Under the pieces are notes generated by a model. The model made no database searches and was not told the origin of the DNA. It was given only the letters and a program-made list of their open reading frames with translations. The position numbers and the translations under genes were made by a program. Source: Conexibacter sp. SYSU D00693 (GTDB lineage: Bacteria; Actinomycetota; Thermoleophilia; Solirubrobacterales; Solirubrobacteraceae). From it: DNA of 64,000 nt. Where the stretch lies: the NCBI RefSeq assembly GCF_017084525.1, contig NZ_CP070950.1, positions 2,108,001 to 2,172,000 on the forward strand, given 5' to 3'. Shown here in pieces: positions 1 through 64,000 of the stretch. Positions within the stretch are counted from its first letter, which is position 1. Each line of letters starts with the position of its first letter.

Positions 1-1
1 C

Positions 2-400
2 AACGTCCTACTGCCGACGACGCTGCCGGGCGCGGCGCCGGGCGGCGCGGCGCGCGGGCAGGCGCTCATCGACCGCCTCGGCCTGCGCGAGGTCGCCGGC
101 CTCCTGCCCCACCAGCTGTCGGGCGGCGAGCAGCAGCGCTTCGCGCTGGCCCGCGCGCTCGTCGCCGACCCGCCGGTCGTGCTCGCCGACGAGCCGATCG
201 GCAACCTCGACGCCACGGCCGGCGCGCTCGTCCTGACGCTCCTGCGCGAGGTGGCCGACGAGGGCCGCGCCGTCGTCATGGTCACCCACCAGGCCGAGGC
301 GACCGCGGTGGCCGACCGGGTCGTGCGCCTCGAGGAAGGACTGCTGGCCGAGGACGTGCGGGACGGCGCCGGGCTGGCCGACCACGCCGCCGGCCGGTGA
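2..400 (+). CDS. ABC transporter ATP-binding protein, MacB/LolD type (5' end missing)
   Basis: C-terminal part of an ABC ATPase; its start and Walker A lie before the window. The reading frame is open from base 2. Visible are an NVLLP segment typical of MacB/LolD ATPases, the LSGGEQQR signature, the Walker B stretch VVLADEP, the D-loop GNLD and the H-loop region MVTHQAE. It powers the adjacent FtsX-type permease: its TGA overlaps the GTG of that gene (GTGA), so the two are translationally coupled. Family knowledge: such pairs export lipoproteins, peptides or antibiotics. The substrate cannot be told from sequence. Confidence 0.93.
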   Translation, partial: NVLLPTTLPGAAPGGAARGQALIDRLGLREVAGLLPHQLSGGEQQRFALARALVADPPVVLADEPIGNLDATAGALVLTLLREVADEGRAVVMVTHQAEATAVADRVVRLEEGLLAEDVRDGAGLADHAAGR

Positions 401-2673
401 GGCGGTCGCGCCGGCTGCTCACGGCCTTCGGCGTCCTGGGCGCCGCGCTCGTGCTCGGCGTCGCGCTGACCGTCGTCCAGGGCCTCGCGACCGGCTTCGA
501 CCGCGCCGCCGACGAGGCCGACCTCGCCAGCGTCGTGGCGCGCTTCGACGAGCAGCCGCGTGAGCGTGTCGCCGCCCGCGTCGGCGCCCTGCCCAACCTC
601 GCCGCCGCCTCCTACCGCTACGAGGAGACGCGGGTGCCGCTGCGCGCTCGCGGACGGCGGACGGGCGACGGCGTCGTCCAGCTCGTCGACGACGAGCCGC
701 GCCGCGGCTACGCGATCGTCGCCGGACGCGACCTGCGGCGGTCCTCCGCGCCCGGCGCCGAGGAGGAGGTCGTCGTCGAGCGTGGCCTCGCCGACGAGTG
801 GGGGCTGGAGGTCGGGGACCGTCTTCGCGTGGGTCGCGGCGGCGGTCGGCGGGTCGTGGGCATCGCGGTCGGGCCCGACAACGTCGCCTACCCCCTCGCC
901 CCGACGGCCCGGGTCTACCTCTCGCTCGGCGCGTTCGAGCGGCGGGTGAGCGAGCGCTTCGGCCGCGCCGTGCGCTTCCCCGTCAACGAGGCGCTGCTGT
1001 GGACCGCCGACGAGGACCGCACCGACGTCCTGCTCTCCCAGGCCCGCCAGACCGCCGCGGGCGTGCGCGGCCTGCGCTTCGTCACCCGCGAAGGCGTGCA
1101 GGCGATCGTGTCGCAGAGCGCCGGCCTCGTCGTCGGCCTGCTCGTGGCGTTCGGCGTGGTCGCGGCGGGGCTCGCGGGCGTGCTGCTCGGTGCCGGCGCG
1201 CAGTCCGACGTCCAGCGCCGGCTGCCGTCGATCGGTGTGCGCCGGGCGGTCGGGCTGCGGCCCGCGGGCGTTGTGCGCGGCCACGCCCTGGAGGGCGCGC
1301 AGGCCGCGGCGCTGCCGGCGGCCGCGGGGCTCGCGCTCGGCGCCGTCGTCGCGGGCGGGCCCACCGCGTCGGTCCTGCACAGCCTCAACCAGCTCGAGGC
1401 GCCGGTGGCCGAGCGGCTGCCGCTGCTGGCGGCCGCGTGGCTCGCCGTCGTCGTCCTGGTGGCCGCGGCGTCCGCGCTGCCGGCATGGCGTGCGGCGCGC
1501 CGGCCCGTCGCCACGCTCCTGCGTGGCGGGGACGTCGCCACCCCGCGCGGCCCGGGCCGGGCCGGCCTGCGCGGCGGCCGCGGCGTCGTCGGCCTGGGCG
1601 CGCGGCTCGTCGCGGCACGGCGCGCGCGCTACGCGGTGGTCGTCGGGGTCCTCGGCGCCGCGGCGGCCGTCGCGCTCCTGCTCCTGGCGCTGGCCTCCCT
1701 GCTGACCGCCCTGCGCGACGACCCCGCCACGCTGGGCAAGCGCTACCAGCTGACCGCGAACCTGGACCCGAGCTTCGCCCCGGACGTCGAGCGCCTCGAC
1801 GGCGTCGCCGCCGCCGCGCCGCGCTTCCAGGTGGACGCGGTGGGCGCGGGGGCGCTCGGCTCGCCGCTGCGCCTCATCGCCTACCCGGGCGACCACACGC
1901 GCTTCGAGGCGCCGCCGCTGGCCGAGGGCCGGCGCGTGCGCGGCGACGGGGAGGCGGAGGTCGGCGCCGGGCTGGCCGACGTCCTCGGCCTGCGCGTCGG
2001 CTCGACCCTCGCCGTCCAGCCGCAGAGCACCCAGGAGGTGCGCTTCCGCGTCGTCGGCATCGTCCGCGCGCTGCAGGACGAGGGCCGCGTCGCCTTCGTG
2101 CGGCCGGGCCGGCTCGAGGCGGTCCTCGGGGAGCTGGGCGGTCCGATCGCCGTCCGGCTCGAGCCGGGCGCCGACCGCGCGCGGGTGACGCGGGAGCTCG
2201 CCGCGCTCGGCGCGCGGGCCGCCCCCGTCGGCGGCGCCACGGGGGACGACCGCGCGTTCCTCGGCGTGCTCGCGGCGCTGCTGCGGGTCGTCGCCGGGAG
2301 CGTCGGGCTCGTCGTGCTCTTCGCGCTCGTCCAGACCCTGGCGCTCACCGCACGCGAGCGGCGCGGGGCGGTGGCGACGCTGCGCGCGGCGGGCGCCGAC
2401 CGCCGCGCGCTGACCCGGCTGCTCGGCGGCGCCGCACTGGCCGTGGTGCTGCCCGCGGCGGCGCTCGCGGTGCTCCTCGAGGCGGCGGTGCTCTCCCCGG
2501 TGGTCGCGTCGCTGGCCGCGGGCTACGCCGACCTCCCGCTCGGCGCGTCGCTGCCCCAGGCGCTGGCCGTCGCGGGCGGCCTGGCGGTGCTGGCGGCGGC
2601 GGCCGGGACGCTCACGGCCCGCCGCCTCGAGCGCGAGCCCGTGGTCGCCGGCCTGCGTGAGGAGGCGGGGTGA
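397..2673 (+). CDS. FtsX-family ABC transporter permease
   Basis: A 758-residue membrane permease partnering the upstream ATPase. An N-terminal membrane segment (about residues 5-25) is followed by a soluble MacB-PCD-like domain, then three hydrophobic segments with the FtsX signature around residues 240-370. A second soluble domain and a second FtsX module (about residues 630-750) follow, the duplicated architecture of large actinobacterial FtsX permeases. The GTG start overlaps the ATPase stop, and its own stop overlaps the next GTG. This makes a three-gene coupled run ending in a metallophosphoesterase. Assignment to an FtsX exporter is secure; the cargo is unknown. Confidence 0.92.
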   Translation: MRRSRRLLTAFGVLGAALVLGVALTVVQGLATGFDRAADEADLASVVARFDEQPRERVAARVGALPNLAAASYRYEETRVPLRARGRRTGDGVVQLVDDEPRRGYAIVAGRDLRRSSAPGAEEEVVVERGLADEWGLEVGDRLRVGRGGGRRVVGIAVGPDNVAYPLAPTARVYLSLGAFERRVSERFGRAVRFPVNEALLWTADEDRTDVLLSQARQTAAGVRGLRFVTREGVQAIVSQSAGLVVGLLVAFGVVAAGLAGVLLGAGAQSDVQRRLPSIGVRRAVGLRPAGVVRGHALEGAQAAALPAAAGLALGAVVAGGPTASVLHSLNQLEAPVAERLPLLAAAWLAVVVLVAAASALPAWRAARRPVATLLRGGDVATPRGPGRAGLRGGRGVVGLGARLVAARRARYAVVVGVLGAAAAVALLLLALASLLTALRDDPATLGKRYQLTANLDPSFAPDVERLDGVAAAAPRFQVDAVGAGALGSPLRLIAYPGDHTRFEAPPLAEGRRVRGDGEAEVGAGLADVLGLRVGSTLAVQPQSTQEVRFRVVGIVRALQDEGRVAFVRPGRLEAVLGELGGPIAVRLEPGADRARVTRELAALGARAAPVGGATGDDRAFLGVLAALLRVVAGSVGLVVLFALVQTLALTARERRGAVATLRAAGADRRALTRLLGGAALAVVLPAAALAVLLEAAVLSPVVASLAAGYADLPLGASLPQALAVAGGLAVLAAAAGTLTARRLEREPVVAGLREEAG

Positions 2674-4268
2674 GCGAGCGCGCCACCCGCCGCGAGCTGC
2701 TGCTGCGGGCGGCGGCCGCCGGGCTCCTGACCCCGTCGGCCGCCGCGGTGCTCGCGGCGTGCGGCGACGAGGACGCTCCCGCCCCAGGCTCGACGCGCCG
2801 CGGGACCCTGCGCGACGCCGACGGCGACGGCCTCCTCGGCCGCGGTCCGGGCCTGGCGCTGGTGGACCGTCGCGAGCTCGGCGGCGGCGGGCGGCCGCGG
2901 CGCACGCTGGCCTTCCTCGGCCAGCTCACCGACGTCCACGTGCGCGACGCGCAGTCGCCGGGCCGGGTCCCGTTCCTCGACCGCCTCGGCCCGGTGCTCG
3001 GCTCGACCTTCCGCCCGCACGAGCTGCTCGGGCCCCACGTCCTCGCCGCGGCGCTGCGCACGCTCGCGGCGGAGGGCCCGCAGCACCTGCTCGTCACGGG
3101 CGACGTGGTCGACTCGGCGCAGCGCAACGAGCTCGACTGGGCGCTCGGGCTGCTGACCGGGCGTTCCGTGCGGCCGGACTCCGGCGCGCGCGGCTACCGC
3201 GGCGTGCAGCAGGCCTCCAACCCGGACCCGTCGTACTACCGCCCCGACGTCGACGCCCCGCGCCACCCGGGTCTGCTGCGACGCGCCCTGCGGCCCGTCC
3301 TCGCGCCGCGGCTGTCCATGCCCTGGTGGCCGGCCCTCGGCAACCACGACGTCCTGGTCCAGGGCGAGTACGCGCCGACGGCGGCGCTCACCGCCGCCGC
3401 GACGGGCCGCCGCCTCCAGGTCTCCGTCGACCTCGACGACCTGCCGTTCGGGCTCGCGGGTCGCCCCACGCCCGCGCAGGTCGACCAGCTGCTCGCCGCC
3501 GGCCTGCCGGGCGACGCGCTCACCGTCCCCGCGGACCCGCGCCGTGCCCACCTGCGCGCCGCCGAGGCCGTCGAGCGCCTGCGCGCCGCGGCGCCCCGGC
3601 CGCCGCGCCTCGCCGACCCCGCGCGGCTGGACTACGCGTTCGCGGCCGCCGACGACGTCCACGTCGTGGTGCTCGACCTCGTCCGCCGCGACGGAGGGTC
3701 GGGCGGCGTCGTCTCGCCCGCGGCGCTCGCCGCGCTGCGCGCGGGCCTGCGCGAGGCGGAGGACCGCTGGGTCGTCGTGGCCTGCCACCAGCCGCTGCAC
3801 GAGAGCGACGGCGCCGGCCCCGCGCTGGCGCTGCTCGACGCGGACCCGCGCGTCGTCGCCGTCGTCGCCGGCCACCGCCACCGCAACGTCGTCGAGCCGC
3901 GCCGGACGCCGGCCGGCGGGTACTGGCTCGTCACCACGTCGTCGCTCGTCGACACCCCGCAGCAGTGGCGGGCGCTGCGCGTGGTGGAGACCGACCGGGG
4001 GAGCGTCGCGTTGGAGACGTGGATGGTCGACCACGCGGGGCGCCCGGACGACGAGGGGGACCTCGCCGGCATCGCGCGCGACCTCGCCTTCCTCGACGCC
4101 CAGGGCGGCCGCCCGTTCGGCGCCGCCGGGCCGCCCGAGGCGCGCAACGCCCGGCTGCACCTCCCCCGCCGTGCGCCCCGCCCGCCGCGGCGCGCCGGCA
4201 CGCGGCCCGCCCGCCCGCCGCGGCCGGCGCCGGAGCGCGGCATCGGCGACGGGCTCACCGCAGGCTGA
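2670..4268 (+). CDS. Secreted metallophosphoesterase (PPA1498/TIGR03767-like)
   Basis: A 532-residue calcineurin-like phosphoesterase. The N-terminus has a twin arginine (ATRRELLLRAA), a hydrophobic stretch and a cysteine near residue 31 (LAACGDE), so it looks like a Tat-exported lipoprotein. Metal-ligand motifs appear in order: TDVH (about 87-90), GDVVDS (about 144), GNHD (about 224), ACHQPLH and GHRHRN near residue 400. The SYYRPDVDAP segment is characteristic, from memory, of an actinobacterial subfamily. The C-terminus is a Pro/Arg-rich tail. Its GTG overlaps the permease stop, implying co-expression with the exporter. Substrate unknown. Confidence 0.88.
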   Translation: MSERATRRELLLRAAAAGLLTPSAAAVLAACGDEDAPAPGSTRRGTLRDADGDGLLGRGPGLALVDRRELGGGGRPRRTLAFLGQLTDVHVRDAQSPGRVPFLDRLGPVLGSTFRPHELLGPHVLAAALRTLAAEGPQHLLVTGDVVDSAQRNELDWALGLLTGRSVRPDSGARGYRGVQQASNPDPSYYRPDVDAPRHPGLLRRALRPVLAPRLSMPWWPALGNHDVLVQGEYAPTAALTAAATGRRLQVSVDLDDLPFGLAGRPTPAQVDQLLAAGLPGDALTVPADPRRAHLRAAEAVERLRAAAPRPPRLADPARLDYAFAAADDVHVVVLDLVRRDGGSGGVVSPAALAALRAGLREAEDRWVVVACHQPLHESDGAGPALALLDADPRVVAVVAGHRHRNVVEPRRTPAGGYWLVTTSSLVDTPQQWRALRVVETDRGSVALETWMVDHAGRPDDEGDLAGIARDLAFLDAQGGRPFGAAGPPEARNARLHLPRRAPRPPRRAGTRPARPPRPAPERGIGDGLTAG

Positions 4269-4300
4269 GCCGCGGTACGCGAACCTCCCGGTGGTCGCCG

Positions 4301-5035
4301 ATGAGCTGGGACGCCGCCACCTACGACGCGCTGCCCCTCCCCCACGTCGCCTGGGGGCGCTGGGCGCGCGGCCGCCTCGACCTCCAGGGCCACGAGCACG
4401 TGCTCGACGTCGGCTGCGGCACCGGCCGCGACCTCCAGGACCTCCTCGAGCAGCACCCGGCCCTGCGGGCGACCGCGCTGGACCGCTCGGGCGAGATGCT
4501 GGCGCGGGCGCGGGAGCGCCTGGCCCGCCACGGCGACCGCGTGCGCTTCCTCCAGGCCGACGTCACCCAGCCGCTGGCGCTCGAGGAGCCCGCCGACGCG
4601 GCGTTCAGCGTCGCCGCCCTGCACTGGGTCGCCGACCACGAGGCGGCGTTCCGCGCGCTGCACGCTGCGCTGGCGCCCGGCGCGCCGCTCGTGGTCGATG
4701 CGGGCGGCCACGGCAACATCGCCCGGACGCGCGCGGCGATCGAGGCCGCGGGCGAGGACCCGGAGGCCTACGTGCACTTCGCCACGCCGCACGACACGCG
4801 CGAGCGGCTCGAGGCGGCGGGCTTCGAGGTCCTCGAGGCGTCGCTGGTCGCCGCGCCGACGACGCTGCCCGACCGCCCCACGTTCGAGCGCTTCCTGCGC
4901 ACGATCGTGCTCGGCCGCCACGTCGCCGAGCGCGGCGAGGAGGAGCGCGCGCGGATCATCGCCGAGGTCGCCGACGGCCTGCCGGGGCTGTCGATCGACT
5001 ACGTGCGCCTGCGGGTCGTCGCCCGCCGGCGCTGA
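4301..5035 (+). CDS. Class I SAM-dependent methyltransferase (trans-aconitate methyltransferase-like)
   Basis: A 244-residue protein beginning MSWDAATYDALPLPHVAWGR. The SAM-binding glycine motif VLDVGCGTGRDL is at about residues 34-45. An acidic ALDRSGEM strand end and a FLQADVTQPL motif follow, then a VAALHWVAD post-motif resembling trans-aconitate 2-methyltransferases. The ATG was chosen because the frame upstream is low-complexity shadow of the phosphoesterase. It is convergent with recR, with about 9 bp between the stops. Family membership is clear; the small-molecule substrate is not. Confidence 0.87.
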   Translation: MSWDAATYDALPLPHVAWGRWARGRLDLQGHEHVLDVGCGTGRDLQDLLEQHPALRATALDRSGEMLARARERLARHGDRVRFLQADVTQPLALEEPADAAFSVAALHWVADHEAAFRALHAALAPGAPLVVDAGGHGNIARTRAAIEAAGEDPEAYVHFATPHDTRERLEAAGFEVLEASLVAAPTTLPDRPTFERFLRTIVLGRHVAERGEEERARIIAEVADGLPGLSIDYVRLRVVARRR

Positions 5036-5044
5036 CCGGGCGAC

Positions 5045-5644
5045 CTAGAGCGAGCGGCGGCCGACGAACGCGCGGCCGAGCGTGACCTCGTCGGCGTACT
5101 CGAGGTCCGCACCCACGGGCAGGCCGGAGGCCAGGCGCGTGACGGTGACCTCGGGCTGGCGCTCGTGGATCTCGCGCGCGAGGTGCAGCGCGGTGGCCTC
5201 GCCGGTCGTCGTCGGGTTCGTGGCGAGGACGACCTCGCGCACCTCCCCGTCCTCGAGCCGGCGCAGGAGCTCGGCGATCTTGAGGTCCTCGGGGTCGACG
5301 CCGTCGATCGGCGACAGGGCGCCGCCCAGCACGTGGTAGCGGCCGCGGTACTCGTGCGTGCGCTCGACCGGGATGACGTCCCCCGGCTCCTCGACGACGC
5401 AGAGGACCGACGGGTCGCGACGCTCGTCCTCGCAGATCCGGCAGCGCGGCGCGTCGGCGAGGTTGAAGCACACCTCGCAGAGGCCGATGCGCTCCTTGAC
5501 CTCGCGGATCGCGTCGGCCAGCGCGAAGGCCTCCTCGTCGGAGGCGCGCAGGACGTGGAAGGCGAGGCGCTGGGCCGTGCGCTGGCCGATGCCCGGCAGG
5601 CGGCCGAGCTCCGTGACCAGCCGCTGGATCGGCGCGGGGTACAG
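5045..5644 (-). CDS. recR: Recombination mediator protein RecR
   Basis: About 199 residues, the usual RecR length. It acts with RecF/RecO to load RecA at gaps. Visible features are an N-terminal helix-hairpin-helix (LGRLPGIGQRTAQRLAFHV), a four-cysteine zinc finger (CEVC and CRIC), and a TOPRIM domain with VVEEPGDV and ending near DEVTLGRAFVGRRSL. The first in-frame ATG would delete the HhH domain. The only start-like codon aligning with the family N-terminus is CTG at 5644, and the frame is closed by a TGA at 5680 with no ATG, GTG or TTG between. The gene is last in dnaX-ybaB-recR. Confidence 0.9.
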   Translation of the reverse strand: MYPAPIQRLVTELGRLPGIGQRTAQRLAFHVLRASDEEAFALADAIREVKERIGLCEVCFNLADAPRCRICEDERRDPSVLCVVEEPGDVIPVERTHEYRGRYHVLGGALSPIDGVDPEDLKIAELLRRLEDGEVREVVLATNPTTTGEATALHLAREIHERQPEVTVTRLASGLPVGADLEYADEVTLGRAFVGRRSL

Positions 5645-5648
5645 GGCG

Positions 5649-6065
5649 CTACCGCTTCTTGCGCCGCGCGGCGCGGTTCATCGGCGGGCCACCGCCCGGC
5701 AGACCCGGACCGCCCATGCCCCCGCCGAGCCCGCCCAGCATGTCCAGCGCGCTGGCGGGGTCGAAGCCCGACGCGCCGGCGGCGCCCTCGGCGAGCTTGG
5801 CCTCGGCGTCCTTGGCCTGGCGCAGCGCCTCGTTGACGGCGGCGAGGACGAGGTCCTGCAGCATCTCGACGTCCTCGGGGTCGACCGCGTCGGGGTCGAC
5901 GGTGAGCGACTCGAGCTGGCCGTCGCCGCGCGCCACGACCTTCACGACGCCGCCGCCGGCAGAGGCCTCGAAGGTCTTGGCCTGCAGCTCCTCCAGCGCC
6001 TTCTGCTGCTGGGCCATCATCTCCTGGGCCTGCTTCAGCATGTTCTGGAGGTTGGGCTGGGGCAT
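5649..6065 (-). CDS. ybaB: YbaB/EbfC family nucleoid-associated protein
   Basis: A 138-residue DNA-binding protein of the YbaB/EbfC family. The N-terminus (NLQNMLKQAQEMMAQQQKALEELQAKTFEASAGGG) and the DPEDVEMLQDLVLAAVNEALRQA helix are typical. The C-terminus carries an extra Gly/Pro/Met-rich tail ending in a basic NRAARRKKR, longer than most homologues. It sits between dnaX and recR as in most bacteria. Its ATG overlaps the dnaX TGA by one base, so translation is coupled. Family role: a dimeric tweezer-like nucleoid protein. Confidence 0.95.
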   Translation of the reverse strand: MPQPNLQNMLKQAQEMMAQQQKALEELQAKTFEASAGGGVVKVVARGDGQLESLTVDPDAVDPEDVEMLQDLVLAAVNEALRQAKDAEAKLAEGAAGASGFDPASALDMLGGLGGGMGGPGLPGGGPPMNRAARRKKR

Positions 6066-7915
6066 CAGGACGGCGTCTCCTCGGCGGCGGGGGCGGCGGC
6101 TTGCGCTTCAGGATCCACGATCTCGGCGTCGAACTCCTCCACGAGGCGCTCGACGAGCTCGGTGTCGCTCAGCGCCTTCGGCGCGGCCTGCTCGAGCTCG
6201 GCGACCTCGAAGGCCAGGCGCGGGCGGACGCCGAGGAGGTCGGCGAACGCGGCGACGACGGGCCGCTGGAACTCCGGGTCCTCGCACTTGCGGCGGTGGA
6301 AGGCGTGCGCGGGCGCGAAGGCCAGCGTGATCTCGCCGTCCTCGCAGCGCAGCGGCCGGGCCTCGTCGAACGTCATCCCGTGCAGGAGGCTCTGCTCCTT
6401 CAGGGTCGCGACGACCGACGGCCAGACGTCGCGGACGCCGTCGAGGTCGAGGCGGGCGACGGGGGCGCGGACGACCGCGGCCGCGGCGGCGGGCTGCGGG
6501 AGCTCGGGCTCGGGCGCGACGGCGCTCGCGGTGGCCGCGGCGGCCTGGGGCTGTGGCGGCGCGGGAGCCGCGACGGCCTGCGGCTGCGGCGCGGCCTGGC
6601 GCGGGGCCGGCGCGGCCTCGGGCGGCGCGGCGGCGGGCCCGGGCGACGCGGCGGCGCGTGCGGGCGGCGCGGGGGCGGGCGCGCGCGGCGGCGCCACCGG
6701 CGCGGGCGGGGCGGCGGCGGCCGACGGGGCGGCCGGCGCCGGGGGCGCGCCACCGGCGGCCAGCGCGGCCTCGAGGCGCTCGACGCGGGCGAGCAGCGCG
6801 CGGGTCGAGCCGTCCACCTCGGGCGCGGCGGCCTTCACGAGCGCGAGCTCGAGCTGGGTGCGGGCGTCGGCGCCCTCGCGCGTCATCCGCATGCCGGCGG
6901 CGAGCAGGTCGAGCAGCCGGACGACGTCGCCGCCGCGCACCGCCCGCGCCTGCGCGAGCAGCCGCTCGTCGCGGTCGGGCGTCAGGCGCAGCTGCACCGG
7001 CACCTCGCCGAGCGTCTGCACCACGAGCACCTCGCGCGCGTGGCCCTCGAGGTCGCGGGCGAACTGGCCGAGGTCGCGGCCGCTGTCGGCCAGCCGGGCG
7101 ACGCCCCGCAGGGCCTCGGCGGCGTCACCGGCGGCCACGGCCTCGACGGCGCCGAACAGCAGCTCGTCGTCGGCCACGCCGAGCACGGCGAGGACGTCCT
7201 CGAGGCCGATGGTGCGCCCGGCGTAGGTGACGAGCTGCTCGAGCGTGCCGAGCGCGTCGCGGAACGAGCCGGTCGCGTGGCGGGCGACGAGCGCGACGGC
7301 GTCCGCGCCGACCTCGATCTGCTCCTGGCGGGCGACGCGGTCGACGACCGCGGCGAGCTGCTCGACGGTCGGGCGGGTGAAGTCGAAGCGGTGGCAGCGG
7401 TCCACCACCGTGTCCATGACCTTGTGCGCCTCGGTCGTGGCGAGCACGAAGATCGTGTTCGGCGGCGGCTCCTCAAGCGTCTTGAGGAACGCGTTCCACG
7501 CCGCCGACGACAGCATGTGCGCCTCGTCGAGGATGTAGACCTTGTAGCCGCCGGCCACCGGCGCGAACTGCACGCGCTCGCGCAGGTCGCGGATGTCGTC
7601 GACCGAGTTGTTCGAGGCCGCGTCCATCTCGACGACGTCGAGCGACGTGGCGTTCGCGATCGCCACGCAGGACGGGCAGCGCCCGCAGGGCTCGGTCGTC
7701 GGGCGGGTCGGCGCGCCCTCGCAGTTCAGGCACGCGGCGAGGATCTTCGCCATCGACGTCTTGCCGGTCCCGCGCGACCCGACGAAGAGGTACGCGTGGT
7801 GCACCTTGCCCTGCTCGACGGCGTTGCGCAGGGTGCGCACGACGTGCTCCTGGCCGACGACGTCGGCGAACGTCCGTGGGCGGTGGCGGCGGTACAGGGA
7901 GGGGCCGGCGGACAC
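6065..7915 (-). CDS. dnaX: DNA polymerase III subunit gamma/tau
   Basis: A 616-residue clamp-loader ATPase. It starts SLYRRHRPRTFADVVGQEHV. Walker A is VGSRGTGKTSMAK, a four-cysteine zinc module lies in CLNCEGAPTRPTTEPCGRCPSC, and a DEAH-type Walker B (YILDEAHML) and sensor SFRDALGTLEQL follow. A long Ala/Pro-rich linker (about residues 385-485) precedes a C-terminal tau-like domain. The GTG start is preceded by TACACT (bases 7925-7930) with a 9-nt gap and no Shine-Dalgarno, suggesting a leaderless transcript. First gene of the dnaX-ybaB-recR operon. Confidence 0.96.
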   Translation of the reverse strand: MSAGPSLYRRHRPRTFADVVGQEHVVRTLRNAVEQGKVHHAYLFVGSRGTGKTSMAKILAACLNCEGAPTRPTTEPCGRCPSCVAIANATSLDVVEMDAASNNSVDDIRDLRERVQFAPVAGGYKVYILDEAHMLSSAAWNAFLKTLEEPPPNTIFVLATTEAHKVMDTVVDRCHRFDFTRPTVEQLAAVVDRVARQEQIEVGADAVALVARHATGSFRDALGTLEQLVTYAGRTIGLEDVLAVLGVADDELLFGAVEAVAAGDAAEALRGVARLADSGRDLGQFARDLEGHAREVLVVQTLGEVPVQLRLTPDRDERLLAQARAVRGGDVVRLLDLLAAGMRMTREGADARTQLELALVKAAAPEVDGSTRALLARVERLEAALAAGGAPPAPAAPSAAAAPPAPVAPPRAPAPAPPARAAASPGPAAAPPEAAPAPRQAAPQPQAVAAPAPPQPQAAAATASAVAPEPELPQPAAAAAVVRAPVARLDLDGVRDVWPSVVATLKEQSLLHGMTFDEARPLRCEDGEITLAFAPAHAFHRRKCEDPEFQRPVVAAFADLLGVRPRLAFEVAELEQAAPKALSDTELVERLVEEFDAEIVDPEAQAAAPAAEETPS

Positions 7916-7980
7916 GGACGACCGAGTGTAGCCGTGGCTCGGACGCCGTCCCGCGGCCCCTGGGACTACGCTGCGGCGCC

Positions 7981-9297
7981 ATGCCCGAGCCCCTGCTCGA
8001 CGCGCTGCTGGACTGGCTGCGCATCCCGTCGATCTCCACCGGCGGCGGCGATCCGGCCGACCTCCAGCGGGCCGCCCAGTGGGCCGCCGACCGCGTCGTG
8101 GAGGCGGGCGGCGAAGCCGAGCTCGTCACCGTCGACGGGTCCAACCCGATCGTCGTCGGCGAGCTGCGCTCGGACGACGCCGACGCGCCCACGGTGCTCG
8201 TCTACGGCCACTACGACGTCCAGGGCGCGGGCGACGAGGCGCTGTGGACGACGCCCGCCTTCGAGCCGACGATCCGCGACGAGCGCATCTGGGCGCGGGG
8301 CGCCGCCGACGACAAGGGCAACTTCTGGCCGCTGCTGGCCGCCGCCTGCGCGCTCAAGCGCGAGGGCGAGCTGCCGGTCCACGTGCGCGTGTGCTGCGAG
8401 GGCGAGGAGGAGGCCGGCTCGCACGGCGTCATCGCCTGGCTGCGCGAGGACGAGGTCGGCGCCGACGCGGCGATCGTCTTCGACTCGGGGATGGTCGACC
8501 CCCAGACGCCGGCCATCACCCTCGGCCTGCGCGGCGTCGTCCAGGCGACCTTCACCGTCACGACGGGCGAGCGCGACCTGCACTCCGGGATCTACGGCGG
8601 CACGGCGCTCAACCCGCTGCACGTCGTGACGCGGATGCTCGCGGCGGTCGTCCCCGGGCCGGACGGCGTCCTGCGCGAGGAGTTGCGCGAGGGCGTGCTC
8701 GAGCCGGCCGCGGCGGAGCTGCGCTCGTGGGAGGCGCTGCCCACCGGCGCCGAGGTCCTCGGCGAGGCGGGCGCGCGCGAGGCCTACCCCGGCGCCGCCG
8801 GCGAGTACTACCGGCGCAACGGCGCCGACGCCGCCCTGGACGTCAACGAGGTCGTCGCGGGCGAGCCTCGGACGGTCATCCCGCGCAGCGCGCGGGCGAC
8901 CGTCTCGCTGCGCCTGGCCCCCGGGCAGGAGCCGGGCCGGATGCAGGCGGTGCTCGAGGGGCTGCTGCGCGACGCCGCGCCGGCCGAGGCCGAGCTGGAG
9001 TTCCGCTGGCACAGCGCGTCGCCCGCGCTGTTCCCGGTGGACGAGCCGGCGATCCAGCTCGCCGCCGGGGCCCTGGAGCGGGCGGTCGGCAAGGCCCCGG
9101 CGTTCCTGCGCTCGGGCGGGTCGATCCCGATCGTCGCCGAGCTCGCGGCGAAGGAGATCCCGACGATCGTGTCCGGCTTCGTCCTGCCCGACGACGCCTT
9201 CCACGCGCCCGACGAGTCGTTCTCGCTGCGCGGGCTCGAGCTGGGCGAGCGCGCGGGCCGCGAGCTGCTCAAGGCGCTGGCCGAGCTGCCGCGGTGA
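7981..9297 (+). CDS. M20 family metallopeptidase (dipeptidase-like)
   Basis: A 438-residue zinc-dependent exopeptidase of the M20/ArgE/DapE clan. Metal-site motifs are VLVYGHYDVQ (His77, Asp79), the bridging ADDKGN (about residue 110) and the catalytic EGEEEAGSHG (about residue 140). The dimerisation domain contains RDLHSGIYGG. The C-terminal zinc His is probably in DAFHAPDE. The ATG is preceded by TACGCT (bases 7967-7972) with an 8-nt gap and no ribosome site, so a leaderless mRNA divergent from dnaX is likely. Its TGA overlaps the GTG of the next gene. Confidence 0.93.
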   Translation: MPEPLLDALLDWLRIPSISTGGGDPADLQRAAQWAADRVVEAGGEAELVTVDGSNPIVVGELRSDDADAPTVLVYGHYDVQGAGDEALWTTPAFEPTIRDERIWARGAADDKGNFWPLLAAACALKREGELPVHVRVCCEGEEEAGSHGVIAWLREDEVGADAAIVFDSGMVDPQTPAITLGLRGVVQATFTVTTGERDLHSGIYGGTALNPLHVVTRMLAAVVPGPDGVLREELREGVLEPAAAELRSWEALPTGAEVLGEAGAREAYPGAAGEYYRRNGADAALDVNEVVAGEPRTVIPRSARATVSLRLAPGQEPGRMQAVLEGLLRDAAPAEAELEFRWHSASPALFPVDEPAIQLAAGALERAVGKAPAFLRSGGSIPIVAELAAKEIPTIVSGFVLPDDAFHAPDESFSLRGLELGERAGRELLKALAELPR

Positions 9298-10685
9298 GCC
9301 TCGCGGGCACGCCCCGGCGCCGCGTCGCGCTCGGCGCGGCGGCGGGCGCCGCGTGCCTGGCCGCGGGCGGGCTGCTCGGCCCGCTCAACAACTACGACAC
9401 CGCGTACTCGCTGCTGTGGGGGCAGGACCTCGTCCACGGCCGCACGCCGGACCTCGAGGTCGCGCTGGCGCCCACGCCGCACCCGCTGGCGACGGCATGG
9501 GGCGCGCTGCTGTCGCTCGCCGGGACCGACGGCGCGATCTGGCTGTGGCAGGGGACGGCGCTGGCCGCCCTCCTGGCGCTCGGCGTGCTCGTCGCGGCCC
9601 TCGGCGCGCGGTGGTTCGGCCTGGCGGCCGGGCTGCTCGCGGCGGCGCTCGTCCTGACGCGCGAGCCGGTCCTGAGCTTCGGGCTGCGCGCCTACGTCGA
9701 CCTGCCCTACGTCTGCCTGCTGCTCGCGGCGCTGCTCGTCCTGCGCCGGCCCCGTCCGGCCCTCGTGCTGATCGGGCTGGCGGGCCTGCTGCGACCCGAG
9801 GCGTGGCTCTTCGCCGGCGCGTACGGCGCGTGGCTGTGGCACCGGCGCGAGCTGCGCGCCGAGCACGTCGTCCTCGTCGGCGCCGCGCCGGTGCTGTGGG
9901 CGCTGCACGACCTCGTCCTGGTCGGGGACCCGCTGTGGTCGCTGACCGGCACGCGCGAGAACGCCGACACCCTCCAGCGCGTGACGGGGCTCGACGACGT
10001 CCCGGTGACGGTGCCGCGGCGGCTCGGGGAAGTCCTGCGCGAGCCGGTGCTCGTCGCCGCGGCGGGCGGGGCGGCGCTCACGCTGCTGTGGCAGCGCGCG
10101 CGGGCGCTCGTGCCGGCGGCGGTCGTCGTCCTCGCGCTGGCCGCGTTCTGCGTGCTGGCCGCCGCGGGGCTGCCGCTGCTCACGCGCTACCTGCTGCTGC
10201 CCGCGGCGCTGCTGGCGGTCTTCGCGGGCGCAGGGGCCCTCGGGTGGACGCAGCTTGGTGCGGACGACCCGCGCCGCCGGCCGTGGATGGCCTTCGGCGC
10301 GCTCGTGGCGGTCCTGCTCGTCGCCTTTGCGCCCGGGCAGGTCCGGCGCATCGACCGGCTGACGGACGCCCTGGACCGCCAGGCCGCGGTGCTCGACGAC
10401 CTGCACGACGCCGTGACCGGCCCGGTCCCGGCCTGCCGGCCGCTGACGCTGGCCAACCGGCGCGGCATCCCGCAGACCCGGCTGTGGACCGGCCTCGGCC
10501 CGGACGACGTCCGCAGCGCGCAGGACGGGCCGGTGGCGGGCACCTACGTGACGCCGGCGACCCCGCAGGTCGCCAAGGACTTCGTGCTCGACGCGCGCGA
10601 CCGCGACCGGCGCGTGGCCCCCGTCCCGCGCGGGGCGGCGGTCCGCCGCGACGGCGCGTGGGCCGTTGCGACCACCTGCGGGTAG
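9294..10685 (+). CDS. Polytopic membrane protein, possibly GT-C glycosyltransferase-like
   Basis: A 463-residue protein with about nine or ten hydrophobic segments in its first 340 residues and a C-terminal soluble domain. Segments such as NNYDTAYSLLWGQDLVHGRTPDLEVALAPTPHP (split loop after the first membrane helix), LRPEAWLFAGAYGAW and a large loop before RYLLLPAALL resemble the dolichyl-phosphate-mannose type membrane transferases (GT-C fold). I see no diagnostic catalytic motif beyond acidic residues in the first loop. GTG overlaps the peptidase stop. Function is inferred at fold level only. Confidence 0.6.
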   Translation: MSLAGTPRRRVALGAAAGAACLAAGGLLGPLNNYDTAYSLLWGQDLVHGRTPDLEVALAPTPHPLATAWGALLSLAGTDGAIWLWQGTALAALLALGVLVAALGARWFGLAAGLLAAALVLTREPVLSFGLRAYVDLPYVCLLLAALLVLRRPRPALVLIGLAGLLRPEAWLFAGAYGAWLWHRRELRAEHVVLVGAAPVLWALHDLVLVGDPLWSLTGTRENADTLQRVTGLDDVPVTVPRRLGEVLREPVLVAAAGGAALTLLWQRARALVPAAVVVLALAAFCVLAAAGLPLLTRYLLLPAALLAVFAGAGALGWTQLGADDPRRRPWMAFGALVAVLLVAFAPGQVRRIDRLTDALDRQAAVLDDLHDAVTGPVPACRPLTLANRRGIPQTRLWTGLGPDDVRSAQDGPVAGTYVTPATPQVAKDFVLDARDRDRRVAPVPRGAAVRRDGAWAVATTCG

Positions 10686-10694
10686 CGTCGGGGC

Positions 10695-11291
10695 GTGGAC
10701 CTCGACGCCCTCGGCGAGACCTTCGTCACCCTGGCGGTGATCATGGACCCCATCGGCCTCGCGCCGATCTTCGTGGCCATGACGCGCGGGCAGACGTCGG
10801 CGCAGCGCCGGCGCGCGGCGGTCAAGGCGGTGCTCGCGGCGGGCGCGCTCGTCATCGGCTTCGCGCTCTTCGGCGGCCTGCTGCTCGAGTACCTGCACGT
10901 CTCCGTCGAGAGCCTCTCGATCGCCGGCGGCCTGCTGCTGCTCCTCGTCGCCCTCGAGATGCTGCGCGGCGAGGACTACCCCGAGGCCAGCGAGCAGGAC
11001 GTCTCCCTCGTGCCGCTCGCGACGCCGCTCGTCGCGGGGCCGGGCGCGATCGCCACGGTCATCGTCCTGTCGCGCACCTACGACGACGCGGGCGGCCGCC
11101 TTGGCGTCATCACCGCGATCGTCGGCGCCCTGCTCGTCGTCGGCGCGACGCTCTTCGCCGCCGAGGCCCTCTCCCGCCGCCTGCCCGACTCGTTCATCGA
11201 CTTCCTCACCCGCGTCCTGGGCCTCCTGCTCTCGGCGATCGCCGTCCAGCTCGTGGTCGACGGCGTCCGCGGCACCCTCGCGGCGGGCTGA
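10695..11291 (+). CDS. MarC family integral membrane protein
   Basis: A 198-residue protein with six predicted membrane helices and the MarC family motifs FVTLAVIMDPIGLAPIFVAMT near the N-terminus and LATPLVAGPGAIATVIVLS mid-protein. Despite the name, the family has no demonstrated role in multiple antibiotic resistance. The GTG start lies 6 nt after a TAGCGT hexamer (bases 10683-10688) with no Shine-Dalgarno, suggesting its own leaderless transcript although it sits only 9 bp after the preceding gene. Followed by two palindromic repeats. Confidence 0.9.
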   Translation: MDLDALGETFVTLAVIMDPIGLAPIFVAMTRGQTSAQRRRAAVKAVLAAGALVIGFALFGGLLLEYLHVSVESLSIAGGLLLLLVALEMLRGEDYPEASEQDVSLVPLATPLVAGPGAIATVIVLSRTYDDAGGRLGVITAIVGALLVVGATLFAAEALSRRLPDSFIDFLTRVLGLLLSAIAVQLVVDGVRGTLAAG

Positions 11292-11294
11292 CCC

Positions 11295-11327
11295 GTGAGA
11301 AGCAGGGGCCTGTCCCCTGCTTCGCAC
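11295..11327. repeat. Palindromic repeat, family A copy 1 (GGGGCCTGTCCCC core)
   Basis: Inverted repeat reading GTG-AGAAGCAGGGG-CCTG-type core and closing with CCCCTGCTTCGCAC. It is the first of two copies between marC and the TetR gene and belongs to the same family as the copies at 11371 and in the array near 62861. It could fold into a hairpin and may serve as a terminator for marC. No transposase is nearby. Confidence 0.85.
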
Positions 11328-11370
11328 GCCCGCCTGCCGCGACGGGTCGCGATGCCGCGTGGGCGCTTGC

Positions 11371-11403
11371 GTGAGAAGAAGGGGACTGTCCCCTTCTTCG
11401 CAC
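11371..11403. repeat. Palindromic repeat, family A copy 2 (GGGGACTGTCCCC core)
   Basis: Inverted repeat GTGAGAAGAAGGGG - ACT - GTCCCCTTCTTCGCAC, with arms of more than ten paired bases. It starts 76 bp after copy 1 and ends just before the TTGACA of the TetR promoter. It is almost identical to the repeated element downstream of marR near 62861, which carries ACA instead of ACT at the centre. Confidence 0.88.
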
Positions 11404-11410
11404 GGCTCGC

Positions 11411-11444
11411 TTGACAGCGGGCGTGTGTGAGTGAACACTCACAC
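11411..11444 (+). promoter_or_regulatory. TetR promoter with overlapping 20-bp palindromic operator
   Basis: TTGACA at 11411-11416, a 17-nt spacer, and AACACT at 11434-11439 form a good sigma-70-type promoter. The palindrome GTGTGAGTGAACACTCACAC (11425-11444; 9-bp arms, 2-nt centre) covers the spacer and the -10. The start ATG follows nine bases after the -10. A shorter copy of the same site is in front of the MFS gene. Autorepression by the TetR protein is inferred. Confidence 0.75.
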
Positions 11445-11448
11445 CTCG

Positions 11449-12018
11449 ATGCCCCCCGCGTCCGCCACGACGAAGCGCACGCTGTCGACCGCCGAGGAGC
11501 GCCGGGAGGCGCTCGTCGAGGCGGCGGTGCGGGTGTTCGCCGAGCGGGGCTTCCACGCGACGCCGACCCTCGACGTGGCCAAGGCCGCCGGGATCAGCCA
11601 GGCCTACCTCTTCCGCCTCTTCCCCACGAAGAGCGAGCTGTTCGTGGCGGCGGTCGACCGTGCGAAGGACCGCATCCTGCGCACGTTCGACGAGGCGGCC
11701 GCGACCGCCGGCGAGGAGGGCGCCCTGGCGGCGATGGGCATGGCCTACGAGGCGCTGGTCGAGCGCGATCGCGACGTGCTGCGCCTCCAGCTCCAGTCCC
11801 AGGTCGCGGCGGCGAGCGACCCGGCCATCCGCGACGCCGCCCGCCGGTGCTTCGCCGACCTGCACGACCTCGTCGCCCAGCGGTCGGGCGCGAGCCCGGA
11901 GGAGCTCAAGGGCTTCTTCGCCGCGGGGATGCTCATCAACGCCATGGCCGCGGTCGACGCCGAGGGCCTCGACGAGCCGTGGGCGGCCACCCTGACCCTC
12001 CGCGACCACGACTGCTGA
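11449..12018 (+). CDS. TetR/AcrR family transcriptional regulator
   Basis: A 189-residue repressor. The N-terminal helix-turn-helix is classical (RREALVEAAVRVFAERGFHATPTLDVAKAAGISQAYLFRLFPTKSELFVAAVD, split here by description: recognition helix about residues 40-60). The C-terminal ligand domain is generic. An in-frame GTG at 11431 lies inside the operator palindrome, so the ATG at 11449, nine bases after the -10, is the better start. Directly upstream of an MFS exporter that carries a matching operator: a drug- or metabolite-inducible efflux pair is inferred. Confidence 0.92.
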   Translation: MPPASATTKRTLSTAEERREALVEAAVRVFAERGFHATPTLDVAKAAGISQAYLFRLFPTKSELFVAAVDRAKDRILRTFDEAAATAGEEGALAAMGMAYEALVERDRDVLRLQLQSQVAAASDPAIRDAARRCFADLHDLVAQRSGASPEELKGFFAAGMLINAMAAVDAEGLDEPWAATLTLRDHDC

Positions 12019-12041
12019 CCACCCCCTTTTTGCCCTACGAA

Positions 12042-12055
12042 TGAGTGAGCACTCA
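12042..12055 (+). promoter_or_regulatory. Second TetR operator copy, at the MFS start
   Basis: TGAGTG-AG-CACTCA, followed by CACATG. It shares TGAGTGA(A/G)CACTCACA with the site in front of the TetR gene. It ends 3 bases before the ATG at 12059, so bound repressor would cover the transcript start or the initiation region of the exporter gene. Confidence 0.65.
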
Positions 12056-12058
12056 CAC

Positions 12059-13471
12059 ATGTCATCCACCGCCTCCCGAGCCGGGTCGCCTGGCTGGACG
12101 CTGGCCCTCACCGGCGCCGCGCTGTTCATGACCGCCCTCGACAACCTCGTCGTCGGGGTCGCCCTCCCCTCGATCCGCGAGGACCTCGGCGGCTCGCTCG
12201 AGTCGCTCGAGTGGACCGTCAACGCCTACACGCTGGCCTTCGCCGTCCTGCTCGTCACGGGCGCGGCGCTCGGCGACCGCTTCGGCCGGCGCCGCCTGTT
12301 CCTCGTCGGGACGGCCGTCTTCACCGGCGCGAGCGCCGCCGCCGCGCTGGCACCCTCGATCGAGGCGCTCGTCGCCGCCCGGGCGGTGCAGGGCGTCGGG
12401 GCGGCGATCGTCACGCCGCTCACCCTCACGCTGGTCTCCGAGGCGGTCGCGCCCGAGAAGCGCGGCGCCGCGCTCGGGATCTGGGGCGGGATCAGCGGCC
12501 TGGGCGTCGCGCTCGGCCCGTTCGTCGGTGGGCTCGTCGTCGAGGGCGTCGCGTGGCAGTGGATCTTCTGGCTCAACGTGCCGGTGGGCCTCGTGCTGCT
12601 GCCACTCGCCGCGCGCCGGCTCGCCGAGTCCCGCGGCCCGGACCGCGAGCTCGACCTCCCGGGCCTCGGCCTGGCGGGTGCCGGCCTGTTCGGCGTCGTC
12701 TTCGGGATCGTCCGTGGCGAGGCGCTGGGCTGGACGAGCACGACGGTCCTCGTCTCGCTGGCCGCCGGCGTGGCGCTGCTCGTCGCCTTCGCCGCGTGGC
12801 AGCGGCGCGCCGCGGCGCCGATGCTGCCGCCGCGCTTCGTGCGCTCGCGGGCGTTCGTCGCCACGAACGGCCTGAGCTTCGCCATGTTCTTCGGGACCTT
12901 CGGCTCGATCTTCCTGCTCTCGCAGTTCTTCCAGACCGCCCAGGGCCTCGGGCCGTTCGAGGCCGGCGCCCGGACGCTGCCGTGGACCGCGATGCCGATG
13001 GTCGTCGCGCCGCTGGCCGGCCTGCTCTCCGACCGCGTGGGGACCCGCCCGCTCATGGCGCTCGGGCTGACGCTCCAGGCCGGTGCGCTGGCGTGGCTGG
13101 CCGCCGTCACCGACCCCGCGACGACCTTCGGCGAGCTCGTCGTGCCGTTCGTCATGGCCGGCTCGGGCATGGCGCTCGTGTTCCCGACCGCCGCCGCCAC
13201 GGTCCTCGCCGCGGTGCGCCCCGCCGACGCCGGCAAGGCCTCGGGCGCCACGAACGCCTTCCGCGAGGTGGGCGGCGTCCTCGGCGTCGCGGTCCTCGCG
13301 TCGGTCTTCGCGACCCACGGCGGCTACGGCTCCCCGCAGCAGTTCACCGACGGCCTCACCGCGGCCCTGCCCGTCGCGGTCGTCGTCCTGGCGGTCGGCG
13401 CGGTGCTCGCGCTCCTGGTCCCGGGCCGCGAGCGCGACGTCGCGGCGCAGGCCGTCCCGGCCACCGCGTAG
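12059..13471 (+). CDS. DHA2-type MFS drug efflux transporter (EmrB/QacA family)
   Basis: About 470 residues with fourteen hydrophobic segments. Family motifs are visible: FMTALDNLVVGVALPSI (helix 1, motif D1), WTVNAYTLAFA, GDRFGRRRLFLVG (motif A between helices 2 and 3) and GLGVALGPFVGG (motif C, antiporter signature, helix 5). An in-frame ATG at 12041 lies in the operator, so 12059 is preferred. Proton-driven export of hydrophobic drugs is the family role; the actual substrate is unknown. Regulated by the adjacent TetR protein, judging from the shared operator. Confidence 0.92.
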   Translation: MSSTASRAGSPGWTLALTGAALFMTALDNLVVGVALPSIREDLGGSLESLEWTVNAYTLAFAVLLVTGAALGDRFGRRRLFLVGTAVFTGASAAAALAPSIEALVAARAVQGVGAAIVTPLTLTLVSEAVAPEKRGAALGIWGGISGLGVALGPFVGGLVVEGVAWQWIFWLNVPVGLVLLPLAARRLAESRGPDRELDLPGLGLAGAGLFGVVFGIVRGEALGWTSTTVLVSLAAGVALLVAFAAWQRRAAAPMLPPRFVRSRAFVATNGLSFAMFFGTFGSIFLLSQFFQTAQGLGPFEAGARTLPWTAMPMVVAPLAGLLSDRVGTRPLMALGLTLQAGALAWLAAVTDPATTFGELVVPFVMAGSGMALVFPTAAATVLAAVRPADAGKASGATNAFREVGGVLGVAVLASVFATHGGYGSPQQFTDGLTAALPVAVVVLAVGAVLALLVPGRERDVAAQAVPATA

Positions 13472-13481
13472 GGACGGCGAG

Positions 13482-13510
13482 GGGTGGTGGGTGCCTGGCA
13501 CCCACCACCC
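13482..13510. repeat. Palindromic repeat, family B (GGTGCCTGGCACC core)
   Basis: Perfect inverted repeat: arm GGGTGGTGGGTGCC, single T, arm GGCACCCACCACCC. The central 13 bp match other copies at 45734, 49993 (degenerate), 50024 and 62398. Lying 11 bp after the MFS stop it could also terminate that transcript, but there is no T tract. Confidence 0.85.
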
Positions 13511-13604
13511 TGCGCCGTGAAGAGGTGGACCGTGCACCCTCTGTCGAGACGGGCAACCGGGCGCTGTCGCCGGAGGCGGCTCCGGTCCGGGAGCTCCCGC
13601 TGCG

Positions 13605-13790
13605 CCCGCCGGGTGACCGCTTAAGGCTGCTTCCTTCCGGACCTGACCTGGTTCGCGGGCCGACGTCGCGCGGGACCCGGGCCATCAGCACCGCACGGCG
13701 GGCTGGCCCCGACGGCGTCGCCCCTCGAGAGGGAGTTCAGCCTCGCTAGAGCGGATTGCGAGTGCAGGGCACCGCTACCTCCCCGCCTAG
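13605..13790 (-). ncRNA. ffs: Signal recognition particle RNA
   Basis: The minus strand carries the conserved SRP domain IV hairpin at 13651-13625: ACCAGGTCAGGTCC, the GGAA tetraloop, then GGAAGCAGCC. Upstream is a 5' portion with GGGGAGGTAGCGGTGCCC and CTCGCAATCC, where CTCGC pairs with GCGAG and GGGAG with CTCCC. This resembles an Alu-like 5' domain, so the RNA is about 180 nt and longer than the roughly 100-nt 4.5S type. Both ends are approximate. It partners with Ffh in co-translational targeting. Confidence 0.85.
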
Positions 13791-13833
13791 CACGGTCCGT
13801 CGTCCAGCCTAGCGACGAGTAGCGTCCCGTGCG

Positions 13834-14157
13834 GTGGCCGACGTCGACGCCCGCTTCTCGCTGGCCAACGAGCGCACGTACCTGGCGTGGATCCGCACCG
13901 CCCTCGCGCTGCTCGCCGGCGGCGTCGCGGCGGCCAAGGCCATCGAGTTCGACCACGAGGTCTGGCGCTGGGCGGTCGCCGCGCCGCCGATCGCCGGCGG
14001 CGGCTTCCTCGGCGCGGCGGCGCTGCGGCGGTGGCGCACCTACGAGGCCGCGCTCGAGGCGGGGCGCCCGCTGCCCGTGGGCCGCGGGCTGGGCGCCGTG
14101 AGCGCCGTCCTCGCCGCCTACGCGGTGCTCGTGCTCGTCGCGACCGTCGCCGACTAG
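13834..14157 (+). CDS. DUF202/YidH family small membrane protein
   Basis: A 107-residue membrane protein with the family signature ARFSLANERTYLAWIRTALALLAGGVAAAK and three hydrophobic segments. Function unknown; DUF202 also occurs fused to other membrane or SPX domains. The GTG start follows TAGCGT (13820-13825) by 8 nt with no Shine-Dalgarno, predicting a leaderless message. Its stop overlaps the stop of the convergent N-acetyltransferase by 4 bp. Confidence 0.88.
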   Translation: MADVDARFSLANERTYLAWIRTALALLAGGVAAAKAIEFDHEVWRWAVAAPPIAGGGFLGAAALRRWRTYEAALEAGRPLPVGRGLGAVSAVLAAYAVLVLVATVAD

Positions 14158-15002
14158 GCCGCCGGCGCCTGCTGCTCGGCCAGCCACGCCTCGTGCTGCG
14201 CGCACGCCGCGTCCCACAGCCGTCCGAGCCGCGCCGGCCCCAGCGCCGCGGGGTCGATGCCGAACGCGTCGCGCAGCGTCGCGGCGAGGTCGTCCACGTC
14301 GACCAGGACGCGCCGCTCGTCGACCGCGGGCCCCTTCGCGCCCAGCGTCCGCGCCCGCAGCGTGACGACGCGGTCGTCCTGCGGGCGCTGGACCACCAGC
14401 GTCCGGACGAACGACGAGTCGGCACTGCAGGACAGCCGCTCGTGGTGCGGCGCGAAGGCCCCGAGGCCCACCGCGTCGGGCCCGACCGAGACGCCGGCCG
14501 TGGACCCCCACGGATGCTGGCCGACCCACCAGCCGCCGTCGGCCTCGCGCGCGACGTCCCACCACAGCCCGCCACGGCCGTGCTCCCGGCCCTCGACGAG
14601 CTCGAGCGGGTCCAGCCAGCCCTCGCCCAGCCCCGCCTCGGCCAGCCACCGCCGGCCCTCGGCCTCGACGACGAGCGCAAGGTGGTTCGTCGGCGTGACG
14701 CCCCGCTCGCCGCGCGCGCCCACGACCGCCTCGTGGCGCCAGACCTGCAGGCCGACCGCCTCGAGCAGCGTCGCCAGGACGCCGTTGAGCTCGAAGCAGT
14801 AGCCCCCGCGCCCGCCGTGCAGCAGGCGGCGCGCCACGACGCCGACCTCGAGCGGCCCCGTCTCGCCGAGCTGGATGGCCAGGTCCTCGTAGGGCACCGA
14901 CGCGACGAAGGCGCGGTGCAGCGTCCGCAGGCCCTCGACCGTCGCCGGCGGACGCTCGGCCAGGCCGACCCGGCGCAGGAGCGCGTCGACGTCGAGCGGC
15001 AC
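14154..15002 (-). CDS. nat: Arylamine N-acetyltransferase with Glu in place of the catalytic Asp
   Basis: A 282-residue acetyl-CoA-dependent NAT. The catalytic cysteine is Cys69 in HGGRGGYCFELNGV and the histidine is His107 in PTNHLALVV. The third triad residue, normally Asp in a D-V-G-F-G motif, is Glu122 here (WLAEAGLGEG). The spacing 69/107/122 matches the classical triad, so alignment is unambiguous. Activity with Glu is uncertain. The GTG start is 7 nt after TACGCT (minus strand, 15010-15015) with no ribosome site. In actinobacteria NATs can sit in steroid or aromatic catabolism, but nothing here shows that. Confidence 0.88.
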   Translation of the reverse strand: MPLDVDALLRRVGLAERPPATVEGLRTLHRAFVASVPYEDLAIQLGETGPLEVGVVARRLLHGGRGGYCFELNGVLATLLEAVGLQVWRHEAVVGARGERGVTPTNHLALVVEAEGRRWLAEAGLGEGWLDPLELVEGREHGRGGLWWDVAREADGGWWVGQHPWGSTAGVSVGPDAVGLGAFAPHHERLSCSADSSFVRTLVVQRPQDDRVVTLRARTLGAKGPAVDERRVLVDVDDLAATLRDAFGIDPAALGPARLGRLWDAACAQHEAWLAEQQAPAA

Positions 15003-15070
15003 GCGGCGCAGCGTACGCGACGACCGGCCACCCGCGACGGACGTCGGCGCAGTGCCCTACCTTCCGGTGC

Positions 15071-16282
15071 GTGGGGGCTCACCGGGTGAGGGGGATCGTG
15101 GCGCTGGCCGGCGCCGTGCTGGGTCTCGCGTGCGCCACGCCGGCGGCCCAGGCCGGCGACCCGTTCTTCGGCACCTTCACCACCGACTTCAGCGACCCGC
15201 AGCCCGTGCTGGACCAGGCGCTCGCCGCCCAGGCCGCCACCGGCGCCGGCACGCTGCGCGAGCACGTGCACTGGGACCGCGTCGAGCGGGCCCCGGGCCG
15301 CTTCGACTGGGCCGAGCTCGACCAGCTCGTCGGCCGCGCGGCCGACCACGGCCTGACCGTCCTGCCCGTGCTCATCACGACGCCGTCGTTCTACTCGACG
15401 CGCCCCGCCGGCGTGACGACCGACGGCTGGCCCCCGCGTGATCCGGGCTCGATCTCGCGCTTCGCCTACGAGGTCGCCCACCGCTACGGCCGGCTCGGGA
15501 GCTTCTGGGGCTGCGTCCTGCCGGGTCTCGCGTGCAAGCGCCCGTACCGGCCGATCCGCGCCTGGCAGGTGTGGAACGAGCCCGACTACCCCGCGTGGTG
15601 GCGCACCGGCCCGGATCCCGCCGCCTACACACGGCTGCTGCGTCAGGCCTCGCTGGGGCTGCGGCTCGGCGACCCGCTGGCCGAGGTCGTGCTCGGCGGC
15701 GTCTCGCTCGGCGCGCTGGCCAACGGCTACCTCGACCGCCTCTACGCCAACGGCGCGCGGCTGTGGTTCGACACGCTGGCACTGCACCCGTATGCGGCCG
15801 ACGTGCCGGGGATCGTCGCCCACGTGCAGCGCGCCCGCCAGATCGCCGCGGCACGCGGCGACCGCAGCGTCCCCGTGCGGGTGACGGAGTACGGCTTCGC
15901 GACCGGCGGCGTGCGCGAGTGGGTGACCGACGAGGCCTGCCAGGCGTCGCTCCTGCACGCCGCGACGCGCGAGCTGTCGGCGCGCCGCGCCGAGCTGCGC
16001 CTGCGCGGCGTCGTGCAGTTCCAGTGGCAGGACCGCGTCGGCGCGAGCTGGCCGCACTTCATGGGCCTGCTGCGTCCCGACGGCACCGCGAAGCCGGCGC
16101 TCGGGGCCTTCCGCGAGGCGGTCGCGGGGCGCGCGGCGCCCGCCGGGCTCCCGGCACCCGAGAGCTGCGCCAACCGCCGCAAGGCGCCGGTGAGCGCCGC
16201 CCCGCCGGAGTCGGCGACCTCGCCGCCGGACGACCCGGCCGAGGTCGGGCTCCCGCGCGCGACGGTGCGCCGCGCGCGCTAG
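15071..16282 (+). CDS. Secreted glycoside hydrolase-like TIM-barrel protein (clan GH-A, GH39-like)
   Basis: A 403-residue protein with an N-terminal signal peptide (hydrophobic residues 7-20, cleavage near AQAG). The barrel shows the clan A acid/base motif WQVWNEPDYP (Glu170) and a strand-7 glutamate in VRVTEYGF (Glu273), which is the expected nucleophile position. AGTLREHVHWDRVERAPGRFDW matches the start of GH39/GH5-like barrels. The tail after residue 360 is Pro/Ala-rich. A leaderless GTG start is suggested by TACCTT (15058-15063) seven bases upstream. Substrate unknown. Confidence 0.8.
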   Translation: MGAHRVRGIVALAGAVLGLACATPAAQAGDPFFGTFTTDFSDPQPVLDQALAAQAATGAGTLREHVHWDRVERAPGRFDWAELDQLVGRAADHGLTVLPVLITTPSFYSTRPAGVTTDGWPPRDPGSISRFAYEVAHRYGRLGSFWGCVLPGLACKRPYRPIRAWQVWNEPDYPAWWRTGPDPAAYTRLLRQASLGLRLGDPLAEVVLGGVSLGALANGYLDRLYANGARLWFDTLALHPYAADVPGIVAHVQRARQIAAARGDRSVPVRVTEYGFATGGVREWVTDEACQASLLHAATRELSARRAELRLRGVVQFQWQDRVGASWPHFMGLLRPDGTAKPALGAFREAVAGRAAPAGLPAPESCANRRKAPVSAAPPESATSPPDDPAEVGLPRATVRRAR

Positions 16283-16425
16283 TCCTTCGAGGGCTGCGCG
16301 GCGGCGACCGTCAGCAGCGCCTTGAGCAGCGAGCGGCCCAGCGGCGGGCCGACGTAGACGTTGCCGCCGTGGACCGAGGTCTCGCGCGCGGCGGCGGGGC
16401 GGGTTGCGGCGGAGTCCTGGGACAT
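16279..16425 (-). CDS. Possible small protein of 48 residues, function unknown
   Basis: Short minus-strand frame beginning MSQDSAATRPAAARETSV and containing GGNVYVGPPLGRSLLKALL near its end. Composition looks protein-like rather than shadow-like, and the frame fills the otherwise empty gap between two plus-strand genes. Its stop overlaps the stop of the glycosidase-like gene. An upstream in-frame ATG at 16440 would add MHPGV. A perfect 16-bp palindrome lies just upstream. I do not recognise the family; it may not be real. Confidence 0.4.
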   Translation of the reverse strand: MSQDSAATRPAAARETSVHGGNVYVGPPLGRSLLKALLTVAAAQPSKD

Positions 16426-16438
16426 GACCCCAGGATGC

Positions 16439-16454
16439 ATGACGCCGGCGTCAT
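16439..16454. promoter_or_regulatory. Perfect 16-bp palindrome ATGACGCCGGCGTCAT
   Basis: A gapless 8+8 bp palindrome between the small minus-strand ORF and the secreted protein gene. Its position 14 bp upstream of the ATG at 16425 fits an operator for the small gene. No regulator can be assigned. Confidence 0.5.
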
Positions 16455-16539
16455 CTTCTGTGCGATCGCTCCGGGATCCCCCTAGCCGGCACGCGAGTCG
16501 ACGCCCGGCGCGCCGCCCCTCCGATACCGTGGCCGCGCC

Positions 16540-17739
16540 GTGCTCCGCCGCCGCCTGGTCCTGCCCGTCGCCGCGTTCGCCGCCGTCCTCGCCTCCGCCT
16601 CGCCCGCGGGCGCGAAGGACCGCCTCAGCACCGGCAACGACACCACCCGCGTGCGCGACGGCCTCGCCGTCGTCCAGAGCGACAGCGGCTGGCAGGCGTG
16701 GGACCTGCGCAAGGGCCGCGTCGGACCGCTGCACGGCGGCCTGTGCGAGGGCACGCAGCTCGCGCTCACCGAGTGGGGCCGCGACGCCGGCGCCGACGGC
16801 ACCGTCCTCCTGGCCTTCACGATGGGCCCGCAGCCGGAGTTCGGCGTCGTCGCCGCCCCGGGCCAGGCCGACCCGCTGTGCCGGATCGGCTCGCAGCTCG
16901 CCGACCCCGACAAGGACGGCCAGGTCACGCCGGGCCTCGTCCAGGTCGTGCGCCTCAAGGACCTCGGCCGCACCCCCGAGGCCCTGCCGACGCTGCAGCT
17001 GCTGGCCGACGAGGCCCCGAGCGGCCTGTGGACCGTCGGCGACGACGTGTGGCTCGGCCTCGACGGCGGCGACCGCTACGTGCGCCTCACCAAGGGCGCC
17101 AGGCGCTGGAGCGCGCCGGTCGAGGCCGACAAGCGACCGTCGACCGTCGACCCCGACCGTGATGCGACGAGCACGCAGCTCCTGGACGACGGGGCCGTGT
17201 GGCAGTGGACCTACGACGAGGGCCTGCGCAAGGGCCGCGTGCGGATCCTCAGCAGCGCGGGCACCCGCCTGGACCGCCGTCCCAAGGCGTCGTGGAGCAT
17301 CAAGAACCCGTTCCCGCGCCGGATGCCGGTCGAGCCGGGCCTGCGCGGCGCCTGCAAGAGCCCGGCGAAGCTCCTCATCGGCGGCCCGTCGGTCGCGTTC
17401 GTCGACTCCGCCGCGAAGGCCGGGTGGGGGCTGAGCGACGGCCTGGGCACCTGGACCTGCCCGCCCACGCGCTTCGACATCAAGAAGGCCAGGCGCGCCG
17501 GCGAGAAGGCCAAGCCCTACGTCTTCGCCGAGACGGGCCTCACGCACCTGATGCGCACGGCCAACGGCGGGCGCTCCTGGCGCCTCGTGCGCCGCTTCAG
17601 CAACGACAGCCAGATGGTCGCGCTGCTCGACGGCCGGCCGCTGCTCGAGCGCCGCGGCGCCGACGACACCGACTGCCCGACCGCGCTGGCCGTCTACAAG
17701 GACGGCAGGACGACCGACCTGCCCTGCCGGCCCGCCTAG
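16540..17739 (+). CDS. Secreted protein of unknown function
   Basis: A 399-residue protein with a clear signal peptide (LRRRLVLPVAAFAAVLASASPAGA, about 25 residues, cleavage after AGA). The mature part contains repeated short beta-rich segments (for example GLWTVGDDVWLGLDGGDRYVRL and HLMRTANGGRSWRLVRRF), which suggests a beta-propeller or sialidase-like fold, and several cysteines that could form disulfides. I recognise no catalytic motif. The GTG is 9 nt after TACCGT (16525-16530), again a leaderless arrangement. Its stop overlaps the convergent kinase gene by 4 bp. Confidence 0.75.
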   Translation: MLRRRLVLPVAAFAAVLASASPAGAKDRLSTGNDTTRVRDGLAVVQSDSGWQAWDLRKGRVGPLHGGLCEGTQLALTEWGRDAGADGTVLLAFTMGPQPEFGVVAAPGQADPLCRIGSQLADPDKDGQVTPGLVQVVRLKDLGRTPEALPTLQLLADEAPSGLWTVGDDVWLGLDGGDRYVRLTKGARRWSAPVEADKRPSTVDPDRDATSTQLLDDGAVWQWTYDEGLRKGRVRILSSAGTRLDRRPKASWSIKNPFPRRMPVEPGLRGACKSPAKLLIGGPSVAFVDSAAKAGWGLSDGLGTWTCPPTRFDIKKARRAGEKAKPYVFAETGLTHLMRTANGGRSWRLVRRFSNDSQMVALLDGRPLLERRGADDTDCPTALAVYKDGRTTDLPCRPA

Positions 17740-19148
17740 GCCGACGGGTCGCCCTGGCGCAGCGGCAGGCGCACGGTGAACGTCGTCGCGCCCGGGCGCG
17801 ACGTGAACGAGATCGAGCCGTCGTGGCGCTCGGCCACGATGCGCCGCGCCGTCGACAGCCCCAGGCCGGTGCCGCTGCCGACGTCCTTGGTCGTGAAGAA
17901 CGCGTCGAAGATCCGCTCCCCGACGTCCTCGGGGATGCCGGGACCGTCGTCGGAGACCTCGACCACCACGCAGTCGCCGTCGCGGTCGGTGCGGACGGTG
18001 ATCGTGCCGCGCTCGCCCAGCGCCTGGATGGCGTTGACGAGGAGGTTGGTCCACACCTGGTTGAGCTCGGAGCCGTGGACGATGAGCTTGGGCAGGTCGC
18101 GGGCGTACTCGCGGACCACCTCGATGCTCGTGTGCTTGAGCTTGTGGGCCAGGACGGTGAGCGTCGTCTCGAGTCCCTCGTGGAGGTCGACCTCCACGAG
18201 CTCGCCGCGGTCCATGTACGAGTAGGACTTCACCGCGCCGACGAGGTCGACGAGCCGGCGCGTGGCCTCCTTGAGCTCGACGGCCAGGCCGTGGGCGCCG
18301 AGGGTCGCGGCGGTGAGCTCCACGGCCGTGGGCGTCGCCGGGCCGGCGATCGCGGCGACCTCGTCGAGCCAGGTGGCGTCCGCCCCGGCGGCGGCCAGCG
18401 GCTCGGCCACCCGCCACGGCTCGGCGACGCCGTGGTCGGCGAGGCGGTCGGCGAGCTCGTCCTCGGCGTCGGCGGCGTCGAGGGCGTCCAGCGCGCTGCG
18501 GCCCTGGACGCCGGCGGCGAGCCGCGCCTGCAGCTCGAGGATCTTCGCCGCCTGGTCGCGCTCGACGCCGGCGTCGACGAAGCGCTGCATCGCGCCGCCG
18601 ATGACGGAGAGGGCCTCGTCGAGCTGGTCGGCCGCGCGCTGGGCCGCCGCGGCAGGGTTGCCCATCTCGTGGGCCAGGCCGGCGGCCATGGTGCCCAGCG
18701 ACGCGAGGCGCTCGCGGTGCTGCTCGACGGCGGTCAGCCCGCTCAGCACCGGGACGACAGCGCGCATGACGCGCGTGTGCACGGTCTGGTGGGCGAAGGC
18801 GAGCCGGCGGAAGTCCTCCCGGGGCAGGAGCGCCACGCGGCAGTCGACCTCGGCCTCCATGCGGACGTCGAGCGGCTTCTCGGTGAGCGTCGCCACGGCG
18901 CCGATCCACGTCGGCGCGTGCTGGCGGTCCAGCGGCTCCTCGCCGTCGCCGACGCGCAGCCACGGGCGCATCGTGCCCTCCAGGAGCAGGTGGACGCCGA
19001 GCGGGTCGCCGCGCTCGGTGACGTCGGTGCCCGCCGGGACGTCGCGGGTCTGCGCGACGGCGAGCCACTGGGCCAGCGCCTCGTCGTCGAGCTCGTCGAA
19101 CAGGTCGACGCTGCGCAGCTCCTCGAGCGTGAGCGGCGCGCTGCTCAT
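17736..19148 (-). CDS. Soluble sensor histidine kinase with N-terminal cyclic-nucleotide-binding domain
   Basis: A 470-residue kinase with no membrane segment. Residues 10-130 form a CAP_ED/cNMP-like beta-roll (VDLFDELDDEALAQWL, VTERGDPLGVHLLLEG). Then come an H-box with His160 in LGTMAAGLAHEMGNPAA, a long helical region, and an HATPase domain with N-box NQVWTNLLVNAIQAL, G1 DDGPGIPEDV, F-box IFDAFFTTK and G2 GSGTGLGLSTARRIV. The ATG lies in the ATGA overlap with the upstream receiver-flavoprotein gene, so the two form one operon and very likely one signalling pair. The cNMP-domain ligand is unknown. Confidence 0.9.
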   Translation of the reverse strand: MSSAPLTLEELRSVDLFDELDDEALAQWLAVAQTRDVPAGTDVTERGDPLGVHLLLEGTMRPWLRVGDGEEPLDRQHAPTWIGAVATLTEKPLDVRMEAEVDCRVALLPREDFRRLAFAHQTVHTRVMRAVVPVLSGLTAVEQHRERLASLGTMAAGLAHEMGNPAAAAQRAADQLDEALSVIGGAMQRFVDAGVERDQAAKILELQARLAAGVQGRSALDALDAADAEDELADRLADHGVAEPWRVAEPLAAAGADATWLDEVAAIAGPATPTAVELTAATLGAHGLAVELKEATRRLVDLVGAVKSYSYMDRGELVEVDLHEGLETTLTVLAHKLKHTSIEVVREYARDLPKLIVHGSELNQVWTNLLVNAIQALGERGTITVRTDRDGDCVVVEVSDDGPGIPEDVGERIFDAFFTTKDVGSGTGLGLSTARRIVAERHDGSISFTSRPGATTFTVRLPLRQGDPSA

Positions 19149-20812
19149 GCGTCGACGAGGTACTGGTGGATGAGCGAGACCGCCATCGAGCCCTCCCCGA
19201 CCGCGCTGGCGACGCGCTTGATCGAGCGGGCGCGGACGTCGCCGGCGACGAAGACGCCGGGCACGGTGGTCTCCAGCAGGTAGGGCTCGCGGCCCAGCGC
19301 CCACCCCGCCTGCTGCGCGTCGGGCCCGGCGAGGATGAACCCGCGCGGGTCACGGGCGACGACGCCGTCCAGCCAGTCGGTGCGCGGCGCGGCGCCGATG
19401 AAGATGAAGCACGCGTCGACGTCCATCGCCACCGGCTCGGCGTCGTCGGGGCCCTTGACCTGCAGGCGCGTCAGCCGGCCGTCCTGGCCCTCGGCCGCGA
19501 CCGCCGACGTGCCGGTGCGCACCTCCACGTTGGGCAGGGCCGCCAGCTGCTCGATGAGGTAGTGCGACATCGACGCCTCGAGCGACGGGCCGCGCACGAG
19601 CATCGTCACCTGGCGGGCGTAGCCGGAGAAGTAGACCGCGGCCTGGCCGGCGGAGTTGGCGCCGCCGATGACCACGACGTGCTGGTCCGCGCACGAGCGC
19701 GCCTCGGTCAGCGCGGCGCCGTAGTAGACCCCCGCGCCGGTGAAGTCGGCGAAGCCCGGCGCGTCGAGCTGGCGGTAGGAGACGCCGGAGGCGACGAGGA
19801 CGCAGCTCGCGCTCAGCGTCCCGCCCCCGCTGAGCTCGACGATGCGCCCCGCCCCCTCGGCCCGCAGTCCCACCGCGTCCTGTACGCTCAGCAGCTCGGC
19901 GCCGAGCCGGCGCGCCTGGTCGGTCGCCCGCCGCGCGAGGTCCGAGCCCGACAGGCCGGTCGGGAAGCCGAGGTAGTTCTCGATGCGGCTGGACTGCCCC
20001 GCCTGCCCGCCGGGCGCCTCGCGCTCGACGAGCACCGTCTTCAAGCCCTCGGAGGCGCCGTAGACCGCGGCGGCCAGGCCGGCGGGTCCGCCGCCGACGA
20101 TGACGAGGTCGTAGTGGTCCTGCGACGGCGCTCCGCTGACGCCGAGGCGCTCGGCGAGCTCGGTGACGGTCGGGCGTTCGAGCACCGAGCCGTCCTCGAG
20201 CAGCGCGACCGGCAGCCGGTCGGGCTCCACGCCGGCCACGGTCAGCAGCTCGCGCGCCTCGCCATCGCGCTCGACGTCGAGCCAGCGCGCCGGGACGCGG
20301 TTGCGCGCCAGGAAGTCGCGCAGGTCGTGGGACTCGCGCGAGAAGCGGTGGCCGACGAGCCGCACGCCGCCGGCCTCGAGCGCCGCGCCGGCCTCCCACG
20401 TCGTCAGCAGGTCCTCGACCACCGGGAAGAGCTGTTCCTCCGGCGGGTCCCAGGGCTTGAGGAGGTAGTAGTCCAGCGCCACCTCGTTGATCGCCTGGAT
20501 CGCCGCCTCGGTGTCGGCGTAGGCGGTGAGCAGGACGCGCTTGGCCTCGGGCGCGAGCTGACGGGCCTGGACGAGGTACTCGGTGCCCGACATCCCGGGC
20601 ATCCGCTGGTCGGCGACGAGCAGGGCGACCTGGTCGCCGCGCCGGCGCACCTCCTTGAGCAGCTCGAGCGCCTCGGCCCCCGAGGTCGCCCGCAGGATCC
20701 GGTAGCGCTCGCCGAAGCCCCGGCGCAGGTCGCGGGCGACGGCTGCGAGCACCGCGGGCTCGTCGTCCACCGCCAGGATCGCCGGTCGCCGTGCCCCCTC
20801 AGTCCCCGCCAT
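19145..20812 (-). CDS. Response regulator - glutaredoxin-like - thioredoxin-reductase-like flavoprotein fusion
   Basis: About 555 residues in three modules. A receiver domain has acidic DDEP near residue 16, phospho-acceptor Asp68 in LLVADQRMPG and LLKPWDPPEEQ. A glutaredoxin-like segment follows at about 150-230 without CxxC. Then comes a TrxR-type FAD/NAD(P) domain: LVIVGGGPAGLAAAVYGASEG, GQAGQSSRIENYLGFP, VVVIGGANSAGQAAVYFSG, and a final GVFVAGDVRARSIKRVASAVGEGS. The redox CxxC of true thioredoxin reductases is absent. ATG at 20812 follows TAGTGT by 10 nt; a GTG at 20824 overlaps that hexamer and is less likely. Translationally coupled to the kinase. Confidence 0.9.
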   Translation of the reverse strand: MAGTEGARRPAILAVDDEPAVLAAVARDLRRGFGERYRILRATSGAEALELLKEVRRRGDQVALLVADQRMPGMSGTEYLVQARQLAPEAKRVLLTAYADTEAAIQAINEVALDYYLLKPWDPPEEQLFPVVEDLLTTWEAGAALEAGGVRLVGHRFSRESHDLRDFLARNRVPARWLDVERDGEARELLTVAGVEPDRLPVALLEDGSVLERPTVTELAERLGVSGAPSQDHYDLVIVGGGPAGLAAAVYGASEGLKTVLVEREAPGGQAGQSSRIENYLGFPTGLSGSDLARRATDQARRLGAELLSVQDAVGLRAEGAGRIVELSGGGTLSASCVLVASGVSYRQLDAPGFADFTGAGVYYGAALTEARSCADQHVVVIGGANSAGQAAVYFSGYARQVTMLVRGPSLEASMSHYLIEQLAALPNVEVRTGTSAVAAEGQDGRLTRLQVKGPDDAEPVAMDVDACFIFIGAAPRTDWLDGVVARDPRGFILAGPDAQQAGWALGREPYLLETTVPGVFVAGDVRARSIKRVASAVGEGSMAVSLIHQYLVDA

Positions 20813-20882
20813 CGCGGGGACCACACTAGTGCGCAGGTCACCGCGCCCTGCGGACCCGCCGCGCGCTACCCTCCTGCGTCCC

Positions 20883-20956
20883 GGACGCGTAGCTCAGCTG
20901 GTTAGAGCGCACGCTTCACACGCGTGAGGTCGCTGGTTCGAGTCCAGCCGCGTCCA
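20883..20956 (+). tRNA. tRNA-Val (anticodon CAC)
   Basis: A 74-nt cloverleaf: acceptor GGACGCG pairs with CGCGTCC, D-stem GCTC/GAGC, anticodon stem CACGC/GCGTG with loop TTCACAC (anticodon CAC), and T-stem GCTGG/CCAGC with loop TTCGAGT. The next two bases are CC, but a full CCA is not encoded. A TACCCT hexamer at 20867-20872 could be its -10. It ends two bases before the stop of the convergent gene. Confidence 0.97.
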
Positions 20957-20958
20957 CC

Positions 20959-21444
20959 TCAGGCTGCGGCGGCTGCCTTGGCGCTGCCCGGCTTGACCGC
21001 CGTCGGGCCCTCGTGGATGCGCTGGTGGGGGTCGAGCTCGTTGGCCTCGCGGATCGCGTCGACGTCGCCGTGGAAGTCGCCCTTGCCCGTCGGGTCGCTG
21101 AGCAGCAGCGACTGCAGCTCGAACAGCGCGAGGCCGACGTGGGGCACCCACTGCCGCCGTCCACGCTTGTACTGGCCCGTGACGAACGGCGTGGCCGCGA
21201 GGGCGAGCGCACCGGCGAGGTCGAGGCCGAGGTGGACCTTGTACGGGATCGCCTTGACCGCCCCCAGGGGGTAGTCCGTGACGGTGCTGTAGGCGGCGTG
21301 CGTGGCGCCCGCGAGGCGGATCTGCCGCGCCGAGCGGGTGCCCTCGATGCCCGCGAGCTTCGGGAACGCCGTCATGAGCAGGGTGCCGACGCTGTAGTCG
21401 GTGACGCCGTGCATCGTGGCGTCGATGGGCCGGGGGAAGCGCAT
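20959..21444 (-). CDS. Small membrane protein of unknown function in an alcohol dehydrogenase operon
   Basis: A 161-residue protein beginning MRFPRPIDATMHGVTDYSVG. Hydrophobic segments lie around residues 18-32, 40-65 and 72-92 (LGLDLAGALALAATPFV). The C-terminal third is hydrophilic and ends in an Ala/Lys-rich tail. DATMHGVTDYSVGTLLM looks like a conserved family start, but I cannot name the family with confidence. It is 14 bp downstream of the Zn-alcohol dehydrogenase and probably co-transcribed. Confidence 0.78.
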   Translation of the reverse strand: MRFPRPIDATMHGVTDYSVGTLLMTAFPKLAGIEGTRSARQIRLAGATHAAYSTVTDYPLGAVKAIPYKVHLGLDLAGALALAATPFVTGQYKRGRRQWVPHVGLALFELQSLLLSDPTGKGDFHGDVDAIREANELDPHQRIHEGPTAVKPGSAKAAAAA

Positions 21445-21458
21445 GCTGGGTCTCCGGG

Positions 21459-22637
21459 TCAGGGCTTGAGGACGACCTTCACGCACTCGTCCTGCTTGTG
21501 CTTGAAGGTCTCGTAGGCGTTCGGGGCCTCGTCGAGCGGGAGGCGGTGGGTGACGATGAAGCTCGGGTCGATGTCGCCGTTGCGGATGTGCTCGTAGAGC
21601 GGCTCGAGGTAGCGGTGCACGTGGCACTGGCCGGTGCGCAGCTGCAGGCCCTTGTTCATGAAGGCGCCGGTGGGGAACTTGTCCATGAGCCCGCCGTAGA
21701 CGCCCATCACCGAGACGATGCCGCCGGGACGGCAGGCCATGATCGCGTCGCGCAGCGCCGGCCCCTTGTCGGTCTCCATCCGGTTGGCCTGCTTGACGCG
21801 CTCGACGGCGTTGAGCGTGCTGTGGCCGTGGGTGGCCTCCATGCCGACGGCGTCGATGCACGCGTCGGGCCCGCGGCCGCCCGTGAGCTCCTTGAGCTGC
21901 TCGACGACGTCGGCGCACTCGTCGGGGTTGATCGTCGCGGTCGCCCCCGCCTTCGCGGTCGCCATGTCGAGGCGGTACTGCTGGGGGTCGATGGCGATGA
22001 CCTGCTCGGCGCCGAGCATGATCGCGCTGGCGATGGCGAAGAGCCCGACCGGCCCGGCCCCGAACACCGCGATGACGTCGCCGCCCTGGACGTCGCACAG
22101 CTCCGCGCCCATGTAGCCCGTCGGGAAGACGTCCGTGAGGAAGAGGACCTGCTCGTCGCTGAGGTCGTCCTCGACCTTCATCGGGCCCACGTCGGCGTAG
22201 GGCACCCGCGCGTACTCGGCCTGGCCGCCGGCGTAGCCGCCCGTGAGGTGCGAGTAGCCGAAGATCCCCGAGCAGGTGTGGCCGAACATCTTCTCGGCCA
22301 GCCCGGCGTTGGGGTTGGAGTTCTCGCACGCCGCCGTGAGCCCCTGCTTGCAGTGCCAGCAGCCGCCGCAGGCGATCGGGAACGGGACGACGACGCGGTC
22401 GCCGACGCTGAGGTGCGAGACGCCCTTGCCGGTCTCGACGACCTCGCCCATGAACTCGTGGCCGAGGATGTCGCCGTGCTGCATCGTCGGCACGTAGCCG
22501 TCGTAGAGGTGCAGGTCCGAGCCGCAGATCGCCGTCGAGGTGATCTTCACGATCGCGTCGCGCTCGTTGAGGATCCGCGGGTCCGGCACCTCCTCGACCT
22601 GCATGGTGTTGCGGCCCGACCAGACGCTCGCCCTCAT
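21459..22637 (-). CDS. Zinc-dependent alcohol dehydrogenase (formaldehyde dehydrogenase-like)
   Basis: A 392-residue MDR-family dehydrogenase. The catalytic zinc region is STAICGSDLHLYDG and GHEFMGEV, the structural zinc cysteines are in CGGCWHCKQGLTAAC, and the Rossmann motif is VAVFGAGPVGLFAIASAIMLGA. A long insertion (RVKQANRMETDKGPALRDAIMACRPGG) and the HVHRYLEPL region resemble glutathione-independent formaldehyde dehydrogenases. NAD-linked oxidation of an aldehyde or alcohol is expected. Its ATG overlaps the stop of the upstream SRPBCC-like gene, and a small membrane protein gene follows. Confidence 0.92.
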   Translation of the reverse strand: MRASVWSGRNTMQVEEVPDPRILNERDAIVKITSTAICGSDLHLYDGYVPTMQHGDILGHEFMGEVVETGKGVSHLSVGDRVVVPFPIACGGCWHCKQGLTAACENSNPNAGLAEKMFGHTCSGIFGYSHLTGGYAGGQAEYARVPYADVGPMKVEDDLSDEQVLFLTDVFPTGYMGAELCDVQGGDVIAVFGAGPVGLFAIASAIMLGAEQVIAIDPQQYRLDMATAKAGATATINPDECADVVEQLKELTGGRGPDACIDAVGMEATHGHSTLNAVERVKQANRMETDKGPALRDAIMACRPGGIVSVMGVYGGLMDKFPTGAFMNKGLQLRTGQCHVHRYLEPLYEHIRNGDIDPSFIVTHRLPLDEAPNAYETFKHKQDECVKVVLKP

Positions 22638-23014
22638 GCCACGCCCGCCTTGTCGAGCTCGTCGGCGCTGAGCGGCTGCGCGGGGTGCTGCTTGAGCTTG
22701 CGCTCGAAGCGCTCGCCCTCGGGCACGCCGTCCGAGCGCGAGATGACCCCGGTCTCGACGAGCTGCTTGACGTGGCGCAGGCGGTCCTTGACCTGGGCGA
22801 GGGACGGCGCCCCCGTGACCTTGCCCACGACCTCGCCGACCTTGCCGCCCGGGCCACGCTGCGCGAGCGCGACGTGGACCTCGGTGCCGCGGTCGCCCGG
22901 CGCCGCCGCGTAGGTCACCGTCGCACCGTCGATGGCCGGCAGGTCGGCCCGCTCCCAGCACCGGCGCACCTCGTCCTCGGGCGCGAGCACCGTGATCGCC
23001 GCCGTCAGCTGCAT
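22634..23014 (-). CDS. SRPBCC (START-like) fold small protein
   Basis: A 126-residue protein beginning MQLTAAITVLAPEDEVRRCW, with TYAAAPGDRGTEVHVAL and GKVTGAPSLAQVKDRLRHVKQLVETG, a pattern typical of cyclase/dehydrase-type SRPBCC proteins in actinobacteria. The start was chosen for a good ribosome site (GAGGAGGACCCC before ATG); the longer frame upstream has no support. First gene of a three-gene operon with the zinc dehydrogenase and a membrane protein. Ligand unknown. Confidence 0.8.
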   Translation of the reverse strand: MQLTAAITVLAPEDEVRRCWERADLPAIDGATVTYAAAPGDRGTEVHVALAQRGPGGKVGEVVGKVTGAPSLAQVKDRLRHVKQLVETGVISRSDGVPEGERFERKLKQHPAQPLSADELDKAGVA

Positions 23015-23123
23015 GGGGTCCTCCTCGTCGTGCGCATGGCCGGGCGGGTGCCCCGCGACGACGCTCCTGATGCGCGGGCCGGTCCTCGCGGTTGGCGCGG
23101 CGGGCCATGGGTAGGGCGAGGAG

Positions 23124-23897
23124 GTGCCCGACACGATCTCCCGACCGCACCCGACCGGCCGCTACGCCATCGCGTTCCCCGACAGCAACGCCGCTGCCGA
23201 CCAGGACGCCGAGTGCTGCGACCTCCACGGCGAGGACGGCGTGGAGCGCGTGCGCTTCCACGACTACGCCGCCATCTACCGGCGGCCCGGCCTCTACGAG
23301 CAGCTGTTCTACGAGGAGCTGCGCTGCCAGTCCCCGCAGGTCGTCACCGAGCTCCTGGCCGAGCAGGTCGCGGCGGCCGGCGTGGAACCGTCGTCGCTGC
23401 GCGTGCTGGACCTCGGCGCCGGCAACGGCATGGTGGGCGAGCGGCTCGCCCGGCTGGGCGTCGGCTCGGTCACCGGCATCGACCTCCTGCCCGAGGCGCG
23501 CGAGGCGGCCGAGCGCGACCGGCCGGGCGTCTACGACGCCTACGTCGTCGGCGACCTCACCGCGCTCGAGGCCGGCGCCCACGCGACCCTCGCGTCGGCG
23601 TCCCCGAACTGCCTGACCACCGTCGCGGCGCTGGGCTTCGGCGACGTCCCGCCCGCGGTCTTCGCCGCGGCCTTCGGCTTCGTGGCGATCGACGGCTGGC
23701 TGGCGATGACGATCAAGGAGGACTTCCTCGACGCCGACGACGGATCGGGCTTCGCCGAGCTCGTGCGCGGGGCCGTGACCGACGGCACCATCGAGCTCTG
23801 CGCCCAGCGCACCTACCGCCATCGCCTCGCGGCCGACGGCTCGGAGCTCTTCTACTCCGCGCTCGTGGCGCGCAAGCGCGGCGAGCTCGCCACCTAG
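23124..23897 (+). CDS. Class I SAM-dependent methyltransferase
   Basis: A 257-residue protein with SAM-binding motif VLDLGAGNGMVGERLA at about residues 94-109 and acidic GIDLLPEA. The N-terminal segment (CCDLHGEDGVERVRFHDYAAIYRRPGLYEQLFYEELRC in two pieces) is distinctive for a group of actinobacterial methyltransferases of unknown substrate. The GTG start is preceded by a GAGGAG run. It is divergent from the SRPBCC-dehydrogenase operon, and its stop overlaps the stop of the convergent regulator by 4 bp. Confidence 0.85.
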   Translation: MPDTISRPHPTGRYAIAFPDSNAAADQDAECCDLHGEDGVERVRFHDYAAIYRRPGLYEQLFYEELRCQSPQVVTELLAEQVAAAGVEPSSLRVLDLGAGNGMVGERLARLGVGSVTGIDLLPEAREAAERDRPGVYDAYVVGDLTALEAGAHATLASASPNCLTTVAALGFGDVPPAVFAAAFGFVAIDGWLAMTIKEDFLDADDGSGFAELVRGAVTDGTIELCAQRTYRHRLAADGSELFYSALVARKRGELAT

Positions 23898-24757
23898 GCC
23901 GGCGCGGGCGCCTGGGCGCCCATGTCCTGCAGGCCGATCGTCGCCAGCAGCGCCAGTGCCCGGGCGTCGTCCGAGCCCGGCGCGGCCGAGTAGACGACCA
24001 GCCGCAGGTCGCTGTTCGTGGTCTGCAGCACGTCGCAGTCGAGCGTCATCAGCCCGACCTGCGGGTGGTCGAACGTCTTGCGGGAGGCGTGGCGCGGCAT
24101 GACGGGTCGCGCCTCCCACAGCTCGGCGAAGCGCTGGCACGTGGCGCGCAGGTCGGCGACGAGCTGGCGCAGCGGCTCGTCGTGCGGGTAGCGCGCCGTC
24201 ACCTGGTGGAGGTCGGCCACGATCTCGCGCGCCATCCGGTCGTCCTCCTCCGGGGTGCGCACCTGGCAGATCGGGAAGCGGCCGAAGTGGCGCCAGGCGA
24301 CGTTGCGCTCACGCTCGGGCAGCCCGGACCAGTCGCCCAGCAGGGCGACCGCCAGCGGGTTGGCGGCCACGACCTGCCACGCCGCGTCCATGACGAGGAC
24401 CGGCTGGTCGGCGAGGCGGTCGACGATGCGCTGGACGCCGGGCGTCAGGTGGCGGTCGATGGTGCCGGGACCCTCGGGGGCGTGGCCGGCCAGGCGCTGG
24501 AGGTGGTCGCGCTCGGCGTCGGTGAGCCGCAGGGCACGGGCCAGCGACGCGACGACCGAGGCCGACGGGTGCGTGGCGCGTCCCTGCTCGAGCCGGGCGA
24601 GGTAGTCCAGCGAGACGCCGGCGAGGCCGGCGAGCTCCTCGCGGCGCAGCCCCGGCGCGCGGCGCCGCCCGCCGGCGGGCAGGCCGACCTCCGCGGGCGA
24701 GAGCCGGTCGCGCCAGGTGCGCAGGCAGCGGGCGAGCTCGTCGCGGTCGTGGTCCAT
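23894..24757 (-). CDS. XRE-family regulator with MmyB-like ligand-binding domain
   Basis: A 287-residue regulator. An N-terminal helix-turn-helix (about residues 25-85) contains LRREELAGLAGVSLDYLARLEQGRA and HPSASVVASLARAL. The C-terminal MmyB-like domain shows QPVLVMDAAWQVVAANPLAVALLGD, NVAWRHFGRF, a YPHDEPLRQLVADLRA helix and a KTFDHPQVGLMTLDCDVLQ end. Family members in actinobacteria often sit next to SDR or oxidoreductase genes that they control, and here an SDR gene is divergent. A CACACT hexamer lies six bases before the ATG. Confidence 0.92.
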   Translation of the reverse strand: MDHDRDELARCLRTWRDRLSPAEVGLPAGGRRRAPGLRREELAGLAGVSLDYLARLEQGRATHPSASVVASLARALRLTDAERDHLQRLAGHAPEGPGTIDRHLTPGVQRIVDRLADQPVLVMDAAWQVVAANPLAVALLGDWSGLPERERNVAWRHFGRFPICQVRTPEEDDRMAREIVADLHQVTARYPHDEPLRQLVADLRATCQRFAELWEARPVMPRHASRKTFDHPQVGLMTLDCDVLQTTNSDLRLVVYSAAPGSDDARALALLATIGLQDMGAQAPAPA

Positions 24758-24850
24758 GCCCCCAGTGTGCCGCGCGCCGGCCGGCGCAGGGTGGCCCTGC
24801 GAGTCCCAGGCTCGCGGGGTCTCTGGTGCCCGGGGCGGACCCGGCGCAGC

Positions 24851-25554
24851 ATGGCCGCCATGACCACGACGCTCATCACCGGAGCCAACAAGGGCCTCGG
24901 CCACGAGGCCGCCCGCCGGCTGCTGGCCGCCGGCCACGACGTGTGGGTCGCCGCGCGCGACCCGGAGCGCGGCAGCGCCGCCGCCGACGCCCTGGGGGCG
25001 CGCTTCGTCGCGCTCGACGTGACCGACGACGCCAGCGTCGCCGCCGCCGTCGCCCGCGTCGAGGAGGTCTCGGGCCGCCTCGACGTCCTCGTCAACAACG
25101 CCGGGATCACGGGGGCGACGAAGCCCGTGGCGGAGATGACGGCCGACGACGTCGCCGAGGTCCTCGCCACGAACGTCCTGGGGCCCGTCCGGGTGACCCA
25201 GGCCTTCCTGGGGCTGCTCGAGCGCTCGGACGCCCCGGTCGTCGTCAACGTCTCGAGCGGGCTCGGGTCGTTCGCGATGACGCACGACCCCGAGCGGGTC
25301 GAGTCCACCGTCCCGGGCTTCGCCTACAGCGCCTCGAAGAGCGCGCTGACCATGCTGACGACGCAGTACGCCAAGGCGATCGACGCCATCCGCTTCGTCG
25401 CCGTCGACCCGGGCTACACCGCGACGGACCTCAACGGCCACTCGGGTCCGCAGACCGTCCAGGAGGGCACCGACGCGATCGTCGCCGCGGCCCAGGCCGG
25501 CCACGACGGGCCGACCGGGACCTTCTCCGACCGCACGGCACCCTGCCGTGGTGA
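24851..25554 (+). CDS. SDR family oxidoreductase with a 3'-terminal frameshift
   Basis: A short-chain dehydrogenase with cofactor motif TLITGANKGLGHEAARRL, LDVLVNNAGITG, NVSSG and active-site Y-S-A-S-K in FAYSASKSAL. Family members end with a ...TGTFxDRxGxLPW-type tail. Here the frame reads SDRTAPCRG and runs on to 25765, through the convergent gene. The +1-shifted frame reads GTLPW and then TGA at 25552-25554. One base (a G in the run near 25535-25538) is missing, so the last five codons are shifted. Two in-frame ATGs (24851, 24860) are possible. Probably controlled by the divergent XRE regulator. Confidence 0.82.
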
Positions 25555-25566
25555 GGGCGGCGGCGG

Positions 25567-26481
25567 TCAGGCGCGGGCGGGCTCGCCGGCGGCCAGGCCG
25601 AACGTGACGCCCGTCAGGGCCTCGCTGCGCTCCCACAGGGCCTGCGCCATGACGCGGTCCTGTGCGGCGGCGGAGCGGCCGACGAGCTTCGGGTGGCCGC
25701 GCGACTGCTGGAATCCGTCGGGCCCGACGAAGCTGTCGCCCGGGACGTCCGCGACGAGGCCGTAGAGCGTCGGCCACGCGCCGGCCTCGGCGCTCTGGGC
25801 CATGACGCGGTTGAGCAGTCCCATCACCAGGTCCGCGCCGAAGCGCTCGGTGTGGAACTGGAGGTTGGTCGCCGCGTAGCCCGGGTGGGCGGCGATCGCG
25901 CGGACCGGCGAGCCGGCCCCGTCCAGGCGGCGCTGGAGCTCGGAGACGAAGAGGAGGTTCGCGAGCTTCGACTGGCCGTAGGCCGACCACGTCCTGAACG
26001 ACCTGCGCTCCCAGTTGAGGTCGTCCAGGTCGATCGCGCCCTGGCGGTGGGCCATCGAGGACACGACCACGACGCGGTCGGTGACGTGCTCGAGCAGCAG
26101 GTTCACCAGGGCGAAGTGGCCGAGGTGGTTCGTGCCGAACTGCAGTTCGAAGCCGTCGGCGGTGCGCCGCAGCGGCGTCGCCATCACGCCGGCGTTGGCG
26201 ACGAGGCCGGCGATGGGGGCGTCCCCCCAGGCGTCGGCGAACGCCCGGACCGAGGCGAGGTCGGCGAGGTCGAGGTGGCGCGCCTGGGCACCGTCGGGCA
26301 GCTCTGCCGCGAGCGCGGCGCCGCGCTCGAGGTCCCGGACGGCGAGGACGACCTGGGCGCCGGCGCCCGCGAGCGCGCGGGCGGTCTCGAGGCCGAGGCC
26401 GTTGGTGGCGCCGGTGACGACGTACGTGCGGCCGTCGAGCGCCGGGAGGTCGGCCGCGGTCCACTTCTGGGAGGAGGGCAT
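25567..26481 (-). CDS. SDR family oxidoreductase (protochlorophyllide-reductase-like group)
   Basis: A 304-residue dehydrogenase with TYVVTGATNGLGLETARALAGAG (NAD(P) site), LVANAGVMATP, VVVSSMAH and catalytic YGQSK. The 210-300 region follows the retinol/oxidoreductase-like SDR pattern with a long C-terminus (GDSFVGPDGFQQSRGHPKLV). The ATG at 26481 sits 7 nt after the TACATT of a strong promoter (TTGACA, 17 nt, TACATT), so it is leaderless; the longer frame to 26517 starts upstream of the promoter and is rejected. Divergent from a TetR gene. Confidence 0.92.
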   Translation of the reverse strand: MPSSQKWTAADLPALDGRTYVVTGATNGLGLETARALAGAGAQVVLAVRDLERGAALAAELPDGAQARHLDLADLASVRAFADAWGDAPIAGLVANAGVMATPLRRTADGFELQFGTNHLGHFALVNLLLEHVTDRVVVVSSMAHRQGAIDLDDLNWERRSFRTWSAYGQSKLANLLFVSELQRRLDGAGSPVRAIAAHPGYAATNLQFHTERFGADLVMGLLNRVMAQSAEAGAWPTLYGLVADVPGDSFVGPDGFQQSRGHPKLVGRSAAAQDRVMAQALWERSEALTGVTFGLAAGEPARA

Positions 26482-26488
26482 GCGCCGC

Positions 26489-26517
26489 AATGTAGTCACT
26501 GCCGACTTTGTTGTCAA
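26489..26517 (-). promoter_or_regulatory. Promoter of the SDR gene: TTGACA - 17 nt - TACATT
   Basis: On the minus strand TTGACA (26517-26512) and TACATT (26494-26489) are separated by exactly 17 nt, a near-consensus sigma-70-type promoter. The -10 ends 7 nt before the ATG, so transcription should start at or next to the start codon. The region overlaps a TetR-type palindrome. Confidence 0.8.
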
Positions 26518-26521
26518 CGTC
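26504..26521. promoter_or_regulatory. Candidate TetR operator GACTTTG-TTGT-CAACGTC
   Basis: Imperfect inverted repeat with half sites GACnTTG and CAAnGTC around a 4-nt centre. It covers the -35 hexamer of the SDR promoter and lies about 20 bp upstream of the -10 of the divergent TetR gene. A flanking ATGTAG/CTACAT pair (26490-26495 and 26521-26526) adds further symmetry. Confidence 0.55.
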
Positions 26522-26556
26522 TACATCGGCCGCCGATCGCGGTACGCTGCTGCGCG

Positions 26557-27162
26557 ATGGCCGCGACGGCGCCACGCAGCTACCACCACGGCAACCTCCG
26601 CGCCGAGCTGCTCGCCCACGCGGAGGAGGCGCTGCGCGCCGGCGGCCTCGCCGACCTGTCGCTGCGCGAGCTCGCCCGCCGCGCCGGCGTGAGCCACGCC
26701 GCCCCGCGCCGCCACTTCGCCGACAAGCAGGCGCTGTTCGACGCGCTCGCCCAGGAGGGCTTCGAGCGCCTGGGCCGCGAGATGGAGGACGCCGACCCGG
26801 GCGGCCAGGCGCCGTGGCGCGACCGGCTCGCCGCGTTCGCCCGGGCCTACGTCACCTTCGCGACGCGCGATGCCGCGCTGCTCGACCTCATGTTCGCCGG
26901 CAAGCACCGGCCCGACGTCCCGCCGGGTGTGCGCGAGGCGGCCGACCGGGCCTTCGGCCGGCCGCTCGAGCTCATCGCCGCGGGCCAGGCCGCCGGCGCG
27001 GTGGAGGCCGGCGATCCCAGGGAGGTCTCGCTGTTCGCCTTCGCCGCGCTCCAGGGCCTCGCCGCGCTGAGCACGAGCGACATGCTCTCCGGCGCGGGGT
27101 TCACGGTCGACGACGTGCTGGACGGCGTCGTCGACCGGCTCGTGCGCGCGCTCGCCCCCTAG
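26557..27162 (+). CDS. TetR/AcrR family transcriptional regulator
   Basis: A 201-residue regulator. It has the YHHGNLRAELLAHAEEAL opening and helix-turn-helix LSLRELARRAGVSHAAPRRHFADKQALFDALA, typical of the WHG-domain TetR group; the C-terminal domain (residues 80-195) matches that group too. The ATG is 8 nt after TACGCT (26543-26548) with no ribosome site. The divergent SDR gene with a palindrome in its promoter is the likely target. The gene's stop overlaps that of the convergent M23 gene by 4 bp. Confidence 0.93.
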   Translation: MAATAPRSYHHGNLRAELLAHAEEALRAGGLADLSLRELARRAGVSHAAPRRHFADKQALFDALAQEGFERLGREMEDADPGGQAPWRDRLAAFARAYVTFATRDAALLDLMFAGKHRPDVPPGVREAADRAFGRPLELIAAGQAAGAVEAGDPREVSLFAFAALQGLAALSTSDMLSGAGFTVDDVLDGVVDRLVRALAP

Positions 27163-27764
27163 GCGGTGCCGCGGCCCGGCGCGCGGGCGGCGCGGCGCAG
27201 CAGCGGCCGCGGGTCCAGCGGCTCGCCCTGCGGCGAGCGGCCGCGGCGCACCTCGAGGTGGAGGTGGTCGCCCCAGCAGCTGCCGATGCACCCGACGCGC
27301 CCGACGCGCTCGCCCGCGCGCAGCCGCTCACCGGTCCGCACGCTCGCCGGCCGCTGGAGGTGGAGGTACACGAGCGTGCGGTGGCGCCGGCGGTCGTAGA
27401 GGGCCACGAAGTTCCCGCGGCCGTCGCCGCTGCCGGTCTCGAGGACGACGCTGTCGGTCAGCGCGACGAGCGGCGTGCCGGCGGGCGCGAAGACGTCCTG
27501 GCCCTCGTGCACGTGCGACCCGCGGTGGTCACCGAACGCCCCGGCGCCCGCGCGGTCGACGCGCGCGGTGCCGCGGACGGGGAAGCGCACACGGGCCGCG
27601 AGGCGGCGCTCGTGCGCGGCGCGCCGGGCGGCGCGGGTCCGGCGCTGCGCGCGCAGGACGGGAGCGACGTCGCCCAGCGGCGGGAGCTCGGCGACGTCGC
27701 GCGTGACCGGCGCGACGACCGGCTCCGGGGTCAGCGGTGGTGGCACCTCGCTGAAGAAGGGCAC
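27159..27764 (-). CDS. M23 family metallopeptidase (LytM-like)
   Basis: A 201-residue peptidoglycan endopeptidase-like protein. The zinc-site motifs are [12 protein letters not shown] (HxxxD) and DHLHLEV (HxH), with the [14 protein letters not shown] and [10 protein letters not shown] segments around them. The only usable start in the frame is a GTG, which gives a protein without a recognisable signal peptide. The frame is open further upstream but contains no ATG, GTG or TTG. It may be exported by an unusual route or begin at a non-standard codon. Divergent from the luciferase-like gene. Confidence 0.85.
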
Positions 27765-27850
27765 AGGGAGGTACCCCTGCAGGCGTCCCCGGGTTACACC
27801 GACGTGCGACAGGTGCAGGCCTTTCGTGCGCGCGGCACACTGGCCGGACC

Positions 27851-28918
27851 ATGGAGCTCGGCATCTACACCTTCGGCGAGCTGACCGCCGACCCGGCGAC
27901 GGGACGCAGGGACACGCCGCAGCAGCGGATGGCCGACCTGCTCGAGGAGATCGAGCTGGCCGACGAGGTCGGGCTCGACGTCTTCGGCGTGGGCGAGCAC
28001 CATCGCCCGGACTTCATGGTCTCTGCGCCCGCCGTCGTCCTGGCCGCGGCGGCGCGCACGACGAAGCGCATCCGGCTGACCAGCGCGGTGTCCGTCCTGA
28101 GCTCCGACGACCCGGTGCGCGTCTTCCAGCAGTTCGCCACCCTCGACCTCCTCTCGGGCGGGCGCGCGGAGGTCATGGCGGGCCGCGGCTCGTTCATCGA
28201 GTCCTTCCCGCTGTTCGGCTACGACCTCGACGACTACGACGAGCTCTTCGCCGAGAAGCTGGGCCTGCTGCTCGCGCTGCGCGAGCAGGAGGTCGTCACC
28301 TGGTCGGGCCGGCACCGCCCGCCGATCGACGGCCGCGCCGTCTACCCGCGACCGGCGCAGGACCCGCTGCCCGTCTGGGTCGCCGTCGGCGGCACTCCGC
28401 AGTCCGTCGTGCGCGCCGGGATGCTCGGCCTGCCCCTGGCCATCGCGATCATCGGCGGGATGCCCGAGCGCTTCGCGCCGCTCGCCGACCTCCACCGCCG
28501 CGCGCTGGCCGAGGGCGGCCACGACCCCCAGCCGCTGAGCATCAACTCCCACGGCTTCATCGCCCGCACCAAGCGCGAGGCCGCCGACATCGCCTTCCCC
28601 ACGCACAAGGTCGTCATGGACCAGATCGGCCGCGAGCGCGGCTGGCCGCCCATGCGCCGCCAGGACTTCGACGCCGGCACGACGCTGCGCGGCGCCAACG
28701 TCGTCGGCAGCCCCGAGGAGGTCGCCGAGAAGGTCCTCTTCCAGCACGAGCTCTTCGGCCACGACCGCTTCCTGCTCCAGCTCAGCGTCGGCACGCTCCC
28801 CCACGACGCGGTCATGCGGGCCATCGAGCTCCTGGGCACCGAGGTCGCGCCCATCGTGCGCGACGAGGTGGCCCGGCGCACCGCCTCCTCGGTTGCGCCC
28901 GCGGGCAGCGGGGAATGA
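27851..28918 (+). CDS. LLM class flavin-dependent oxidoreductase
   Basis: A 355-residue luciferase-like monooxygenase. It has [72 protein letters not shown] (two pieces) and a late [22 protein letters not shown], typical of the FMN-dependent alkanal/alkane type rather than the F420 type. The ATG is 9 nt after CACACT. Its TGA overlaps an ATG (ATGA) in the frame of the next gene. Substrate unknown. Confidence 0.92.
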
Positions 28919-28983
28919 GCATCCTCATGGACGGCTCAGGTGCGACATACCTCGCGTTGAGGAACGTCGTGTGGGGTGCAGGC

Positions 28984-29325
28984 ATGCCCGCCGCGACGAC
29001 CACGCGCCGCCGCTCCGAGCTCCCCGTCCGCTACGTCGGCTGCCAGGGTGGGGACGGGCCGCGCGTCTGGGTGCAGGACGACCGGCTGCGCCGCCCGCTG
29101 CACACCGACACGACGCCCGCCTGGGGCCGGCGCGGTCCGGCGACCGCGGCGCTGGCGCGAGCGATCCTGCTCGACGCGACGGACAACCCGGCGCTGGTCG
29201 AGGCGCGCTGCCGGCCGTTCGTGCACGAGGTGCTCGCGACGCTGCCGCCCGACGGGTTCTCGCTCACCCGCGACGAGGTGCTTGCCTGGGTCGAGGCCCA
29301 CGCGGCGGCGCCGGCCGCCGCGTAG
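28984..29325 (+). CDS. DUF6166-like small protein
   Basis: A 113-residue protein containing LPVRYVGCQGGDGPRVWVQDDRLRRPL and ATAALARAILLDATDNPALVEARCRPFVHEVLATLPPDGF (described in parts), which I associate with DUF6166 proteins. The function is unknown. An earlier in-frame ATG at 28915 overlaps the monooxygenase stop and would add 23 less typical residues (ILMDGSGATYLALRNVVWGAG); either start is possible. Followed closely by an acyltransferase gene. Confidence 0.72.
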   Translation: MPAATTTRRRSELPVRYVGCQGGDGPRVWVQDDRLRRPLHTDTTPAWGRRGPATAALARAILLDATDNPALVEARCRPFVHEVLATLPPDGFSLTRDEVLAWVEAHAAAPAAA

Positions 29326-29328
29326 TCC

Positions 29329-30492
29329 GTGGCAGCAGGTGGGACCGCCACCGCGCCTCAGGGCGCGGGGCACCGTCTGGACGCCCTGGACGGCCTGCGC
29401 GGCCTCACCGCGCTGGGGATCGTCGTCCTGCACGTCTGGATGTACGTCTACGGCGACCTGGGCAAGCCCGACAAGACGTTCACCGACGTCCTCATCGGCG
29501 AGCTGCGCATCGGCGTGCCGGTGTTCTTCGCGCTCTCGGGCTTCTTCGTGCACCGCGCGTTCGTGGCGGCCTCGCTCGACGGCCGGCCGCGGCCGCACCT
29601 CGGCCACTACGCGCTGCGCCGCGCCGCCCGGATCCTCCCGGCGTACTGGGTCGCGGTCCTCGGCGCGTTCCTGCTGCTGTCCCACCTCGCGCACCCGATG
29701 GGCGTCACCGCCGGCGAGCTGCCGGTCTTCCTCCTGCTCGCGCAGGAGTGGTTCCCCGAGACCGCCAAGCAGCTCGACCCGCCGATGTGGACGCTCGGCG
29801 TGGAGCTCACCTTCTACGCGCTGCTGCCGCTCGTCGCGCTCGTGACGCTGCGCCTGGCGCGTCGCGGCCAGGCGCTCGTGTGCGGCGGGGTGGTGGCCGC
29901 CGGCGTCGGCTTCGTCGCCTGGAACGCCCTGGCGCCCTGGAACCCGGTGCTCGACGACAAGCTGCCGGTCCACCTCGCCGAGTTCGGCGCGGGCATGCTC
30001 GTCGCGACGCTGACCCACGGCCGGCAGGCCTCGCGGCGCACCGGCCGCCTGCTGCTGGGCGGCGGCCTCGCGCTCGTCGCGCTCAACGCCTGGTGGCACG
30101 GCTACGCCGTGGGCCCGCAGACGCTGCGCGACGTCCTCGCCGACCAGCCGGCCGTGCTGGGCATCGCCATGGTCATCGCCTCCTACGCCCTCGTCGCCCG
30201 CCGGGCTCGGCTGCTGGCCGGCGCGCCCGCGCGCTGGGCGGGCAAGCTCTCCTACGGCACGTACCTCGCGCACTACCTCGTGATCTTCTGGCTGCGCACG
30301 ACGGACCGCTGGCCGGAGACGCTGGGCGGCGCGCTGGTCGCCGTCTTCGCGATCACCCTGCCGCTGGCGCTGCTCTCGTGGGTGGTCGTCGAGCAGCCCG
30401 CGATCCGCTGGGCCGCGGCGCGCACGACGCGCGGGCGCCGCACGGCGAGCCGGACGCACCCGCGCACGCAGGCGCGGCCCGCGACCGCCTGA
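29329..30492 (+). CDS. Acyltransferase 3 family membrane protein
   Basis: A 387-residue integral membrane acyltransferase with ten or so helices. The first helix carries LDALDGLRGLTALGIVVLHVWMY, where the histidine is the conserved catalytic residue of the OafA/NolL family. GVPVFFALSGFFVHR, RRAARILPAYWVAV and MWTLGVELTFY complete the family pattern. It transfers acyl groups to surface carbohydrates or lipids in known members. GTG start, three bases after the preceding stop. Convergent with a cell-wall hydrolase gene. Confidence 0.92.
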   Translation: MAAGGTATAPQGAGHRLDALDGLRGLTALGIVVLHVWMYVYGDLGKPDKTFTDVLIGELRIGVPVFFALSGFFVHRAFVAASLDGRPRPHLGHYALRRAARILPAYWVAVLGAFLLLSHLAHPMGVTAGELPVFLLLAQEWFPETAKQLDPPMWTLGVELTFYALLPLVALVTLRLARRGQALVCGGVVAAGVGFVAWNALAPWNPVLDDKLPVHLAEFGAGMLVATLTHGRQASRRTGRLLLGGGLALVALNAWWHGYAVGPQTLRDVLADQPAVLGIAMVIASYALVARRARLLAGAPARWAGKLSYGTYLAHYLVIFWLRTTDRWPETLGGALVAVFAITLPLALLSWVVVEQPAIRWAAARTTRGRRTASRTHPRTQARPATA

Positions 30493-30495
30493 CGG

Positions 30496-31278
30496 CTACA
30501 GCCCGACGGGGTGGCGGGTGGAGAACCCGCGGCGCTTGCCGATCACCGGCCGCCAGCGCACGCCCTTGCGCCCCGACGGGTCGCCGACCGGGCTGGTGTC
30601 CAGCCGCAGCCCCGCGATCTCCATGTAGACGTGGCCCTTGTTGGCGTAGACGCTGACCCAGCGCCCGGTGCCACCGGAGCCCCAGCGGGCCAGGGAGCCC
30701 GAGACGCGCGGCGCGTTGAGCAGGCCCGTGCGGATGAGCGCGTAGCTCACGGCGCCCGAGCAGTCGTAGCCGCGGTCGACGATCGACGCGTGGCCGCCGC
30801 CCCACTTGTAGGGCTTGCCGACGATCTGGTTGGCCGCGGCGATCATCTGGCGCACGCGCTTGGGCGCCCCGCGCGGCACCGCCGCCTTGCCGTCCTTGCG
30901 CATCCGCGCCACCTTGCCGGCGACGGTCCTGCCCGTCACGAGCTTGGGCAGGAGCGACTCGACGGGGTCGGTGAGGAGCCCGCCGCCGGCGTCCTGCTCG
31001 GTGCCCTGGCCGTCGTCGACCTCCGGCAGCGGGAAGACGCCGTCGTCGGTGCCGCCCGCCTGGTCGCCGGTGTCGTCCCAGACCTGGCCGCCCTGGTCGT
31101 CCTCGTCGGACCAGTCGTCCTCGTCCTCGTCGCTCCAGTCGCCGTCGTCGTAGGCGCCGCCCGTCGGGGCGTCGGCCTCGTGCCAGGGGCGGTGGTGGGC
31201 GCTCGCGGGCGCCGCGCAGGCGACGACCGCCAGCAGCGCGGCGACCAGCAGGGGCAGGACGGGGGTGCGACGGGCCAT
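30496..31278 (-). CDS. Secreted NlpC/P60-like cell-wall hydrolase
   Basis: A 260-residue protein with signal peptide (residues 1-27, cleavage near ASA-HH). A low-complexity acidic stretch (about 40-95, rich in Asp, Glu and Gly) and a linker precede a C-terminal cysteine-peptidase domain: KPYKWGGGHASIVDRGYDCSGAVSYAL (nucleophile Cys in DCSG) and HVYMEIAGLRLDTS (catalytic His). The GRWVSVYANKGHVY strand is typical of NlpC/P60. It probably cleaves peptidoglycan stem peptides outside the membrane. The acidic stretch could bind cations or wall polymers. Confidence 0.9.
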   Translation of the reverse strand: MARRTPVLPLLVAALLAVVACAAPASAHHRPWHEADAPTGGAYDDGDWSDEDEDDWSDEDDQGGQVWDDTGDQAGGTDDGVFPLPEVDDGQGTEQDAGGGLLTDPVESLLPKLVTGRTVAGKVARMRKDGKAAVPRGAPKRVRQMIAAANQIVGKPYKWGGGHASIVDRGYDCSGAVSYALIRTGLLNAPRVSGSLARWGSGGTGRWVSVYANKGHVYMEIAGLRLDTSPVGDPSGRKGVRWRPVIGKRRGFSTRHPVGL

Positions 31279-31342
31279 CGGCCCCCGGGATCGGCACCTC
31301 GGCGCAGGACCTGAGCAAGATCCCGCCCAGCTGGACGCTCGC

Positions 31343-34300
31343 TCAGGAAGCGGGTCCGGCGGCGGTCAGGGCCTCACGCGCCGCCTCGTCCAGCGCCTTG
31401 CGGATGCGCTTGGCCGACACCTGCTTGCGCGCGCCCAGGCCCTGGGCGAAGTGGCTCATCCGCAGCTCCTCGAGCATCCACGGGACCTCGCGCAGCGCCT
31501 CGGGCAGCGGGCGCCCCGCGGGCCACGCCGCACGCCGGGCGGCGAGGAGCGCCTCGAGCTCCTGCACCGCGCGCAGCCGGTCGAGGTCGACGGCGAGCGC
31601 GTCGGGGACGCGCTCGAGCCGCCGGGCGGCGCCGCGGACGTAGCGCAGGACGTCGGGCAGGCGCCGGACGCCGACCCCGGCCAGGAAGCCGGGGTGCACG
31701 AGCCGGCCGAGCTGGCGGCTGACGTCCTCGCGCACCGGGGCGAACTGCGGGCCGCGCAGCGCCTCGAGCCCGCGCCGGACCTCGCGCACCGCGTCGAGCA
31801 CCTCCACCGCCTGGTCGACGACCTGGGCGGTGGCCGGCACGAGGTGCCCGGCGACGTGGTCGCGCAGGCGCCCGAAGGACGCCGCGTCCCAGGCCGGCCC
31901 GCCGGCCTGGGCCACGAGCGCGTCGACCGCCGCGACCGTGGCGTCCTGCAGCACCGCCGCGAGGCTGCCGTGCGGCGCGGTCGCCAGCGTGAGCTGCGCG
32001 GCGGGGCTCAGCCGGTCGCGGACCGCCTTGGCCGGCGAGGGCGACGTGAGCAGCAGCAGCCGGCGCGTGCCCGCGGCCATCGCGGCGGCCTGCTGCTCGG
32101 GCGTGTCCAGGACCCGGACGCCGACGGTCTCGCCCTCGTCGACCAGCGCCGGGAACGCCGCCACCGCGCCGCCGCTGCCCGGCAGCTCGACGCGCCGGGG
32201 CAGCTCGCCCACGCCGTCCCACGTCCGCAGTCCGTGGCGCTCGAGGTCCGGCGTGGCGGCGGTCAGCTGCTCCTGCAGCAGCGGCCGCGCCGCGGCGCGC
32301 AGCGCATCGAGGTCACGGCCCTCGGCGACGACCCGCCCCTGCTCGTCCTCGACGCGGAAGGCGAGGCGCAGGTGGTCGGGCACGCGCTCGAGGTCCCAGT
32401 CGGCGTAGGCGATGCGCACGCCCCGAAGCGCCGCCACCTCGCGGGCGACCGCCTCGAGCAGCGGCTCCCTGCCCGGCCGCAGCCGTGCGACCACGGCCTT
32501 CGCCGTCTCGGGCACCGGCACGAGCGGCTTGCGCAGCTCCTTGGGCAGGCCGCGCAGCAGCGCCGTGACGAGCTCCTCGCGCAGGGCCGGGACCTGCCAG
32601 GTGAACGCGTCGGCGTCGAGCGCGGCCAGCGCCGTGAGGGGGACGTGGACGGTGACGCCGTCGTCGGGCGCGCCCGGCTCGAACCGGTACGAGAGCGCCA
32701 TCTCCAGCTCGCCGTCTCGCCAGACGACCGGGCGCTCGTCGGGGTCGTCGAGCGACCCCGCCGCCGCCTCGTCGACCAGCAGCTCGCGCGGCAGCGTCAG
32801 GAGGTCGGGGTCGTCCTTGCGGGCGTCGCGCCACCAGCGGTCGAAGGACCGTGCGTCGACCACCTCGGCCGGCACCCGCGCGTCGAAGAAGGCCAGGAGC
32901 GTCTCGTCGGAGGCCAGCAGCCCCCGCCGGCGGCTGCGGTGCTCGAGCTCCTCGACCTCCTCGAGGCGCCGGCCGTTCTCGGCGAAGAAGCGCTGGCGCG
33001 TGTCCCAGTCGCGCTCGACGAGCGCCTTGCGGAGGAACAGCTCGCGGGCGCCGGCCGGGTCCAGCCGGGCCAGGCCGACGCGCCGCCCGGCCACGACCGG
33101 CAGGCCGTAGAGCGTCACGCGCTCGGTGACGACGGCGCTGCCGCGCCGGCGCTCCCAGCGCGGCTCCTCGTGCGTGCGCCGGACCAGGTGCTCGGCCAGC
33201 GGCTCGATCCACGCCGGCTCGATGCGGGCGACCGTCCGTCCCCACAGCCGCGAGGTCTCGACGAGCTCGGCGGCCATCACCCACGACGGCGGCTTCTTGG
33301 CGAGCGCGCTCGCCGGGAAGACGGCGAACCGCGCGCCGCGGGCACCGAGGTACTCGCCCTTCCTGCGGGCGTCCCGGACGCCCACGTGGGACAGCAGCCC
33401 GGCCAGCAGCGCCTGGTGGACCGCCGCCGGCTCGGCCGGCTGCTGGTTGAAGCGCACGCCGACGTCCTTGGCGGCCGAGCGCAGCTGGCCGGCGAGGTCC
33501 TGCCACTCGCGGATGCGCAGGACGTGCAGGAACTCGCTCTTGCACTCGCGCCGGAAGGCGCTGCCCGACAGCACCCGCTGGCGCTCGCGCAGGTGGTTCC
33601 ACAGGTTCAGCAGCGCCAGGAAGTCCGACGTCTCGTCGGCGAAGCGCGCGTGGCGCTCGTCGGCGGCCTGCCGCTTGTCGGCCGGGCGCTCGCGCGGGTC
33701 CTGGATGGAGAGCGCCGCCGCGATGACGACGACCTCCGTCGCACAGTGGCGCCGGTCGGCCTCGAGGACCATCCGTCCCAGCCGCGGGTCGACCGGCAGC
33801 CGGGCCAGCTTGCGCCCGAGCTTCGTCAGGCGCTTGCGCGGGTCCTCCTGCTGTGGGTCCAGCGCGCCGAGCTCGTGCAGGAGCGCGAGGCCGTCGCGGA
33901 CCTGACGGCGGTCGGGCGGGTCGAGGAAGGGGAAGTCCTCGACGTCGCCCAGGCCGAGCGCCGCCATCTGGAGGATCACCGCGGCGAGGCTCGTGCGCTG
34001 GACCTCGGGGTCGGTGAACGCCGGGCGCGCCTCGAAGTCCTCCTCGGCGTAGAGCCGGATGCAGATGCCCTCGGCGACACGGCCGCAGCGGCCCTTGCGC
34101 TGGTTGGCCGACGCCTGCGAGATGCGCTCGATCGGCAGCCGCCGGACCTTGAGCCGGGCGCTGTAGCGGCTGATGCGTGCGGTGCCCGGGTCGACGACGT
34201 ACCGGATGCCGGGGACCGTCAGCGACGTCTCGGCGACGTTCGTGGCCAGGACGACGCGCGGCTTGCCGCCCGGCTTGAAGACGCGCTGCTGCTCCTCGGC

Positions 34301-35086
34301 CGACAGCCGCGCGAAGAGCGGCAGGACCTCGACGCCGTCGCCGAGCCGGCCGCGCAGCCCCTCCGCGGTGTCGCGGATCTCGCGCTCGCCGCTGAGGAAG
34401 ACGAGGACGTCGCCACGGCCCTCGCCGAAGAGCTCCTCGACCGCGTCGCCGATCGCCTCGGCCTGGTCGCGCTCGCCGGCCTCCGGGTCGTCGGGGTCCA
34501 CCACCGGGCGGTAGCGGACCTCGACCGGGTACGTGCGCCCCGACACCTCCACGACCGGCGCGCCGTCGAAATGCGCGCTGAAGCGGTCGGTCTCGATCGT
34601 CGCGCTGGTGATGACGACCTTGAGGTCGGGCCGGCGCGGCAGGATCCGCTTGAGGCAGCCGAGCAGGAAGTCGATGTTCAGCGACCGCTCGTGGGCCTCG
34701 TCGACGACGACCGTGCTGTAGCGGCGCAGCAGCGGATCGCGCGCGATCTCCGCCAGCAGCAGGCCGTCGGTCATGAGCCGCACCTGCGTCTCGGCGCTCG
34801 AGCGGTCGCTGAAGCGCACCGCGTAGCCGACCTCGCGACCGAGCTGCACCCCGAGCTCCTCGGCGATGCGCTGGGCGACGGTCCGCGCCGCCAGCCGCCG
34901 CGGCTGGGTGTGGGCGATCATCCCGGCCTCGCCGCGGCCGAGCTCGAGCAGCATCTTGGGCAGCTGCGTCGTCTTGCCCGACCCGGTCTCGCCCGCGACG
35001 ATCACGACCTGGTGGTCGCGCAGGACCTCCAGGAGCTCGTCCCGCCGGGCCGAGACCGGCAGCTGCGGCGGGTACGTGATCCGCAC
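31343..35086 (-). CDS. hrpA: ATP-dependent RNA helicase HrpA
   Basis: A 1247-residue DEAH helicase, close to the roughly 1300 of E. coli HrpA. Motif I is GETGSGKTTQLPK, Ia QPRRLAARTVA, II VVVDEAHERSLN, III ITSATIE, and VI QRKGRCGRVAEG. A helicase-associated OB region and the long HrpA-specific C-terminal domain (DUF3418-like, with VWRDGELEMALSYRFEPG and ending around VDEAAREAL) follow. The frame is open far upstream through the desaturase gene, but GTG at 35086, 7 nt after TACCCT, is the natural start (VRITYPPQLPVSARRDEL). Role: RNA remodelling; in E. coli it rescues stalled ribosomes. Confidence 0.95.
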   Translation of the reverse strand: MRITYPPQLPVSARRDELLEVLRDHQVVIVAGETGSGKTTQLPKMLLELGRGEAGMIAHTQPRRLAARTVAQRIAEELGVQLGREVGYAVRFSDRSSAETQVRLMTDGLLLAEIARDPLLRRYSTVVVDEAHERSLNIDFLLGCLKRILPRRPDLKVVITSATIETDRFSAHFDGAPVVEVSGRTYPVEVRYRPVVDPDDPEAGERDQAEAIGDAVEELFGEGRGDVLVFLSGEREIRDTAEGLRGRLGDGVEVLPLFARLSAEEQQRVFKPGGKPRVVLATNVAETSLTVPGIRYVVDPGTARISRYSARLKVRRLPIERISQASANQRKGRCGRVAEGICIRLYAEEDFEARPAFTDPEVQRTSLAAVILQMAALGLGDVEDFPFLDPPDRRQVRDGLALLHELGALDPQQEDPRKRLTKLGRKLARLPVDPRLGRMVLEADRRHCATEVVVIAAALSIQDPRERPADKRQAADERHARFADETSDFLALLNLWNHLRERQRVLSGSAFRRECKSEFLHVLRIREWQDLAGQLRSAAKDVGVRFNQQPAEPAAVHQALLAGLLSHVGVRDARRKGEYLGARGARFAVFPASALAKKPPSWVMAAELVETSRLWGRTVARIEPAWIEPLAEHLVRRTHEEPRWERRRGSAVVTERVTLYGLPVVAGRRVGLARLDPAGARELFLRKALVERDWDTRQRFFAENGRRLEEVEELEHRSRRRGLLASDETLLAFFDARVPAEVVDARSFDRWWRDARKDDPDLLTLPRELLVDEAAAGSLDDPDERPVVWRDGELEMALSYRFEPGAPDDGVTVHVPLTALAALDADAFTWQVPALREELVTALLRGLPKELRKPLVPVPETAKAVVARLRPGREPLLEAVAREVAALRGVRIAYADWDLERVPDHLRLAFRVEDEQGRVVAEGRDLDALRAAARPLLQEQLTAATPDLERHGLRTWDGVGELPRRVELPGSGGAVAAFPALVDEGETVGVRVLDTPEQQAAAMAAGTRRLLLLTSPSPAKAVRDRLSPAAQLTLATAPHGSLAAVLQDATVAAVDALVAQAGGPAWDAASFGRLRDHVAGHLVPATAQVVDQAVEVLDAVREVRRGLEALRGPQFAPVREDVSRQLGRLVHPGFLAGVGVRRLPDVLRYVRGAARRLERVPDALAVDLDRLRAVQELEALLAARRAAWPAGRPLPEALREVPWMLEELRMSHFAQGLGARKQVSAKRIRKALDEAAREALTAAGPAS

Positions 35087-35106
35087 CCACCGCAGGGTAG
35101 GCGCCG

Positions 35107-36270
35107 CTACGCGGCTGCGGCGTGCGCCGGCTGCACCGGCCGGTCGCGCTCCTCGGGCCGGCTGCGGTACGGGCCGGGCTTGGGCCGCGGCTTGCCGCCC
35201 GGGAAGGCGAGGCGCAGGATCGTGCGCTGGACCATCCCCCACTGCTGGAGGAACGGCCCGGTGTTGTAGGGCAGGTCGTACTTCTCGCAGATCGCCTTGA
35301 CCTTCGGCGCGATCTCCGCGTAGCGCGTGCTCGGCATGTCCGGGAAGAGGTGGTGCTCGACCTGGTAGCCGAGGTTCCCGCTGGCGACGTGGAACAGCGG
35401 CGAGCCCTCGATGTTCGCGGCGCCCGTGAGCTGGCGGATGTAGAAGGCGCCCTTGGTCTCGTCCTCGGTCTCCTCCTGCGTGTACACGTAGGTCTGGTCC
35501 GGGAAGTGGCCGCAGAAGATGATCCAGTTCGACCAGAAGTTCCGGATCAGGTTGGCGGTGAAGTTCGCCGTCAGGGTCTTCTTCCAGTGGCGACCCGAGA
35601 GCGCCGGGAACGCGATGTAGTCCTTGACGATCTGGCGCCGCGCCTTGGTCCAGATGCCCTTGAGCTCGCGCTTGAGCGCCTTGGGGTCCTTCTCGCCCTT
35701 GCGGACCGCCTCGATGTCGAGGTCGTGCACCGCCACGCCCCACTCGAAGAACGCCATGAGCAGCACGTTGTAGAAGGGCTGCAGCAGGTAGACCGGGTGC
35801 CACGGCTGGTGCGGGTCGATCCGCATGATCTCGTAGCCGAGGTCCTTGTCCTTGCCGAGGATGTTCGTGTACGTGTGGTGCACGTAGTTGTGGGAGTGCT
35901 TCCACGCCTCGGCGGTCGACGCCGTGTCCCAGTCCCACGTCGACGAGTGGATCTGCGGGTCGTTCATCCAGTCCCACTGACCATGCAGGACGTTGTGGCC
36001 GATCTCCATGTTCTCGAGGATCTTGGCCGCCCCGAGCCCCGCGGTGCCGGCGACCCACGCGGGCTTGTACTTCGAGAAGAACAGGAGCACCCGCGAGGCG
36101 ACGAGCATCCGGCGGTGCAGCTCGATCATCGACTGGATGTAGCGGCGGTCGCGGTCGCCGAGGCTGTCGAACACCTCGTCGTGGATCGCGTCGAACTCCT
36201 TGCCGATCGCCTCGACCTCCTCCGGGCTGAGGCGGGACAGCGGGCTCTCGATCATCGGGGTGACGGGCAT
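35107..36270 (-). CDS. Membrane fatty-acid desaturase (acyl-CoA/ACP type)
   Basis: A 387-residue di-iron desaturase. The three histidine boxes are present: GHNVLHGQWDW, KHSHNYVHHTYTN and GYQVEHHLFPDMP. Hydrophobic segments lie between them. It resembles mycobacterial DesA3 and linoleoyl-type front-end desaturases. The electron donor is evidently the reductase gene 26 bp upstream, as in the DesA3/Rv3230c pair of mycobacteria. The ATG giving MPVTPMIESPLSRLSPEEVE is preferred over longer frames. The C-terminus is basic and Pro-rich. Confidence 0.93.
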   Translation of the reverse strand: MPVTPMIESPLSRLSPEEVEAIGKEFDAIHDEVFDSLGDRDRRYIQSMIELHRRMLVASRVLLFFSKYKPAWVAGTAGLGAAKILENMEIGHNVLHGQWDWMNDPQIHSSTWDWDTASTAEAWKHSHNYVHHTYTNILGKDKDLGYEIMRIDPHQPWHPVYLLQPFYNVLLMAFFEWGVAVHDLDIEAVRKGEKDPKALKRELKGIWTKARRQIVKDYIAFPALSGRHWKKTLTANFTANLIRNFWSNWIIFCGHFPDQTYVYTQEETEDETKGAFYIRQLTGAANIEGSPLFHVASGNLGYQVEHHLFPDMPSTRYAEIAPKVKAICEKYDLPYNTGPFLQQWGMVQRTILRLAFPGGKPRPKPGPYRSRPEERDRPVQPAHAAAA

Positions 36271-36296
36271 GGGGCCTTCGCTCTCGTGTCGGTGGG

Positions 36297-37394
36297 TCAG
36301 AGGTCGAGGACGACGTCGCCCTCGGGGGCGTGGATGCAGGTGCGGACCATCTCGCCGTCGGAGCCGCGGACCTCGCCGGAGCGCAGGTCGCGGACCTTGC
36401 CGCTGCACAGCCGCCCCACGCAGGTGTGGCAGATGCCCATGCGACAGCCGTAGGGCAGCTCGGCGCCGGCCTCCTCGCCGGCGACCAGGATCGGCGTGCC
36501 GCCGTCGCACTCGGTCTCGATGTCGCTCTTGAGCAGCTTGACGGTGCCGCCCGCGCCGTCGCCGGCGTCACCGCCGATGACGGGCTGGAAGCGCTCGAGG
36601 TGGAGCTTGTCGCGGTCGCCGTGGGCCTCCCAGTGCTCGCACATCGCGTCGAGCAGCTCGGCCGGCCCGCAGAGGAAGGTCTCGCGCTCGCGCCAGTCCT
36701 CGCACAGGCGGTCGAGGTCGGCCGGGCCCATCCGGCCGTCGCGGCCGGTGAGCTGGAGGTGCAGGCGGTAGCCGTCGTGGCGGTCGTCCAGCGCGCGCAG
36801 CTGGTCGCCGAAGACGACGTCGCCCTCCTCGCGCGCGGAGTGCAGGTGCACCACGTCGTGGATCGCGTCCTGCCGGCCCAGGCAGCGCAGCATCGACATG
36901 ATCGGCGTGATGCCGCTGCCGGCGCTGATGAACAGCGCCTTGCGCGGTGGCGGGTCGGGCAGCGTGAACTGCCCCTCGACGCCGCCGAGGCGGACGATCG
37001 TCCCGGGCGTCGCCTCGCGCACGAGGTACGGCGTGACGGCGCCCTCCTCGACGAGCTTGGGCGTGATGGAGATGTTGCCGTCGGGCTGGCCGGGGTCGCT
37101 GGTCAGCGAGTACGCCCGCCAGTGGTGCACGCCGTCGACCACGAACCCGACGCGCAGGTACTGGCCGGGCTCGTGGCCCTCCCACTCCCAGCCGGGCTTG
37201 ATGTGGATCGTGACGGCGTTGCCGGCCTCCCGGTCGATGCGCTCGATGCGCCCGCGCAGCTCCTGCGTCGACCACAGGGGGTTGACGAGCTCGAGGTAGT
37301 CGTCGGGCAGCAGCGGGGTGAAGAACGCCCGCAGGGCACGCAGCAGCTTGAGCCGCCACGCCGGGACAGAGGGACGCGCACCACGTTCGGCCAA
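36297..37394 (-). CDS. Ferredoxin-type oxidoreductase serving the desaturase (Rv3230c-like)
   Basis: A 365-residue flavoprotein with an FAD domain (GQYLRVGFVVDGVHHWRAYSLTS), an NAD(P) domain (KALFISAGSGITPIMSMLR and ETFLCGPAELLD) and a C-terminal plant-type 2Fe-2S domain (YGCRMGICHTCVGRLCSG with a fourth Cys in RTCIHAPEGD). This is the architecture of the mycobacterial desaturase reductase Rv3230c. The predicted start is TTG: it lies 9 nt after TAGGTT (37404-37409) with no ribosome site, a leaderless arrangement. First gene of the desaturation operon. Confidence 0.92.
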   Translation of the reverse strand: MAERGARPSVPAWRLKLLRALRAFFTPLLPDDYLELVNPLWSTQELRGRIERIDREAGNAVTIHIKPGWEWEGHEPGQYLRVGFVVDGVHHWRAYSLTSDPGQPDGNISITPKLVEEGAVTPYLVREATPGTIVRLGGVEGQFTLPDPPPRKALFISAGSGITPIMSMLRCLGRQDAIHDVVHLHSAREEGDVVFGDQLRALDDRHDGYRLHLQLTGRDGRMGPADLDRLCEDWRERETFLCGPAELLDAMCEHWEAHGDRDKLHLERFQPVIGGDAGDGAGGTVKLLKSDIETECDGGTPILVAGEEAGAELPYGCRMGICHTCVGRLCSGKVRDLRSGEVRGSDGEMVRTCIHAPEGDVVLDL

Positions 37395-37418
37395 GAGAGT
37401 CAGAACCTACCCGCGAAC

Positions 37419-37438
37419 GTGACATCGATGCGTGTCAC
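37419..37438. promoter_or_regulatory. Palindrome GTGACA-n8-TGTCAC upstream of the desaturase operon
   Basis: Inverted repeat with 6-bp arms around TCGATGCG, with further symmetry (AAC/GTT) just outside. It covers the -35 region expected for the reductase promoter whose -10 is TAGGTT at 37404-37409. A TetR-type lipid-responsive repressor is a reasonable guess, but no regulator gene is adjacent. Confidence 0.6.
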
Positions 37439-37488
37439 ATGTTCAGCCGCGTACGTGGGCGGCTTCGCGCTGGGCATAGGATCCCCTC

Positions 37489-37884
37489 ATGGTCGAGCAC
37501 CAGAGGAGCGCCGCCGAGGACCTGCTCGGCGGCGACGTCGAGCGTGGCTCCATGCGCGCGAAGCTCGCCAACGCGATGGTCGGGCTCAAGGCCAAGTACT
37601 ACGGGCGCGGCCCGGAGGCGGCCAAGGCCTACATCGACGACGAGCACGTCTTCGTCGTCCTCGAGGGCGGGCTGACGCGCAACGAGGAGACGCTGCTGAG
37701 CGCCGGCAAGCAGGACCTGGTGCGCAACTACCGCCTGGCCTTCCAGGAGTCCATGACCGAGACGACCTGCGGCGCCGTGCAGGAGATCACCGGCCGCAAG
37801 GTCATGGGCTACCACTCGCAGATCGTCTTCGACCCGCCGCGCAGCCTCGAGTGGTTCGTGCTCGAGGCGCCGCCCGGCGACTAG
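37489..37884 (+). CDS. DUF2294 family protein
   Basis: A 131-residue protein with the DUF2294 pattern: LANAMVGLKAKYYGRGPEAAKAYIDDEHVFVVLEGGLTRNEETLL (described in parts), LVRNYRLAFQESMTE and VQEITGRKVMGYHSQIVFDPP. Function unknown; related proteins occur beside sodium/membrane energetics genes in other bacteria. ATG is 6 nt after TAGGAT (37477-37482), leaderless. Divergent from the desaturase operon; stop overlaps that of the convergent GDPD gene. Confidence 0.88.
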   Translation: MVEHQRSAAEDLLGGDVERGSMRAKLANAMVGLKAKYYGRGPEAAKAYIDDEHVFVVLEGGLTRNEETLLSAGKQDLVRNYRLAFQESMTETTCGAVQEITGRKVMGYHSQIVFDPPRSLEWFVLEAPPGD

Positions 37885-38729
37885 CCCGCCAGCGCGGCCT
37901 GCGCCATCGGCGGGTCGTCGGTGATGACCGCGTCGACCCCCGCCCGGGCCGCGGCCTTCACGGTCGCGGCGGTGTCCAGCGTGTACGGGGCGACCCGCTT
38001 GCCGAAGAGGTGGGCGAGGTGGATCGTCGCCTGGTCGACCGGCCACTGCGGGGAGATCCACTCGTAGCCGCGCAGGAGGGCGAGCAGCGGCCCGGTGCCG
38101 TTGAGCGCCCCGAGCGTCAGGAAGGCCGTCGGGTAGCCGGGAGCGAGCAGCTCGACGACGTCGAGGCTCGGCGGCCAGAAGGACTGCACGACGACCTGGT
38201 GGCGGGGCAGCCCGCTGCGCTTGAGGGCGTCGGCGACGCGGAACGCCAGGCCCATCAGCGGGTCGAAGTCCTCCTCCGTCGGGACGTTCTTGATCTCGAC
38301 GGAGAGCCTGGCGCCCGCCTGGCGGGCCAGGGCGAAGACCTGCTCCAGGCGCGGCAGCGCCACCGCGGTGCCCGCGACGACCCCGCCGCCGGAGCCGCTG
38401 CCGGGGCTGCCCAGCACGTCGGACGGGCAGGCGGCCAGCTGCGCGGTCGTGCGGGCGCGGACGGGGCCGGAGCACGCCGTCGTGCGGTCGAGCGTCGGGT
38501 CGTGGATGACGACCATCCCGTCCTTGGTCCGCGTGACGTCGAGCTCGATCGTCCAGCCGTTGGCCGCCGCGTGGGCGAAGGCCGGGAGCGTGTTCTCCGG
38601 GTAGGTCGGCGTCCCGTTGAGCACCGACCCTCCGCGGTGGGCCTGGATGGCGGGCGCGGCGGACGCCACAGGCGCCAGCACCCCCAGCAGCACGCCCACC
38701 ACGACGACGACCTTCGCGACCCCCCGCAT
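37881..38729 (-). CDS. Secreted glycerophosphodiester phosphodiesterase
   Basis: A 282-residue GDPD with signal peptide (residues 1-24, cleavage after ASA). Active-site motifs are QAHRGG, PENTLPAFAHA, IELDVTRTKDGMVVIHDPTLDRTT and late ARAGVDAVITDDP. It hydrolyses glycerophosphodiesters outside the membrane. A Ser/Gly-rich insert (GSPGSGSGGG) follows the metal site. Start ATG is 6 nt after TAACGT (minus strand, 38741-38736). No neighbour clearly shares its pathway. Confidence 0.93.
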   Translation of the reverse strand: MRGVAKVVVVVGVLLGVLAPVASAAPAIQAHRGGSVLNGTPTYPENTLPAFAHAAANGWTIELDVTRTKDGMVVIHDPTLDRTTACSGPVRARTTAQLAACPSDVLGSPGSGSGGGVVAGTAVALPRLEQVFALARQAGARLSVEIKNVPTEEDFDPLMGLAFRVADALKRSGLPRHQVVVQSFWPPSLDVVELLAPGYPTAFLTLGALNGTGPLLALLRGYEWISPQWPVDQATIHLAHLFGKRVAPYTLDTAATVKAAARAGVDAVITDDPPMAQAALAG

Positions 38730-38767
38730 GGGGCGACGTTATCGCGAGGTGAACGCCGTGTGATGCG

Positions 38768-39697
38768 CTACGCGCCGCCCGGCGTGCGCGGCGGGTTGGG
38801 CCGCAGCCCGTGGTCGCCGAAGGGCTCGTCGCGGGCACGGACCGCGGTGCGCCAGCCCTCCGTCGCCGCCTGCCGCGCGAAGGCGTGGCCCTCCTCGGTG
38901 TGGCGGGTGATGCCGTCGAGCAGGACGCCGAGCGCCTGCGTCGCGTCGAGGCCCGCGCCCGTGAGCGTCTGGCGCAGCAGGAGCTTCATCATCACGAGCT
39001 GGTTGCGCGGCATCCGCGCGATGCGCTGGACGAGGTCCTCGGCGCGCTCGTCGAGCTCGTCGGCCGGGGCGGACTCGACGGCCAGCCCCCACTCGACGGC
39101 CTGGCGGCCGGTGAGGCTGTCGCCGGTGAACAGCAGGCGCGCGGCGCGCTGCACCCCGATGCGCGACGCCCACAGTGCCGTGGTCGGCGAGCCCCAGACG
39201 CGCGCCGGCGGGTAGCCGATCTTCAGGTCGTCGCTGACGATGAGCAGGTCGCTGCAGAGGGCGAGGTCCGTGCCACCGGCCACGCAGAAGCCGTGGGCCT
39301 TGCACACGACGGGCTTGTCGGCCCGCGCCAAGCTCATGAAGGCGTCGGCGTTGCGCCGCATCATCTGGAGGTCGACCGTCGGGTCCCACGTGCGGCGCGG
39401 GTCGTGGTTGGCGGCGATCGCGACGGGGTCGGTCGGCGCCAGGCGGTCGCGCGGGTCGTCGTCCGGGGCGCCCAGGTCCTGGGCCCACAGCCCGAGGTCG
39501 TAGCCCCCGCAGAAGCCGGGGCCCTCGCCGCTGAGGAGCATCACGTGGACAGCCGGGTCGAGATCGGCCTGCTCGACGCACGCCCGGAGCTCGCGCGGCA
39601 GGGCCGCGTCGATCGCGTTGCCCCGCTCGGGCCGGCTCAGCGTGATGCGCGCCACGCGGCCGTCGACCGCGTAGCGCAGGGAGGTGAGCCCGTCCAT
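38768..39697 (-). CDS. Enoyl-CoA hydratase/isomerase family protein (crotonase)
   Basis: A 309-residue crotonase-fold protein. It has LSRPERGNAIDAALPREL, the oxyanion-hole segments GEGPGFCGGYDL and AHGFCVAGGTDLALCSDLLI, and a DDLKIGYPPARVWGSP stretch. The usual catalytic glutamates of true hydratases are not obvious: the segment after GGTDLALCSD reads Asp rather than Glu in places, so the reaction is uncertain. The gene directly abuts the stop of the upstream PRC-barrel gene, and the two are probably co-transcribed. Confidence 0.88.
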   Translation of the reverse strand: MDGLTSLRYAVDGRVARITLSRPERGNAIDAALPRELRACVEQADLDPAVHVMLLSGEGPGFCGGYDLGLWAQDLGAPDDDPRDRLAPTDPVAIAANHDPRRTWDPTVDLQMMRRNADAFMSLARADKPVVCKAHGFCVAGGTDLALCSDLLIVSDDLKIGYPPARVWGSPTTALWASRIGVQRAARLLFTGDSLTGRQAVEWGLAVESAPADELDERAEDLVQRIARMPRNQLVMMKLLLRQTLTGAGLDATQALGVLLDGITRHTEEGHAFARQAATEGWRTAVRARDEPFGDHGLRPNPPRTPGGA

Positions 39698-40057
39698 CTA
39701 GTAGCGCCCCGAGACCCAGTCCCAGGCGCGGCGCAGCTTGTCCGAGAGCGTGTCGTCGCCGAAGTCCGTGCCGTCGCCCTCGACGACGGCCGGGCTCTCG
39801 GTGGGCTCGGGGAGGCGTTGGGCGGCGGCCCGGTCCAGCGCGAGGACGACGGCGTCCTCGCGGATGTCGTCCACGTCCGGGGCGTCGACGAAGCGGTGGC
39901 CACCGGCCAGACCGCCCGTGTCGATGATGATCCCGTCGAAGATCGCGGTCATGTCGTCGCTCAGGACGTGGGCGACGACGCCGATGCGGTGGCCGTCGCT
40001 CGTGAGCACCGGGGTGCCGTCCTCGAGCGTCAGGTGTGACTGCGGGGCGCCCTCCAT
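39698..40057 (-). CDS. PRC-barrel-like small protein
   Basis: A 119-residue protein beginning MEGAPQSHLTLEDGTPVLTSDGHRIG, with VAHVLSDDMTAIFDGIIIDTG and RFVDAPDVDDIREDAVVLALD, a PRC-barrel pattern. An acidic tail ends WDWVSGRY. ATG at 40057 is 7 nt after TAGGGT (40070-40065), with no ribosome site, which favours this start over the earlier ATG at 40081. Function unknown; PRC-barrel proteins often bind RNA or act in photosynthetic or stress settings. Confidence 0.82.
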   Translation of the reverse strand: MEGAPQSHLTLEDGTPVLTSDGHRIGVVAHVLSDDMTAIFDGIIIDTGGLAGGHRFVDAPDVDDIREDAVVLALDRAAAQRLPEPTESPAVVEGDGTDFGDDTLSDKLRRAWDWVSGRY

Positions 40058-40216
40058 GGGCCGGACCCTACCTCCGTCCACGCGCTGAGCGAGGTTTCCG
40101 TCTCCCTCGCCGGGGGGAGAGTGGGGTTTCCGCGCCCCGACTGCCCCGCCTTGACGGGCTCTTTAGGGAAGGAGGGTTCACTGCGGTCCCCCAACCCCCA
40201 CCTTGGAGGTCCCAAG

Positions 40217-40612
40217 ATGGCGCTCGCCCAGGACACCCCGACCGGCAGCGAGACGATCAAGATGCCTCGCGTGGACCCGCGGACGATGCGGCGTTCTGCG
40301 CAGGTGCCCTCCCTGGAGGCGGGTGCCCACCTGGCGATCCAGGAGGACGGCGGGACGGTGGTCGTGCCGATCGCCGAGGGCACGACGAAGGTCGGCCGCG
40401 GCTTCTCCGCCGACATCCGCCTCGAGGACCCCACGGTCTCGCGGCGCCACGCCATCCTCCTGCGCGAGGGTGCCGTGACCGAGCTGCTCGACGACCGCAG
40501 CGCCAACGGCGTCTCGGTCAACGGCGAGCGCGTGCAGCGCGCCAAGCTCCGTGACGGCGACGTCATCGTCATGGGCCGTCTGACCATGCGCTACGTGGAG
40601 GTCCCGGCCTAG
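40217..40612 (+). CDS. FHA-domain protein with threonine-rich N-terminus
   Basis: A 131-residue protein. The FHA domain is at about residues 50-125: VGRGFSADIRLEDPTVSRRHAILL and DDRSANGVSVNGERV. The N-terminal 35 residues contain several Thr/Ser (QDTPTGSETIKMP), reminiscent of the phosphorylatable N-terminus of GarA/OdhI-like proteins. A good ribosome site (TTGGAGG, 40203-40209) fixes the ATG at 40217. A long leader and strong SD differ from most neighbours. Followed by a strong hairpin. Confidence 0.92.
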   Translation: MALAQDTPTGSETIKMPRVDPRTMRRSAQVPSLEAGAHLAIQEDGGTVVVPIAEGTTKVGRGFSADIRLEDPTVSRRHAILLREGAVTELLDDRSANGVSVNGERVQRAKLRDGDVIVMGRLTMRYVEVPA

Positions 40613-40640
40613 CCGCCGGCCGGCCCCACCCGCAGACGCC

Positions 40641-40665
40641 GACGGCCGCCCGATGGGCGGCCGTC
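40641..40665. terminator. Bidirectional-type hairpin after the FHA gene
   Basis: Perfect 11-bp stem GACGGCCGCCC / GGGCGGCCGTC with a GAT loop, between the convergent FHA and sigma-factor genes. There is no T tract, as is usual for high-GC actinobacteria. Confidence 0.75.
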
Positions 40666-40707
40666 GTCACGTCTGGGGCTGGGGTTGCGGCGCTTGGACG
40701 CCGACGC

Positions 40708-41586
40708 CTAGGCGGCGTCGCGCAGCGCCTCGACGTCGGGCATCTGCCCGAGGCGGCGCAGGGCGGAGCGCTCGAGCTCCTCGACCTTCGCGGGGCTCAT
40801 GCGCAGGTCGCGGGCGACCTGGGTGCGCGTGCGCTGCTCCTGCTCCATGCCGAAGCGCAGCTCGACGACCTCGCGCTCCTGCTCGGGGAGCCGGTCCAGC
40901 GCGACGCCGATGCGCTCGGCGAGCCAGGTCGTCTCGACCTCCTCGTCGGGGCTCGGCCCGTCGTCGCTCTGCAGCTCGCCGAGGGTGGCGGCGTCGCCGT
41001 CGTCACCGACGCGGGCGTCGAGGCTCGGCGGGGTGTAGTCCAGCGCGAGGAGCGCCTCGACCTCGTCCACCGGCAGGCCGGCGCGCTCGGCGACCTCGGC
41101 GGGCTCGGGGTCGCGCTCCAGCGCGACGGCGAGCTCGGCGCGGACGCGCCCGACGCGGCGGACCTTGCCCGACACGTTCGCCGGGAGGCGGATCAGGCGG
41201 CCGGAGTTGTCCAGGCCGCGCTGGATCGCCTGGCGGATCCACAGCGTCGCGTAGGTCGAGAAGCGGTAGCCCTTGCGCCAGTCGAACTTCTCCGCCGCAC
41301 GGATGAGCCCGAGCATGCCCTCCTGAACGAGGTCAGGCAGGGACAGGCCGTGGCCCTGGTAGCGACGGGCGATCGACACGACGAGGCGCACGTTGGACGC
41401 GACGAGGCGCTCCTTGGCGACCAGGTCGCCGCGCTCGATGCGCTGGGCGAGGTCGATCTCCTCCTCCGGGCGCAGCAGCGGGAAGGCGCTGGCGCGGCGG
41501 AGCAGCTGGTCCAGGGCGTCCGAGACGACGCTCGGCTCCTCATAGCGGTGGGACTGGGGGGACTGGGTGGTCGTGATGGCCTCCAT
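40708..41586 (-). CDS. Sigma-70 family RNA polymerase sigma factor (primary-like, group 2)
   Basis: A 292-residue sigma factor. It lacks the large region 1.1 but contains regions 1.2-2 (RRASAFPLLRPEEEIDLAQRIERG, NVRLVVSIARRYQGHGLSLPDLVQEGMLGLIRAAEKFDWRKGYRFSTYATLWIRQAIQRGL in parts), region 3 and region 4 (LPEQEREVVELRFGM, then a helix-turn-helix RTQVARDLRMSPAKVEELERSALRRL). ATG at 41586 follows GGAG by 8 nt and the TACAAT promoter by about 28 nt; two upstream ATG-like codons lie in or before the promoter. Likely stationary-phase or stress-type. Confidence 0.93.
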   Translation of the reverse strand: MEAITTTQSPQSHRYEEPSVVSDALDQLLRRASAFPLLRPEEEIDLAQRIERGDLVAKERLVASNVRLVVSIARRYQGHGLSLPDLVQEGMLGLIRAAEKFDWRKGYRFSTYATLWIRQAIQRGLDNSGRLIRLPANVSGKVRRVGRVRAELAVALERDPEPAEVAERAGLPVDEVEALLALDYTPPSLDARVGDDGDAATLGELQSDDGPSPDEEVETTWLAERIGVALDRLPEQEREVVELRFGMEQEQRTRTQVARDLRMSPAKVEELERSALRRLGQMPDVEALRDAA

Positions 41587-41614
41587 CAGGGGTACTCCGA
41601 CTTCTACGGTGGGG

Positions 41615-41642
41615 ATTGTAGCAGAGTTCATTGCTCGCGCAA
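41615..41642 (-). promoter_or_regulatory. Promoter of the sigma-factor gene: TTGCGC - 16 nt - TACAAT
   Basis: TTGCGC (41642-41637) and TACAAT (41620-41615) on the minus strand, 16-nt spacer. The -10 matches consensus in five of six bases. The surrounding 60 bases are noticeably less GC-rich than the window. Unlike many genes here it is followed by a true 5' leader with a GGAG ribosome site. Confidence 0.75.
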
Positions 41643-41803
41643 CAGTCGAACTCACAAAGGATCTCCCGCCGATCCTCGTCGCTCGCTGGTCGTGGGGCGT
41701 GACCTGCTCGTGACTGTGCCGAGCGGACTGTCAGGTCCTCGTACGCACGCGACTACCCAGGGAACGCACCGGACCGCGCAGCGTTGCGCCCGTTGGTGCC
41801 AGC

Positions 41804-42460
41804 ATGCGGACGATGGTCCGCCGTGGAGAGCCGTCCGGGGAGCCCCACGAGGTCCTCGGCGTGTCCCGCGACGCGACCGAGGACGAGATCGCGCGCGCCT
41901 ACCGCGAGCTGGCCAAGCAGCTGCACCCGGACCGGGCGGGCGCGGAGTCCGCGCCGCAGATGGCGGAGGTCAACGCCGCCTACGACCTGCTGCGCGAGGC
42001 GCTGGTCAGCGCGCAGACCGAGCGCCTGGGGGGCCGCGCCCCGCACCCGGCCCGCCCCGCCCCTCCCCCGCCGCCCGGCCACTGGCTGGCACCGGAGGTC
42101 CGCCGGCGCCTCGGTCCCGAGCTGCTGGGCGCCATGGACGTGGACGAGGAGGTCCTGCTCACCGCCGACGCCGCGACGTGGGACTCGCACGAGGTCCGGC
42201 TCGTCGTGACCGACCGCCGCCTGCTGTGGCTGCGCGACGACGCGATCACCGACCGCGTGCGCTACCAGCGCTTCTCGCGCACGACGGCGGTCGAGGCGCG
42301 GCCGCGCGGGCGCCTGCGGCGCACGGGCGAGCTGCGCGTGACGACCGACACGGGCCGCCGCCTGGGCTTCGGCGAGCTCGCGCCGGGGACGGCCGAGCGG
42401 CTGCTCGCGGCGGTGCAGCCGCGGGTCGCGGGGCGCCCGGTGCCCGGCCCCGGCCGCTAG
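41804..42460 (+). CDS. J-domain protein with C-terminal PH-like domain
   Basis: A 218-residue protein. The N-terminal J-domain (residues 13-70) carries EVLGVSRDATEDEIARAYRELAKQLHPDRAG, with the HPD motif that stimulates DnaK. A Pro-rich linker (PHPARPAPPPPPGHW) is followed by a C-terminal domain (about 110-205): EEVLLTADAATWDSHEVRLVVTDRRLLWLRDDA, resembling bacterial PH-like domains. This is not a DnaJ (no zinc module). The likely role is a specialised DnaK co-chaperone; its target is unknown. Confidence 0.85.
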   Translation: MRTMVRRGEPSGEPHEVLGVSRDATEDEIARAYRELAKQLHPDRAGAESAPQMAEVNAAYDLLREALVSAQTERLGGRAPHPARPAPPPPPGHWLAPEVRRRLGPELLGAMDVDEEVLLTADAATWDSHEVRLVVTDRRLLWLRDDAITDRVRYQRFSRTTAVEARPRGRLRRTGELRVTTDTGRRLGFGELAPGTAERLLAAVQPRVAGRPVPGPGR

Positions 42461-42525
42461 GCGAGCGGGAGCCGCCGGCCCGAGCGTCGTGCTCCAGGCC
42501 GGCGGTCTCCCCCGCGGCGGTCTTC

Positions 42526-42795
42526 TCAGGCCGCCTCGGCCTGGCGCTCGCCGTCCTGCGGGATGGCGAGCACGATGTGGCGGCGCGAGACCGCCAGGAC
42601 GTCGTGGTGGGTTCCGGAGCCCTCGTGGCCGATGAGCTCGACGGTCGCGTCGGTGATCGCGACGAAGTCACGCTCCGTCGCGTTGAGGATGTCGGACACG
42701 CGGCTGCGGTAGCCGTCGCGAGCGAGGGTCAGCGACCCCATGATCCGGTGGCGCTCGGTCTCGAGGTAGACCCGCTCGGTGCGCTGGTCGATCAC
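42526..42795 (-). CDS. DUF6812-like small protein
   Basis: An 89-residue protein with TERVYLETERHRIMGSLTLARDGYRSRVSDILNA and FVAITDATVELIGHEGSG, ending in a hydrophobic VSRRHIVLAIP. I associate this pattern with DUF6812. The start is taken at a GTG (VIDQRTERVYLE) preceded by AGGAGCGG; the longer frame extends through the neighbouring plus-strand gene. Function unknown. Confidence 0.7.
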   Translation of the reverse strand: MIDQRTERVYLETERHRIMGSLTLARDGYRSRVSDILNATERDFVAITDATVELIGHEGSGTHHDVLAVSRRHIVLAIPQDGERQAEAA

Positions 42796-42958
42796 CCGGC
42801 AGGCATCGGCACCCGCTCCTGGGCGCTTGACCGGCAGAAGTCGGTGTCTGGACGGCGGCGCGGCGGCGCGCGGTGGACCGGAAGGCGTGGCGATGGCATG
42901 AAGACGCTCGCGCCGGGCACCCGGAGGCCGTCCAGCACCACCAAGGAGGACTCTCCCC

Positions 42959-43318
42959 ATGGCAACGACGCCAACCACTGACCGCCCGGCAACGGGTGGC
43001 GCCACCGACCTCGGCCGCGGCTCCAGCGGCACGGGTCGCCGGCAGACGACGGAGACCAAGGCCGCCTTCATGACGACCGAGTTCTTCTCGTACCTGCTGA
43101 CCTTCGCCCTGCTGCTCATCGCCGGCAACGCCGTCGAGGGCAACGAGGGCGGCAGCGACTACTTCGCCGCCGACAAGGTGTGGCTCTACATCACGATCCT
43201 GACCGTGGGCTACATGGTCAGCCGTGGCCTGGCGAAGTCGGGCAGCCGCGAGCCGTACTACCGCGGCGGCACGAACGAGATGGACGACCGCCCCAGCGGC
43301 GGCCGCTTCAGCCGCTAG
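42959..43318 (+). CDS. Small membrane protein of unknown function
   Basis: A 119-residue protein. A hydrophilic, Thr/Gly-rich N-terminus of about 35 residues is followed by two hydrophobic helices (FFSYLLTFALLLIAGNAV and VWLYITILTVGYMVSRGL) and a short charged C-terminus. No known domain. A strong ribosome site (AAGGAGG) before the ATG and a long-stem terminator after the gene suggest good expression. Cytoplasmic tails on both sides are predicted. Confidence 0.8.
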   Translation: MATTPTTDRPATGGATDLGRGSSGTGRRQTTETKAAFMTTEFFSYLLTFALLLIAGNAVEGNEGGSDYFAADKVWLYITILTVGYMVSRGLAKSGSREPYYRGGTNEMDDRPSGGRFSR

Positions 43319-43328
43319 ACCGCGCTGT

Positions 43329-43359
43329 GCCGGGAGGCCGCACCACGCGGCCTCCCGGC
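43329..43359 (+). terminator. Intrinsic-type hairpin after the small membrane protein gene
   Basis: Perfect 13-bp stem GCCGGGAGGCCGC / GCGGCCTCCCGGC with an ACCAC loop, 10 bp after the stop codon. No T tract. Confidence 0.85.
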
Positions 43360-43485
43360 TCGTGCGGCGTCACGACGCCGTGCGGACCTGATGTCCGGCG
43401 GGACGGCATGCGGTCTCCTCGGGCGGGTGGCTCGAACGCCGACGGCCCGCGCCGATCAGGTCACGGGCCGTCGTGCTGCATGAGG

Positions 43486-43573
43486 CGGAGAGGGAGGGAT
43501 TCGAACCCTCGGTACGCGGTAAGCGCACACACGATTTCCAGTCGTGCCCGTTCAACCACTCCGGCACCTCTCC
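43486..43573 (-). tRNA. tRNA-Ser (anticodon GGA)
   Basis: An 88-nt class II tRNA on the minus strand. Acceptor GGAGAGG pairs with CCTCTCC, anticodon stem CACGA/TCGTG has loop CTGGAAA (anticodon GGA), a long variable arm follows, and the T-loop is TTCGAAT. A complete CCA is not encoded. Confidence 0.97.
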
Positions 43574-43610
43574 GCGGCGCCGCGAAGCGTAGCGGCACTG
43601 CGAGGCGGAG

Positions 43611-44831
43611 CTACACCTGCCAGGCCCCGTCCACGAGCACCGGCGCGGACGAGCCATCGGCCTGGAGCCCGTCCACCCGCACCTCCGGGCTCCCGATCAT
43701 GAAGTCGACGTGGATCTGGGACTGGTTGATCCGGTCGACGTCCTCGCCCTCGACGCACATGGCGTAGGCCTGGCCGATGGCGATGTGGCTCGCGGCGTTC
43801 TCGTCGAGCAGCGTGTCGAAGAAGACGGTGTCCAGCGCCCCGATGCGGCCCTCGCCGTCGACCAGGGCGACCTCGCCCAGGCGCGACGCACCCTCGTCGC
43901 GGGCGGCGTAGCCGCGCAGGACCTCGGCGTTCTCGTCGGCGTCGATGCGGGTGATGCGGCCCTCGGCGAACTCGACCTCGAGGCCCTTGATGATCGAGCC
44001 GCCGACGACGAGCGGCTTCGTGGCGCGCACGACGCCGTCGACCCGGGCCGGGTCGGGGGCGCTGAAGACCTCCTCGGAGGGGAGGTTCGGCCGGTGCACG
44101 ACGCCGTCGACGGTCTCGAAGCGCGCGGCGAGGAAGTTCGAGGTCGGCAGGAGGCCGACGGTGAGGTCGGTCCCCGGCCCGGTGAAGCGCAGGGCGTCGA
44201 ACCGGCGCTGGGAGAGCTTCGAGGCGGCGGTCACGAGCGTCTCGCCGCGGGCCTCCCAGGCGGCGATCGGGTCGTCCTCGTCCAGACGGCAGACGTGCAG
44301 GACCTCCTGCCAGAGCTTGGCCAGCGCCTCCTCCGGCTCGAGGTCGGGGTGCACGAGCTGCGCCCAGCCGGCGGTCGGGCACGGGATGGCCGTCCAGTTC
44401 GAGGTCCGCTCGTTGACGACCTGGCCGACCTCCTTGAGCGCGGGCAGCTGGTCGCGACCCGCGCGCGCCGGGTCGAGGTCGTCGAGCAGGCCGGGGAACG
44501 ACGGCCCGGTGAGGGCGATGCGCGAGCAGCGCTGGCGGCCGAGCTCGAGGACCCGCTCACCGTACCAGGAGGGCACGAAGTCCAGGGTGTCCTCGTCGGC
44601 GTGCTCGATGCGGGCGCGCTTGACGTGGAGGTCGAAGTACGAGACGTCGACGAACCTCGCGCCGGCCCGGTAGGCGCTCGCGGCGATCGCCCGCGTCAGC
44701 GGTTCCTTGCCGAGCTCGGAGCCGATGCTCACGATCTGCCCACGCTGGACGTTGGCGGCGAAGCCGACGGTGAGGTCGGCGAAGCGCTCGAGGTCGGACT
44801 GGGCGACGACGCCGTCGCTGGCTGCGCTCAT
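43611..44831 (-). CDS. M29 family aminopeptidase
   Basis: A 406-residue metallo-aminopeptidase of the AmpS/PepS (thermophilic aminopeptidase) family. Characteristic segments are VQRGQIVSIGSELGKEPLTRAIAASAYRAGA (in parts), NWTAIPCPTAGWAQLVHPD, NLPSEEVFSAPDPARVDG and the C-terminal NAASHIAIGQAYAMCVEG and QIHVDFMIGSPEV, which contain the metal ligands. ATG is 7 nt after TAGGGT (44844-44839) with no ribosome site. Cytosolic peptide degradation is the expected role. Confidence 0.93.
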   Translation of the reverse strand: MSAASDGVVAQSDLERFADLTVGFAANVQRGQIVSIGSELGKEPLTRAIAASAYRAGARFVDVSYFDLHVKRARIEHADEDTLDFVPSWYGERVLELGRQRCSRIALTGPSFPGLLDDLDPARAGRDQLPALKEVGQVVNERTSNWTAIPCPTAGWAQLVHPDLEPEEALAKLWQEVLHVCRLDEDDPIAAWEARGETLVTAASKLSQRRFDALRFTGPGTDLTVGLLPTSNFLAARFETVDGVVHRPNLPSEEVFSAPDPARVDGVVRATKPLVVGGSIIKGLEVEFAEGRITRIDADENAEVLRGYAARDEGASRLGEVALVDGEGRIGALDTVFFDTLLDENAASHIAIGQAYAMCVEGEDVDRINQSQIHVDFMIGSPEVRVDGLQADGSSAPVLVDGAWQV

Positions 44832-44860
44832 CGGCCCGACCCTAGCGTCGGGCGCGCGGG

Positions 44861-45208
44861 TCAGCCCGCGGGCGGGGCGTCGAGGACGTCGAGGGCCTGG
44901 TCGACGCCCGAGACCTCGAGGACGCGCCAGACGCTGCCGTCGCCGCCGGGGACGCAGACGACGCTGAACCGTCCGGGCCCGTCCTCGGCCTGGTTGTGGG
45001 CGTGGACGAGCGCGCGGACGCCGCTCGAGTCCAGGAAGTCGAGCTCGCGCAGGTCGAGCACCACGTGCTTGCCCGCCTCGAGGAGGGGCAGGAGCGTGCC
45101 TTCGAGCTCGGGTGCCACGGCGAGGTCGAGCTCGCCGACGACGTGCACGACGGTGGCGTCACCCTGCTCGGCGACGTCGATCGCGAACGGCTGCGGAGGG
45201 CCTCCCAT
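44861..45208 (-). CDS. STAS-domain anti-sigma factor antagonist
   Basis: A 115-residue single STAS domain: VVHVVGELDLAVAPELEGTLLPLLEAGKHVVLDLRELDFLDSSGVRALVHAHNQ (in parts), with the phosphorylatable Ser in DFLDSSGV. Typical of SpoIIAA/RsbV-type antagonists that bind unphosphorylated anti-sigma kinases. No cognate RsbW-type kinase is in the window. ATG is 8 nt after TAGGGT (45222-45217), leaderless. Divergent from the pabB-pabC gene. Confidence 0.92.
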   Translation of the reverse strand: MGGPPQPFAIDVAEQGDATVVHVVGELDLAVAPELEGTLLPLLEAGKHVVLDLRELDFLDSSGVRALVHAHNQAEDGPGRFSVVCVPGGDGSVWRVLEVSGVDQALDVLDAPPAG

Positions 45209-45279
45209 CCCGACCTACCCTACGGACCCGGCGGACGGCGCGACCACCCTCGCGGTCTTCGACGCGCCATGCTCTGGGC

Positions 45280-47277
45280 GTGCGGGCCGTGCGCGAGCTG
45301 CTGCCGGGGGGCCTCGAGCCCCACGTGGCTGCGGCGTGGCTGCGCGACGACGCCCACCCCGTCGCCCTCGCCGGGGCGTGGGCGGGCGGCGGCGCGGTGC
45401 TGGCCGGCAACCCGGTGCGGGTCGCGGACGCCGCCGTCGACGACCCGTTCGCCCTGCTCGACGAGGCCTTCGCGGTCGACGACGTCCCGGACGAGGGGGT
45501 CTTCGGCGGCTGGTTCGGGATGCTCGGCTTCGGGCTGGGCCGGCGGCTCGAGCCCGTCCCGCCCCCGCCCCCGCGCCCCGCGCAGCTCCCGCCCTTCGCC
45601 CTGGCCTTCTACGACCACGTCGTGCGCCGCGACGCCGAGGGCCGCTGGTGGTTCGAGGCCCTGTGGACGCCCGAGCGCGCGGCGGCGCTCGACGCCGCGC
45701 GGGACCGCTGGCGCGACCGGCTCACCGGCGCACGGTGCCAGGCACCTTGCATGCGCGCGCATGGGGCGCACGCCCCGGTGACCCTGGCGCTCGTCGCTCC
45801 GGGCGCGGAGGGCCACCGGGCGGCGGTTGCCGCCGGGCGCGAGCGGATCGCCGCCGGCGAGGTCTTCCAGGCCAACCTGTGCCTGCGTCTCGAGGCGGAG
45901 TTCGAGGGCGATCCGCTCGCGCTGTGGTGCCGGGGCGTCGAGCGGCTCGCGCCCGCCTACGCGGCGTACGTCGGCGGGCCGTGGGGCGCCGTCGCGAGCC
46001 TGTCCCCCGAGCTCTTCCTGCGCCGCCGCGGCCGGGAGGTCGTCAGCGAGCCCATCAAGGGGACGGCGCCGGACGCGCCGGGCGCGCGGGAGGCGCTGGC
46101 CGCGTCGGCCAAGGACCGCGCGGAGAACGTGATGATCGCCGACCTCGTGCGCAACGACCTCGGGCGCGTCTGCGCATACGGGAGCGTCGAGGCCACCGCG
46201 CTGGCCGAGCCACGGCCCGCCTCGGGGGTCTGGCACCTCGTCTCGAGGGTCCGCGGCACGCTGCGCGACGGTGTGGGCGACGGCGAGCTGGTCCGGGCCG
46301 CCTTCCCGCCCGGCTCGGTGACCGGCGCGCCCAAGGTGCAGGCGCTGCGGGTGATCCACGAGCTCGAGGCGACCGGCCGCGAGGCCTACTGCGGCGCGCT
46401 GGGCTTCGCCTCGCCGGTCGCCGGCCTCGAGCTCAACGTCGCGATCCGGACCTTCGAGGCGGCCGGCGGCCGGCTGTGGCTCGGCGCGGGCGGCGGCGTC
46501 GTGTGGGACAGCGAGCCCGAGGGCGAGCTGCGCGAGGCCCTCGACAAGGCCCGCCCCCTGGTCCGGGCGGTCGGGCTCGAGCTCGACGAGCCCCGGACCC
46601 CGGCCGCCGTCCTGCCCGCGCTGCCGTGGGCGCTGGCCGAGGGGCGCGACCGGCCCGATCCCGATGAGGGGCTGCTCGAGACCGTCCTCGTGCGCGACGG
46701 CGCGCCCGTCGCGCTGGCCGTGCACCTCGCCCGCCTGACGGCGAGCGCCGCGGCGGTCGGCCTGCCCGTGCCCGCGGGCGACCTCCCCGCCCGCTGCGCG
46801 GCCGCGGCCTCCGGGACCCCCGACGGCGGCCGCCTGCGCCTGGTCCACACCACGGCCGGCACGACCGTCGACCCCGGCCCGCCGGCGCCCCAGCCCGCGC
46901 GGGTCCTCGAGCTGCGCCCGTGGGTCCTGCCCGGCGGCCTGGGCGCGCACAAGTGGGCCGACCGCCGCCTGCTCGACGCCCTCGCCGCCGACGGCACGAC
47001 ACCGCTGCTGGTCGACCTCGACGGCCAGGTCCTCGAGGCCGCGCACGCGGCGGTCCTCGTCCGCCGGGGCGACGAGCTCGTCGCGCCGCCGCTGGACGGC
47101 CGGCGCCTGCCCTCCGTCTCTCGCGCGCGCCTGCTCGCCGCCCACGACGGCCCGGTGACGATCGCCCCTCTCACGCTCGACGACCTGACGGCCGCCGACG
47201 CGGTCGTCCTGACCTCGGCCCTGCGCGGCGCGCACCCGGCGCGCCTGGCCGACCGCCCCGCGCTCAGTCCCGCTTGA
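45280..47277 (+). CDS. pabB: Aminodeoxychorismate synthase component I fused to aminodeoxychorismate lyase (PabB-PabC)
   Basis: A 665-residue fusion for 4-aminobenzoate (folate) synthesis. The PabB part (about 1-440) has EVFQANLCLRLEAEF, SPELFLRRRGREVVSEPIKGTAPDAP (catalytic Lys), NVMIADLVRNDLGRVC and FPPGSVTGAPKVQAL. The class IV aminotransferase part (about 465-660) has LLETVLVRDGAPVALAVHLARL and a likely PLP lysine in LGAHKWADR. At residues about 151-162 the sequence RCQAPCMRAHGAH is encoded by a GGTGCCAGGCACC repeat, an insertion absent from the fold. GTG at 45280 or 45289 could start it. PabA is not in the window. Confidence 0.92.
   Translation: MRAVRELLPGGLEPHVAAAWLRDDAHPVALAGAWAGGGAVLAGNPVRVADAAVDDPFALLDEAFAVDDVPDEGVFGGWFGMLGFGLGRRLEPVPPPPPRPAQLPPFALAFYDHVVRRDAEGRWWFEALWTPERAAALDAARDRWRDRLTGARCQAPCMRAHGAHAPVTLALVAPGAEGHRAAVAAGRERIAAGEVFQANLCLRLEAEFEGDPLALWCRGVERLAPAYAAYVGGPWGAVASLSPELFLRRRGREVVSEPIKGTAPDAPGAREALAASAKDRAENVMIADLVRNDLGRVCAYGSVEATALAEPRPASGVWHLVSRVRGTLRDGVGDGELVRAAFPPGSVTGAPKVQALRVIHELEATGREAYCGALGFASPVAGLELNVAIRTFEAAGGRLWLGAGGGVVWDSEPEGELREALDKARPLVRAVGLELDEPRTPAAVLPALPWALAEGRDRPDPDEGLLETVLVRDGAPVALAVHLARLTASAAAVGLPVPAGDLPARCAAAASGTPDGGRLRLVHTTAGTTVDPGPPAPQPARVLELRPWVLPGGLGAHKWADRRLLDALAADGTTPLLVDLDGQVLEAAHAAVLVRRGDELVAPPLDGRRLPSVSRARLLAAHDGPVTIAPLTLDDLTAADAVVLTSALRGAHPARLADRPALSPA
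45734..45752. repeat. Family B palindrome inside the pabB-pabC coding sequence
   Basis: GGTGCC-A-GGCACC followed by TTGCAT, identical in core and right flank to the intergenic copy at 50024-50048. A second small palindrome, CATGCGCGCGCATG, follows immediately. The length keeps the reading frame open, adding Cys-containing residues to the protein. Confidence 0.85.
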
Positions 47278-47893
47278 GCGAGCGCATGAGCACCTCGACG
47301 AAGCGCGTGTAGCGCTCGGCGGGGAAGTGCTCGGGCTCGAGGATGAGCATCCGCGCGGCCTGCTCGGCGAGGGCCACCAGGGCGTGCGAGGCGAGCTCGG
47401 GCTCGAGGTCGGACGGGCCGCCGCGGGCCTCGAGCCCCCAGCCCACGAGGTCCTCGACCTGGCGGCGGATGAGCTCGCGACCGTGCTCGACGCGCTCGCG
47501 CACCGCGTCCGGGGTGCCGTCGACCGGCAGCAGGATGAGCCGCCAGGCCGCGGGCCGCGCCTGGACGGCGGCGAAGAACGCGCTGGCGGCGGCGACGAGG
47601 ACCTCGTCCGGGTTGCGGCCCTCCTCGGGCGCCGAGAACGGGATCGCCTCGGTGAGGGCCGCGAGCGCCGTCTCCTCCTCGCGGTCGAAGAGCGCGCGCA
47701 GCAGCCCGCCGAGGTTGCCGAAGAGGTCGTAGACGACCGGCTTGGTGACGCCGGCCGTGCGGGCGATGGCCTCCATCGACACGCCGCCGTAGCCGGACTC
47801 GCCGATGATCTCCAGCGTGGCGTCGAGCAGCTGCTCGCGGCGCTCCTCGGGCGGGAGGCGCGGGGCATAGCGTCGCCGGGGCGTGGCGGCCAT
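47264..47893 (-). CDS. TetR/AcrR family transcriptional regulator
   Basis: A 209-residue regulator with PEERREQLLDATLEIIGESGYGGVSMEAIARTAGVTKPVVYDLFGNLGGLLRALFDREE (in parts), the helix-turn-helix, and a generic ligand domain. The ATG (MAATPRRRYAPRLP) is 8 nt after TATGCT (47907-47902), so a leaderless message; the longer frame is a shadow. Its 3' end overlaps the end of the convergent pabB-pabC gene by 14 bp. Confidence 0.93.
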   Translation of the reverse strand: MAATPRRRYAPRLPPEERREQLLDATLEIIGESGYGGVSMEAIARTAGVTKPVVYDLFGNLGGLLRALFDREEETALAALTEAIPFSAPEEGRNPDEVLVAAASAFFAAVQARPAAWRLILLPVDGTPDAVRERVEHGRELIRRQVEDLVGWGLEARGGPSDLEPELASHALVALAEQAARMLILEPEHFPAERYTRFVEVLMRSLKRD

Positions 47894-47916
47894 CGCCGCC
47901 CAGCATAAGGACGGAC

Positions 47917-48465
47917 CTAGGCGGACTGCTCGGCCGGCCGGCCCTCGCGCTGGAAGCGCTCCTCGTCGGCGACCGGCGCCGGGTCGGCCGAGACGTCGGG
48001 CTGGGCGTCGGCGGGCTGCGGGGCCACCGTGAACGGGGGCTGCGTGGCCAGGAACGAGCCCGCGGCGCCCGCGGCGAGCTGCGCGATGGCGGCGGCCGGG
48101 CCGTCCTCGGCCTCGACCGCCGCGAAGAGCGCGGCGATGAGGACGACGTTGTACTCCCAGCCGCCCTCCGTGTTCCACGGGCCCTTGCTGCCGTGGACCT
48201 TGCGGATCGCGGTGACCATGGTGCCCGTCAGGGCGCTCGCGGCGACGGGGCGCAGGACGCCCGCGGCGAGCAGCGCGCCGCCCGCGGCCTCGGCCGTCCC
48301 GGCGGCGAGCGCGTGGCGCTTCCCGGGCGCGAGGCCCATGGACTCGAAGGCCTGCCCGGTCGCGTCGGGCCCGTGCCCGCCGAACCAGCCGAAGAGCTTC
48401 TGGGTGCCGTGGCCGACGAAGAGGCCGCCGACGACGGCGCGGAGGATGGAGGTCCCGAGCTGCAT
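47917..48465 (-). CDS. DoxX family membrane protein
   Basis: A 182-residue protein with four hydrophobic helices: MQLGTSILRAVVGGLFVGHGTQKLFGWFGG (in parts; the DoxX opening), GLAPGKRHALAAGTAEAAGGALLAAGVL, a third after ASALTGTMVTA and a fourth near WEYNVVLIAALFAAVEA. A charged Pro/Ala-rich tail of about 50 residues ends EGRPAEQSA, longer than usual. In some actinobacteria DoxX proteins partner with redox proteins. Seventeen bases after the thiolase-like gene on the same strand. Confidence 0.9.
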   Translation of the reverse strand: MQLGTSILRAVVGGLFVGHGTQKLFGWFGGHGPDATGQAFESMGLAPGKRHALAAGTAEAAGGALLAAGVLRPVAASALTGTMVTAIRKVHGSKGPWNTEGGWEYNVVLIAALFAAVEAEDGPAAAIAQLAAGAAGSFLATQPPFTVAPQPADAQPDVSADPAPVADEERFQREGRPAEQSA

Positions 48466-48482
48466 GGGCCCGGGGTTCCCCG

Positions 48483-49973
48483 TCAGGCGAGCGTGAAGCG
48501 CCCGTCCGCGCTGACGGACACCTCGCGCCCCAGCGGGTCGCCGCCGACGAGGTCCGCGACCGTCGCGCCGTCCTCCGAGCGCCCCAGCGCCCGGCGGCCG
48601 TCCTCGAGGACCGTGGCGACGATCCCGAGCGTCGGCGTCCCGTCGCGGTCGTAGAGGGCGGTGTAGGTCTCGACGGGCCCGCGCGCCGCCTCCCCCTGGA
48701 CGACCTCGCGCGACGGCTGGACGTCCACGACGTCCTGCGGGTGCAGGTCGGCGAACGGCGTCGGCGGCGGGGCCGTCCCGAACGTCGCGAGCGCGTGCTT
48801 GGTGAGGTACCAGCCGACGCCGGTGGCCAGCCCCGTCGCGCCGTCGCCCGCCTCGCGCAGGCGTGTCGCGAGCGAGGCGATCGCGTGGGTGCAGTAGTCG
48901 TTGGCCGGGCCGCCGGCGAAGGTCAGGCCCCCGGTGACCGTCGGTGCGCGCTCGTCGGTGCCCAGGTCGATGCCCAGCTCGCCCGCGCCGATCTGCACGG
49001 CGCTCGGGAAGCAGGAGTAGAGGTCGAGGAGGTCGGCCTGGGCCGGGTCGGTCCCGGTGTGCTCGCGCAGCGCCGCGGCGCAGGCGGCGATGGCCGGGGA
49101 GCGATGCAGCTCGTGGCGCTGGGCGACGTGCCAGTGGTCGTGGGCCCCCGCGGTGCCGTGGACGAAGACCCAGCGCTCGCGCGGCACGCCCGCGTCCTGC
49201 GCGGCCTGCGCGCTGCACAGGACGAGCGCCGCGCCCTGGTCGACCTGGATGTTCGCGTTGAGGAGCTTCGTGTAGGGCGCGGAGACGAGCCGGTTGCCCG
49301 GGCCGGGCCGGCTGATGGCCGCCGGGTCGGTCGGCGCATCGCGCGTCCAGGCGTGCGGGTTGTCGCGTGCGACGGCGGCGAAGCGCGCCCACAGCTCCCC
49401 CAGCCACGCCTGGTGCTCGTCGACGCCGCGCCCCTCCGCGCCCCGGACCGCCTGCTCGAACAGGGGGTAGAAGAAGATCGGCGCCAGCAGGCCCGCGGCC
49501 TCCTCGGCGGGGTGGTTGGGCGCGCGGTCCTCCCCCACCTCGCGCGTCGGCGCGGTGCCCTCGGGCTGGGTCGGCCACCCCGGGTCCTCGCCGCGCGACG
49601 CGGCCTTCATGAACGTCGTGACGACCTCGCCGCCGGCGAGCAGCGCCACGTCCAGGTCGCCCGCCGCGATCTTCGCGCAGAGGTCGCCCAGGAGGGCGAT
49701 CGGCCCCGTGCCGCCACGCACCGCCCGGACGCTCTCGCGCGGGGCGATGCCCAGCTCGCTGGCCAGCAGCGCGGCGGGGTCCGGCACGAGCCACGAGAAG
49801 AGGTCGACCACCGCGACCGACCCCGCCTTGACCAGCAGGCCCGGGACGCCCGCGTCCTCCTCGGCCGCCCGCGCGGCCCGCACCATGAGCTCCAGCGGCG
49901 ACGGGCTGCCGTCGTCGCCGGGCCGGTGGGTCACCTGGCCGGCGCCGACCAGGACGGGGGTGCGGGGGTCCAT
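48483..49973 (-). CDS. Thiolase-like acetyl-CoA acetyltransferase family protein
   Basis: A 496-residue thiolase-superfamily protein. The opening TPVLVGAGQVTHRPG and the segments VDLFSWLVPDPAALLASELGI, DLYSCFPSAVQIGAGELGIDL and GGLTFAGGPANDYCTHAIASL are those of the SCP-x-like/non-decarboxylating group. Catalytic residues are not all in the usual places: the nucleophile cysteine region of biosynthetic thiolases is not obvious, while a late DYCTHA and GVGWYLTKHA (His) are present. ATG at 49973 was chosen over GTG at 49982. Role in lipid or acyl-CoA metabolism is inferred. Confidence 0.88.
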   Translation of the reverse strand: MDPRTPVLVGAGQVTHRPGDDGSPSPLELMVRAARAAEEDAGVPGLLVKAGSVAVVDLFSWLVPDPAALLASELGIAPRESVRAVRGGTGPIALLGDLCAKIAAGDLDVALLAGGEVVTTFMKAASRGEDPGWPTQPEGTAPTREVGEDRAPNHPAEEAAGLLAPIFFYPLFEQAVRGAEGRGVDEHQAWLGELWARFAAVARDNPHAWTRDAPTDPAAISRPGPGNRLVSAPYTKLLNANIQVDQGAALVLCSAQAAQDAGVPRERWVFVHGTAGAHDHWHVAQRHELHRSPAIAACAAALREHTGTDPAQADLLDLYSCFPSAVQIGAGELGIDLGTDERAPTVTGGLTFAGGPANDYCTHAIASLATRLREAGDGATGLATGVGWYLTKHALATFGTAPPPTPFADLHPQDVVDVQPSREVVQGEAARGPVETYTALYDRDGTPTLGIVATVLEDGRRALGRSEDGATVADLVGGDPLGREVSVSADGRFTLA

Positions 49974-49992
49974 GTGCGGCACCCAAGCACAC

Positions 49993-50013
49993 GCAAGGTG
50001 CCACGCACCTTGC
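49993..50013. repeat. Family B palindrome, degenerate copy
   Basis: GCAAGGTGC - CAC - GCACCTTGC: 9-bp arms with a 3-nt centre replacing the usual one-base centre. It lies next to the perfect copy at 50024, upstream of the thiolase-like gene. Confidence 0.8.
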
Positions 50014-50023
50014 AGGCGTTGTC

Positions 50024-50048
50024 ATGCAAGGTGCCTGGCACCTTGCAT
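50024..50048. repeat. Family B palindrome, 25-bp perfect copy
   Basis: ATGCAAGGTGCC - T - GGCACCTTGCAT, 12-bp arms. It touches the stop codon of the YciI-like gene, so it may serve as its terminator hairpin as well as being a repeat. Confidence 0.88.
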
Positions 50049-50317
50049 CAGACGGCGATCGTCCAGACCTCGATGCGGTGCGACGTGACGATGCCCGCCT
50101 CGACGTACGGGTCACGGGCGACGAAGGCCTGCGCGGCCTCCGGGGAGCGGAAGACGATGAGCGCGCCGGCGGGCGGGTCGCCGACAGGGCCGGCCATCAC
50201 GAGCTCGCCGGCGTCCTTGAGCTCGCGCAGGATGGCGAGGTGCGCCTCGCGGTGGGGCTCGCGGCGCTCGAGGACGTCCTCGACGTAGGTGTAGTGCAGC
50301 GCCGCGAGGCGCTCCAC
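50048..50317 (-). CDS. YciI family protein
   Basis: An 89-residue protein with LHYTYVEDVLERREPHREAHLAILRELKDAGELVMAGP (in parts) and GALIVFRSPEAAQAFVARDPYVEAGI, a ferredoxin-like YciI fold. The His-Asp pair of YciI active sites seems to be represented by H in EAHLA and D in ARDPYV. GTG start overlaps the TAG of the upstream SRPBCC gene by one base, so coupled. Function in catabolic pathways is suggested for some family members. Confidence 0.9.
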   Translation of the reverse strand: MERLAALHYTYVEDVLERREPHREAHLAILRELKDAGELVMAGPVGDPPAGALIVFRSPEAAQAFVARDPYVEAGIVTSHRIEVWTIAV

Positions 50318-50763
50318 TAGGAGCCCTCGGCCTCGCGCTTGAGGCCCTCGGCGGGGACCTTGACCAGCACGTGGCGCAGCGTCTGCTCGACGGGGCCCTT
50401 GATGAGCATGCCGAGCATCCGGCCGGGCTCGCCCTCCATCTCGTAGGTCGCGCGCGTGCGGCCGCCGAGGTCCTCGAACGTCCACGAGCCCTTGAGCCAC
50501 TTGAGGTCGCCCTTCTCCTGCTCCCAGGTCATGCCGCCCAGGGGCTGGTAGGCGAAGCGCAGCTTCGTCTTGACCTCCTTGACCTTCGCGTCGGCGATCG
50601 TCGTCACGACCGTCGCGCGGCCCTCCGCGTCGCGCTCGTGGACCTCGACGCGCTTCATCGAGCCCTGCCACTTCGGCGCGCCCTCGATGTCGGCGGCGAT
50701 CTCGAAGCAGCGCTCGATCGGCGCGTCGATCTCGACGGTGTGCGATCCACCAAGGTTGGCCAT
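50317..50763 (-). CDS. SRPBCC family protein (polyketide cyclase/dehydrase-like)
   Basis: A 148-residue START-like protein: SHTVEIDAPIERCFEIAADIEGAPKWQGSMKRVEV (in parts), a MTWEQEKGDLKWLKGSWTFEDL strand pair, and a C-terminal amphipathic helix. Actinobacterial relatives bind hydrophobic ligands. ATG is 8 nt after TATGGT (50777-50772), with no ribosome site; longer frames are shadows. Overlaps the YciI gene in one operon. Confidence 0.9.
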   Translation of the reverse strand: MANLGGSHTVEIDAPIERCFEIAADIEGAPKWQGSMKRVEVHERDAEGRATVVTTIADAKVKEVKTKLRFAYQPLGGMTWEQEKGDLKWLKGSWTFEDLGGRTRATYEMEGEPGRMLGMLIKGPVEQTLRHVLVKVPAEGLKREAEGS

Positions 50764-50804
50764 GGCCGCCGACCATACCCAGGACGGCGGTGCGTCAGGC
50801 CGGG

Positions 50805-51206
50805 CTAGGCCGCAGGGGCCAGACGCCGCAGCTGGCGCTCGACGTACGGCCGTGCCTTGCGCGCGCCGCCGCGCACGGCGAACGCCGTCTCCAGGGCGCG
50901 CAGCCGCGCTACGACGAGCGCCTCGTCGGGCTCCCAGCCGCGCCGCCGGCACTCCGCCAGCCAGTCGACCGGGGCGACGTGCCCGCGCGCCTTGTTGCAG
51001 CGCCGGCAGGCCGCGAGCTCGTTCTCGGCCCACGACGGCCCGCCCTTCACCCGCGGGACCAGGTGCTCGGTCGTCGCGCGGCGCAGCCCCTCGAACGGGG
51101 CGGCGCACCAGACGCAGCGCCCGCCGTCGGCCTCGACGGCCGCGGCCAGGCGCTCGGCCCGTCCGGGCGCCCGGGGCGGGCGATCCGTCGCGACGCTGTG
51201 GCTCAC
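50805..51206 (-). CDS. HNH endonuclease
   Basis: A 133-residue protein with an HNH/zinc-binding core: CVWCAAPFEGL, TTEHLVPRVKGGPSWAENELAACRRCNKARG. Histidine, asparagine and paired CxxC motifs fit a His-Me finger nuclease, common near restriction or defence genes but also in stand-alone form. GTG is 7 nt after TAGCCT (51219-51214), leaderless. Its substrate and role are unknown. Confidence 0.88.
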   Translation of the reverse strand: MSHSVATDRPPRAPGRAERLAAAVEADGGRCVWCAAPFEGLRRATTEHLVPRVKGGPSWAENELAACRRCNKARGHVAPVDWLAECRRRGWEPDEALVVARLRALETAFAVRGGARKARPYVERQLRRLAPAA

Positions 51207-51211
51207 CCCGT

Positions 51212-52225
51212 TCAGGCTAGAGCCGCCGCCGACCCCGCTCGGGCGTGGTCGGCGACCAGGGCACGCAGCCGCTGCGTGACCTCGCGGTCGCGCTCGAGCG
51301 GGCCCATGTGGCCCGTGCGCGCGAGCACGACGTGCTCGACGACGTGGGGCAGGCGCTCGGCCATCCGCTCCGCGTGGACCGGCGGCGTCAGGCGGTCGTC
51401 GGCCCCGGCCACCACGAGCGTCGGGACGTCGAGCGCCTCGAGGCCGTGGGCGATGTCCAGGCGCTCGAGCGTCGCCCCTGCGCCGGCGCGCACGTGCGGG
51501 CGGCAGTCCATCGAGAGGCGCTCGGAGAAGTCGACCGCCGCCGGGGACGCCGCGCGGCACAGCGCGACGTGGCGCACCGCGCGGTGGCTGATCGGCGTCG
51601 TGCGCTTGGGCATGGGCGTGCGTGCGGTGAGCAGGACCCGGCCGGCCAGCGGCTTCATCCGCACCGGCACGCGCGCGACGAGCGACTCGCTGACGAGGTC
51701 ACCCACGCCCGTGTTCAGCAGCGCCGCCGCGTCGACGCGCTCGCGCACGCGGCCCTGGCGCTCCGCCGCCCAGGCGACGATCGTCATCGCCCCCATGGAG
51801 TGGCCCGCCACGAGCGCGGCGCGCCCGTCGGGACCCACGGCGGCGTCGAGCACCGCCTCGAGGTCCTCGGCGAAGCGCTCCATGGCGAAGTCGCGCCCCT
51901 CGGGCTCGGCGCTGGCGCCGTGGCCGCGCAGGTCCCAGACCACGACGCGGTGGTCGGTCGCGAGGTCCTGCACCTGCAGCGTCCAGAACTGCGAGGAGCA
52001 CGTCCAGCCGTGGGTGAGCACGACGACCGGTGCGCCGTCGGGGCCGTGGAGCTCGGCGTGCAGCCGCGTCCCGTCGGCCGAGACGACCTCCACCTCCTCC
52101 CCCCGCGGGCGCACCGCCAGGCGCGCCGCGAGGGGATCGCGCGCGATCGCACGGCGGTCGGCGCGCCGCCGGACCTCCCACACGGCGCCCAGCGCGCCGG
52201 CCGCGACGAGCGGTGCGCGCCTCAC
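51212..52225 (-). CDS. Alpha/beta hydrolase (esterase-like) paired with a Baeyer-Villiger-type monooxygenase
   Basis: A 337-residue hydrolase. The N-terminal hydrophobic segment may anchor it. Core motifs are VVLTHGWTCSSQFW (oxyanion), VAGHSMGAMTIVAWAAE (nucleophile Ser), GADDRLTPPVHAERMA (Asp) and RTGHMGPLERD (His). It follows the monooxygenase with a 4-bp ATGA/GTGA-type overlap, so the pair probably forms an oxidation-then-ester-hydrolysis step: a Baeyer-Villiger reaction makes an ester that the hydrolase opens. Substrate unknown. Confidence 0.9.
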   Translation of the reverse strand: MRRAPLVAAGALGAVWEVRRRADRRAIARDPLAARLAVRPRGEEVEVVSADGTRLHAELHGPDGAPVVVLTHGWTCSSQFWTLQVQDLATDHRVVVWDLRGHGASAEPEGRDFAMERFAEDLEAVLDAAVGPDGRAALVAGHSMGAMTIVAWAAERQGRVRERVDAAALLNTGVGDLVSESLVARVPVRMKPLAGRVLLTARTPMPKRTTPISHRAVRHVALCRAASPAAVDFSERLSMDCRPHVRAGAGATLERLDIAHGLEALDVPTLVVAGADDRLTPPVHAERMAERLPHVVEHVVLARTGHMGPLERDREVTQRLRALVADHARAGSAAALA

Positions 52226-53757
52226 GCCGCCGCCCCCGCCGGGACCGCGCCCGCGCGCACCGGCTCGGTGACGTAGGCCTCGGGGTCGAACTGGCGCAGC
52301 AGCCGCTGGAAGCGCACGACCGAGTGCGGCCACAGGGTGCTCGCGCGGCCCTTCTCGTCGAGGTACCAGCTCTCGCAGCCGCCCGCGACCCACACCGTCC
52401 CCTGCGCCGCCTCGTCGAGGCGCCGCACGAAGGCCTCCTGCACGTCGCGGCGTGGTTGCAGGGCGCCCAGCGCGTGGGCTCCGGCGTGCTGGATGGCCCG
52501 CAGGACGTAGTCGGCCTGCGCCTCGGCCATGAGGACGACCGAGTTGTGGCCGAGCCCGCAGTTGGGGCCGAGCAGCATGTAGAGGTTGGGGAAGCCCGCG
52601 AACGTCGTGCCCTTGTAGGCGTGCGGCGAGCCGTCGAAGTCCTCGGCCAGCGTCTTGCCCTCGGCGCCCCGCACGAGCGCCGCCGCCGGCATGTCGGTCA
52701 CGTGGAAGCCGGTGCCGTAGATGATCGTGTCGACCTCGAGCTCCCGGCCGTCCTTCGTGACGATCGAGCGCTCGCGGACCTCGGCGATGCCCTCCGTGTG
52801 CACCTCGACGTTGCGCTTGGTCAGCGCCGGGAGGTACTCGTTGGAGACCAGGGCGCGCTTGCAGCCGAAGCGGTAGTCGGGCGTGAGCTTGCGCCGCAGC
52901 TCGCGGTCCTTGACCACCGCCCGCAGGTAGCGCTTGGCGATCGTCTCCGGGACCTTCGTGCGCTTGGCGTCCAGGAAGAAGACGAGGAAGGTCTCGCGCG
53001 CGAGGAAGATGGCCTGGCGCATCGCCTTCTGGGCCAGCGGGAAGCGGCGGTAGACCGCCTGCTCGACCTGCGTCAGCGGCCGCTCGTTGCGCGGCATGAT
53101 CCAGGGCGCGGTGCGCTGGAAGAGGTGCAGCTCGCCGACCTGCGGCTGGATCGCCGGGACGAACTGGATGGCGCTCGCCCCCGTCCCGATCACCGCGACG
53201 CGCTCGCCTGTCAGGTCGTGGCCGTGGTCCCACTCGGCCGAGTGGAACGTCGTCCCCTCGAAGCGCTCGATCCCCGGCAGCTGCGGCACGTTGGGGACGT
53301 GCAGCGGGCCCAGGCCGGCCACGAGGTGCTGCGCGCGCAGCTGGCCCTTGTCGGTGCGCACGACCCAGCGCTGCGCCTCGGCGTCCCAGTCGGCGCCCTG
53401 GACCTCCTGGTGGAAGCGCACGTGCTCGAGCAGGCCCTCGCGCTCGGCGACGCCGCGGATGTAGGCGTGGATCTCCTCCTGGCCCGAGAACGTGGAGCTC
53501 CACGCCGGGTTGGGCGCGAAGGAGAAGGAGTAGACGTGCGAGGGCACGTCGCAGCGACAGCCCGGGTAGTCGTTCTCGCGCCACGTGCCCCCGACGTCCC
53601 CCGCCTTCTCGAGGACGACGAAGTCGTGGATGCCGGCCCGCTTGAGGCGCACGGCCATGGAGAGGCCGGAGAAGCCGGTCCCCACGACGCAGACGCGGAC
53701 GTCCGCGGGCAGCGTGCCGGGGTCGGCGGCCGTGGTGGGCTGGTCGAGGACGGTCAT
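52222..53757 (-). CDS. FAD-dependent monooxygenase, Baeyer-Villiger type
   Basis: A 511-residue flavoprotein monooxygenase. FAD motif [21 protein letters not shown], the conserved [26 protein letters not shown] (in parts), the fingerprint [19 protein letters not shown] motif [15 protein letters not shown] and [12 protein letters not shown]-like end. Upstream lies a TTGACC-16nt-TACGCT promoter and a CTACG-n4-CGTAG operator candidate; a leader with AAGGGGAG precedes the ATG. Operon with the esterase-like hydrolase. A cyclic-ketone or steroid-type substrate is plausible but unproven. Confidence 0.93.
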
Positions 53758-53776
53758 GCGGTGCGGTCTCCCCTTG

Positions 53777-53825
53777 CTACGGCGACGTAGGAATCACAGC
53801 GTACCCGGCCGGCGGGCCGGGTCAA
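53777..53825 (-). promoter_or_regulatory. Promoter and operator of the monooxygenase-hydrolase operon
   Basis: TTGACC (53825-53820), 16-nt spacer, TACGCT (53803-53798) on the minus strand. Downstream, in the 5' leader, CTACG-GCGA-CGTAG (53777-53790) is a palindrome of the kind bound by TetR-type repressors. No cognate regulator is adjacent. Confidence 0.7.
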
Positions 53826-53936
53826 GCGCGCGGGCCTCCTGCGCCACGTCCGTGCGGACCTCGTGGGTGGACCTCAGCGGGTGACTGCCGATCAACCGGA
53901 CCGACCGTCCCGCCCCTTCCACCACGAGGCACCGCC

Positions 53937-55760
53937 ATGAACCGCCGGACCTCCCTCCGGGCCAAGCTCCTCGGCCTCAGCGGCCTGCTGCTGGCCTTCA
54001 CCGCCCTCATCGGCGTCCTGTCCCTGTCCAAGCTCGCCGGCGCCGCCCACGACGCCGAGGCCCAGTACCAGAAGGCCGCCGACCCGCTCTCCCACCTCGG
54101 CGACGCGTTCGCGCGCACGAACGAGAACCGCGCCTTCACGAACAACATCATCCTCGAGGACGACCCCGCCGTTCGCGCCGAGGTCCTGCAGAAGCTCGAG
54201 GCCAACTCCCGGGCGACCACCGAGGACCTCGCCGAGGTCCGTCCGACGCTCGTCACCCCGGAGGGCAAGGCGCTCTTCGCCGCCCTCGTGCGCGACCGCG
54301 CCGCGTACTCGGGCAAGCGCAAGGAGCTCTTCGCGCTCGCCGAGACGGCCACCGACGACGCCGCCTACGCGTTCAACAAGGCGCAGGTCGTCCCGCTGGC
54401 CACGAAGGTCAACACCCACTTCCGCAAGCTCTTCGACTCGAAGGTCGAGGTCGCCGACACGCTCGCCGAGGAGACGCAGGCCGCCTACCGCAGCGCCCGC
54501 ACGCTGCTCGTCATCCTGCTGGCGCTCGCCCTGGCCATCGGCTTCGGCGCCGCGTTCGTCCTCTCCGCGCAGATCCGCAAGGTCGCGGCCGCGGTGCTCG
54601 ACCGCATGACGACGCTGCGCGAGCGCGACACCACGGAGCTCGCCACCGGCCTCGAGCGCTTCGCCGGCGGCGACCTGACCTACCGCGTCGCGCCCGAGAC
54701 CCGGCCCATCGGCAAGGCCGGCAACGACGAGCTCGGCGACGTCGCCCGGGCCGTCGACGCGGTCATCGAGAACACCGTGAGCTCGGTCCACGCCTACGAC
54801 CGCAGCCGTGAGGCCCTGTCGGGCATGATCGGTCAGGTCTCCCAGACCGCCGCGCTCGTGTCGGCCGCCTCGCAGCAGGTCGCCTCGGCCTCCGAGGAGA
54901 CCGGCCGCGCCGTCGGCGAGATCTCCCGTGCCGTCGAGGACGTCGCCACGGGCTCCCAGCGCCAGGTCGTGACCCTCGACGAGGCCCGCACCGCCTCGCA
55001 GGAGGCCGCCGGCGCCACCGCGCAGTCGGCGGAGTCCGCCCGCGAGACCGCGATGACCGCCGAGCGCGCCCGCGCCGCGACGACCGAGGGCGAGCAGGCC
55101 GTCGCGGAGGCCACCGAGGCCATGTCCACCGTCCGCGCCGCCTCGGACCGCACGACCGACGCGATCCGCGAGCTCGGGGCCAAGAGCGACGAGATCGGCG
55201 GCATCGTCGACACGATCACGTCGATCGCCGAGCAGACGAACCTCCTGGCGCTCAACGCCGCCATCGAGGCCGCCCGCGCCGGTGAGCAGGGCCGCGGCTT
55301 CGCCGTCGTCGCCGACGAGGTCCGCAAGCTCGCCGAGGAGTCCCAGGGCGCCGCGGCGTCGATCGCGTCGCTCATCACCGAGATCCAGGCCGACACCGGC
55401 CGGGCGGTGGCGGTCGTCGAGGACGGCTCGCGCGCCACGCACGACTCCGTGGCCACGGTCGAGCGCGCCCGCGAGGCGTTCCAGACCATCGGCGGCTCGG
55501 TCGAGGAGGTCACCGCGCAGGTGACGCGGATCGCCGAGGCGGCCGACCGGATGAGCAGCTCGGTCCACCAGGTGACCACGCAGCTCAGCGACGTGGCCGC
55601 GGTGGCCGAGGAGAGCAGTGCCTCGACCGAGCAGGTCAGCGCGTCCACCCAGCAGACGTCGGCCTCCAGCCAGGAGATCGCCGCGTCGGCCCAGGAGCTC
55701 GCCGGCAACGCCGCGCAGCTCGAGGAGCTCACGCGCCGCTTCGTCCTCGAGACCGCGTAG
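53937..55760 (+). CDS. Methyl-accepting chemotaxis protein
   Basis: A 607-residue chemoreceptor. Membrane helix 1 spans about residues 10-32, an extracellular four-helix bundle about 33-185, helix 2 about 187-212, HAMP about 212-265, and the signalling domain about 300-595 with the hairpin tip region [38 protein letters not shown] (in parts). Methylation-type Glu/Gln-rich heptads flank the tip. It senses an external ligand and controls a CheA kinase, but no che genes are in the window. A terminator hairpin follows. Confidence 0.94.
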
Positions 55761-55781
55761 CGGCACGCGACAGCAGCAGGA

Positions 55782-55814
55782 GCCTCCGCGGCGCCGAACA
55801 GGCACCGCGGAGGC
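55782..55814 (+). terminator. Hairpin terminator after the chemoreceptor gene
   Basis: Stem GCCTCCGCGG / CCGCGGAGGC with a 13-nt loop, extended by AGCAGC/GCTGCT just outside. It lies about 20 bp after the stop codon. Confidence 0.72.
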
Positions 55815-55834
55815 CGCTGCTAGCCTCAGGGGCA

Positions 55835-55901
55835 GAGCGGCACGGTGCCGCTCGGGATCTCTCTGCCGTGTGATGACCGTGGGGAGTTCGTGAAACCCCA
55901 C
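55835..55901 (+). promoter_or_regulatory. Two hairpins in the leader of the DEAD-box helicase gene
   Basis: The palindrome GAGCGGCAC-G-GTGCCGCTC (55835-55853) and a stem GTGGGG / CCCCAC (55879-55884 / 55896-55901) lie between the terminator and the start of the helicase. The second can form an 11-nt loop. Cold-shock-type regulation of helicase mRNAs by leader structure is known in other bacteria; a role here is inferred. Confidence 0.45.
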
Positions 55902-55936
55902 GCGTCGGCCATCCGGGCCGACCAGGAAGCAGGCAG

Positions 55937-57175
<1,239 letters not shown>

Positions 57176-57238
57176 GGCGCCAGCTGCAACGCCGCGCTCG
57201 CGCGGCGGACCCGGTCCGATCTACGATCGCTCCGGGTC

Positions 57239-58105
57239 ATGGAGCGCCGCGCCGAGCACCTGGAGGACCTGCCGCCCCTCGACGAGGAGGCGGCGGGCCC
57301 CGACGGGCGCGGATCGGCGGGCGCCGAGCCCGCCGACCTCCTGCGCCTGGCGCCCGGTCTGGCCCGCCTCGCGGGCGAGGCCTACCTGCGCACCGTCGGC
57401 TGGACGCTGACCTCCGGCGTGAAGGCCACTGCCCGCGTCGCACGCGCCGCCACCCGCGGCGAGTCGGTCGGCCACCTGCTCTCCGACGCCGAGCACGCGC
57501 TGCGCGAGCAGGCGCGCAACGCGCTCGGCGTCGCCGACCTCGACGAGCGCGTCGCCCGCGTCGCCCCGCGACCCGTCTTCGACCGCAACGGCAACGGCAA
57601 CGGCGCCGCAGCGGCCGACGACGCCCTGCCGACGCTGCGCGACCTCGGCGCCCAGCTCCTGGCGCGCTCGGCCGACGTCGACGCCGCCGACGACCCCGTG
57701 CAGGCCCACCCCGCCTACGCGCGGATCCTCGAGGAGCTCGCGCCCGACGAGGCGCGCATCCTGCGGCTGCTGGCGGCCGAGGGCGCCCAGCCGGCGGTCG
57801 ACGTCAAGACGTGGCGCCCGCTGGACATCGGCGCCCAGACCATGGCGCCCGGCATCACGATGATCGGCTCGAAGGCCGGCTGCCGGTACGTCGACCGCGT
57901 CCCCGCCTACCTCAACAACCTCTTCCGCCTCGGCCTCATCTGGTTCTCGCGCGAGGCGCTCGAGGACCCGCTCGCCTACCAGGTCCTCGAGGCCCAGCCC
58001 GAGGTGACCTCCGCGCTCAAGCGCGCCGGCCGCGGCAAGACCGTGCGGCGCCAGATCCTCCTCACGCCGTTCGGCGCGGACTTCTGCCGGGTGTGTCTGC
58101 CCTGA
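57239..58105 (+). CDS. DUF4393-like (Abi-alpha) protein
   Basis: A 288-residue protein. An acidic N-terminus leads into a helical region and a C-terminal domain: HPAYARILEELAPDEARILRLLAAEG, CRYVDRVPAYLNNLFRLGLIWFS and QPEVTSALKRAGR, matching my recollection of DUF4393/Abi-alpha proteins. An NGNGNGAAAA linker is at about residue 120. Related proteins have been linked to abortive phage infection, but no defence neighbours are here. Overlaps the DUF445 gene by 13 bp. Confidence 0.65.
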   Translation: MERRAEHLEDLPPLDEEAAGPDGRGSAGAEPADLLRLAPGLARLAGEAYLRTVGWTLTSGVKATARVARAATRGESVGHLLSDAEHALREQARNALGVADLDERVARVAPRPVFDRNGNGNGAAAADDALPTLRDLGAQLLARSADVDAADDPVQAHPAYARILEELAPDEARILRLLAAEGAQPAVDVKTWRPLDIGAQTMAPGITMIGSKAGCRYVDRVPAYLNNLFRLGLIWFSREALEDPLAYQVLEAQPEVTSALKRAGRGKTVRRQILLTPFGADFCRVCLP

Positions 58106-59385
58106 TCCTCGCGTCGAGCTCCGGGCTCGTCGGGATGCTCACCATCCCGGTCTTCTCGGGGATCATCGGCTACGTCACGAACTGGTCGGGCATCTGGATG
58201 CTCTTCAACCCGCTGCGCTTCCGCGGCGTGCGGGTGCCGGGCCTGGCGCCGATGGCCGCGATCCTGCCGCGGCGCATCCAGCAGATCCCGGGCGTGATGC
58301 AGGGCGGCGTCGGCTGGCAGGGGATCATCCCGTCGCGCGCGGCGAAGATGGGCTCGATCGCCGTCGACAAGGGGATCGCGAAGCTCGGCTCGCCCGCCGA
58401 GTTCTACGCCCAGCTCGAGCCGGACAAGATCGCCGAGCGCATCCTCGCGAGCGCCGACCGCGACATCCACGACCTCGTCGAGCGCGTGATGCTGCGCGAG
58501 CACCCGCGGCTGTGGGAGAGCCTCCCGCCGCGCGTGCGCGAGGCGGTCCACCAGCGGGTGCGCCAGCAGCTGCCCGACATCGTGCGCTCGGTCACCGACC
58601 GCATCGGCGAGAACATCGACCAGCTGCTCGACATCAAGCTCATGGTCATCCGGCACATCGAGGAGCACCCGGAGCTCTCGAACCGGATCTTCCTCGAGGT
58701 CGGCCGCCAGGAGCTGCAGTTCATCATCCGCTTCGGGGGCGTCTTCGGCTTCCTCTGCGGGATCCCGACGATCTTCCTCGTCGAGGCGTTCCCCCACTGG
58801 TGGGTCCTGCCGATCGCCGGCACGGTCATCGGCTACGTCACGAACTGGCTGGCGATCTGGATGATCTTCGAGCCGATCGAGCCGCGGAAGGTCGGACCGC
58901 TGCGACTGCACGGCCTGTTCCTGCGCCGCCAGCACGAGGCGGCCGACGTCTACGCCGAGGTCATCGCCAACGACATCGTCACCATGGAGAACATCGGCGA
59001 CGAGCTGCTGCACGGCCCGCGCTCGGACCGCACGCGGCGGATGATCGAGGACGCGCTGCGCCCCGCCGTGGACCGCGCGACCGGCTTCGCGCGCGGCGCG
59101 GTCCGCGTGGCGGTCGGCCCGCGCGAGTACGACGCGATCCGCGACTCGGTGGCCACGGAGGGCGTCGACTACACGATGACCCCGCTGACCGACCCGGAGT
59201 TCTCCAGGCAGCAGTCCACCCGGGTGCGGGCGCTCATCGCCGAGCGCATGCGCGAGCTGCCGGCGGCGGACTTCTCGGAGATGCTGCGCACGGCGATGCG
59301 CGAGGACGAGTGGCTGCTGGTCCTGCACGGCGCCGTGCTCGGCTTCGGCGCCGGCCTCGTCCACCTCGCCATCTTCGGGGTGTAG
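58093..59385 (+). CDS. DUF445 family membrane protein
   Basis: A 430-residue protein with an N-terminal hydrophobic segment containing FSGIIGYVTNWSGIWMLFNPLRFRG and a second similar segment near residue 235 (AGTVIGYVTNWLAIWMIFEPIEPRK), an internal duplication typical of DUF445/YheB membrane proteins. The middle (about residues 80-210) is a charged helical region (DIHDLVERVMLREHPRLWESLPPRVREAV). A C-terminal helix closes it. The GTG start at 58093 overlaps the DUF4393-like gene. Function unknown; probably a membrane-organising or stress protein. Confidence 0.88.
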   Translation: MSALILASSSGLVGMLTIPVFSGIIGYVTNWSGIWMLFNPLRFRGVRVPGLAPMAAILPRRIQQIPGVMQGGVGWQGIIPSRAAKMGSIAVDKGIAKLGSPAEFYAQLEPDKIAERILASADRDIHDLVERVMLREHPRLWESLPPRVREAVHQRVRQQLPDIVRSVTDRIGENIDQLLDIKLMVIRHIEEHPELSNRIFLEVGRQELQFIIRFGGVFGFLCGIPTIFLVEAFPHWWVLPIAGTVIGYVTNWLAIWMIFEPIEPRKVGPLRLHGLFLRRQHEAADVYAEVIANDIVTMENIGDELLHGPRSDRTRRMIEDALRPAVDRATGFARGAVRVAVGPREYDAIRDSVATEGVDYTMTPLTDPEFSRQQSTRVRALIAERMRELPAADFSEMLRTAMREDEWLLVLHGAVLGFGAGLVHLAIFGV

Positions 59386-59388
59386 GCG

Positions 59389-60918
59389 GTGGCGCCGCGC
59401 GTCGTGGTCGTCGGGGCCGGCTTCGCCGGGATCGGCACGGCGATCCTCCTGCGCCGGGCGGGCGTCGAGGACGTCGTGGTGCTCGAGCGCGGCGAGGACG
59501 TCGGCGGGACGTGGCGCGAGAACACCTACCCCGGGGCGGCGTGCGACGTGCCGAGCCACCTGTACTCGTTCTCCTTCGCGCCCAACCCGCGCTGGTCGCG
59601 GCGCTACTCGCCCCAGCCGGACATCCTGGCCTACCTGCGCGACTGCGCCGAGCGCTTCGGGGTGCTGGAGGACGTGCGCTTCGGGACCGAGGTCGTCTCG
59701 GCCACGTGGGACGAGGAGGGGCTGCTCTGGCGGCTGCGCACCGCGGCCGGCCAGGAGCTCGAGGCCGAGGTGCTCGTCTGCGCCACCGGCCAGCTCTCCG
59801 AGCCGGTCGTCCCGGACCTCCCCGGGCTGGGGCGCTTCGCCGGGCCGCTGTTCCACTCCGCGCACTGGGACCACGACGTCGACCTGCGCGGCAAGGACGT
59901 CGCGGTCGTGGGCACGGGCGCCAGCGCCATCCAGTTCGTCCCCGAGATCGCGCCGGTCGTGCGCCGGCTGCGGGTCTTCGGCCGCTCGCAGCCGTGGGTC
60001 GTGCCCAAGGGCGACCGCGCGTACTCCGCCCGCCACCGCGCGTTCTTCGCGCGCTTCCCGTCGTGGCAGCGGGCGGCGCGCGCCGTGTCGTGGCTGTGGT
60101 TCGAGTCGCTCATCCCTGCCTTCATGGCGCCGTCGCGGCGGTGGGCGCCGCTGCGCGCGCTGGCGCGCGCCCAGCTCGTCGGCCTGGGCCGGGCGCAGCT
60201 GCGCGCGCAGGTGCGCGACCCGGAGCTGCGCGCCCGCCTCGCCCCCACCGACGAGGCCGGGTGCAAGCGCGTCCTGATCTCCAACGACTGGTACCCCACG
60301 CTCGCCCGGCCCCACGTCGAGCTCGTGGACCAGCGCATCGCCGAGGTCGTCGAGGACGGGCTCGTCACCGCCGACGGCACCCACCACCGCGCCGACGTCG
60401 TCATCCTCGGCACCGGCTTCGCCTCGCACGGCTTCGTCGCGCCCATGCAGGTGACCGGGCGCGGCGGGCAGGACCTCCAGGCCGCGTGGGGCGGCGCGGC
60501 GCGGGCGCACCTCGGGATGCTCGTGCCGGGCTTCCCGAGCCTCTTCGTCCTCTACGGCCCGAACACCAACCTCGGCGCCGGCTCGATCGTCTACATGCTC
60601 GAGAGCCAGGCGCGCTACGTCGTCGACGCGGTCCGCACCCTCGAGCGCGAGGGCGCGGCGGCGCTCGACGTGCGGACCGCGGCGCTCGACGCGTTCGACC
60701 GCCAGACGCAGGCGCGGCTGGAGGGCACCGTCTGGCAGAGCGGCTGCCGGTCCTGGTACGTCGGCGAGGACGGCCGCAACCTCTCGAACTGGCCGGGCTT
60801 CCAGCTCGAGTACCGCCGGCGCACGCGGCGGGTGGACCTGCGCGACGTGGAGCTGCTGCGACGCGCCGCTACGCCGGCTGGGCCTCCCGCTCGGTCGCCT
60901 TCGCCGTCACCGTCGTGA
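59389..60918 (+). CDS. FAD-dependent monooxygenase, Baeyer-Villiger type (second copy)
   Basis: A 509-residue monooxygenase related to the one at 52222-53757. It has [47 protein letters not shown] (in parts), the fingerprint [36 protein letters not shown] and VILGTGFASHGF. GTG start is directly after the DUF445 gene. The C-terminal 15 residues (PAGPPARSPSPSPS) are read from the strand opposite the end of the USP-like gene: the two coding regions overlap by 50 bp. Operon with DUF4393/DUF445 is inferred from spacing. Confidence 0.92.
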   Translation: MAPRVVVVGAGFAGIGTAILLRRAGVEDVVVLERGEDVGGTWRENTYPGAACDVPSHLYSFSFAPNPRWSRRYSPQPDILAYLRDCAERFGVLEDVRFGTEVVSATWDEEGLLWRLRTAAGQELEAEVLVCATGQLSEPVVPDLPGLGRFAGPLFHSAHWDHDVDLRGKDVAVVGTGASAIQFVPEIAPVVRRLRVFGRSQPWVVPKGDRAYSARHRAFFARFPSWQRAARAVSWLWFESLIPAFMAPSRRWAPLRALARAQLVGLGRAQLRAQVRDPELRARLAPTDEAGCKRVLISNDWYPTLARPHVELVDQRIAEVVEDGLVTADGTHHRADVVILGTGFASHGFVAPMQVTGRGGQDLQAAWGGAARAHLGMLVPGFPSLFVLYGPNTNLGAGSIVYMLESQARYVVDAVRTLEREGAAALDVRTAALDAFDRQTQARLEGTVWQSGCRSWYVGEDGRNLSNWPGFQLEYRRRTRRVDLRDVELLRRAATPAGPPARSPSPSPS

Positions 60919-61321
60919 CCGGCAGGCCGAAGCCGTTGAGCTTCGCCGGCAGGTCCATGTGCAGCCAGCGCGACAGGCGTCGCGGCAGCGTCGAGACGAG
61001 CACCTCGTCGAACGGGCCGTGGAGGTGCAGCGCGTCGGCGACGGCGTCGATCGGGCTCGCGACGCCGACGATGCTCTCGACCGGCGAGCCCGCCGCCTCC
61101 TCGAGCAGCGGCACCGCCAGGCCGACGGTCACCTGCGCCTCGTCGCGCCCGTGGTCCTCGGGGTCGACGGCCCGGTGCAGGCCGTGGGCCGGGTTGGGGA
61201 CCAGGAGCGTGAAGCGCGCCGGGCCTTCGGCGGCGCGGCGGCGGACCGCGTCGAGCAGCGCCGGCGTGGCGGCCGTGCGGTGGGCGACGACGAGGACGCG
61301 CGCGGGACGGGAGGACTCCAT
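60869..61321 (-). CDS. Universal-stress-protein-like protein
   Basis: A 150-residue protein beginning MESSRPARVLVVAHRTAATPALLDAVRRRAAEGPARFTLLVPNP (in parts). A Rossmann-like USP fold is suggested by the alternating beta strands VLVVAH, FTLLVP and VLVSTLP. The C-terminus reads DLPAKLNGFGLPVTTVTAK. A ribosome site (GGGAG) precedes the ATG. It is convergent with, and overlaps by 50 bp, the monooxygenase gene. Ligand unknown. Confidence 0.78.
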   Translation of the reverse strand: MESSRPARVLVVAHRTAATPALLDAVRRRAAEGPARFTLLVPNPAHGLHRAVDPEDHGRDEAQVTVGLAVPLLEEAAGSPVESIVGVASPIDAVADALHLHGPFDEVLVSTLPRRLSRWLHMDLPAKLNGFGLPVTTVTAKATEREAQPA

Positions 61322-61392
61322 GGACTGCTCCCTTCTGGTCGGGTGGTGCGGCGATCGTCTCACCGGGACGACACGAATGCCAGGATCGGGCG

Positions 61393-62391
61393 ATGGGGCT
61401 CCCTGACCGGCTCGCGCTGACCGACCTGCCGACGCCGCTGCACGAGCTGCCGCGCTTCTCGGAGGCGGTCGGCGCGCGGGTGCTCATGAAGCGCGACGAC
61501 GTCGGCGGCCCGGGGGTCGCCGGCAACAAGGTGCGCAAGCTCGAGCGGACGCTGGCGGCGGCCCGTGAGGAGGGCGTCGACGCGGTGGTGACGGTCGGCG
61601 CCGCGCAGTCCAACCACGCGCGCGCGACGGCGGCGGCGTGCGCGCGTCTGGGGTGGCGGTGCCGGCTCGTGCTCGGGGTCCCGGACGGCGACGGGACCGC
61701 GCCCGAGGGCAACGTCCTGCTCGACGCGCTGTTCGGCGCCGAGGTCGTGGTGGCGGCGGGGACGACGGACTGGGCCGCGCTGGCGGAGCGCGCCGAGGCG
61801 GAGGCTGCCGCGCTGCGCGACGAGGGGTGCGCGCCGCTCGTGCTGCCCGCGGGCGGCTCGACGCCCCTGGGCGCCACCGGCTTCGCCGCGGCCTACGCCG
61901 AGCTGCTGGACCAGCTCGACGCGCGGGGTCTCGAGCCGGTCGAGGTCCTGCACGCGTCGTCCACGGGCGGCACCCACGGCGGGCTCGTGGCGGGGCGCGA
62001 GCTGGCGGGCCGCGGCCCGGCGGTCCGCGGCGTCCTCGTGGTCGACGGCATGGGGGGCGTGATCGGCGAGCTGCACGCCTGGCTGGCCCGCGAGGCGTTC
62101 ACCGTCGCCGGCGGCGCGCCGGAGCTGGCGCTCGCCCCGGACGACCTCGACCTCGAGGAGGGCTTCCTCGGCGAGGGCTACGGCGTCCCGACCGCTGAGG
62201 GGCTCGATGCCATCCGGCTGCTCGCCCGCACCGAGGCGATCGTCTGCGACCCCGTCTACACCGGCAAGGCGCTGGCCTGCCTCGTCGCGCGCGCACGCGC
62301 AGGCGCCTACGCGGGGGGTCCCGTCGTCTTCTGGCACACCGGCGGCTGGCCCGCCGTCTTCACCGCCGAGCACGCCGCCGCCCTGACCTAG
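61393..62391 (+). CDS. PLP-dependent ACC deaminase / D-cysteine desulfhydrase family protein
   Basis: A 332-residue fold-type II PLP enzyme. PLP lysine is in VAGNKVRKLERTL, with the family patterns VTVGAAQSNHARATAAACARLG and GGSTPLGATGFAAAYAEL. ACC deaminase and D-cysteine desulfhydrase share these; a glutamate/leucine pair that separates them was not checked. ATG is preceded by CAGGAT-type spacing. Expected reaction: deamination of a D-amino acid or ACC to an oxo acid and ammonia. Confidence 0.9.
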   Translation: MGLPDRLALTDLPTPLHELPRFSEAVGARVLMKRDDVGGPGVAGNKVRKLERTLAAAREEGVDAVVTVGAAQSNHARATAAACARLGWRCRLVLGVPDGDGTAPEGNVLLDALFGAEVVVAAGTTDWAALAERAEAEAAALRDEGCAPLVLPAGGSTPLGATGFAAAYAELLDQLDARGLEPVEVLHASSTGGTHGGLVAGRELAGRGPAVRGVLVVDGMGGVIGELHAWLAREAFTVAGGAPELALAPDDLDLEEGFLGEGYGVPTAEGLDAIRLLARTEAIVCDPVYTGKALACLVARARAGAYAGGPVVFWHTGGWPAVFTAEHAAALT

Positions 62392-62397
62392 CCGCGC

Positions 62398-62414
62398 AAG
62401 GTGCCTGGCACCTT
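62398..62414. repeat. Family B palindrome between the PLP enzyme and marR
   Basis: AAGGTGCC-T-GGCACCTT, 8-bp arms, with GC before and TCATAG after. A truncated copy of the ATGCAAGGTGCC type palindrome at 50024. It lies 7 bp after the stop codon and could serve as a terminator. Confidence 0.8.
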
Positions 62415-62438
62415 TCATAGTGGTGCTACATAGATGGT

Positions 62439-62858
62439 GTGGATCCCGGAAGCCTGGCCCGTGAGCTCGACGAGCACCTGCGCGACCTGCAGCGCGTCCT
62501 GCGCCGCGAGGCCGTCTACGGGCTGAGCGTCACCGCCGCCTCCGTCCTCGCTCGCGTCGCGCACGACGGTCCGCTGCGGGTGACCGAGCTCGCCGTTGCC
62601 GAGGAGGTCGCCCAGCCGACGATGACCGCCCTGGTCGGCCGGCTCGAGCAGCGTGGCCTCGTCGCCCGGGAGCCCGACCCGGCCGACGGGCGCGCCGTCC
62701 TCGTCTCCATCACCCGCGAGGGCGGTGAGCGGCTCGCCGTGGTCCGCGAGGCGCGCGAGCACGCGCTGGCCCGCCGCCTCGACCGCCTCGACGGCGAGGA
62801 GCGCGCGGCGCTGACCGCCGCCCTCCCCGCCCTCGGGCACCTGTCCCAGCCCGCCTAG
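62439..62858 (+). CDS. MarR family transcriptional regulator
   Basis: A 139-residue winged-helix regulator. The DNA-binding region is GPLRVTELAVAEEVAQPTMTALVGRLEQRGLVAREPDPADGRAVLVSITREGGERLAVVRE (in parts), with the wing DPADGRAVLV. GTG start is 6 nt after TACATA (62427-62432). Its last codons (from CTCGGGCAC to the TAG) are duplicated, with the stop lost, in each unit of the tandem array that follows. Target genes unknown. Confidence 0.93.
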   Translation: MDPGSLARELDEHLRDLQRVLRREAVYGLSVTAASVLARVAHDGPLRVTELAVAEEVAQPTMTALVGRLEQRGLVAREPDPADGRAVLVSITREGGERLAVVREAREHALARRLDRLDGEERAALTAALPALGHLSQPA

Positions 62859-63092
62859 CGTGCGAAGAAGGGGACAGTCCCCTGGTTCGCCCTCGCCCTC
62901 GGGCGCCTGTCCCAGCCCGCCCCGCGTGCGAAGAAGGGGACAGTCCCCTGGTTCGCCCCCGCCCTCGGGCGCCTGTCCCAGCCCGCCCCGCGTGCGAAGA
63001 AGGGGACAGTCCCCTGGTTCGCCCTCGCCCTCGGGCGCCTGTCCCAGCCCGCCCCGCGTGCGAAGAAGGGGACAGTCCCCTGGTTCGCACTA
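62823..63092. repeat. Tandem array, 66-bp unit, four copies, derived from the marR 3' end plus family A palindrome
   Basis: GTGCGAAGAAGGGG-ACA-GTCCCCTGGTTCG begins at 62860, 62926, 62992 and 63058 (period exactly 66). Between copies the spacer CGCCCTCGGGCGCCTGTCCCAGCCCGCCCCGC repeats. In the first unit the spacer is the marR 3' end, CGCCCTCGGGCACCTGTCCCAGCCCGCCTAGC, so later copies carry three changes, including loss of the TAG. Because 66 is 22 codons, the array is open in several frames. Not a CRISPR: spacers are identical. Confidence 0.93.
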
Positions 63093-63105
63093 GCGTTGGG
63101 TGCCC

Positions 63106-63861
63106 GTGCTGAGGACGGTCCGCGCCACGAGGTACGTCGCACCCCTGCGCGAGGGCGGGTCGATGCCCGCGCTCGTCGAGGCCGACGACGACGGCCTCTA
63201 CGTCGTCAAGCTCCGCGGCGCGGGGCAGGGACGGCTGGCGCTCGTGGCCGAGGTCCTCGCCGGCGAGCTGGCCCGCGCGCTCGACCTCCCGGTGCCCGAG
63301 CTCGTCGTCGCCGACGTCGACACGGAGCTCGCCCGGGCCGAGCCCGACCCGGAGATCCAGGAGCTCGTCCAGGCCAGCGGCGGGACGAACGCCGGGCTGG
63401 ACTTCCTGCCCGGCGCGCTGCCGTACGCGCCGTCGACCGGCCGCCCGCCCGGCCCGGACCTCGCCGCGGCGGTCGTGTGGTTCGACTGCCTCGTGGAGAA
63501 CGTCGACCGCACGCCGCGCAACCCCAACCTCCTGATGTGGCACGGCCGGCTGTGGCTCATCGACCACGGCGCCGCGCTCTTCCGCCAGCACGCCGGGCTG
63601 GACCACGCCGACCCGGCCGCGCCGCTGCCGATGGCCGCCCAGCACGTCCTGCTCGACGCCGCCGGCCCGCTGCCCGACGCGGCGCAGCGCCTCGCGCCCA
63701 AGGTCGACGAGCCGCTGCTGCGCGCGATCGTCGACGCCATCCCGCCGGACTGGTTCGCCGGCGACCCGCCGGAGGCCTACGTCGAGCACCTGCTCGCCCG
63801 CGTCGCCGCGTCGGACGCCTGGACCGCCCACGCCGAGGAGCACCGTGCCCGGCGGCGCTGA
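63106..63861 (+). CDS. HipA-like kinase-fold protein
   Basis: About 251 residues. VVKLRGAGQGRLALVAEVLAGELARALDLPVPELVV resembles the N-lobe of HipA kinases (in parts). The catalytic loop is DCLVENVDRTPRNPNLLMWHG, and the metal motif LIDHGAALF matches the HipA pattern. It is shorter than HipA and lacks its N-terminal domain. GTG at 63106 is 9 nt after TAGCGT (63091-63096), so better than GTG at 63100. In actinobacteria it is paired with the DUF3037 gene that starts before its stop. Not a proven toxin. Confidence 0.82.
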   Translation: MLRTVRATRYVAPLREGGSMPALVEADDDGLYVVKLRGAGQGRLALVAEVLAGELARALDLPVPELVVADVDTELARAEPDPEIQELVQASGGTNAGLDFLPGALPYAPSTGRPPGPDLAAAVVWFDCLVENVDRTPRNPNLLMWHGRLWLIDHGAALFRQHAGLDHADPAAPLPMAAQHVLLDAAGPLPDAAQRLAPKVDEPLLRAIVDAIPPDWFAGDPPEAYVEHLLARVAASDAWTAHAEEHRARRR

Positions 63862-64000
63862 GGCCTTCCAGTACGCCGTCTGGCGGGTCGTCCCGTCGCT
63901 GCCCCGCGGGGAGCGGGTCAACGTCGGCGTCGTGCTCTTCTGCCGCCGCGCGCGCTTCCTCGACGCGATCGTCGACGTCGACGAGGCGCGGGTGCGGGCC
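63845..64000 (+). CDS. DUF3037 family protein (3' end beyond the window)
   Basis: First 52 codons only. VPGGAEAFQYAVWRVVPSLPRGERVNVGVVLFCRRARFLDA (in parts) matches the DUF3037 opening YxVxRxVPxxxRGExVNVGVVLF. GTG overlaps the end of the HipA-like gene by 17 bp. DUF3037 genes regularly follow such HipA-like genes in other genomes; the joint function is unknown. Confidence 0.88.
   Translation, partial: MPGGAEAFQYAVWRVVPSLPRGERVNVGVVLFCRRARFLDAIVDVDEARVRA

Follow-up and report, generated by a model that had tools for sequence, protein, structure and literature searches.

At the right-hand end of the window, the 64,000-nt stretch of DNA analysed here, a gene for a MarR-family regulator (marR) is followed by a tandem array of 66-bp units and then by a gene for a HipA_2-family, kinase-like protein. 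The features of this region are as follows, with palindromes given without strand:

62400..62412: palindrome GGTGCCTGGCACC of family C, in the spacer that separates marR from the PALP gene (pattern match; 72 genomic copies of the pattern)
62439..62858, + strand: marR-family regulator gene, 139 aa, with its 3' end and TAG stop (62856-62858) within unit 1 (ORF; Pfam MarR/MarR_2, E 1e-13)
62828..62893, + strand: unit 1, the genuine marR tail and REP 1 (TRF, unit alignment)
62861..62890: REP 1, family A palindrome, core 62870-62882, starting 11 bp past the marR stop (pattern match, consensus)
62894..62959, + strand: unit 2, with CCG at the stop-codon position (TRF, unit alignment)
62927..62956: REP 2, core 62936-62948 (pattern match, consensus)
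62960..63025, + strand: unit 3 (TRF, unit alignment)
62993..63022: REP 3, core 63002-63014 (pattern match, consensus)
63026..63091, + strand: unit 4, with the ancestral REP foot TTCGCAC kept at its right end (TRF, unit alignment, consensus)
63059..63090: REP 4, core 63068-63080, right foot complete (pattern match, consensus)
63100..63861, + strand: HipA_2-family kinase-like gene, GTG start 9 bp past REP 4 (Pfam HipA_2, E 3e-19)

With the family C palindrome upstream and the family A array downstream, marR is flanked on both sides by REP-type palindromes. A third palindrome, GGTGCCWGGCACC, has four copies in the window, at 13490, 45734, 50030 and 62400 (the last just upstream of marR), and 72 genome-wide. 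The start of the HipA-like gene at 63100 is backed by an N-terminus conserved in relatives (LRTVRATRYV or near). A degenerate fifth unit past 63092 was considered and rejected because its similarity is weak and the DNA there codes for the conserved HipA_2 N-terminus. The nearest marR relative found, identified by ortholog comparison of the C-terminus, is 60% identical, adjoins an MFS gene and lacks the element.

The array was detected by TRF at 62828-63088 (period 66, 4.0 copies, 97% matches, 0% indels, score 494) and is by a wide margin the top-scoring tandem array of the window. The preliminary description, made from the sequence, had proposed four 66-bp units that combine a palindrome with the marR tail, and this holds. 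Each unit consists of the last ~31 bp of marR, the ~30-bp palindrome TGCGAAGAAGGGGACAGTCCCCTGGTTCGC and a few extra bases, and the units lie head-to-tail in direct orientation over 264 bp. The core GGGGACAGTCCCC occurs four times in the array; with one mismatch allowed, the pattern has six matches in the window versus 0.22 expected in shuffles. Unit 1 differs from units 2-4 by three changes common to all three (A>G at unit position 12, T>C at 29 and A>C at 30), and variation within units 2-4 is confined to unit positions 64 and 66. The three common changes had been noted before, but the codon corresponding to the marR stop is CCG in units 2-4, not CCC as previously given. Beginning directly past the marR stop, all six frames stay open through the rest of the array, in agreement with the stop-free frames described earlier. 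A complete REP right end, TTCGCAC, is found only in unit 4; units 1-3 have TTCGCCC at the joint, where microhomology is little or none (at most about 1 nt).

Could the array be an assembly artefact, a repeat collapsed or expanded? This is extremely improbable: the genome is one 4.43-Mb contig, the units can be told apart by their distinguishing bases, and the array is just 264 bp long in a genome that holds many clusters with various periods.

The palindrome belongs to a dispersed family, family A, whose core GGGGACWGTCCCC has 38 copies in the 4.43-Mb single-contig genome; the reversed control has none. A consensus built from 33 loci, with one copy counted per tandem array, reads TGCGAAGAA-GGGGACAGTCCCC-TtCTTCgCACg; its left edge is sharp, its right side looser. 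As single-stranded DNA, individual elements adopt a hairpin fold (z -4.6 to -7.3). A search for other family A copies at gene tails had been suggested in the preliminary description: at 11 family A loci, marR's included, the core begins 6-25 bp past the stop of the upstream gene, and further copies sit just beyond convergent gene ends, with genes placed for these distances by a codon-usage score trained on the window, not by annotation. The marR REP, with its core 11 bp past the stop, is in a typical position for family A. Like REPs, family A is a hairpin-forming palindrome of 20-40 bp with many dispersed copies, mostly extragenic and near gene 3' ends, and it flanks a Y1 tyrosine transposase gene of RAYT type. 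Because of its family copies, its hairpin and the adjacency to a RAYT, the marR palindrome is, judged by these sequence features, a REP in the broad, RAYT-associated sense. That the palindrome is a RAYT-associated REP, and that such arrays are common in the genome, had been missed by the preliminary description.

No GTAG or CGTC tag is present at the edges of the family A consensus. The array units are direct repeats, not the two inverted REPs forming one long hairpin that define a REPIN. Elsewhere, paired family A palindromes 76 bp apart occur at 11305-11404 of the window and at G000:C1:3663393-3663481, with similar intervening sequence, and may possibly represent a dispersed REPIN-like doublet. 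Six same-genus genomes searched contained no family A elements, and a search for the element in 60 relatives returned a single match, and that with a mismatch.

Family A is presumably mobilised by the product of a RAYT gene at G000:C1:3380488-3381219, a prediction based on adjacency. This gene encodes a 243-aa Y1 transposase and has a family A palindrome on both sides, and the right-hand copy supplies the end of the coding sequence itself (C-terminus ARAKQGTVPFFAGR). In NCBIfam, the protein hits REP_Tyr_transpos with E 5.6e-21 (75 bits, slightly below the curated cut-off of 80). No relative with a solved structure was found with phmmer at E 0.001, and a scan of the genome collection with the RAYT protein detected distant relatives only (<=42% identity) and no sister strain. 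In total the genome encodes three RAYTs, and the other two adjoin different palindrome types. The second has GGGGTCWGACCCC, a sequence with 88 genomic copies, on both sides, and the third has on one side AGTGCCTGGCACT, which is near GGTGCCWGGCACC (72 copies), a link by similarity only.

RAYT genes of relatives also have their own adjoining palindromes, which in L168 and L172 stand on either side of the gene. A RAYT from another genus of the family, with 43% identity, adjoins three GGGGACWGTCCCC palindromes (L171:945-1022), so the core recurs with a related RAYT. Four family B REPs, in a tandem array with a 29-bp period, come straight after a RAYT gene at L018:2257-2356; the array starts within the gene's last codons. 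A literature search combining RAYT and Actinobacteria found no paper with both terms.

The marR array very probably arose when a RAYT-associated REP element just after marR was amplified locally in tandem. We propose an order of events, read from one sequence, of insertion, duplication, divergence and amplification. Initially, a family A REP would have inserted 2 bp past the marR stop, as suggested by the genome-wide copies. A 66-bp segment, starting in the marR tail at about 62825-62828 and ending 2 nt into the right foot of the REP, would then have been duplicated in tandem, as the sequence of the units indicates. Because the complete REP right end is found only in unit 4, the right flank of this unit is ancestral and the polarity is fixed; the joint between the truncated REP foot and the marR tail is thus the new junction. 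With microhomology at the joint no longer than about 1 nt, this first duplication more probably arose by a replication error or by end-joining near the hairpin than by slippage between pre-existing repeats. The new copy, without coding constraint, appears to have acquired three substitutions, two of which destroyed the stop. The diverged copy would then have been amplified twice more, giving units 2-4; as a mechanism, slippage or unequal exchange involving the 66-bp homologies would suffice. The substitutions common to units 2-4 imply that one copy diverged first and amplification came after, as the preliminary description had argued.

Alternatively, the RAYT itself could have driven amplification, with the transposase nicking the REP foot and making tandem copies or inserting REP strands beside an existing REP. 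The right duplication boundary does lie <=2 nt from the REP foot, tandem REP arrays are frequent in this genome, and one RAYT gene precedes the 29-bp x4 array. However, every unit at marR contains unique marR sequence, which would not be copied by repeated insertion and which that process therefore fails to explain, and the boundary of a 45-bp family A array reaches beyond the REP end. We consider a direct role of the transposase in amplification rather unlikely, and favor local duplication of the inserted REP together with the gene tail.

A possible effect of the array on its neighbors raises two further readings. The first is a contingency (phase-variable) locus, at which fast change in unit number would switch MarR or the downstream HipA-like protein; the preliminary description had suggested a contingency-type hot spot. 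The 97% identity of the units makes slippage plausible, all frames are open through the array, and the array directly precedes the HipA-like start. However, the unit is a multiple of 3 in length, so frame shifts are impossible, and all extra copies come after the marR stop; a change in unit number thus leaves both the frame and the stop untouched. Nor does unit number affect the spacing between the last REP and the HipA-like start, and the array region has no consensus promoter or intrinsic terminator that we could find. Overall, unit number alters neither frame nor promoter spacing, and the suggestion of a hot spot is unsupported. Read-through of marR by loss of its stop had been expected to append 22-residue repeats; repeats would indeed be appended, but the extension is 485 codons, to 64311, and runs out of frame through the HipA-like gene. 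A phase-variable switch is, in our judgment, very unlikely, although variation in copy number is plausible for an array of 97% identity.

The second possibility is a selected RNA element, in which the REP array stabilises marR mRNA against 3' decay or insulates the HipA-like gene. Strong hairpins do lie directly past the stop codon, in the 3'-end location typical of the whole of family A. Such a location bias would be equally expected if insertions elsewhere were harmful, no terminator-like U tract was found in the array region, and family A is absent from the same-genus relatives. Selection for such a function thus appears quite improbable. Most likely the array that arose by local amplification is a near-neutral spacer between marR and the HipA-like gene, where neutrality is our assumption.

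Tandem REP arrays occur elsewhere in the genome, as read from individual genome stretches. A second family A array has 45-bp units in three copies. Family B forms 19 clusters, with units of, for example, 24, 29, 33, 40, 42, 45 or 54 bp. Several of the family B clusters are intragenic, with the same coding frame on either side and open through the array:

L211:1385-1430, L206:1429-1474, L214:1380-1548, L223:1394-1430 and L204:1740-1956: in-frame family B arrays, in genes for alanine-racemase-like, protein kinase, thioredoxin-NHL, MFS and coiled-coil-like proteins

These arrays add peptides such as GSDPVA. In the racemase-like protein, the stretch DATGSDPVALPDATGSDPVAL lengthens a loop by about 10-13 residues versus ten homologues. 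Within the family B clusters, 27/33 distinct neighbor spacings are divisible by 3 (binomial p 1.4e-8 under independence). The spacings are not independent, since modules of 24 and 21 nt make up many of the arrays, and we rejected them as proof of coding selection. These modules would explain part of the multiple-of-3 spacing and in-frame arrays another part. More broadly, REPs and tandem duplication could together have repeatedly generated repeats in gene tails and, in frame, within proteins of this lineage, with stop loss converting post-stop arrays into in-frame ones, but we regard this as unlikely.

Direct tandem repeats are familiar from other actinobacteria. MIRU and similar minisatellites are direct repeats of ~50-100 bp that occupy short intergenic spacers, overlap gene ends and have open frames. 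The marR array resembles them in layout and is distinguished by a unit built on a RAYT-linked palindrome. RAYT-linked REP families have been described mostly in Proteobacteria.

In their general organization, the elements reported here resemble REP/RAYT systems (PMC2817692; PMC3116915), in which dozens of copies of a ~30-bp palindrome are scattered through the genome, chiefly at the 3' ends of genes, and also flank a Y1 (HUH) transposase gene on both sides; several palindrome families and RAYTs occur per genome. In published cases, REPs sit no more than 20 bp from the 3' end of a gene (PMC3733652). Unlike the described superfamilies, family A has no GTAG or CGTC tag and, among the relatives tested, occurs in this genome alone; untagged REP-like families have been acknowledged (PMC3733652). 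Tandem REPs with flanking sequence also have precedent (PMC3116915). The ordered REP/REPIN clusters of Pseudomonas fluorescens SBW25 consist of near-identical tandem units with flanks, and such clusters also lie beside RAYT genes, but they are mainly inverted REP pairs (REPINs), whereas the marR array is made of single direct REPs with a gene tail (PMC3116915). Intragenic REPs are known as well (PMC3733652). REPs in or overlapping genes, including Rickettsia RPE-4 and RPE-6, are palindromes that occur both at the ends of genes and, in frame, within them, and that sometimes form clusters (PMC3733652); the marR copies differ in lying past the stop, not translated as annotated, and the in-frame cases in this genome belong to family B.

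The marR array is genuine and well resolved, the outcome of REP insertion followed by duplication in place, and belongs to a repeat kind already known. It is a clear example of a gene-end REP insertion seeding a minisatellite, in which one can distinguish the original end of the gene, the units derived from it and the right end that is ancestral. The genome concerned is high in GC, encodes three RAYTs and carries several palindrome families; direct tandem arrays are unusually numerous in it, and some are in frame within genes. The wider interest lies in this abundance of direct REP arrays, in-frame ones included.
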